A DNA stretch of 21,412 nt. Source: a virus. Positions 1-21,412 of this stretch are shown here, piece after piece (positions within the stretch are counted from its first letter, which is position 1; each line of letters opens with the position of its first letter). The position numbers and the translations under genes are program-made. The stretch lies in IMG/VR virus record IMGVR_UViG_3300031111_000146, positions 1 through 21,412 of that record. One strand, 5' to 3'. The notes beneath the pieces were generated by a model. The model searched no databases. It was not told the DNA's origin and saw only the letters and a program-made list of their open reading frames with translations.

Positions 1-24
1 GGCTGTCATACCACTCCCCCTCAT
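1..24 (-). CDS. Start of next tail gene, cut by window edge
   Basis: Two in-frame ATG codons follow the hub gene, at 24-22 and at 9-7, and the reading frame runs off the left edge. The ATG at 9 has the better ribosome site: a GGGGGAG stretch ends four bases upstream, while the ATG at 24 has only GGGG. Only eight codons are visible, so no product can be named. Position after the hub gene suggests another tail-tip or fibre protein, which is inference from gene order only. Confidence 0.35.
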
Positions 25-42
25 ACCCCAGCTCGAACCTTG

Positions 43-1785
43 TTACTTGTCGATGGACTTCGGCACGACCGCTACCTGCGCCACGACATACCCTCCTGCA
101 GGCAACCCCTCTAGTTGAGCAAACGAATACTGATCGACGTTCTTCGTCTGCCAGTCAGTCGTCGGCTTTAGGATCTTGTACGGCTCAGAACCCGCAACAG
201 ATGTCGAGACTGCTTCAAAGATCAACTGAGTCGCCGTGTTGGCAATGATCTCCCTCGTCGCGTCTTCCCCCCCACGAGTTCCACCCAGTTGGACGTAGTC
301 GCCAATGAACTCGTGCGGCACCCAGCTCTTGGACGAATCAGTCAAGGAGTCTGCTGTGCCAGAGTCTGCTGTGCCAGAATCATCCAATCTGCATTGTCGA
401 TACTTGACTCTGTAGCCCTTCGTCCGCCAGTCCCTAATTCCCGCCCATCGGACATGAAGAATCGGCACCGTGCTGCCGTCTTCGGCCTCTTTCCATAGCC
501 CCTCAGCGTCCAGTTTGTTTGGGGCATTGGCAGTCGCCCCGCGAAGCTCCCTGTCTGCCTGATCCTGCTGACCAATCCAGTCAGTTCTCCCTTTCAGTAG
601 CCAGAACCGACGATTGCCAATGCGTGCATCCAGCGTCCCCGAAATCGTAGTTGAGCCAGGACCTCCAGGCTCAATCCGATGACGAATCCCAGTCACTCCC
701 ACCTTCACCGTTTCCGAATGAGAGGTGAACTGAATCAAGTCCCCGCCCTCAATGTTCAAGCACAGCCACGGAATGTGAATCTCTACGCCGGGGCATGGCT
801 TCGATACATCGTGCAACGCCTTCTCGCAGGCGTCCATGGCCTCAGCACGGGTGTCGATGACGGATAGGTCCTTCTCGACAATCCGCATGTACTTGTGCAG
901 CCGGTTCCCATTGCCATCTGGGATGCCGTAGAGGGCCTTCGCACTGGCGTCTGCACATTGGACGCTTGCCTGCTTGCCCGTCGTCCTATCCTTATAGACC
1001 CACCGGATCTTCGTCCTGATGTTGGCTTCGGTGTAGCGGGTTCGAATGATGCGGAAGTTGCCAGCCAGATCAGCATCGGCATTCGTGTCATCCCGCATCG
1101 GATCAACTACCGTAGGGCGGAACTCCGAGTTCGTGCTGTTCCACTTCCACATCAACACAAAGCCAATCGAGTTGACGGGATTCGAGACAGCGTCCAAGAT
1201 GTTCGTGTCGCCCATCTCGTAGTGGTACAAGTAGTAGTTCGGGTTGTCCTCTACGATGATGTTCTTCGCGTGCCCGTAGTGCCCCAGGATCGTATTGAGA
1301 CAGTTCGTCCCTGTAGAGAGCGTTACGTCGCCAAGCGTCCAGCCCTCAAGCTCCTTGTCAATCCAGTGGTCAGCCCAGGGCTGCATCCCGTCGACACAGG
1401 AGCATCTGAGGACATCATCCATCTCGACATCCTCAACACCTTCAATGTCAGAAGGGCCGACATAGCCCTCAAACATTGTCGCTCCAGTGCCGTCTTTGGC
1501 TATGTCGATCTGGACGTTGTGATACGCTCCGAGCAGAGGAACGCTGCCAGTATTATAACTGGAAGTATGCCCTGGATCAAGGCTGAGATTGTTGTCTCTG
1601 AAATACTGATGGTTAGCGATGTCTAGCTCTGCTGTCCACCGTCCCGAGTCATGAGAGTAGTCCAGTGAGCAGCCAAGGACGCGCCCACCTGTGAGCGATG
1701 TCCAAGAGACACCGTAGTCAGTCGATACCTTGAAGCTGAAGGATGTGACGTTGGTGCAATCGTTTCCGTTGGCGATCGAGCGCAT
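43..1785 (-). CDS. Baseplate/tail-tip hub protein with interrupted FN3-like C-terminus (580 aa)
   Basis: This is probably a structural protein of the tail tip, acting as hub or adaptor at the distal end of the tail tube. Residues 1 to about 410 are beta-rich and end in a pattern typical of phage hub proteins: an alanine-rich helix (DACEKAL), then a beta stretch with IEGGDLIQFTSHSETVKVGV and STTISGTL. Residues about 430-580 look like an FN3-type domain (HVRWAG, GYRVKYR, then YVVAQVAVV) split by a module at about 470-537 that begins with the repeated peptide DSGTADSGTADS. I start it at ATG 1785, which shares one base with the tape-measure stop (TAATG). An upstream GTG-type start at 1809 would overlap that gene further. 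Coming directly after the tape measure fits Dit, Tal or hub proteins; I cannot separate these from sequence alone. Confidence 0.6.
   Translation of the reverse strand: MRSIANGNDCTNVTSFSFKVSTDYGVSWTSLTGGRVLGCSLDYSHDSGRWTAELDIANHQYFRDNNLSLDPGHTSSYNTGSVPLLGAYHNVQIDIAKDGTGATMFEGYVGPSDIEGVEDVEMDDVLRCSCVDGMQPWADHWIDKELEGWTLGDVTLSTGTNCLNTILGHYGHAKNIIVEDNPNYYLYHYEMGDTNILDAVSNPVNSIGFVLMWKWNSTNSEFRPTVVDPMRDDTNADADLAGNFRIIRTRYTEANIRTKIRWVYKDRTTGKQASVQCADASAKALYGIPDGNGNRLHKYMRIVEKDLSVIDTRAEAMDACEKALHDVSKPCPGVEIHIPWLCLNIEGGDLIQFTSHSETVKVGVTGIRHRIEPGGPGSTTISGTLDARIGNRRFWLLKGRTDWIGQQDQADRELRGATANAPNKLDAEGLWKEAEDGSTVPILHVRWAGIRDWRTKGYRVKYRQCRLDDSGTADSGTADSLTDSSKSWVPHEFIGDYVQLGGTRGGEDATREIIANTATQLIFEAVSTSVAGSEPYKILKPTTDWQTKNVDQYSFAQLEGLPAGGYVVAQVAVVPKSIDK
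347..378 (-). repeat. Perfect 15-base tandem duplication inside the hub gene
   Basis: The unit agtctgctgtgccag (plus strand) occurs twice in succession, at 348-362 and 363-377, with one matching base on each side. It keeps the frame and encodes the repeated peptide SGTAD at the left border of the module that interrupts the FN3-like domain. Confidence 0.85.
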
Positions 1786-4700
1786 TAGTAGGCCCCTGCC
1801 AGTTCCCAACCCGAGCCAATGTTGCCCTGTGCGTCTCTGCGTTTGACTGCGGAATGGATCTCGCGACCGTCAAGGTAATGCTTGTTGATGATGACAATGG
1901 GAGTGCGCCGATAATCGTAACCAACGCCAGCCTCGGCTTGCGCGGGCCGAAGATCGGGCATCGAGAGGCGTCCAACCTTCTCGCCCTCATGGACAACAGC
2001 AAGGCCAGATTTCGCCACTTCCCACCACTCGCCCGGTTCGGTTTCCAAGTATGGAACCTTGGGGATATTCACAAATGGGATGAGATTCACAACCGAGATC
2101 AAGGCATTGAATACCCAGATGATGGCGTTTACAACCCCCTTGATGAACTCGTTTGCCAAGGACCCAATGGTGCCACCAAGCTTCTGCCAGAAAGTCGTGC
2201 TCTCCGTCATCCAAAGCACACCCAGCTTTTCCCAGAAGGAAAGCGACTCGGATGAGAAGATCGCATCCATGGTCGCGGCGCTATCGCCTGCTCCATCCAG
2301 AAGCTTGATCTTGGCCAGTTCGCCGCCCTTTCGCAGTTTCTCAACGAAGCCATCGAGCGCGGCTTGCAGCTGATTCTTGAGAAAAGCACTGATTGTCGGC
2401 CAGTTTTGCTGTACCCATGCCGCCCACTCTTCCAACATCGGCCTGATCGCTGTATCCCAGGTCGACTTGACGATGCTGAATAGCTCTCTCAGTAGCGGCA
2501 TAACCTTCGGCCCCAGAAACTCAACCAGTTCCTTCAGCTTCTGCCAGAGGAACTCCGCGACCTCGCGCAAAAAGACAAAGACCTCGCTCTGCAGGAAGGG
2601 GTCCATTTCAGTCGACCACCACTCACCGAACGCCTTGAAGAACTTCACAAGGTCATCGCGCTTTGACCAGATGAAGGAAGCAATGCCGCCAACCGCTGCT
2701 CCGAACGTCTCAAGAATCGGAGTAACCGCCGAGAAGATTGCGCCGATGAGCCCGGCCAGTTCGTCCTTGTTCTCAATGATCCAGTCGGTTGCCACAATCA
2801 CTGCATCGACAAACTTGTTGATGACCCACAGGAACCCCTCGACAATTCCCGGCCCCACTTCGGCCCAGAACTCTTCCATCTTCTGGCCGAGGCTGATGAT
2901 CTTTGCCTTCAGCGCCTCAATCTCAAGGCCGAACTGGCCGAGGAGAAGCGTGACCCATGTGACCTTTTCTTCGGCTTCTTTCTCCTCATCCTCTTCTGCG
3001 CCAGGGAAGATAGGAGGCTGGTCAGGGATGGATGCCCAGTGACGAATCCTGTCGTACTTCCAGCCCACAGGGACATTCAGATTGGAGAGGCGAGCCGTTG
3101 TCTTCGAGATCTCCTTCGTAACCTTCTTGACCTCATCCTCTACGTGGAACAACTCCTTGAGAATCGCAGCAATCGGACCAAGGAAGCCGAACAGGATGTT
3201 CGCCAGCCACTTCGTCATCTCTGCAAGATACGACTGGATGTCGGCGTAGTACTCGCTCTTCTTGGCGAGATCCCAGATAGCACTAGCCGCCCTCCAGGCA
3301 TAGTCAGCCAGCGTCTTGAGAGCCTCCCAGACTGTCTGCGCCATCTGCTTCAGCTCTTCGAGGCGCTCCTGGAACTTCTCCTTGATGTCGCGGAAGATGG
3401 AGGCGATGGTGTCAATGACGCCAGCAATGCCGCCATAGATGTTCCCAGAAGCGAAGGCTGCCGCAGCTCCTGCCGCACCGCTTACATAGCCCGCCATCTT
3501 TGGCATTCCAAGAGCATCAAGAGCAGACGAGATCACCTGGCCGATTCCCGTGATGTGGTGCGCCCAGTCGATTACCTCTGCCTCAGCATCACCAAGCGCT
3601 TCCTTGAACATTTGAAGCGCTTCTTCGGCTTCCTCGGTCTCTTCTGCCATTCCCGGCAAGGCGGACATCGAACTGATGATGTTCTCGATGAACCCGTAGA
3701 AGCCGCCCTTGAGTGCCTGGTAGCGCTCCATCATCTCAGCATCGCCAATCGACTGCTCTGCTAGACGGCGGAAGTTGCCAAGGATCGTCTCGAAATCGCC
3801 AGAGAGGAAGAGGTTCGCTTGTGTCCGGCCGAAGTCTTCCCACATCCTCTCCATGGCCTCTTCAGTGGCCTGCTCGCCTGCTTCAAGCATGTCCTGGATT
3901 TCTTCAGGGGTTTTGCCAAGCACGCCAAGCAGATCATCCAGAGCCGTTTGAAACTCTCCGGCATAGTCTGCCTGATTCAATTGGTAAGCGATGTCGCGTC
4001 CTTGCTGCAACGCCGACTGGATGGCAGAGATGCTGCTGCCCGCAGCGAGGAGGTCTGGAATATCTAGGGTTCCGGCAGTCGCGCGCGAGATGATCTGGTG
4101 GGCTTGGGAAAGCGCATCACTCGGACGAAGTGGTTCTTCAAGGTCGTCCAGAAACTCTTGGAATGCCGATTTCAGTTCCTCAAGTCCTCCGACAAGTCCA
4201 AGAATCGCTGTGATGACTGACTGGATGGCAGAATCTGCGCCTAGGCCCGCATCCTTGAGGTCCTCTTGCGCTTGAGTTGCTTCACGATAGAGAGTCTTCA
4301 GCCCAGAAACTGCTTCAGCCTTCTCTTCAGCAGACTTAGCAGAGTCTGTCAAGACAGCACGCAGCTTCTCAAGACGCGAACTGAAGGTCTCGACGATAGT
4401 CCCCGCCCGTTTCAGCCCAGGGACAAGCTTCTCCATGTACGCAAAGAACTCGTCGAAGACACCCCCCGCCTCTGGATACTTCTCGCTGAGGGCAACGATC
4501 CGATCGAAGAAGCCTTGGATATTGGCAAGAGACGCATACCAATCAACGGTCTCAGCAGTCACCGCACCAAGGCCCTCTGCCATCTTGTCGAACTGCTCGT
4601 GAAGAGTGAGGTCCTGAATCTCCTCCTTGAGACCTCGAAGCGCTTTTTCGAATTCCTCGACCTCTTCTTCACTCTTCCCAAGAGCGCGATACCATTGAAT

Positions 4701-7700
4701 CGTATCCTGAATGGCTTGCTCAGTGTTCTTGCCGAATGCCTTGAGAACAGGGATAATGTCCTTGCCCTCATCAACCATCTTCTCCATGGCCTCGTAGAAG
4801 GCTTTCTGGATCTCTTCGCTTGATTCCAGGGCTTTCCCGTACTTGAAGATCTCAGCAATGAGCCCCTGGACTGTTGGCTGGCTCTCTGCAAGCAGGTCAA
4901 AGAACACACCAAACGTGTCCTCGAAGTCCTCGCCGCCGACAGCATCTAGCACTGCCTGCCACGCCTGAGCAAGGGCACTGACCTCCGCCGCCATCTCGCC
5001 AGCGTTCATGTCCTGTAGCTCGCGGACAAGAACGCCCATCTCCAGAAGAGGATCTAGTTCTAAGGCATTGCCTAAGCGGTATTTGAATTCCTCAGTAAGA
5101 CCAACTGCCTCGACGAGCTTCGAGACGAAACCCTCGCCTGCACTGCTAAAGGTTGCAGCAATGACGCCGAGGACCTCGTAGGCAGATAGCTCAAGGTTCT
5201 TCCTCGCTAGGTTGAGCGCGTCTGCAGTAACGTCAACAGCATGTTGCAGGCTGATCTCAGCGTTGCGAGCAGCAAGTGCAGCAAGCTCCTCCCCAAGCTG
5301 TTCCATGAGCCCCGGATCGGCTCCAGTGATTAGGGAACGAAGATTGAAGACATCAAAAGCCGCCCGCGAAGCCTCTCCCTCAGCGTCACGAAGCTTCTGG
5401 ATTTCTTCGGTAAGCCCGCCAACTTCAACAGCAGCAGCATGAGCACTGTCCCGCAAATGCCCCACGCCCAAGGGGTCTCCTGCGTAGAGCGCACGCAGGT
5501 CGCTGATTGCCAAACCAGTCTTGTCGTGCAGCCGCTCCAATGCCTTCTCAAAGCCGCCAAATGTCCCTGGATAGATTGTTTCTGGCAACGTGCCGCCTGA
5601 ACGAAGGAATTCTCCGATTGATGCTGACCCCATAACCGTTGCCACAGCAAGTTCGTCTGCTTCTTGTCGGGCTTTGACTATCGTTTCCAGAATGCCAGCG
5701 ATGTAGTCAGCAATGGAGGCCAGCGACCCAATAAAGCCCTCTGTGGCTGCCGCCGTGAAGTCGCGCCACGCCGTCTTCATGCGGTCGAACTTGAAGCTTG
5801 CCGCCTCTGCCTGCTTTTCAAACGCCTCTTCAGCCGTTCCTGCCGCCTGCGACATTCGTTCCAGGTCTAGTGCATATGCCTTAGCAGCAGTCGTAGCAAG
5901 GGGGAGAACCGCTGTCACCGCACGGACGTTGGTGAACAGGTTCTCCATCTTGAGGTTGTTCGCATCAGCATAGCGGCCGATGAGGCCAATCGCCTCGGCA
6001 AACCCTTGCGTCTCAATGAGGGCTCGCCCTGAGTCATATCCCAGAGCCAGGATAACCTTGGCAAGCTCTGTGCTGGGACGCAAGATCTGCATCATCGTCT
6101 GACGCAGGGATGTGATTGCCCAGTCCGTTGCAATGCCCTGGCGAGTAAGGGTAGCGATAGCAGCAGTCATCTCGTGGATGGCTGCACCGGCTGGAGCTGC
6201 CACTCCGGCGAGGCGGCCGAACTGGCTACTCAATTCTGACATGGTTGTATTGTGGGCAACGATGTCTTCCGCAATGAAGTTCTGGTGGATGGGGACTTCT
6301 AGGTCGTAGACTTTCTCGCGCCCAATGTCTTCAATGGATACGATCTTGTCGTATTCGACAATCCCACGAGCTGCCCTTTGATGCTGCGGCGTATGAGAGA
6401 CAACTTCTCCTACGCCTTTGCGGTCAATACCAATACGATCCACAAATCGGCGCACATCGGCATAGCGGTGTGTTTCCCAACACCAGGCATTGACGGACTT
6501 CCTGCGCCTTACGGTCCCGACAATTCCGAACCTGAGCAATAGATGCGACACATCTCTGACTAGTCGTTCCGAGGAAGACACAAATCCTACTTCAAATCCA
6601 CTGCCAGTTCTCGATCCCCTCTTATCGTAGAGCCAGCCGTCTCCATTAAAGAGCCACCGGAGCAACACAGCGACGGAGGATTCGCTCCATGTGAATGCTT
6701 CCTCTGGAATATGCTTCTTGGAAGCAGGACAGTCATCAAGCCCGAGGCCGCGCAAGAAATCCATTGCGGGATTCTTGCCTGTAAACCGATTCTCAATACC
6801 ACGAGAGATCGAATAGGTGGGGGCTTTGTCGTTGTTGTGGTTCTTGTTCCTGGCCTGGCATCCGAAGTGTTCCGCCCATTCGGCAACTTCGCGCCCATAG
6901 GTAGTGGTCGTAATTTCTGGTGTCTTAGAACGGCCCGTTCCCTCAGCCAGCCACAGTCCAAGGAATGCAGCTTCCCCTTCGGGAACATGAACGTCGCCGA
7001 AGAAAGGAAGATCTGTCGGCACTGCAATCTTGTCGCCAACAGCCAGATCGGAAACCTTCTTCCACCCGGATTCCGTCAGGTAGGGATGATTCCAGGTCGT
7101 CTTGATGGATCGGCCCAGGCGTGTTCCGAGCCGGACGATTGGCTTCTCGCCCATTTCGACCCAGTGAGACTCCATCGGGACAAACGAGCGCCCCTCGAAC
7201 GAGACAATACGTTCGCCGCCCTCCATCTCGTCGATGCGTTTGTATCGCCCATCTGCAAGCAAGACGCGGGTGTCGCCCGTGACGCACTTGCCGAACTTGA
7301 TAGTAGTGAACAGCAAATCATTGATATGTGCAGTTTCTGTTGCCTGGAGACCCCAAGCATTCAAAACCGTGGTCAACATATCGCTGACCTGGAAGACATC
7401 AGCCAGCCCTGCCGAAGCACCCTTCAGACCCTGCTCAAGGATCTCCATGGCGTCAGCGCCATAGAACGTCGCTGAGTAGATCTGATAGAGGGCAGCAGTG
7501 GCCTGAGACCCCAGGACAGGGAATTCCATGGCCAACGAACGAATCTGGCCGCGCAGCATCTCCATCTGCGCCCAAGTGTTGTCAGTCAGCGTCCAGACGT
7601 TGTGGAGTTGCGTGTCGAACTCAATGGCAGCCTTCATCGCCGCCGAGAACTCCTGGCCAACCTTGCGAACCGCAACGGCCAGCCCCAGCCAGGGGGCGAC

Positions 7701-7904
7701 CTTCTTGACCGTGCCCCATAGGGGAGTGAACGACTTCGTAGTGGCAGCAGCGCCCTTCGTGACGACGCCCAGGCTCTTGCCGACCTGTTCCATCGACTTC
7801 TGCAATGGCATCATCGCCGCAGCGGCAGTAGATGCCCCTGCGGAGAACGTCTCGAAAAGTGCCTTGTAGTCTGATTGAATGCTTACAACAGTGCCGCCCG
7901 CCAT
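1785..7904 (-). CDS. Tape measure protein precursor containing an intein (2039 aa; 1693 aa after splicing)
   Basis: The tape measure protein sets tail length and is threaded through the tail tube. Residues about 85-206 and 553-750 together form the conserved phage minor tail (TP901-type) domain, with motifs such as FDTQLHNVW, AAALYQIYSA-like helices and GVAAPAGAAIHEMTAAIATL. Residues 207-552 are an intein that splits this domain. The rest is long helical, coiled-coil and hydrophobic sequence (for example IYGGIAGVIDTIASIF and VVNAIIWVFNALISVVNLI), and a typical C-terminal end containing YLDGREIHSAVKRR. By the usual rule of about 1.5 angstrom per residue, the spliced length would give a tail near 250 nm. 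ATG at 7904 has a GAGGAG ribosome site and follows the chaperone stop by one base. Confidence 0.93.
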   Translation of the reverse strand: MAGGTVVSIQSDYKALFETFSAGASTAAAAMMPLQKSMEQVGKSLGVVTKGAAATTKSFTPLWGTVKKVAPWLGLAVAVRKVGQEFSAAMKAAIEFDTQLHNVWTLTDNTWAQMEMLRGQIRSLAMEFPVLGSQATAALYQIYSATFYGADAMEILEQGLKGASAGLADVFQVSDMLTTVLNAWGLQATETAHINDLLFTTIKFGKCVTGDTRVLLADGRYKRIDEMEGGERIVSFEGRSFVPMESHWVEMGEKPIVRLGTRLGRSIKTTWNHPYLTESGWKKVSDLAVGDKIAVPTDLPFFGDVHVPEGEAAFLGLWLAEGTGRSKTPEITTTTYGREVAEWAEHFGCQARNKNHNNDKAPTYSISRGIENRFTGKNPAMDFLRGLGLDDCPASKKHIPEEAFTWSESSVAVLLRWLFNGDGWLYDKRGSRTGSGFEVGFVSSSERLVRDVSHLLLRFGIVGTVRRRKSVNAWCWETHRYADVRRFVDRIGIDRKGVGEVVSHTPQHQRAARGIVEYDKIVSIEDIGREKVYDLEVPIHQNFIAEDIVAHNTTMSELSSQFGRLAGVAAPAGAAIHEMTAAIATLTRQGIATDWAITSLRQTMMQILRPSTELAKVILALGYDSGRALIETQGFAEAIGLIGRYADANNLKMENLFTNVRAVTAVLPLATTAAKAYALDLERMSQAAGTAEEAFEKQAEAASFKFDRMKTAWRDFTAAATEGFIGSLASIADYIAGILETIVKARQEADELAVATVMGSASIGEFLRSGGTLPETIYPGTFGGFEKALERLHDKTGLAISDLRALYAGDPLGVGHLRDSAHAAAVEVGGLTEEIQKLRDAEGEASRAAFDVFNLRSLITGADPGLMEQLGEELAALAARNAEISLQHAVDVTADALNLARKNLELSAYEVLGVIAATFSSAGEGFVSKLVEAVGLTEEFKYRLGNALELDPLLEMGVLVRELQDMNAGEMAAEVSALAQAWQAVLDAVGGEDFEDTFGVFFDLLAESQPTVQGLIAEIFKYGKALESSEEIQKAFYEAMEKMVDEGKDIIPVLKAFGKNTEQAIQDTIQWYRALGKSEEEVEEFEKALRGLKEEIQDLTLHEQFDKMAEGLGAVTAETVDWYASLANIQGFFDRIVALSEKYPEAGGVFDEFFAYMEKLVPGLKRAGTIVETFSSRLEKLRAVLTDSAKSAEEKAEAVSGLKTLYREATQAQEDLKDAGLGADSAIQSVITAILGLVGGLEELKSAFQEFLDDLEEPLRPSDALSQAHQIISRATAGTLDIPDLLAAGSSISAIQSALQQGRDIAYQLNQADYAGEFQTALDDLLGVLGKTPEEIQDMLEAGEQATEEAMERMWEDFGRTQANLFLSGDFETILGNFRRLAEQSIGDAEMMERYQALKGGFYGFIENIISSMSALPGMAEETEEAEEALQMFKEALGDAEAEVIDWAHHITGIGQVISSALDALGMPKMAGYVSGAAGAAAAFASGNIYGGIAGVIDTIASIFRDIKEKFQERLEELKQMAQTVWEALKTLADYAWRAASAIWDLAKKSEYYADIQSYLAEMTKWLANILFGFLGPIAAILKELFHVEDEVKKVTKEISKTTARLSNLNVPVGWKYDRIRHWASIPDQPPIFPGAEEDEEKEAEEKVTWVTLLLGQFGLEIEALKAKIISLGQKMEEFWAEVGPGIVEGFLWVINKFVDAVIVATDWIIENKDELAGLIGAIFSAVTPILETFGAAVGGIASFIWSKRDDLVKFFKAFGEWWSTEMDPFLQSEVFVFLREVAEFLWQKLKELVEFLGPKVMPLLRELFSIVKSTWDTAIRPMLEEWAAWVQQNWPTISAFLKNQLQAALDGFVEKLRKGGELAKIKLLDGAGDSAATMDAIFSSESLSFWEKLGVLWMTESTTFWQKLGGTIGSLANEFIKGVVNAIIWVFNALISVVNLIPFVNIPKVPYLETEPGEWWEVAKSGLAVVHEGEKVGRLSMPDLRPAQAEAGVGYDYRRTPIVIINKHYLDGREIHSAVKRRDAQGNIGSGWELAGAY
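6249..7286 (-). mobile_element. Intein with LAGLIDADG (DOD) homing endonuclease in the tape measure protein
   Basis: The intein is 346 residues long, tape-measure residues 207-552. It starts with Cys207 in CVTGDTRVLL (block A). Block B has the TxxH motif in TTWNHPYL (Thr270, His273). Two endonuclease motifs follow: FLGLWLAEGT (acidic Glu321) and LLRWLFNGDGW (Asp422). Block F reads VYDLEVPIHQNFIAED and block G is VAHN followed by Thr553 as the +1 nucleophile. All splicing residues (Cys1, TxxH, His-Asn, +1 Thr) are present, so it should be a class 1 intein active in splicing. Both acidic endonuclease residues are kept, so the homing function may also be intact. Removal joins FTTIKFGK to TTMSELSSQFG, restoring a typical tape-measure helix. 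The gene is open through the whole insertion. Confidence 0.96.
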
Positions 7905-7905
7905 A

Positions 7906-8615
7906 CTACTCCTCGTTCAACGGGTGCTTATCACCGCGTTGCGCGGCGCGTTCTGCCCACTCCTTGGGTGTAATGTCGTGTGGCGATAGCCAGAAAGAGG
8001 GAGCTTTTGTGGGCTGCTTGCCCTTCTGAACCCCAGCAAAGGCTTCGTTCATGTAGATACGGGCGGAGCCGTACTCAATCTGAACGAACTGGGGAATGGC
8101 GTTGAGATAGAGAACTGCCTGGGGGAGGGTGAGATTCGCCACTTCTTCCCCAGACAGATGGAACCAAGCCTGAATCGCGGGGACCGCTAGTTCCCATCGG
8201 ATTCCGCCGACTTCCTCGCGTTTCCCGAACCACCTTCTTCGTCTTTGTCAGTTCCCGGTCGCTTGCCCGAAAGCGCAAACGAGAACACTTCGCCAAGCAG
8301 CACCGACGAGAACCCGCCCAGGCCGTAAGCGACCAAGTCGGATGTCTGCTCTCGCGTCAACTCCTTGACAATGTCATTCTTGCTCTTCTTCATCGACCTG
8401 TAAAGAACTTCCAGGAGCAACTCCGAATCGACGAAGTCCATCGCGCCCTTCGCGCGGAACATCTCCTGCGTCAGGTCCTTGCCGGTCTTCTTCTTGATCT
8501 CCGCATGTTCTGCCAGTGTCAGCGGCCAGAACTCAAATTCCTTCCCCCCAATTTCCTCAACAATCGGAGTCGGTCGAACCGAATCCAATACGGCCCCAAG
8601 ATCCCCCTTGCTCAT
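7906..8615 (-). CDS. Tail assembly chaperone GT, made by -1 frameshift (236 aa)
   Basis: This is the long form of the tail chaperone, analogous to lambda gpGT, which links tail-tube and tape-measure proteins during tail assembly and is absent from the virion. Ribosomes reading G slip back one base at GGGAAAC (8226-8220) and continue in the frame that stays open from 8247 down to the stop at 7906. The added 104 residues begin REEVGGIRWELAVPAIQAWF and continue through LSGEEVANLTLPQAVLYL, ending in PLNEE. The T part has no convincing start of its own; the first possible one is a GTG at 8142, well inside the conserved region. Its position just before the tape measure matches the family exactly. 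The frameshift is inferred from the motif and the overlapping frames. Confidence 0.85.
8187..8615 (-). CDS. Tail assembly chaperone G (142 aa)
   Basis: This is the short tail chaperone made when no frameshift occurs. It begins MSKGDLGAVLDSVRPTP, has a central FEFWPLTLAEHAEIKKKTGK motif common in phage tail chaperones, then helices ending near LGEVFSFALSGKRP, and a polar, glycine- and acid-rich tail that holds the slippery site. I chose ATG at 8615 because AGGGGTG lies a few bases upstream; a GTG at 8621 would leave no room for a ribosome site. It stops at TAG 8187, about 30 bases past the slip site. Confidence 0.87.
   Translation of the reverse strand: MSKGDLGAVLDSVRPTPIVEEIGGKEFEFWPLTLAEHAEIKKKTGKDLTQEMFRAKGAMDFVDSELLLEVLYRSMKKSKNDIVKELTREQTSDLVAYGLGGFSSVLLGEVFSFALSGKRPGTDKDEEGGSGNARKSAESDGN
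8220..8226 (-). promoter_or_regulatory. Programmed -1 ribosomal frameshift site GGGAAAC
   Basis: Read on the minus strand in the G frame, the codons are TCG GGA AAC, giving the heptamer G GGA AAC, a canonical X XXY YYZ slippery sequence. A -1 slip leads directly into the open T frame. An AAGGTGG stretch a few bases upstream resembles an internal Shine-Dalgarno stimulator, and short GC-rich stems can be drawn downstream. These helper elements are less certain than the heptamer. Confidence 0.88.
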
Positions 8616-8636
8616 ATTCACCCCTAGAGAATGCGG

Positions 8637-8659
8637 AGGGGCGAGGCTCCCTCGCCCCT
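8637..8659 (-). promoter_or_regulatory. GC-rich intergenic hairpin before chaperone gene
   Basis: A perfect 10-base-pair stem (plus-strand arms aggggcgagg and cctcgcccct) with a three-base loop fills the gap between the second tail-tube gene and G. Four more pairs (gcgg with ccgc) can form beyond a one-sided bulge. No T-run follows on the minus strand, so it is more likely an RNA processing, stability or attenuation element than a simple intrinsic terminator. Confidence 0.6.
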
Positions 8660-8669
8660 GTATCCGCGA

Positions 8670-9479
8670 TTAGTCTTCGATGTAGGCTATGTCGCCAGTA
8701 CCCTGCATCGTGATGTCTGCAGTAACCACTGCATCAACTGGCGTGCTGATACTGATCCCGTGGACATCAACCATGCCTTCCCAGCGCTTCCCGGTCATGT
8801 CAGAGTCGCTATCGATGTAGAACACACCGTAGATCTCCTCCGTGCCGGTCAACGCCTGGAACATGTCAGACGATGCCCAGTATTGACTTGCGCTTGCCGA
8901 CCATTGCTTCAAGCCGTCAATGAATTCCCGCCAGTCGCCAGCGCTTTCAAAGCACGTCACATCATGTGTGTCGTAGCTCACGTCTAGCGACCAGTTAGAG
9001 AACCCACCAACCTGCTCAAGACGGTAACATCGCACGTCATCGACGTAGATGTCCGAACCCGTACCAGCAATGAACGACGCCTTCAGCTGGCGCGTCCCCG
9101 TTGGAGTCGCCCGCCGAATCACGCTATAGCGCTTCCAACTTGAAGCCCCAGTCCCGATGGTGTCTGTCCCACTCGACAGCACAGACCCGCCAGAAGTCAG
9201 GAAACTCAGCTTGACGTAGGATGTCCCCGTAGGATCGGCACTGCCCGCCACTTTGCACATGGCACTCAGCACGTAGTACTGGTTGTAGACAGCTGTTCCC
9301 GTCTGAGACATCGTTGTAGCGCCAGTGACGAAGGCAGAACCCGTACCATCCCAACAGCCGGTCGTCTTTGCCTCGCCTTTTGTCCAGTTGGATACACCAG
9401 TCGCGAAACTCGCGTTGGAGAGTAGGCTAGAACCAGTTGTCTGGCTCCAGAAGGCCCCATCTTTACCCGAGAAGGCCAT
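8670..9479 (-). CDS. Tail-tube paralogue with inserted carbohydrate-binding-like domain (269 aa)
   Basis: This is probably a decorated form of the major tail (tube) protein. Residues about 1-15 and 156-269 match the shorter tail-tube protein encoded just before it; both share NWS(L/I)D, DWREF(I/L)DGLKQWS, PVD and a glycine-rich end. Between them lies an added region of about 135 residues (about 18-154; DNA 9428-9015). It starts NASFATGVSNWTKG and ends SDIYVDDVRCYRL, the opening and closing pattern of CBM4_9-like jelly-roll domains. ATG at 9479 has a strong AAGGAGG site. It may mix with the short form along the tail or replace it at specific positions. A tube role follows from homology to the neighbour; sugar binding is inference from the fold-like pattern. 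Confidence 0.8.
   Translation of the reverse strand: MAFSGKDGAFWSQTTGSSLLSNASFATGVSNWTKGEAKTTGCWDGTGSAFVTGATTMSQTGTAVYNQYYVLSAMCKVAGSADPTGTSYVKLSFLTSGGSVLSSGTDTIGTGASSWKRYSVIRRATPTGTRQLKASFIAGTGSDIYVDDVRCYRLEQVGGFSNWSLDVSYDTHDVTCFESAGDWREFIDGLKQWSASASQYWASSDMFQALTGTEEIYGVFYIDSDSDMTGKRWEGMVDVHGISISTPVDAVVTADITMQGTGDIAYIED
9015..9428 (-). other. CBM-like jelly-roll insert within tail-tube paralogue
   Basis: This segment encodes residues about 18-155 of the second tail-tube protein and has no counterpart in the first. It has NASF near its start, alternating short beta-strand segments (YYVLSAMCKV, YVKLSFLTSGG, WKRYSVI, QLKASFIAG) and a closing IYVDDVR. That layout is usual for carbohydrate-binding modules of the CBM4_9 superfamily. 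The ligand cannot be predicted. Confidence 0.65.
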
Positions 9480-9490
9480 GGGCTACCTCC

Positions 9491-9898
9491 TTAGCTGTAC
9501 GCCAGCGCGCCGTTGCCCTGGAACGTGAAGGAAACGTCTACAGATCCATCTACAGGCGCACTAACGCTTGTCGCGTGCGCGTAGACATCTCCGTAGAAGT
9601 AGTGAGTACCATCGACGTAGCATTCCAGTTCAAGTTTCGCTGGTGTCAAAAGTGCCGTGATGATCACTTGCTGACCGTTCGCGTCGGTGTCGTACTCCCA
9701 GTGCCCGTCAAAGCTTCCCGACCACTGCTTCAATCCATCAAGGAACTCTCGCCAGTCATCCGCACTGTCGAACGTGGTCACGTCGATCGTGTCGTAGCCG
9801 ATATCAATGGACCAGTTCTTGATCGCAGCAACGGTCTGGCAAGAACCCCCGCCATCCGTATCAATCTTGACATTGCCGCTCTTGCCAGCAAGTGCCAT
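9491..9898 (-). CDS. Major tail (tube) protein, short form (135 aa)
   Basis: This is probably the main tail-tube subunit. It is small and beta-rich, with KNWSIDIGYDTIDVTTFDSA near residues 27-46, DWREFLDGLKQWSG after that, and a C-terminal strand set ending SVDVSFTFQGNGALAYS. This pattern fits the TP901/lambda V-type tail-tube fold. It sits between the tail terminator and the chaperones, as expected for the tube gene. ATG at 9898 has a GGAGG site six bases upstream. It is closely related to the following 269-residue gene, which shares the same core, so this is a tandem duplication. No sheath gene is present, favouring a non-contractile tail. Confidence 0.82.
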   Translation of the reverse strand: MALAGKSGNVKIDTDGGGSCQTVAAIKNWSIDIGYDTIDVTTFDSADDWREFLDGLKQWSGSFDGHWEYDTDANGQQVIITALLTPAKLELECYVDGTHYFYGDVYAHATSVSAPVDGSVDVSFTFQGNGALAYS

Positions 9899-9907
9899 CG
9901 CTACCTC

Positions 9908-10384
9908 CTATGTCTTATCCAAGACGGCCTCGTAGCGCACACTGCAATACCACTCTTCCTTCTCGGTATCGAGATTCACACGCTTCAGTGGGCCGATTAC
10001 TGAGTTCCGGTTTGGCCGGGTCATCTCTCTGAGAGTCCAGCCATCAAGCGTCATCGAACAGCCGTCATAGACGGCCAATAGCTTTTCCATGGAATCTTCA
10101 AGCGCCGTCGACACTTTGTTCGTAGGCATCGACAAGCCCTTGAAGGTGATGAGGACAGTCTCTGAATCTGGAACTTGGTTGTTGTCGAACGTATAGTCTG
10201 CGTTGGACGAAACTACGTCGTAGATCCAGCCAGGCTTTGCCACATAGTCTGCGTCCGTATGCTCATCGAGCAGACCGCCGTGATCTAGGAATGCCGAGCC
10301 AGACTTGAACCCAGTCGCATCTACGTCGCGAAGACGCCAGATCTCGTACTTGACTTGTCTTCGAGGATCTCCACTGGCTGCCAT
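9908..10384 (-). CDS. Tail terminator/completion protein (158 aa)
   Basis: This is probably the tail terminator (lambda U-like) that caps the tail tube and joins it to the neck. The call rests mainly on position: between a gp10-like protein and the tail-tube gene. The mixed alpha/beta layout also fits, with an ETVLITFKGL strand, a helix around ALEDSMEKLLAVYDG, and a final strand ending WYCSVRYEAVLDKT. Its ATG shares one base with the previous stop (TAATG), so the two genes are translationally coupled. No catalytic motif is seen or expected. Confidence 0.6.
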   Translation of the reverse strand: MAASGDPRRQVKYEIWRLRDVDATGFKSGSAFLDHGGLLDEHTDADYVAKPGWIYDVVSSNADYTFDNNQVPDSETVLITFKGLSMPTNKVSTALEDSMEKLLAVYDGCSMTLDGWTLREMTRPNRNSVIGPLKRVNLDTEKEEWYCSVRYEAVLDKT

Positions 10385-10809
10385 TAGATGGGAGCAGGCT
10401 CACTGATGTCGAGCCCAGGGAAGGAACCCCGAACAGAATTCGCTGCACGCCGCATGTAGTAGCTCGGCCCCACACCGGCCTCTTCGTGATACCAAGCGTA
10501 GTCTTCCCCGTCTGACTTGCGTTGTGTGCGAGCCACAACAAGAGCCTCATTAGGACCAGCCCTCAAACCCGTCGCGTTGTCGAAAGTGTTCCCGTCCTTG
10601 TCAGAGACCGTCCACGTCGAGTCTGTCTCGCCCGGCCCGACAACATGAATGCTCTTCACGAGCTGATGCTTGTCCTTGCCGCAGTTTGCCTGGGCCTCGT
10701 TTGCCAATGCAGTCGCCGCCTCGACAAGCTGGGAATCTGCCTCTCCCAGCGCCAAGTCTCTAACTGCCAAAGCAGCAATGGCCTTCGCATCGAAAAGAGG
10801 CTTACTCAT
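10384..10809 (-). CDS. HK97 gp10-like neck/tail completion protein (141 aa)
   Basis: This is likely an HK97-gp10-like protein that acts at the head-tail joint. The N-terminal helix (VEAATALANEAQANCG) is followed by KHQLVKSIHVVG, where family members have a conserved 'G-L-K-S-I' type strand. Near the C-terminus, DYAWYHEEAGVGPSYYMRRA matches the usual 'YA-x-x-x-E-x-G' motif followed by a helix. I use ATG at 10809 (MSKPLFDAKA), which overlaps the previous gene by eight bases; the farther start at 10842 would overlap it much more. Confidence 0.68.
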   Translation of the reverse strand: MSKPLFDAKAIAALAVRDLALGEADSQLVEAATALANEAQANCGKDKHQLVKSIHVVGPGETDSTWTVSDKDGNTFDNATGLRAGPNEALVVARTQRKSDGEDYAWYHEEAGVGPSYYMRRAANSVRGSFPGLDISEPAPI

Positions 10810-11203
10810 TGGTCGCCCCTCGTTCCGCCATCCGAACGGCATACAAGCCAGCTACCTCTTGAAACTCCTGGTACTCATACACCGTCGAATCCCACTCCAC
10901 GATGTCACCAGCTTCCGGCTCGGAGGACAGCTCTGAAGCCTTGAACATCACCATGACATCAGAGTCCGAAATCTTCCCAGCCGAAGCCTCAATCATCTTC
11001 TCGCTGTAGTGGCCGATGAGTACGTCTGAGATCGATCCAGAGCTACTCCAAGCCTCTGTGTAGCCAGCGTCGGGGTTCCCAGTGGTCGTCAACCCAGACT
11101 TGTACGTAATCGACGTTGGGGCTACGTTGGTCAGACCCAATCCATCGGCAACATTCTGCAGATGGGTCAGGACTATCGCACCGTAGTTGTCAAGCAGTGC
11201 CAT
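10802..11203 (-). CDS. Head closure (stopper) protein (133 aa)
   Basis: This is probably the head-closure protein that seals the connector channel after DNA packaging (SPP1 gp16 / H-T joining type). Evidence is gene order (after the adaptor, before gp10-like) and a small beta-barrel-like pattern: ISDVLIGHYSEKMIEASAGK, then SDVMVMFKASEL, PEAGDIVEWDSTVYEYQEFQEV and a closing strand. The stretch 'GD-x-V-x-W-x-x-x-x-Y' is common in these proteins. It starts at ATG 11203, sharing one base with the upstream stop (TAATG). Sequence similarity is weak, so the role is a context-based call. Confidence 0.58.
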   Translation of the reverse strand: MALLDNYGAIVLTHLQNVADGLGLTNVAPTSITYKSGLTTTGNPDAGYTEAWSSSGSISDVLIGHYSEKMIEASAGKISDSDVMVMFKASELSSEPEAGDIVEWDSTVYEYQEFQEVAGLYAVRMAERGATNE

Positions 11204-11625
11204 TACAGAGCATCCCAACGCTTCTCGGTGTAGTCCTCGAAGTCAGACTCGGTGTAGGCTGTGGTCAGCGTGTAGTCTGTCCGGTCCCTGCCGTAGAGAT
11301 CGATCTTCTGCTGGAGTTGCGTCATCTGCATCGACGCATCAGCTTGCGCCAATTCCTCGTACTCCTTGGCCATCTCCATCGCAGCCTTGCGAGCAGAGGT
11401 AGGGTCGACATAGACCTCACCGAAGAAGCGTGTCGTGATCAGCTTCTTAAACGAAGCCGCCACGTTGCGCCAGCCAACAGCAGCTGACTGGAAGACGTTC
11501 TGGTCTCCCAGCGTCAGAAACGCATCAATCTCGGAATCAGTCCATGTCCACGAGCCAGTAACCGTATCGTCCAACAGGAGTCGAACTTGACCCCGGCTCG
11601 TGGAGACATCATACGTATGAGCCAT
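11203..11625 (-). CDS. Head-tail adaptor / connector protein (140 aa)
   Basis: This is likely the first head-tail connector protein (HK97 gp6 / SPP1 gp15-like) that docks under the portal. Early residues read RGQVRLLLDDTVTGSWTWTD, followed by SEIDAFLTLGDQNVFQSAAV, a helical arrangement typical of gp6-like adaptors ('R-x-L-L-D-D ... F-x-D-x-E-I-x-x-x-L'). Further helices run through AAMEMAKEYEELAQAD and end in an acidic tail. Its ATG shares one base with the previous stop. The call combines motif pattern with position in the neck cluster. Confidence 0.7.
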   Translation of the reverse strand: MAHTYDVSTSRGQVRLLLDDTVTGSWTWTDSEIDAFLTLGDQNVFQSAAVGWRNVAASFKKLITTRFFGEVYVDPTSARKAAMEMAKEYEELAQADASMQMTQLQQKIDLYGRDRTDYTLTTAYTESDFEDYTEKRWDAL

Positions 11626-11912
11626 TACATGTAGGCCACGTAGAGCTTCGCCGGGAAGTTCGAGCCGGTGATGTAGAGTGCGTCACGGAAGAACAGCCCA
11701 TTACTAGGGAGGTTATGCCGTGCAGCGCCGCCCGTTGTGCCAAACCCGATGTCGCCCCAAATCTCCGTTCCCGTCATCGTTTGCTCGCGGAACTGAATCG
11801 TCTCCACGGCAGACGAATCCGATGGGATCACATACCCCAGCAGATACCCATCACCATTCTTGATCCGTCGAGGGCCAGTCACTAGGAGACTAGGATATTT
11901 CCCGATACTCAT
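11625..11912 (-). CDS. Small beta-rich protein of unknown function, head/neck region (95 aa)
   Basis: I do not recognise a family. The protein starts MSIGKYPSLLVTGPRR and ends FFRDALYITGSNFPAKLYVAYM. It has many short predicted beta strands, no transmembrane segment and no cysteine. It has the best ribosome site in the window (AAGGAGGT, four bases before ATG 11912), but that site can be buried in a hairpin, so its translation may be controlled. Lying between the fibre-like gene and the adaptor, it could be a partner or tip piece of the fibre or a small capsid accessory protein. Either role is a guess. Confidence 0.72.
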   Translation of the reverse strand: MSIGKYPSLLVTGPRRIKNGDGYLLGYVIPSDSSAVETIQFREQTMTGTEIWGDIGFGTTGGAARHNLPSNGLFFRDALYITGSNFPAKLYVAYM

Positions 11913-11916
11913 AGAA

Positions 11917-11929
11917 CCTCCTTGGGAGG
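11917..11929 (-). promoter_or_regulatory. Hairpin burying the ribosome site of the 95-residue gene
   Basis: On the minus strand the RNA reads CCUCC CAA GGAGG. The five-base stem pairs the core of the AAGGAGGU ribosome site (11923-11916) with bases just upstream, leaving a three-base loop. This would mask the site unless it is opened by a ribosome, a protein or rearranged pairing. Confidence 0.55.
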
Positions 11930-11931
11930 GG

Positions 11932-11955
11932 GCGGAGGGGCCGGAGCCCCTCCGC
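11932..11955 (-). promoter_or_regulatory. Strong 10-bp intergenic hairpin after the fibre gene
   Basis: Plus-strand arms gcggaggggc and gcccctccgc pair perfectly around a four-base loop (cgga). It lies two bases from the hairpin at 11917-11929, inside the 95-base gap between the fibre-like gene and the 95-residue gene. On the plus strand it is followed by tttta, but on the transcribed minus strand no T-run follows, so termination of the operon is not expected by the simple intrinsic rule. Confidence 0.65.
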
Positions 11956-12007
11956 TTTTAGGCCGAGAGGGATGTGAGCCGTAGCCCACAGAGGGCCATT
12001 ACCCTGT

Positions 12008-15007
12008 CTAGTCCTCGTAAGTGACTTCGAACTCAACCGCCCAGGTAGGATTGTTGGTTGCTCCGGCGTCGTCCGTAATCAAGATGCCGACGATGTCGTC
12101 AGCGTCACACGCAATGGCTGTCGCAAGCGCAAACTTGTCGTTGAACTGCGAGGCAGCCCAAGACAATTCGGCTGAGAACGTCCCATCGGTGAAGTTGGCA
12201 ACTACGAACTTGATGATCTGATCGTGGACTGTTGCGCCCATGTCAGTAACCCGCACATCAACGATCTCGCACTTGTACGGAGCCTGCCAGGAATCCGTAG
12301 TAGGAATCCCAATGATAGGCTCGTCCTTATTCGTGCTGTCAATGAGTGGTGTTTGAGTTAGCTGCGCATCAGTAATCACATACTGAATCCAGTACGCCTC
12401 TTCGCCGTCGATGGTTCTGACTACCCAGTCCGACGGAGGCGCGAACGTGATCGTGCCAGTACGCTGAAGCGTCTGTGTTCCAGTTGTGGCGCCGGTCGAA
12501 GTGTTGTCGAATACGGTCAAGTCCGCCCACGAGGACGCACCGTCACTGTATTGCCACTTGCCGCCAGCGCCGCCCCACGTTGCCATCGCGCCAGTTCCGG
12601 TAGCCAGATCGTTGAAGGCTACATAGCAGAACTGCTCGTCGAATCCGATGGCAAATGCGTCATCTGCTTCCTCTGCGTCTGCATCAGGGAGAAGCTGGTA
12701 ATTGGCTGTCCAATCTGCCCCGGCCGACAACAGCGCTGACGTACTCAGATCGTCCCATGTAGTTGAAGTCTTGTCGTAGACCTTGCACAGAACGTCATTG
12801 TCGCCAGCCGCGCCGTCGTTGTAATCGTGCGTCGTGATGTCGACCGTTGAACCGACCATGCCGCCGCCGTTGGTAGCCGTACCGTCCGTATCTTCACCAA
12901 CCATCCCGCCAGCAAACGGCAAAATCGTAGTGAAGGTATTGGTCGTCAGAACGTCGGCTGTCGCATCCACAAAGTCAGGAATGGTAAGCGCAGCAGAGGC
13001 ATGGGTCTGGTTATCCGAGTCAACCGTCAGGTCAGCATCGCCATCATCGACGATGAACGAAGCGCCCTGTACGGACCCAGCAAACAAGACATTCCCACTG
13101 GCGACTTCCAGCGCATACGGCGCTGTGATCGTTACCGAGCCACCGGCAGCTGGTTCGCCTGCGATGTAAACCGTAGACGCCTTGGCGACCGTGACCGCAC
13201 TGGAATCAGTTTGCGTTGGTTGGCCGATGTACAACCCCATACCGCTCATATCCGTCACGCCGGTCGATCCCGTAAGGGTGGTCGTGCCAGGAGACAGGCT
13301 GAGCAATCTGTGAGTCGACCCGTTGGCCGCTGCAAACGTCGCTGGAGCACCAGTCAAGGTAACATTCGCCATCTGGTCCGTCGTTACACGAGAATCAACT
13401 TCAACGATCTTCGTAGTCCCGTCGTAAACCTCAAGCGCAGCATCGGTATCAGACTTGATAACGACATCAGTGGCAGCAGTCGCAACGTCCAACTCGCCGC
13501 CATCCAAGTCGAAATCACCGTCAATCTGAAGGTTGCCGCCCTGATCCAGGCTGGCCACTTCCGTTCCCTTGCCGTCAGGCAAGAAGGACAGCCGATAGTC
13601 CGTCGAAGTCTCGACATCGAGGAAGATCGACATGTCGTAGTCGGTCGTGGTGTCGTGGTCGTAGCCACTGAAGATCAGATAGCCGGAATCCTGATCGGAC
13701 CCGGTGGTCGTGTTATCGATAAGCAAGTCAAGCTGGGCTGCCCCAACCAATCCGATATTGCTCGCGGAGACCAACCCGTAGTCCCAGCCCGAACCAACGT
13801 CTAGCGCATGGGCCGTCTCTCCGCCTTCCTGTGTCATGGCACCAAAGCGAGCGCCGTAGATATTCAGGTTGGCATCGCCGTCCCCAATTGCCGCAACGTC
13901 GAACAGAACCAAGTTGTTCGTTCCTGCCGTCGCCGCACCAATCGTCGGATCGAAGTAGATTCCACGATAGGTTGACGCCACTCCCGTTCCATAGACTGGT
14001 GTGGTGAAACACATGTCAATCAAGTTGACCGTGTTGGCCACCGTGGGGATTCCCACTGTTGGATTGATGTCAAGGAAGATGCTTGTCGGAGTATTCGACG
14101 TATGTGCCGGAACCGTTCCAGAGATGGCCGTGTACGTTTTGCTGCTTCCAGCAGACTGGTCGGCACAATCAAGCGTGATTGTCCCGGCTGCGGTTGCGTT
14201 CGCAATCGTTCCGCCATCCACTGAGAACGTCGAGTCAATCTGCAACGCACCTGCACTTGTCAGATTAAAGACTTCTGTCTCATGGTTGTTGATTGTGAAG
14301 TCGTTGCCATTGGCTTCCGACTCAAGAATCCACGTATCCGTATTGTCGCCGCCCGCATCCGCATCTAGCGTCAGCGAAGCATCGCCCGTTGTATCGTGAT
14401 CGGAAGCGACAATCTGGAAATCGATTCCCGTATCGTCATCGCCTGTCAGAACTACATCTCCATCCGTCGAGTTGACAAGTGTTTCGTCATTCTCAAGGAT
14501 GAAGTCGTAGTTGTGCGCAATGGCCGTAGCCGAACCACCAGCAGTGATCTCAGGATCATCATCGTCTTCCCATCCGATGAACCAATAGGAATCCCCATCG
14601 TCATCTTCCGAGAAGAAAAATGGCTGCGTCTCGCCGTTGAAGTAACCGAAATCGGCATCCGTCGTAACAATGCCAAAACCAGGTACGTCCACTGCGCTAC
14701 CAGCAGGCATGTCAAGGATCAGGCAGTTTGCATTGGCGTCAGCCGTTGTCCACTCCAACGTAATTGGGCTGTCCGTGCCGAACCCGAGATCGAGATCGTC
14801 GTATACCTCCCAGTTTCCGCTGGAATCGATTAGTTCGACTTCGTTGCCGTAGGTGCCGACTGCCAACGAGTTGGAGAACGACAGGTCTGTGAACCGCGTG
14901 TACCCGCCAATCTCTTCCTCTGCAGGAGCAGTGTCCTGTAGAACCGCAAACCCAAGGAACCCAACAACAGCGGCAAGGACGAGGGTAGCAATCGTGTTGA
15001 AATTCAT
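12008..15007 (-). CDS. Large acidic fibre-like virion protein with N-terminal hydrophobic signal (999 aa)
   Basis: This is probably an exposed fibre or adhesin, perhaps attached to the head. Residues 6-23 are strongly hydrophobic (TLVLAAVVGFLGFAVL), followed by APA at 27-29 and an acidic stretch, which looks like a signal peptide or membrane anchor. The remainder is rich in Asp, Thr, Gly and Ala with repeated short beta stretches, such as LQIDGDFDLDGGELDV, typical of beta-helical or beta-prism fibres. Residues about 818-888 resemble a module found in many phage baseplate and fibre proteins (TFAPPSDWVVR, then GEEAYWIQYVITDAQL). ATG at 15007 has a GGAGG site. Its place directly after the capsid gene suggests a head fibre rather than a tail fibre. 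Family not identified; the signal is odd for a virion protein. Confidence 0.75.
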   Translation of the reverse strand: MNFNTIATLVLAAVVGFLGFAVLQDTAPAEEEIGGYTRFTDLSFSNSLAVGTYGNEVELIDSSGNWEVYDDLDLGFGTDSPITLEWTTADANANCLILDMPAGSAVDVPGFGIVTTDADFGYFNGETQPFFFSEDDDGDSYWFIGWEDDDDPEITAGGSATAIAHNYDFILENDETLVNSTDGDVVLTGDDDTGIDFQIVASDHDTTGDASLTLDADAGGDNTDTWILESEANGNDFTINNHETEVFNLTSAGALQIDSTFSVDGGTIANATAAGTITLDCADQSAGSSKTYTAISGTVPAHTSNTPTSIFLDINPTVGIPTVANTVNLIDMCFTTPVYGTGVASTYRGIYFDPTIGAATAGTNNLVLFDVAAIGDGDANLNIYGARFGAMTQEGGETAHALDVGSGWDYGLVSASNIGLVGAAQLDLLIDNTTTGSDQDSGYLIFSGYDHDTTTDYDMSIFLDVETSTDYRLSFLPDGKGTEVASLDQGGNLQIDGDFDLDGGELDVATAATDVVIKSDTDAALEVYDGTTKIVEVDSRVTTDQMANVTLTGAPATFAAANGSTHRLLSLSPGTTTLTGSTGVTDMSGMGLYIGQPTQTDSSAVTVAKASTVYIAGEPAAGGSVTITAPYALEVASGNVLFAGSVQGASFIVDDGDADLTVDSDNQTHASAALTIPDFVDATADVLTTNTFTTILPFAGGMVGEDTDGTATNGGGMVGSTVDITTHDYNDGAAGDNDVLCKVYDKTSTTWDDLSTSALLSAGADWTANYQLLPDADAEEADDAFAIGFDEQFCYVAFNDLATGTGAMATWGGAGGKWQYSDGASSWADLTVFDNTSTGATTGTQTLQRTGTITFAPPSDWVVRTIDGEEAYWIQYVITDAQLTQTPLIDSTNKDEPIIGIPTTDSWQAPYKCEIVDVRVTDMGATVHDQIIKFVVANFTDGTFSAELSWAASQFNDKFALATAIACDADDIVGILITDDAGATNNPTWAVEFEVTYED

Positions 15008-15018
15008 ATTGCCTCCAT

Positions 15019-15033
15019 TGGGGCTATGCCCCA
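15019..15033 (-). promoter_or_regulatory. Short hairpin between capsid and fibre genes
   Basis: The plus-strand sequence tggggc tat gcccca forms a six-base-pair stem with a three-base loop, inside the 33-base gap and just upstream of the GGAGG site of the fibre gene. No T-run follows on the minus strand. It may protect the end of the abundant capsid message or lower fibre translation. Confidence 0.45.
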
Positions 15034-15040
15034 GTCCTTG

Positions 15041-16138
15041 CTAAGTCGAACCAGCAACCCACGCCTTGGGATCAAGAAGACTTCCACCAAAGATCTGGCG
15101 GATCTTCATACGGTTCTCGTCGAACCCGAAATTGTGCCCGGTGTTCGGTTGCTCATAGAAGAACTCAGGACCAGCCGAGCCATTCCACAAACCAGCTTCC
15201 ATCGTGTTAGCGCCCAGCGCCGGATCAGCCATGATGTACCAGTGCGTCGAAGTGATGTACGGCGTATGGATGATCTCAAGGTTCATGAGCGGATTGATAC
15301 GGTTGTTCGCATCCTCCGCAACGTGATCCGATCCCAGGATAGCCTGCGCGTTCATCAACTCAGACGTATGGACGATGAGATACTTCGGAATGTACATCAC
15401 CGGCACGTAATTGCTGTCCGTGAAAGTCGTGGACGAATCAAGCGCCGTTTGCTGAAGCATCTTCTCAACAGCCGTCTCAAGATTGGCCGTAGTCAGTCCC
15501 GTCGAAGTCATCGTGTTGTAGAACGTGGTGCTGTCAACAGAACCGATCGTTCCGAAGATCGCATTGCCGTCATACGCATTCGGCTTGGCGTCCAAGCACG
15601 TATAGAAGAAGAAGTACTCATACGTGCGAGCCGCTGCCGCGCCCATCTTCTGCGCTGCCTGATCCAGAAGTCGCAGGTCGTCATACGTCGACGCCTCAAA
15701 CGAATAGCCGAACAGCTTGCCGTACTTGGCAGGCGTCCAACTGATCTGGTCGTCCGAGAAGTCTCCTTCCAGGTAAGGCATCTTCTCCTCAACCTGGGGC
15801 AGACGATCCATCCCGCCCGTGATGATCCCGTAGTAGGTACGGAAGTCATTCACGCTCTGCGTGCTAGAGATCAACTTCGGCCACTGTGCGGGCCATTCGT
15901 TGTACCCCTTGTATAGCTTCTTGTGGATGCGGTCGAGCGTCAGCGAGTCAAAGGCGTCCGCGCCAATGGCTTCGCGAATGGCCACAACCGGCATCTTCCC
16001 AGCAACAGTGGGCTTGTCCTCAAGGAACTGCAGAAAGTCGCGTGCGCTCTCTGTCAACTCGATATCAAGACCATCCCACTTGCGAAGCGATCCTTCGCTC
16101 GCCGTTGCCTCTTCTTTCACTAGAATGTTATCAGCCAT
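15041..16138 (-). CDS. Major capsid protein (365 aa)
   Basis: This is the likely major head protein, building the icosahedral shell. Its length fits HK97-fold capsid proteins. Features include a polar N-terminal arm (to about residue 70), an extended stretch around EEKMPYLEGDFSDDQISWTP, the helix DDLRLLDQAAQKMGAAAARTYEYFFF that matches the long spine-helix region of Mu gpT-like and related capsids, and a C-terminal beta section (HWYIMADPALGANTMEAGLW, MKIRQIFGGSLLDPKAWV). It follows the protease/scaffold and decoration genes, as expected. ATG at 16138 has a strong GGAGG site. No long cleavable delta domain is evident, which agrees with scaffold being encoded by the separate upstream gene. Confidence 0.9.
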   Translation of the reverse strand: MADNILVKEEATASEGSLRKWDGLDIELTESARDFLQFLEDKPTVAGKMPVVAIREAIGADAFDSLTLDRIHKKLYKGYNEWPAQWPKLISSTQSVNDFRTYYGIITGGMDRLPQVEEKMPYLEGDFSDDQISWTPAKYGKLFGYSFEASTYDDLRLLDQAAQKMGAAAARTYEYFFFYTCLDAKPNAYDGNAIFGTIGSVDSTTFYNTMTSTGLTTANLETAVEKMLQQTALDSSTTFTDSNYVPVMYIPKYLIVHTSELMNAQAILGSDHVAEDANNRINPLMNLEIIHTPYITSTHWYIMADPALGANTMEAGLWNGSAGPEFFYEQPNTGHNFGFDENRMKIRQIFGGSLLDPKAWVAGST

Positions 16139-16150
16139 GCTTGGCCTCCA

Positions 16151-16582
16151 CTAAGCCTTCGCGTCGAACTCTTTGAGGAGAATCGACCACAGTTCAAAGT
16201 AAACCGTCCCGCCTGAAGCAGGATCTGTATGTACAACCTTGCCAACCGGAACCGTCGCGCCGGAAGTTCCTGTGTAGAGGGTGTCTTTGTCGTAGCTGTA
16301 GACCATGTCGCCAAGCCCGAAATCCACTCCAGACTTGGCGGTGCCCTTGAACATACCAGACGCATACACCGTCCCGTAGGCCCCGGTTGCGAAATCCACA
16401 GCACAGACACCAACCGCTCCGACAGCGTTCGATCCAGTTACCTCAACAAGCTCCCCGCTGGAAAGCGTCACCATGTCGCCTGCATAGAGTGCTGCGCCCG
16501 TGGCATTCAGCATTCTGCGGCGAACGGATTCCCCCTCCGGGGATACGAGGATGAAGTTTCTAGCGTTTGCTCCAACAGCCAT
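16151..16582 (-). CDS. Capsid decoration-like protein, second copy (143 aa)
   Basis: This is a small protein just before the capsid gene, probably a head decoration or stabilising protein of the DUF2190-like type, which adopts a beta-barrel. It begins MAVGANARNFILVSPEG, has YAGDMVTLSSGELVEV, AVGAVGVCAVDFATGAYGTV and GKVVHTDPASGGTVYFELWS. It is plainly a paralogue of the gene immediately upstream: the start, the GMFKG core and the HTDPA...FELWSI end are shared, with roughly 60% identity by eye. ATG at 16582 has an AGGGGTG site overlapping the upstream stop region. The family assignment is tentative; the duplication is clear. Confidence 0.72.
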   Translation of the reverse strand: MAVGANARNFILVSPEGESVRRRMLNATGAALYAGDMVTLSSGELVEVTGSNAVGAVGVCAVDFATGAYGTVYASGMFKGTAKSGVDFGLGDMVYSYDKDTLYTGTSGATVPVGKVVHTDPASGGTVYFELWSILLKEFDAKA

Positions 16583-16594
16583 CAGTCATCACCC

Positions 16595-17020
16595 CTAGCT
16601 CTTCGCGTCGATTTCGTTCAGGATGATGGACCACAGCTCAAACCAGACTGTCCCGGCTTCAGCGGGGTCTGTGTGAACAACCTTGCCAACAGGCACATCG
16701 CCAGCCGTGCCCGCATCCAACGTCGATGCGCTGGCGTTGTAGACCGCGTCTCCCAGCGCGAAGTTCACACCACTCGCAGCCGATCCCTTAAACATCCCGG
16801 CCACGTAAACGGTCCCGTAGGAACTCGCAGCAATGTCCTGTGCGCAGATACCAACTGCACCGACTGTATTCGAGTCAGCCACTTCGGCCAGCGTATTGCT
16901 CGAAAGCGTCACCATCTCGCCTGCCTGAAGTGCCGTTGCACCGTTCAGCATTCGACGGTGAACAGGTCGCCCTTCCTCAGATTGAAGGATGAACTTCCTG
17001 GCATTTGCTCCGACAGCCAT
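16595..17020 (-). CDS. Capsid decoration-like protein, first copy (141 aa)
   Basis: This is the first of two tandem paralogues, probably decorating or stabilising the capsid. It starts MAVGANARKFILQSEEG and carries LQAGEMVTLSSNTLAEVADS, GICAQDIAASSYGTVYVAG and GKVVHTDPAEAGTVWFELWS, aligning end to end with the second copy. I use ATG at 17020, which overlaps the protease/scaffold stop as TGATG and implies translational coupling; a GTG one codon earlier is also possible. The two copies differ mainly in the 95-110 loop, so they may occupy different sites or carry different surface charges. Confidence 0.72.
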   Translation of the reverse strand: MAVGANARKFILQSEEGRPVHRRMLNGATALQAGEMVTLSSNTLAEVADSNTVGAVGICAQDIAASSYGTVYVAGMFKGSAASGVNFALGDAVYNASASTLDAGTAGDVPVGKVVHTDPAEAGTVWFELWSIILNEIDAKS

Positions 17021-17505
17021 CACTCATCACCGTCCAAGAGCCCGGCACGCCTGAGCAGCTCAAGATCCTTCTCTTTGCGATCCTTCGCCTGCTCCTGAAT
17101 GTCTTCCGGGTCTTCCTTCACGTCATCGACCTTCGCTGCCTCTTTGACATCTGCCAGAAGCTCTCGCACGACGCCAATCGCAGCATCGACAGCATCAGCT
17201 TCGACTTTGATGTCCTGGAACTGCTCGCGAATGCGAGCCTCCAGCTTCTCAGGCAGATCGGCCTCGCCAAGCTTCTCGTCAAGGATTCCACGGCTCTCCA
17301 AAACCTCAATTCTATGTAGAGCTTCGTCGCGCTCCGCAGAAACCTTCGTCAGCTCGCTCTTCGTCTCTTCAAGAGACTCTGTCAATTCCTTCAACGTGCC
17401 TTCCTCCTGGATCGTCGCCAGAGCCGCGTCACGCGCCTCCTCGGCAATCGTCTTCACGTACTCGGGGAAGGCTTCCTTCAGATCCTGGATGGATTTGATC
17501 TCCAT
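17020..17505 (-). CDS. Nested scaffold protein from internal start (161 aa)
   Basis: An in-frame ATG at 17505 (Met235 of the protease-scaffold, MEIKSIQDLKEAFPEYVK) lies exactly where the protease domain ends and the scaffold region begins. It has a near-perfect ribosome site, GAGGAGG, five bases upstream (17517-17511), stronger than that of the full-length gene. This mirrors lambda C and Nu3, where free scaffold is made in excess from an internal start. The product would be the helical, charged part only. Its existence is inferred from the start signal and the domain boundary. Confidence 0.68.
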   Translation of the reverse strand: MEIKSIQDLKEAFPEYVKTIAEEARDAALATIQEEGTLKELTESLEETKSELTKVSAERDEALHRIEVLESRGILDEKLGEADLPEKLEARIREQFQDIKVEADAVDAAIGVVRELLADVKEAAKVDDVKEDPEDIQEQAKDRKEKDLELLRRAGLLDGDE

Positions 17506-18207
17506 CTTGTCCTCCTCGAATGCCTCAAGCACAGCGCCAATGCCGCCGCGTGCTCCGGCGTTAACCACGGCGTCACACGTCGGCCTTACATCCCGAAGCT
17601 CCTCAACGATGAAGCCTTCTCGGCCATCAGCCTTACCTCGTCGGATACGGCCTTTGTCGTTGATGGAAAGCTGAATGAGATGTGGTGCGTGCCTCGCCAC
17701 TTGCCCTAGCTTGGTATCGAAAATCTTGTAGGTTGACGTTAGAGCACCAGCAGCTCCAACACCCCGATCGAATCCAACGCCTTCGTGTACCGCGACATAG
17801 TCAGCAGGCGTCGGGTTCCTTATGTGTCCAGCAAACGAACCTGCTCCCTCATAGCGACTGGCGTTCGCTGCCAGAAGCGCTGGAGAGTAGTACCGTCCGT
17901 TCTTCGACCAGCCAGCCTCAATCAGCACTGCTGGCGCACGAACAACCCCGTCATCTCCCTCAACAGCCTCCGAAAGCGAGACCGAGAAAGACAAATCCTC
18001 ATCGAATAGCTTCGGCTCCTTGGCCTCGTCTTCGCGGGCCGCTTCAGCCATGTTTCTCTCCTCTACCTTCACCAATGCAGTGCGAACGGCGGCTTGCTCG
18101 TCGCCATCACGCTTGAAGACCCCGTTCGCCACCGAAAGCGCGAAGTCGCGGTCGTCACCATGCAACGGCTTGAATTCGTCGGGCAGATTGCCCTTACTCC
18201 ATCTCAT
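17020..18207 (-). CDS. Capsid maturation protease fused to scaffold (395 aa)
   Basis: This is a prohead protease with a C-terminal scaffolding region. Residues 1-55 (KGNLPDEFKPLHGDDRDFAL...ALVKVEER) resemble a ChaB-like domain seen at the start of some phage head proteases. Residues about 72-230 form the protease: NGRYYSPALL, the likely catalytic His128 in SFAGHI, the likely catalytic Ser181 in HLIQLSINDKGR, then GFIVEELRDV and CDAVVNAGARGG, a typical protease end. Residues about 235-395 are charged and helical with a coiled coil (ESLEETKSELTKVSAERDEA), as in scaffolds. The layout (MuF, protease-scaffold, decoration, capsid) is classic. The start at ATG 18207 has a weak ribosome site, unlike the nested one at 17505. 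Confidence 0.85.
   Translation of the reverse strand: MRWSKGNLPDEFKPLHGDDRDFALSVANGVFKRDGDEQAAVRTALVKVEERNMAEAAREDEAKEPKLFDEDLSFSVSLSEAVEGDDGVVRAPAVLIEAGWSKNGRYYSPALLAANASRYEGAGSFAGHIRNPTPADYVAVHEGVGFDRGVGAAGALTSTYKIFDTKLGQVARHAPHLIQLSINDKGRIRRGKADGREGFIVEELRDVRPTCDAVVNAGARGGIGAVLEAFEEDKMEIKSIQDLKEAFPEYVKTIAEEARDAALATIQEEGTLKELTESLEETKSELTKVSAERDEALHRIEVLESRGILDEKLGEADLPEKLEARIREQFQDIKVEADAVDAAIGVVRELLADVKEAAKVDDVKEDPEDIQEQAKDRKEKDLELLRRAGLLDGDE
17511..17517 (-). promoter_or_regulatory. Internal ribosome binding site for nested scaffold
   Basis: The minus strand reads GAGGAGG followed by ACAAG and ATG. The match to the anti-Shine-Dalgarno sequence and the spacing are near ideal. It encodes part of EEDK in the full-length protein, so Glu codons alone could explain it, but its spacing to an ATG at the domain border makes a real start likely. 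Confidence 0.68.
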
Positions 18208-18237
18208 GTATGGGAATGGCGCGAATGCGCCGGGTTG

Positions 18238-19068
18238 CTAGATTGTGTGTCTGCCGAATTGCCTCGTCACAGGAAGCAACTGGCATAGGCAGTTCGTATG
18301 AAGCGGCGGGTGTCTCACCGTATAGCCCCCACCGCTCATCAGCTGATCCTTCGCAAAGAATCGACCATGCAAGGGGCGGCACCTTGGACAGGGCCACACC
18401 CCCTGGAAGAAGCACATCCACTGATAACCGACGCACCACTCCTGCGGATCAAGGTTCGCTCTCATCGCACCATGGAAGGCTCGATTGGCTTCTGTGCGAA
18501 TCGTCGCCTTAGCCCTGGCCGCTGCTGTCTTCCATGGAGTGCCCTTGGTATCCAGCCCAGCACCAATCAGACGCTGGCTCAGATCCCCAACACTCTCCTG
18601 GTTATAGATGCCCCGCAGTAGCTCGCCTCGAATCCTCGGCTCAATGAGTTGCGTCACGTTGTCGGCAAACGGAATGGCCTGATCGCGCAAGGCATCAAGC
18701 ATCGACATCTTCGAAAACTCAGATGGAAGAAGCATCTCCCCGACATGCTCCGCAATGCGCTGTGCAGCAAGAGTACCTGCATCCCAACCACGCACTACGT
18801 TCGCAACAATCCCCACAGACAACGCTGTGGACAACTCCAGCCAGAGGTTTCGCTTCGAGTCGACCTCTGACGCAGCCTGTCGAAGTAGCTGCAGCCGCCC
18901 GTAATCGCCATACTGGCGCTCAAGCAACTCCAACCGCTCCAACAGCTCCTCGATGTCTCCTCGGGCAAGCCCTAGTAGCCGCAACGCCTCACGAATGTCC
19001 TCTTCAGCGTCTTCATACATACCCTTGCGACTTGAGAGAAGAATCTGCTCAATTCGAGGGTTTGGCAT
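18238..19068 (-). CDS. MuF-type head morphogenesis (minor head) protein (276 aa)
   Basis: This is a minor capsid protein of the Mu gpF / SPP1 gp7 family, usually bound to the portal and needed for head assembly or DNA ejection. The N-terminal half is helical (EDAEEDIREALRLLG, DIEELLERLELLERQYGDY). The diagnostic C-terminal block is WPCPRCRPLHGRFF (CPRC at about 227-230) and HPPLHTNCLCQLLPV (His253 to Cys262), the usual Cys/His pattern of the domain. The protein stops about 15 residues after it, so it carries no extra toxin or enzyme domain. I use ATG at 19068, which has GGAAG five bases upstream; the earlier GTG at 19089 would overlap the previous gene more. Confidence 0.88.
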   Translation of the reverse strand: MPNPRIEQILLSSRKGMYEDAEEDIREALRLLGLARGDIEELLERLELLERQYGDYGRLQLLRQAASEVDSKRNLWLELSTALSVGIVANVVRGWDAGTLAAQRIAEHVGEMLLPSEFSKMSMLDALRDQAIPFADNVTQLIEPRIRGELLRGIYNQESVGDLSQRLIGAGLDTKGTPWKTAAARAKATIRTEANRAFHGAMRANLDPQEWCVGYQWMCFFQGVWPCPRCRPLHGRFFAKDQLMSGGGYTVRHPPLHTNCLCQLLPVTRQFGRHTI

Positions 19069-19237
19069 TGCGCTTCCAGTCGATCGCACCCTGGATTCCC
19101 AGATATGCCAACGTCACAGCAGAAACACCCTGCGCAGCGATAACCCCCGAGATGTCCCCGAGCATATACAGCACAACCAGGAACAGATCAGCGCCTACTG
19201 CAATCCAAAACTTCCTGCTGTTCAGCTTCTCGTTCAA
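19049..19237 (-). CDS. Small two-helix membrane protein, holin-like (62 aa)
   Basis: It starts MNEKLNSRKFWIAVGADLFL and contains two hydrophobic segments, about residues 10-26 (FWIAVGADLFLVVLYML) and 29-50 (ISGVIAAQGVSAVTLAYLGI), with a charged end (DWKRNAKPSN). The size, the SRKFW-type entry into the first helix and the hairpin layout resemble small phage holins. It begins with TTG that overlaps the previous stop, with AAGGAC about ten bases upstream, and it overlaps the MuF gene by 20 bases. Coupling to flanking genes suggests they are made together. A holin role is inference; a membrane role in DNA entry or head assembly is also possible. Confidence 0.62.
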   Translation of the reverse strand: MNEKLNSRKFWIAVGADLFLVVLYMLGDISGVIAAQGVSAVTLAYLGIQGAIDWKRNAKPSN

Positions 19238-19524
19238 GCGATGAACGTCCTTACACAGACTCCAATCATCGCCACAAGCATGATCCCAATGAGCCAGCGG
19301 TTCGTCGCCGCTGTCTTGGCAACGCCCGTGAATCGATACGCCAGTCCGTTCTGCGGATTCCCGTTCCCAAGCAACGCCTGGCTAATCGGATCGATCCGCC
19401 TACAGAATTCCGTGCGCAGTGAACTCGTCATGCCCTGGATGTCTTTCTTGATTTCGCTAATCTCGCCTTCGAGACCCGCTACCTTGCCGTCGCGCAAACC
19501 ATCTTCATAGGTCTTATCTGCCAC
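19234..19524 (-). CDS. Small coiled-coil protein with C-terminal membrane segment (96 aa)
   Basis: The N-terminal part (KVAGLEGEISEIKKDIQGM and onward) looks like a short coiled coil. Residues about 74-96 form one hydrophobic helix (WLIGIMLVAMIGVCV) at the very C-terminus. This resembles XhlA-type or other holin-accessory proteins in layout, but no family motif is certain. I choose GTG at 19524 because GGAG lies six bases upstream; a TTG at 19536 has no ribosome site. It overlaps the portal gene by 11 bases and the next gene by three, so all are coupled. Confidence 0.62.
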   Translation of the reverse strand: MADKTYEDGLRDGKVAGLEGEISEIKKDIQGMTSSLRTEFCRRIDPISQALLGNGNPQNGLAYRFTGVAKTAATNRWLIGIMLVAMIGVCVRTFIA

Positions 19525-20851
19525 CCTGCGCTCCAACCGTGCTGTTCACTGCAGCACGCTCAACGTCCTTCGTCGGCCGTCGCCACTGAAAGCCTCCTGC
19601 AGGAAACGGCTTATCAACGTCATCGCCTTCAAGTTTCTGTCCCACAATCCCACCAGGAGGCCAGCGGTTTTCTGCACGCATTCGCTCTTCTTCCTCTTCG
19701 GGATCGATGCCGAGTTTCTCCATGGCAGTGCGCGAGGAGATTAGCTGCAGAATCCACGGCTCCATCCACGCCCGAACTTCCTTCTCCGTGTCTCTCGGGA
19801 CAATCGGATAGAAGCCCACCGCGAACTCGCCAGATGGATCGATCGTTCGCTCTACAATCTGTATGAGTCCATTCGCAAACGAACTCTGCATCTCTTTGAA
19901 CCGACGCACCGCAGGTGCCTCAGCAACCAAAGAAGCCGCATAGTTCGTGTCTCCAGAATCAGAGAAGACCATGTAGTAGGGAAGGCCAGCGCCTGAAGCA
20001 ATCGAGAGGTCCAACGATCTCCCCTGGTCCTTCCAGTTCATGCGGAAGGCAGGATGGTCAATCGTGTGGTACTCCTCCTTCAGGTTGCAGGTGATGATCG
20101 TTCCCGGAGGAGGGAGAGCAGCAAGGTCGTTCACCCTCGTCGCAATCTGCTCCGCCGTCCATGGTCCCTTGCGAATGATCGGAATGCTCGCCAGAATCTT
20201 CAGCAGAACCGATTGTGAGTTCTCCAACGATCGCTTTCTCGTCAGGGAAGTCAGAATGGGCTCTAGGATTCCATGTCCCCACTTCTGGCCGAGCGACAGG
20301 ACGCGAAGATGAATCAATTCATCAGCATCCCATGTTATCTTCTCGTATTGGTCGCGCCCCTTGTACCCGGTGATGTCTTCTGGATCGCCCTTAGCAGACA
20401 GGATCTCCGCAACTTGATCGGCGCGAAGATGGCGGATCTGAGGAATGGCATTGTCCTGGTCGGCAAGCCGCATGAAGTGGTTCCCATCAACTAGCGTCAG
20501 CCGAATCGCGTTTCGCCACTTCTCGTCAAAGTTGTTGGACTTCTTGAATTCAGTCCACTCGCCCTCATCCCTCTCATTATCGAACTTCACAAAGTAGCCA
20601 TCCCCAAGGATGTAAGACGTATAGGTCTCGATGATGTTGCGAGCACGGGGGTCCTTGCGGTACGCCTTGTAGGACTCCTCCATCAAGTCATACCGATCGA
20701 CGTTCAGATCATCATCGCTCTGACTCGAAAAGCGATTCCAGCCAGATGACGCAGCTGCCCCGCCCTCATGATTGGACAGGGAATAGTCCGCTTCCGTAAC
20801 CACACGGTCACGGAACAGAGTCTTCAGGTTCTCAAAGATGGGGATAGACAT
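19514..20851 (-). CDS. Portal protein (445 aa)
   Basis: This is the portal that forms the dodecameric ring at one capsid vertex, through which DNA is packaged and ejected. Typical portal features in order: an early region with YKAYRKDPRARNIIETYTSYI, then LTLVDGNHFMRL, IPQIRHLRADQVAEI, a DELIHLRVLSLGQKWGHGIL strand-loop ('G-x-S-x-L-x-x' position), the long helix through SLENSQSVLLKILAS, and a C-terminal crown region with DTEKEVRAWMEPWILQLISS and IDPEEEEERMRAENRW. The length is usual for the family. ATG at 20851 has AAGGTG upstream. It is followed by small membrane genes and MuF, and the large terminase would be expected beyond the right edge. Confidence 0.92.
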   Translation of the reverse strand: MSIPIFENLKTLFRDRVVTEADYSLSNHEGGAAASSGWNRFSSQSDDDLNVDRYDLMEESYKAYRKDPRARNIIETYTSYILGDGYFVKFDNERDEGEWTEFKKSNNFDEKWRNAIRLTLVDGNHFMRLADQDNAIPQIRHLRADQVAEILSAKGDPEDITGYKGRDQYEKITWDADELIHLRVLSLGQKWGHGILEPILTSLTRKRSLENSQSVLLKILASIPIIRKGPWTAEQIATRVNDLAALPPPGTIITCNLKEEYHTIDHPAFRMNWKDQGRSLDLSIASGAGLPYYMVFSDSGDTNYAASLVAEAPAVRRFKEMQSSFANGLIQIVERTIDPSGEFAVGFYPIVPRDTEKEVRAWMEPWILQLISSRTAMEKLGIDPEEEEERMRAENRWPPGGIVGQKLEGDDVDKPFPAGGFQWRRPTKDVERAAVNSTVGAQGGR

Positions 20852-20860
20852 CTACACCTT

Positions 20861-21136
20861 CTATTCGCGGTAGTCGCACTTGGTACAGAATGAATGCGGG
20901 CCAGGTTCGTCGGGGTCCGTACAACCATCCCAACCCATCACGGCACTGCACTTCGGACATCGCCTTGCATAAGCATTCTTCGGCGACGTATCCCCCTCAC
21001 GAAACGCCCGGATCAGTCCATTCACCCTCTGCATCACATCGGCTTCCCACTCGAAGTCAGCACCGATCTTCTGCGCCACTTCCTCGGTGAGAACGGCTGC
21101 GAAGTCTTGAAGTACATCGGCTACGTCACTTCTCAT
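20861..21136 (-). CDS. Small zinc-ribbon protein (91 aa)
   Basis: The N-terminal half is helical (ADVLQDFAAVLTEEVAQKIG, VMQRVNGLIRAFREG). The C-terminal half has RRCPKCSAVMGWDGC, then FCTKCDYRE, a CxxC...CxxC pair that should bind one zinc ion, as in zinc ribbons. The function is not known; similar small zinc-ribbon proteins occur near phage packaging and structural genes. ATG at 21136 has GGAGG seven bases upstream and overlaps the previous gene by 11 bases. It ends nine bases before the portal start. Confidence 0.75.
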   Translation of the reverse strand: MRSDVADVLQDFAAVLTEEVAQKIGADFEWEADVMQRVNGLIRAFREGDTSPKNAYARRCPKCSAVMGWDGCTDPDEPGPHSFCTKCDYRE

Positions 21137-21371
21137 CGCGGGCCTCCCACATCGTCACAATCTCGTTGCAGTCGTCGTCGAGTTTGACATCGCCTATCTG
21201 TTCAATCGTTACGCGGAAGACCTTGCGCCCAGATGGTTTGAACCCGTCATAGATCACATCGAAGAGGTCGTCAAACTCCGCATCCTCGCCAGCGCCTTCG
21301 AGCGTCAGCCAAGTTCCCTCCCACGGGATAACCCCGGCGTCAATGCGCCCCTCATAGACCCATCTCTCCAT
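21126..21371 (-). CDS. Small acidic protein of unknown function (81 aa)
   Basis: I do not recognise the family. It begins MERWVYEGRIDAGVIPWEGT and is rich in acidic residues, with alternating strand-like segments (KVFRVTIEQIGDVKL) and no cysteine-based motif beyond a single Cys. ATG at 21371 has GGAGG seven bases upstream; a GTG two codons earlier is less well placed. The 41 bases to its right, up to the window edge, show only a purine-rich leader on the minus strand. Confidence 0.65.
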   Translation of the reverse strand: MERWVYEGRIDAGVIPWEGTWLTLEGAGEDAEFDDLFDVIYDGFKPSGRKVFRVTIEQIGDVKLDDDCNEIVTMWEARDEK

Positions 21372-21412
21372 TACCACCCCTCCAAATCCCCAAACTGCCC
21401 CCTCTGCTGCCC

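Follow-up and report, generated by a model that had tools for sequence, protein, structure and literature searches.

What interrupts the tape measure protein (TMP) gene of this phage, and does the interruption serve the phage or only itself? The window, that is, the whole stretch of DNA analysed, is the 21.4-kb virus record, and a siphophage-like module of head and tail genes lies on its minus strand. Pfam and PHROG searches identified the genes for the portal (19514-20851), the capsid (15041-16138) and the tail tube protein (9491-9898), all on that strand. The TMP open reading frame (1785-7904, minus strand) encodes 2039 residues and is interrupted by an intein. The N-extein (7287-7904, minus strand; TMP residues 1-206) matched PHROG tape measure families with a best E value of 2e-19, and the C-extein (1785-6248, minus strand; the remaining 1487 residues, 553-2039, and the stop codon) matched PHROG_991 with an E value of 1.8e-29 and 13 others. 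Tape measure families (PHROGs 991, 1272, 1533 and others) are matched by both exteins, Pfam also found PhageMin_Tail (PF10145) in them, and joined together they form a TMP of 1693 residues.

The identity of the host gene is further supported by a small, tail assembly chaperone-like ORF directly upstream of it (8187-8621, minus strand), which has a GGGAAAC slippery heptamer at 8226-8220 (minus strand) in X XXY YYZ phase and an overlapping -1 frame that stops at 7906, immediately before the TMP start codon, the pair spanning 7906-8621. A frameshifted, overlapping pair upstream of the TMP gene is the usual arrangement of tail assembly chaperones. By its sequence family, its length and its position after the tail tube and frameshifted chaperone genes, the interrupted gene is a TMP gene. 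Scans for promoters and terminators gave no excess over shuffled sequences. Elsewhere in the module, a 999-residue ORF between the head and tail genes (12008-15007) is without any Pfam match; its product is acidic, with a high content of Thr, Asp and Ala and a hydrophobic stretch at its start. Adjoining the capsid gene are two adjacent ORFs (16151-16582 and 16595-17023) that resemble each other in sequence (MAVGANARNFIL... and MMAVGANARKFIL...) as well as in length and look like a tandem duplication.

The insert occupies 6249-7286 (minus strand), in frame after TMP residue 206 (FGK) and before TTMSEL, with TTCGGCAAG flanking it on one side and ACAACCATG on the other. An earlier note on this DNA had described it as a 346-residue full-length intein with a homing endonuclease, the removal of which would leave a TMP of 1693 residues; its coordinates, lengths, residues and flanking DNA all held, and Pfam, AlphaFold2, Foldseek and PHROG analyses bore out the description. 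Pfam analysis revealed an Intein_splicing domain (PF14890, 74.7 bits against a cut-off of 35.8), covered from position 1 to position 155 of 155, and a LAGLIDADG_3 domain (PF14528, 52.3 bits against a cut-off of 22.5). The AlphaFold2 model, obtained with a 12-row alignment, has a pLDDT of 91.8 and a pTM of 0.91. Its best PDB fold matches in Foldseek are intein homing endonucleases, led by TliVMA (E 3e-23), with PhoVMA, PI-SceI, PI-PfuI and I-DmoI also among the fold neighbours, and the best PDB sequence matches in a profile search are DnaB mini-inteins. With Pfam, AlphaFold2 and Foldseek in agreement, the intein signal is far beyond chance.

All catalytic residues for splicing and cleavage are invariant among 12 non-redundant members of the intein family described below. 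The first residue, Cys1 (codon 7284-7286, minus strand), is the nucleophile of the first splicing step; block B reads T-W-N-H (7086-7097, minus strand) with T64 and H67 invariant; and blocks F and G (VYDLEVPIHQNFIAEDIVAHN, 6249-6311, minus strand) contain the invariant Asp328, His345 and Asn346. The second splicing nucleophile, the +1 Thr of the C-extein (codon 6246-6248, minus strand), is a Thr in every intein-bearing TMP with a visible C-side. The invariant acidic residues of the endonuclease lie in the first LAGLIDADG motif FLGLWLAEGT (6936-6965, minus strand; E115, Glu321 of the ORF) and in the second, LLRWLFNGDG (6636-6665, minus strand; D216, Asp422 of the ORF). With C1, T64-H67, H345-N346, the +1 Thr and a complete Hint domain, the insert has the sequence characters expected of a class 1 intein, and the two motifs with acidic E115 and D216 mark it as carrying a putative LAGLIDADG homing endonuclease. 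Assignment to class 3, in which Cys1 is absent and a block-F Cys serves as nucleophile, was ruled out by the presence and invariance of Cys1. The sole departure of the window intein from a textbook intein is at block-F position -12, where the auxiliary His is replaced by Gln in the window and L009 and by Ala in L003 and L008, the rest of the family having His.

We also considered that the insert might be a self-splicing, endonuclease-encoding intron that is removed from the RNA, since an endonuclease gene splits the TMP gene of ICP1 and the transcript of that TMP gene undergoes splicing (PMC10448857). However, the insert in the window is fully in frame, its Hint domain is complete, with the residues for splicing at the very ends of the insert, and no Rfam match was found in the window at gathering scores. 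With the insert fully coding and no Rfam intron in the window, the RNA intron was rejected, and we give it almost no chance of being correct.

If the insert is an intein, TMPs lacking it should rejoin exactly at its ends, a point on which the earlier note had staked its interpretation. Thirteen TMPs that lack the intein, some taken from IMG/VR and others being proteins with a tape measure annotation in isolates (Bacillus vB_BhaS-171, Marinobacter PS3, Dinoroseobacter R26L and cyanophage MED4-117), align across the exact join, and four of them (L066, L067, L071 and L013) are gap-free there. Closest to the window in TMP sequence is L066, which has no intein and aligns without a gap over 327 residues at 67% identity. 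At the DNA level, the L013 junction TTCGGCAAG|ACCACAATG matches the predicted empty site at 16 of 18 bases. The insert is thus in frame with exactly rejoining insert-free homologues, as a class 1 intein should be. A +1 Thr accompanies the intein in every case, and L015, L039 and L064, three of the 13 TMPs without the intein, lack this Thr; the pattern fits a restriction of the site by the chemistry of splicing. Searches for a near-identical pair of phages with and without the intein found none.

Over the aligned TMP region the median conservation score is 1.8; the stretch that holds the junction scores 2.8-3.0 and is among the most conserved, with another stretch scoring slightly higher. The claim that the intein splits the most conserved helix of the TMP therefore stands as far as high conservation goes, fails on the superlative and lacks support on the helix. 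The L013 TMP, which has no intein, was modelled, and its junction (K133|T134) fell in the loop that connects helix 115-130 to helix 136-152; this tentatively suggests insertion in a loop rather than inside a helix, as the model is weak there (pLDDT about 57-68). This low-confidence TMP model gave no significant PDB match.

Searching IMG/VR with the intein alone as query, and then with its alignment, retrieved 16 contigs with close relatives (14 with the full intein and two cut by the contig end), among which are 11 non-redundant full-length relatives. In all 16 the intein lies within a TMP-like ORF at the identical G(K/Q)^T site, preceded by (F/L/Y/G)G(K/Q) and, wherever the C-side is visible, followed by Thr. 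The TMPs of the window, L002, L009 and L025 are about 51-62% identical to one another and about 22-33% identical to those of other groups, and the inteins are 44-67% identical throughout the family, except for the near-identical L004/L005 pair. Judged from these alignments, a site-specific intein family, which we call TMP-a, recurs at one site across very divergent TMPs; the search was pattern-based and favours close relatives, so the single site is established for the close family, not for every distant relative. Three TMP inteins (L009:5001-6236, L012:5001-6236 and L025:4001-5239) are longer, at 412-413 residues, and possess an extra helix-turn-helix-like stretch with a weak HTH_3 match between the endonuclease and the C-terminal splicing blocks.

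The history of the intein differs from that of its host gene. Presence and absence are scattered on the TMP tree (eight parsimony changes, at least five of which are forced by strongly supported branches), and the distribution is no more clustered than shuffled labels. The TMP tree pairs the window with L009 at 98/97, but the inteins reject this pairing (AU p=0.0003), and the intein tree instead groups L009 with L025 at 100/100; the window-L009 discord had been spotted before the trees were built. Between L004 and L005, the dN/dS ratios are 0.054 for the endonuclease, 0.065 for Hint and 0.058 for the extein, and the endonuclease is under constraint in this pair, the only one close enough for synonymous sites, comparisons with the window being saturated. 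Tree discord, scattered distribution and constraint together support a mobile element, from which cleavage and homing are inferred. The TMP-a inteins very probably form a mobile, site-specific family capable of splicing and homing.

The same data bear on whether the intein regulates the tail. The lumen of a siphophage tail tube is roughly 4 nm across. By a size estimate, the folded 39-kDa intein has a minimum width of at least about 4.5 nm and exceeds this lumen, so splicing should precede tail assembly; this much of the mechanism in the earlier note is a reasonable inference. The intein could then be a post-translational switch, with slow or conditional splicing that times tail assembly by holding back TMP activity until late in infection or until certain conditions arise, a checkpoint at which a selfish element gates formation of the tail ruler. 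Such a role would fit the location of the insert within a conserved region of an assembly protein, as well as the size argument that unspliced TMP should not assemble, and conditional splicing has been published for other inteins (reviews cited in PMC7156551). Against it, presence and absence are scattered among close TMPs, the endonuclease is retained and constrained, and the trees disagree, all marks of a mobile element and not of a fixed regulator. We therefore consider a switch or checkpoint improbable. The suggestions that the insert times assembly or alters tail length found no evidence either way: a compact domain would not add 346 residues to a helical ruler, and its scattered occurrence, with near relatives lacking it, means that TMPs manage without it. 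Together with the helix split, these are the parts of that mechanism that lack support.

The block-F position allows another reading, in which the window copy is decaying and undergoes cleavage at its ends only, with no proper splicing, leaving the TMP to work as two pieces or not at all. Replacement of the block-F His by Gln favours it, as does a related freestanding gene that has lost its splicing residues. This gene (L015:4310-5413, JACSRF010000162.1) encodes a 367-residue relative of the intein, 47% identical, without Cys1 and the terminal Asn and with LAGLIDADG intact; a TMP gene free of inteins (L015:5484-8435) follows 70 bp downstream, and the site in that TMP gene reads GGK|LTFEEL, with Leu at +1. 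The window intein, however, has kept all its obligatory catalytic residues in an open reading frame, and the members with Ala or Gln at the block-F position are also full length and otherwise intact, which makes decay very unlikely, more so than a switch. L015 is a contig of an Anaerolinea MAG, with binning as recorded, and was the sole match in genome_contigs. We rejected it as a chromosomal intein, the gene being freestanding and not an intein; its sequence suggests that it is possibly an intein turned free homing endonuclease beside its target gene.

In all likelihood, then, the insert is a full-length intein of class 1 that carries a LAGLIDADG homing endonuclease and is a member of TMP-a, a family of selfish elements that invade the TMP genes of tailed phages at a conserved G(K/Q)^T. 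This explanation is weakened somewhat by the Gln at the block-F position of the window copy, by a dN/dS pair that excludes the window and by our searches having found no two near-identical phages of which just one carries the intein. According to established intein biology, the precursor TMP would fold and the intein would excise itself by means of Cys1, His67, Asp328, His345-Asn346 and the +1 Thr, giving an unscarred 1693-residue TMP and free endonuclease. In a co-infection, the freed endonuclease would cut the matching DNA site in the TMP gene of a phage that lacks the intein, and repair templated by the intein-bearing genome would copy the element into the cut gene. The conserved site may also help retention, because imprecise deletion would damage an essential protein. 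On the simplest view the intein is a selfish element, with no demonstrated part in building the tail.

To place the TMP-a family among known inteins, 50,697 phage records were searched by tblastn with two family members. No TMP intein was found among the annotated matches: the matches were only 21-41% identical, those with annotation lay in TerL, RNR, helicase, RecA and portal genes, and a few matching records were without annotation. Among the matches listed, the TMP-region matches in 88 phage records were single uninterrupted pieces. A class-wide search of Anaerolineae yielded distant inteins only, in 35 other genomes; six of these inteins were examined: DnaB and DNA polymerase III alpha each house two, a dCTP-deaminase-like gene houses another, and the host gene of the sixth was left unassigned. 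No tape measure intein was found in the open-licence papers searched; the related literature describes inteins of terminase, RNR, dCTP deaminase, helicase and minor head or portal genes, or a TMP intron. The statement that inteins usually sit in enzymes is broadly right, with the qualification that inteins in portal, a virion protein, have been published (PMC5050341).

The intein site in the TMP is seemingly undescribed, its chemistry and life style being those of known phage inteins, and recurrence across TMPs is its most interesting feature. The site sits in a non-enzymatic, length-setting virion protein and is a recurrent target, not a one-off. The TMP-a set is well suited to asking why selfish endonucleases favour TMP genes, as also in ICP1, by what means a large helical assembly protein copes with a folded insert before splicing, and how elements of this kind pass from one phage to a distant one. 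It also carries a warning for annotation, as the TMP length read from the ORF would overestimate tail length (2039 against 1693 residues).

Comparison with the phage inteins of terminase, portal, RNR and helicase genes (e.g. mycobacteriophage TerL and portal, PMC5050341; SPbeta bnrdE) revealed a common Hint plus homing endonuclease architecture, a conserved site in the host gene, a scattered distribution and a phage home, whereas these inteins are about 21-41% identical to TMP-a and reside in other host genes, and TMP-a is a single family recurring at one TMP site. TliVMA, PhoVMA, PI-SceI and PI-PfuI share the overall fold of the window intein, a Hint domain with an inserted LAGLIDADG endonuclease (Foldseek E 3e-23 to 3e-14), but are 13-20% identical, have other host genes and are archaeal or yeast proteins, 7qsu and its relatives being longer. 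The chromosomal DnaB, DnaE and dCTP-deaminase-like inteins of Anaerolineae are distant homologues with the architecture in common (E 1e-26 to 1e-39); they are hosted by cellular replication and nucleotide enzymes and match far more weakly than the TMP family. In the ICP1 TMP gene, an endonuclease-bearing element is likewise housed by a tape measure gene (PMC10448857), in that case as an intron spliced at the RNA level and encoding an HNH enzyme, whereas TMP-a combines predicted splicing at the protein level with a LAGLIDADG endonuclease.

Follow-up and report, generated by a model that had tools for sequence, protein, structure and literature searches.

Siphovirus tail tubes bearing additional domains have already been described in lambda, SPP1, T5, YSD1 and the lactococcal 936 phages, and reviews call the function of such domains unclear (PMC9022992). 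In SPP1, plain gp17.1 and decorated gp17.1* subunits are made from one gene and share one tube, the latter acquiring a C-terminal, Ig-type FN3 domain by a +1 frameshift, with a ratio of about 3:1 (PMC6316719). The lactococcal 936 phages decorate their tail tube with a CBM: MTP-TpeX is produced by frameshift from the same gene, carries a C-terminal BppA-type module, and was seen by fluorescence to bind host cells (PMC6669499). The tail-tube proteins (TTPs) of lambda (gpV) and T5 (pb6) combine in a single gene the TTP fold and an external beta-sandwich, a C-terminal Big_2 domain (PMC8718954). In YSD1/chi, the additional domain lies inside the TTP fold: domain 2 of YSD1_22, the only TTP, is an Ig-like domain inserted after the helix (strands 4/5), exposed on the exterior and stabilizing the ring (PMC7385642). 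Finally, the distal tail protein (Dit) g12 of RcGTA consists of a TTP fold that carries an insertion domain (PMC7296036); its gene follows the tape measure, and a separate family profile exists for it.

We analyzed an IMG/VR viral record of 21.4 kb (the window, i.e., the whole stretch of DNA studied), which belongs to an uncultivated virus and carries siphovirus structural genes on the minus strand. Two of these are adjacent TTP genes, a plain and a long one. Like SPP1, the window would thus provide plain and decorated tube subunits, but from two ORFs, each with its own RBS and start codon; like the 936 phages it would use a CBM-like domain (by model), and like lambda and T5 a predicted external beta-sandwich, but placed in loop beta1-beta2 and not at the C-terminus; like YSD1_22 and the RcGTA Dit, the long TTP has a domain within the fold, but at another site and in another gene position. 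The initial annotation had considered this a different design from the lambda and SPP1 tubes. The separate gene and the loop site agree with that view, whereas sugar-binding decoration (936, PMC6669499) and a non-C-terminal insert (YSD1, PMC7385642) both have precedents. The design is also more general than could be seen from this sequence by itself, since tandem TTP pairs in other viruses carry unrelated inserts at the same position. What sets the arrangement apart is that the long form has a gene of its own, that the domain occupies this loop and that the layout recurs; no earlier description of tandem TTP genes, of a domain in loop beta1-beta2 or of their recurrence was found in the open-licence literature, which is weak evidence of absence.

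Gene order and the tail-tube pair

The structural genes are listed in the order portal, Mu-F-like protein, protease/scaffold, two cement proteins, major capsid protein (PF25209), a 999-aa ORF, connector genes, plain TTP, long TTP, probable chaperone, tape measure and hub, the names portal, protease/scaffold, connector, chaperone and hub being given by position only. The features of the locus and of its counterparts elsewhere are collected in Table 1. Profile searches gave no family match for the probable terminator gene (PHROGs and Pfam-type profiles) and no significant family for the gene after the long TTP.

Table 1. Features of the tail-tube locus, its surroundings and counterparts on other records (window coordinates unless another record is named)
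Feature	Coordinates	Strand	Basis
Upstream gene, probable tail terminator	9908..10384	-	position only
RBS of plain TTP gene, ATAGGAGGTAGCG-ATG	9899-9911	-	sequence
Plain TTP, 135 aa	9491..9898	-	PF06199 42.1 bits; phrog_1407 5.4e-20; 6tba E 3.9e-8
Stacking loop of plain TTP, residues 35-60	9719..9796	-	co-conserved within genomes
RBS of long TTP gene, AAGGAGGTAGCCC-ATG	9480..9499	-	sequence
Long tail-tube paralogue, 269 aa	8670..9479	-	PF06199 29.9 bits; phrog_1407 6.6e-12
N-arm and beta1 of long TTP, residues 1-16, ahead of insert	9432..9479	-	aligns with plain TTP N-terminus
Inserted domain, residues 17-154, CBM/jelly-roll-like	9018..9431	-	model fold; no sequence-level family
Tail-tube core of long TTP past insert, residues 155-269 (~154-268)	8673..9017	-	TTP profile E 4.7e-23
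Stacking (beta2-beta3) loop of long TTP, residues 169-194	8898..8975	-	21/26 identical to plain loop
GC-rich hairpin directly past long gene	8633..8667	-	RNA folding
Gene after long TTP, probable tail assembly chaperone by position	8187..8621	-	between TTP genes and tape measure
Tape measure protein, 2039 aa (intein counted)	1785..7904	-	phrog_991 1.3e-45; PF14890 7.5e-20
Intein of tape measure, 346 aa	6249-7286	-	PF14890 7.5e-20; PF14528 5.1e-12
Hub-like protein, 588 aa, directly after tape measure	43..1809	-	PF13550 0.019 only
Hub-like protein of vir515, 611 aa	L024 6126-7961		
Hub-like protein of L021 lineage, 637 aa	L025 2484-4397		
999-aa ORF	12008-15007	-	
Cement gene	16151-16582	-	PF09956
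Cement gene	16595-17023	-	PF09956
781-aa counterpart of 999-aa ORF	L010 3856-6201		same place
GC-rich hairpin directly after plain TTP	L010 8671-8693		RNA folding
Long TTP, 437 aa	L016 6001-7314		
Long TTP, 331 aa	L021 4932-5927		
Long TTP, 331 aa	L022 1040-2035		

The long gene starts 11 bp downstream of the plain one. Both proteins exceed the curated cut-off of PF06199 (Phage_tail_2, 23.8 bits) and match phrog_1407, annotated as 'major tail protein'. BLASTP aligns them with an E value of 6e-24 and 36% identity over the core, and hhalign gives a probability of 98.5% for the tail-tube core of the long TTP. The two are tandem paralogues, as the initial annotation had recognized. It had also noticed about 135 additional residues in the second protein, with an NASF start and a DIYVDDVR end. 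We find the same bounds, LLSNASF (residues ~19-25) and DIYVDDVR (143-150), and an extra segment of 134-138 residues that separates beta1 from beta2. In the long TTP, the N-arm and beta1, MAFSGKDGAFW, resemble those of the plain one, MALAGKSGNVKI, and stand before the extra residues, which are therefore an insertion; an origin by N-terminal fusion is ruled out. A frameshift product is ruled out as well by the long gene's own RBS and start codon. The C-terminus of the long TTP is plain, with no decorating domain, and the beta2-beta3 stacking loop is present in the alignment to RcGTA g9. A whole-protein AlphaFold2 model was poor (pLDDT 46); in Foldseek, the top matches of this weak model were the monocin, RcGTA and Sf11 tubes, with E about 5e-3.

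The RBS of the long gene is strong and a close copy of that of the plain gene. A GC-rich hairpin follows the long gene, and a similar one directly follows the plain TTP of L010, the only TTP at that position there; they fold at -28 (window) and -19.3 kcal/mol (L010), with z of -2.2 and -3.1. There is no T run after the hairpin, so that it was not scored as a terminator, and these hairpins are possibly attenuators or stabilizers of the mRNA end between tube and chaperone genes. An addition of the long gene between TTP and hairpin fits this arrangement, but L010 ends there and could possess a long gene later on. A search baited with the major capsid protein yielded a single relative, L010, whose capsid protein is 63% identical. 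For the long form, no close relative emerged from tblastn in phages (E<=0.1) or from a pattern scan of viral contigs; core-pair alignments used as scan queries found nothing, and two scans of genome contigs found no relative.

The inserted domain and its position

In sequence searches, the insert matched nothing in Pfam at E<10 and nothing in NCBIfam, and in PHROGs only a giant protein of unknown function at 0.066. By tblastn, the insert alone had no match in 50,697 phage records at E<=10 and a single, irrelevant one in plasmids. The profile search against CBM families was equally negative, PF02018 (CBM_4_9) having no match anywhere in the window at E<=10, and hhalign against four CBM4 sequences gave a probability of 0.2%. 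Modeled alone by AlphaFold2 from the single sequence, the insert is an all-beta domain with a pLDDT of 56 (about 70 over model residues 48-138) and a pTM of 0.56. In the PDB, Foldseek ranks CBM16 (2zey, 2.4e-4) first, with CBM4 (1gui) at 1.1e-3 and, lower down, CBM61, phage tailspike domains and other sugar-binding modules. Among viral models, the top two matches, the first of which is a phage protein, are annotated as CenC-like carbohydrate-binding (5.4e-5 and 6.4e-5). The initial annotation had called the insert CBM4_9-like; this impression is probably right about the fold, to which the CBM16, CBM4 and CenC-like (CBM_4_9) matches lend moderate support, but it does not extend to membership in the sequence profiles. 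From the modeled fold, we infer that the insert may bind sugars. The initial annotation had suggested host or mucus binding, which is likewise putative.

The closest solved relative of the plain TTP by sequence is RcGTA g9 (6tba), a minimal TTP which, unlike the long form, is undecorated. In a minimal TTP, beta1 is an outer-sheet strand and beta2 a strand of the inner barrel; the loop joining them, beta1-beta2, contacts the external Ig domain of lambda and, in the T6SS of V. cholerae, the outer sheath (PMC8718954). A domain placed in this loop should thus face outward and, because the loop contacts exterior partners in lambda and in the T6SS, the insert would occupy an exterior position in this virion too.

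The stacking loop and the helix segment

The beta2-beta3 loop carries most of the contacts between rings (PMC8718954, PMC9022992), and its removal stops tube growth in T5 and SPP1 (PMC8718954). In the window pair, 21 of the 26 loop residues are identical versus 28 of 79 in the rest. Across four lineages with a tandem pair, two of them sisters, and with loop bounds set with the alignment in view, the within-genome identity is 81, 60, 64 and 40% for the loop and 35, 29, 19 and 24%, respectively, for the rest, whereas plain TTPs compared between genomes (55 pairs) show no loop excess (26% versus 28%). A sliding window of within-genome identity peaks at residues 37-60, and among 24 re-pairings the true pairing ranks first for the loop and tenth for the helix segment. 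Within the vir515 group, the L019 long form illustrates this pattern: its loop groups with the L019 plain form (0.81) and its remainder with the vir515 long forms.

The loop excess within genomes and its absence between plain TTPs favor co-assembly in one tube, and the simplest reading of these alignments is that both TTPs must fit one socket; gene conversion may also have made the loops alike. Tube contacts are, however, not fully conserved, since the helix segment (plain residues 61-92) is remodeled in every long form, with a within-genome identity of 0.11-0.14 compared with 0.28 between plain TTPs.

Recurrence of the plain-then-long layout

The same layout is present in other viruses. In the Methanosarcinales virus vir515 (BK063672), assigned to methane-making archaea, the plain TTP is followed 15 bp on by a 332-aa paralogue annotated as 'hypothetical', with about 200 residues inserted at the insertion site of the window, and the related contigs L014 and L015 match it. 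The long TTP of L016 has two copies of a sheath-domain-II-like unit, present once in close relatives; there, the inserted region grew by duplication. The tandem layout is also found in L019/L020, with a long TTP of 321 aa, and in L021-L023, where the long TTP (331 aa) is interrupted twice, first in the N-terminal loop and again, by a sheath-like segment, after the helix (residues about 190-285), a stretch comparable to the site of YSD1 domain 2. This second insertion matches a protein of the Methanosarcinales virus vir525 (H92); vir525 was rejected as a further tandem case, having only the sheath-type domain in common and not the layout.

In all tandem cases, the gene order is plain, long, next gene and tape measure, and a profile built from plain TTPs detects the core in every long form (4.7e-23 to 2e-8). 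The inserts are unrelated among the tandem lineages (the window, the Methanosarcinales virus and two other contig lineages) and occupy the same site. Those of the vir515 group resemble tail-sheath and virion structural families (phrog_8757, 4e-8 to 6e-6; phrog_279, 1e-4) and not CBMs; since no CBM-like insert occurs in the other lineages, the common function may be something other than sugar binding. In a core tree, built on a short alignment and with moderate support, the window pair groups together (0.92), as does the L021 pair (0.91), and vir515 and L019 have one older duplication in common; when the stacking loop is removed, the window pair falls apart. The window and L021 pairs each having their own partner and vir515/L019 an older event, the tree suggests at least three separate TTP duplications.

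The plain and long layout seems to have been invented several times as a means of decorating or customizing a viral tail. We tentatively propose, and hold it somewhat less probable than not, that heteropolymeric tubes encoded by two genes arose repeatedly among bacterial and archaeal siphoviruses. In these tubes, loop beta1-beta2 of a dedicated paralogue would dock exchangeable exterior domains (CBM-like or sheath-domain-II-like, in single or double copy), and matched, co-evolving stacking loops would hold it together with the plain TTP. If the recurrence holds, this loop would be a place where tail tubes naturally tolerate exterior domains.

Role of the long tail-tube protein

We estimate at about one half the probability that the product of the long gene is a decorated subunit of the tail tube, made in addition to the plain one. 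This explanation is supported by the homology of the cores, the sharing of the stacking loop, the outward loop and the CBM-like fold, as well as by the copied strong RBS, the position of both genes upstream of one hairpin and the recurring layout. A duplicated TTP would have kept the parts needed for tube stacking (N-arm, inner-barrel strands and beta2-beta3 stacking loop) and gained a compact, CBM-like beta-sandwich. The latter would sit in loop beta1-beta2, the outward-opening connection between the outer and inner sheets. The adjacent genes, with their near-identical RBS, would yield plain and long subunits co-polymerizing around the tape measure, so that part of the tube would bear outward-facing domains making weak, multivalent contacts with glycans of the host surface or the environment. 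Both the co-polymerization of plain and long subunits and their ratio are what we infer. Unlike fixed fusions, separate genes would let plain and decorated subunits be expressed or removed singly and their ratio be set, which would open the function of such domains to direct test.

To a special ring, whether at the tip or the neck, we give a probability of slightly more than a third; the Dit-like tip ring is the main competitor. The long form might be such a ring because three tandem lineages are without a recognizable Dit and five single-TTP comparators have one: in the window (no phrog_1302 or phrog_202 match), in vir515 and in the L021 lineage, no Dit family member comes after the tape measure, and in L004, L005, L006, L007 and L009, with one TTP each, the same profile library finds a Dit there. 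At the tip, the long TTP would form a dedicated Dit-like hexamer, present once or twice per tail between tube and hub, with the insert as a peripheral glycan-binding domain as in the T5 and RcGTA distal tail proteins. The remodeled helix segment of all long forms agrees with this, and a Dit is itself, like the long TTP, a TTP fold with an insertion domain (PMC7296036). We nevertheless regard a tip ring as rather unlikely. The long gene precedes the chaperone and the tape measure, unlike a Dit gene, which directly follows the latter; it has its RBS and hairpin arrangement in common with the plain TTP; no part of the long TTP is closer to the plain one than the stacking loop, which contacts the hub in a Dit; and the protein matches TTP families only, not the Dit profiles phrog_1302, phrog_202 or phrog_33. 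In the L021 lineage, moreover, an unassigned 394-aa protein could be a divergent Dit. Were the long form a tip ring, it would show the origin of Dit-like rings from tube proteins. A collar-like ring beside the terminator, at the end of the tube nearest the head, would explain why the tip-facing stacking loop is like that of the plain TTP and the helix-segment surface differs, as expected of a ring with plain rings below and another partner above; we think this improbable, as gene order offers no hint of it and the helix segment may have been remodeled just to make room for the insert.

Two further possibilities concern the insert and the gene itself. That the insert mainly stabilizes the ring, with no binding role, would parallel YSD1 domain 2, an inserted Ig-like domain latching adjacent subunits (PMC7385642), and would suit the sheath-domain-II-like inserts of the other tandem pairs, which are not CBM-like. 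Such a latch would, however, be expected on every subunit and not in a second gene, and the best fold matches of the insert are sugar-binding modules, which leaves this role with a small probability. A decaying or non-expressed duplicate would account for nothing more than the divergence of the long gene and is very improbable: the frame is open, the RBS is strong, the loop has remained 81% conserved while the rest diverged to 35%, and the layout is kept in several unrelated viruses.

Other features of the window

In all three tandem lineages with known downstream sequence, a hub-like protein of ~600 aa directly follows the tape measure; a search with the hub protein in the other tandem records gave no match. 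The intein of the tape measure runs from Cys207 to Asn552, with a Thr next, and contains a LAGLIDADG homing endonuclease. Without it, the tape measure has 1693 aa which, by the usual scaling of 0.15 nm of tail length per residue, would correspond to a tail of ~250 nm. The 999-aa ORF between the capsid and connector genes has a hydrophobic, signal-like N-terminal stretch and no assigned function; its L010 counterpart, with which it has the motif TxFTDLSFS in common, has a start that is more clearly signal-peptide-like. Finally, the two adjacent cement genes are identical at 95 of 143 aligned residues, so that this genome contains another virion protein gene duplicated in tandem.
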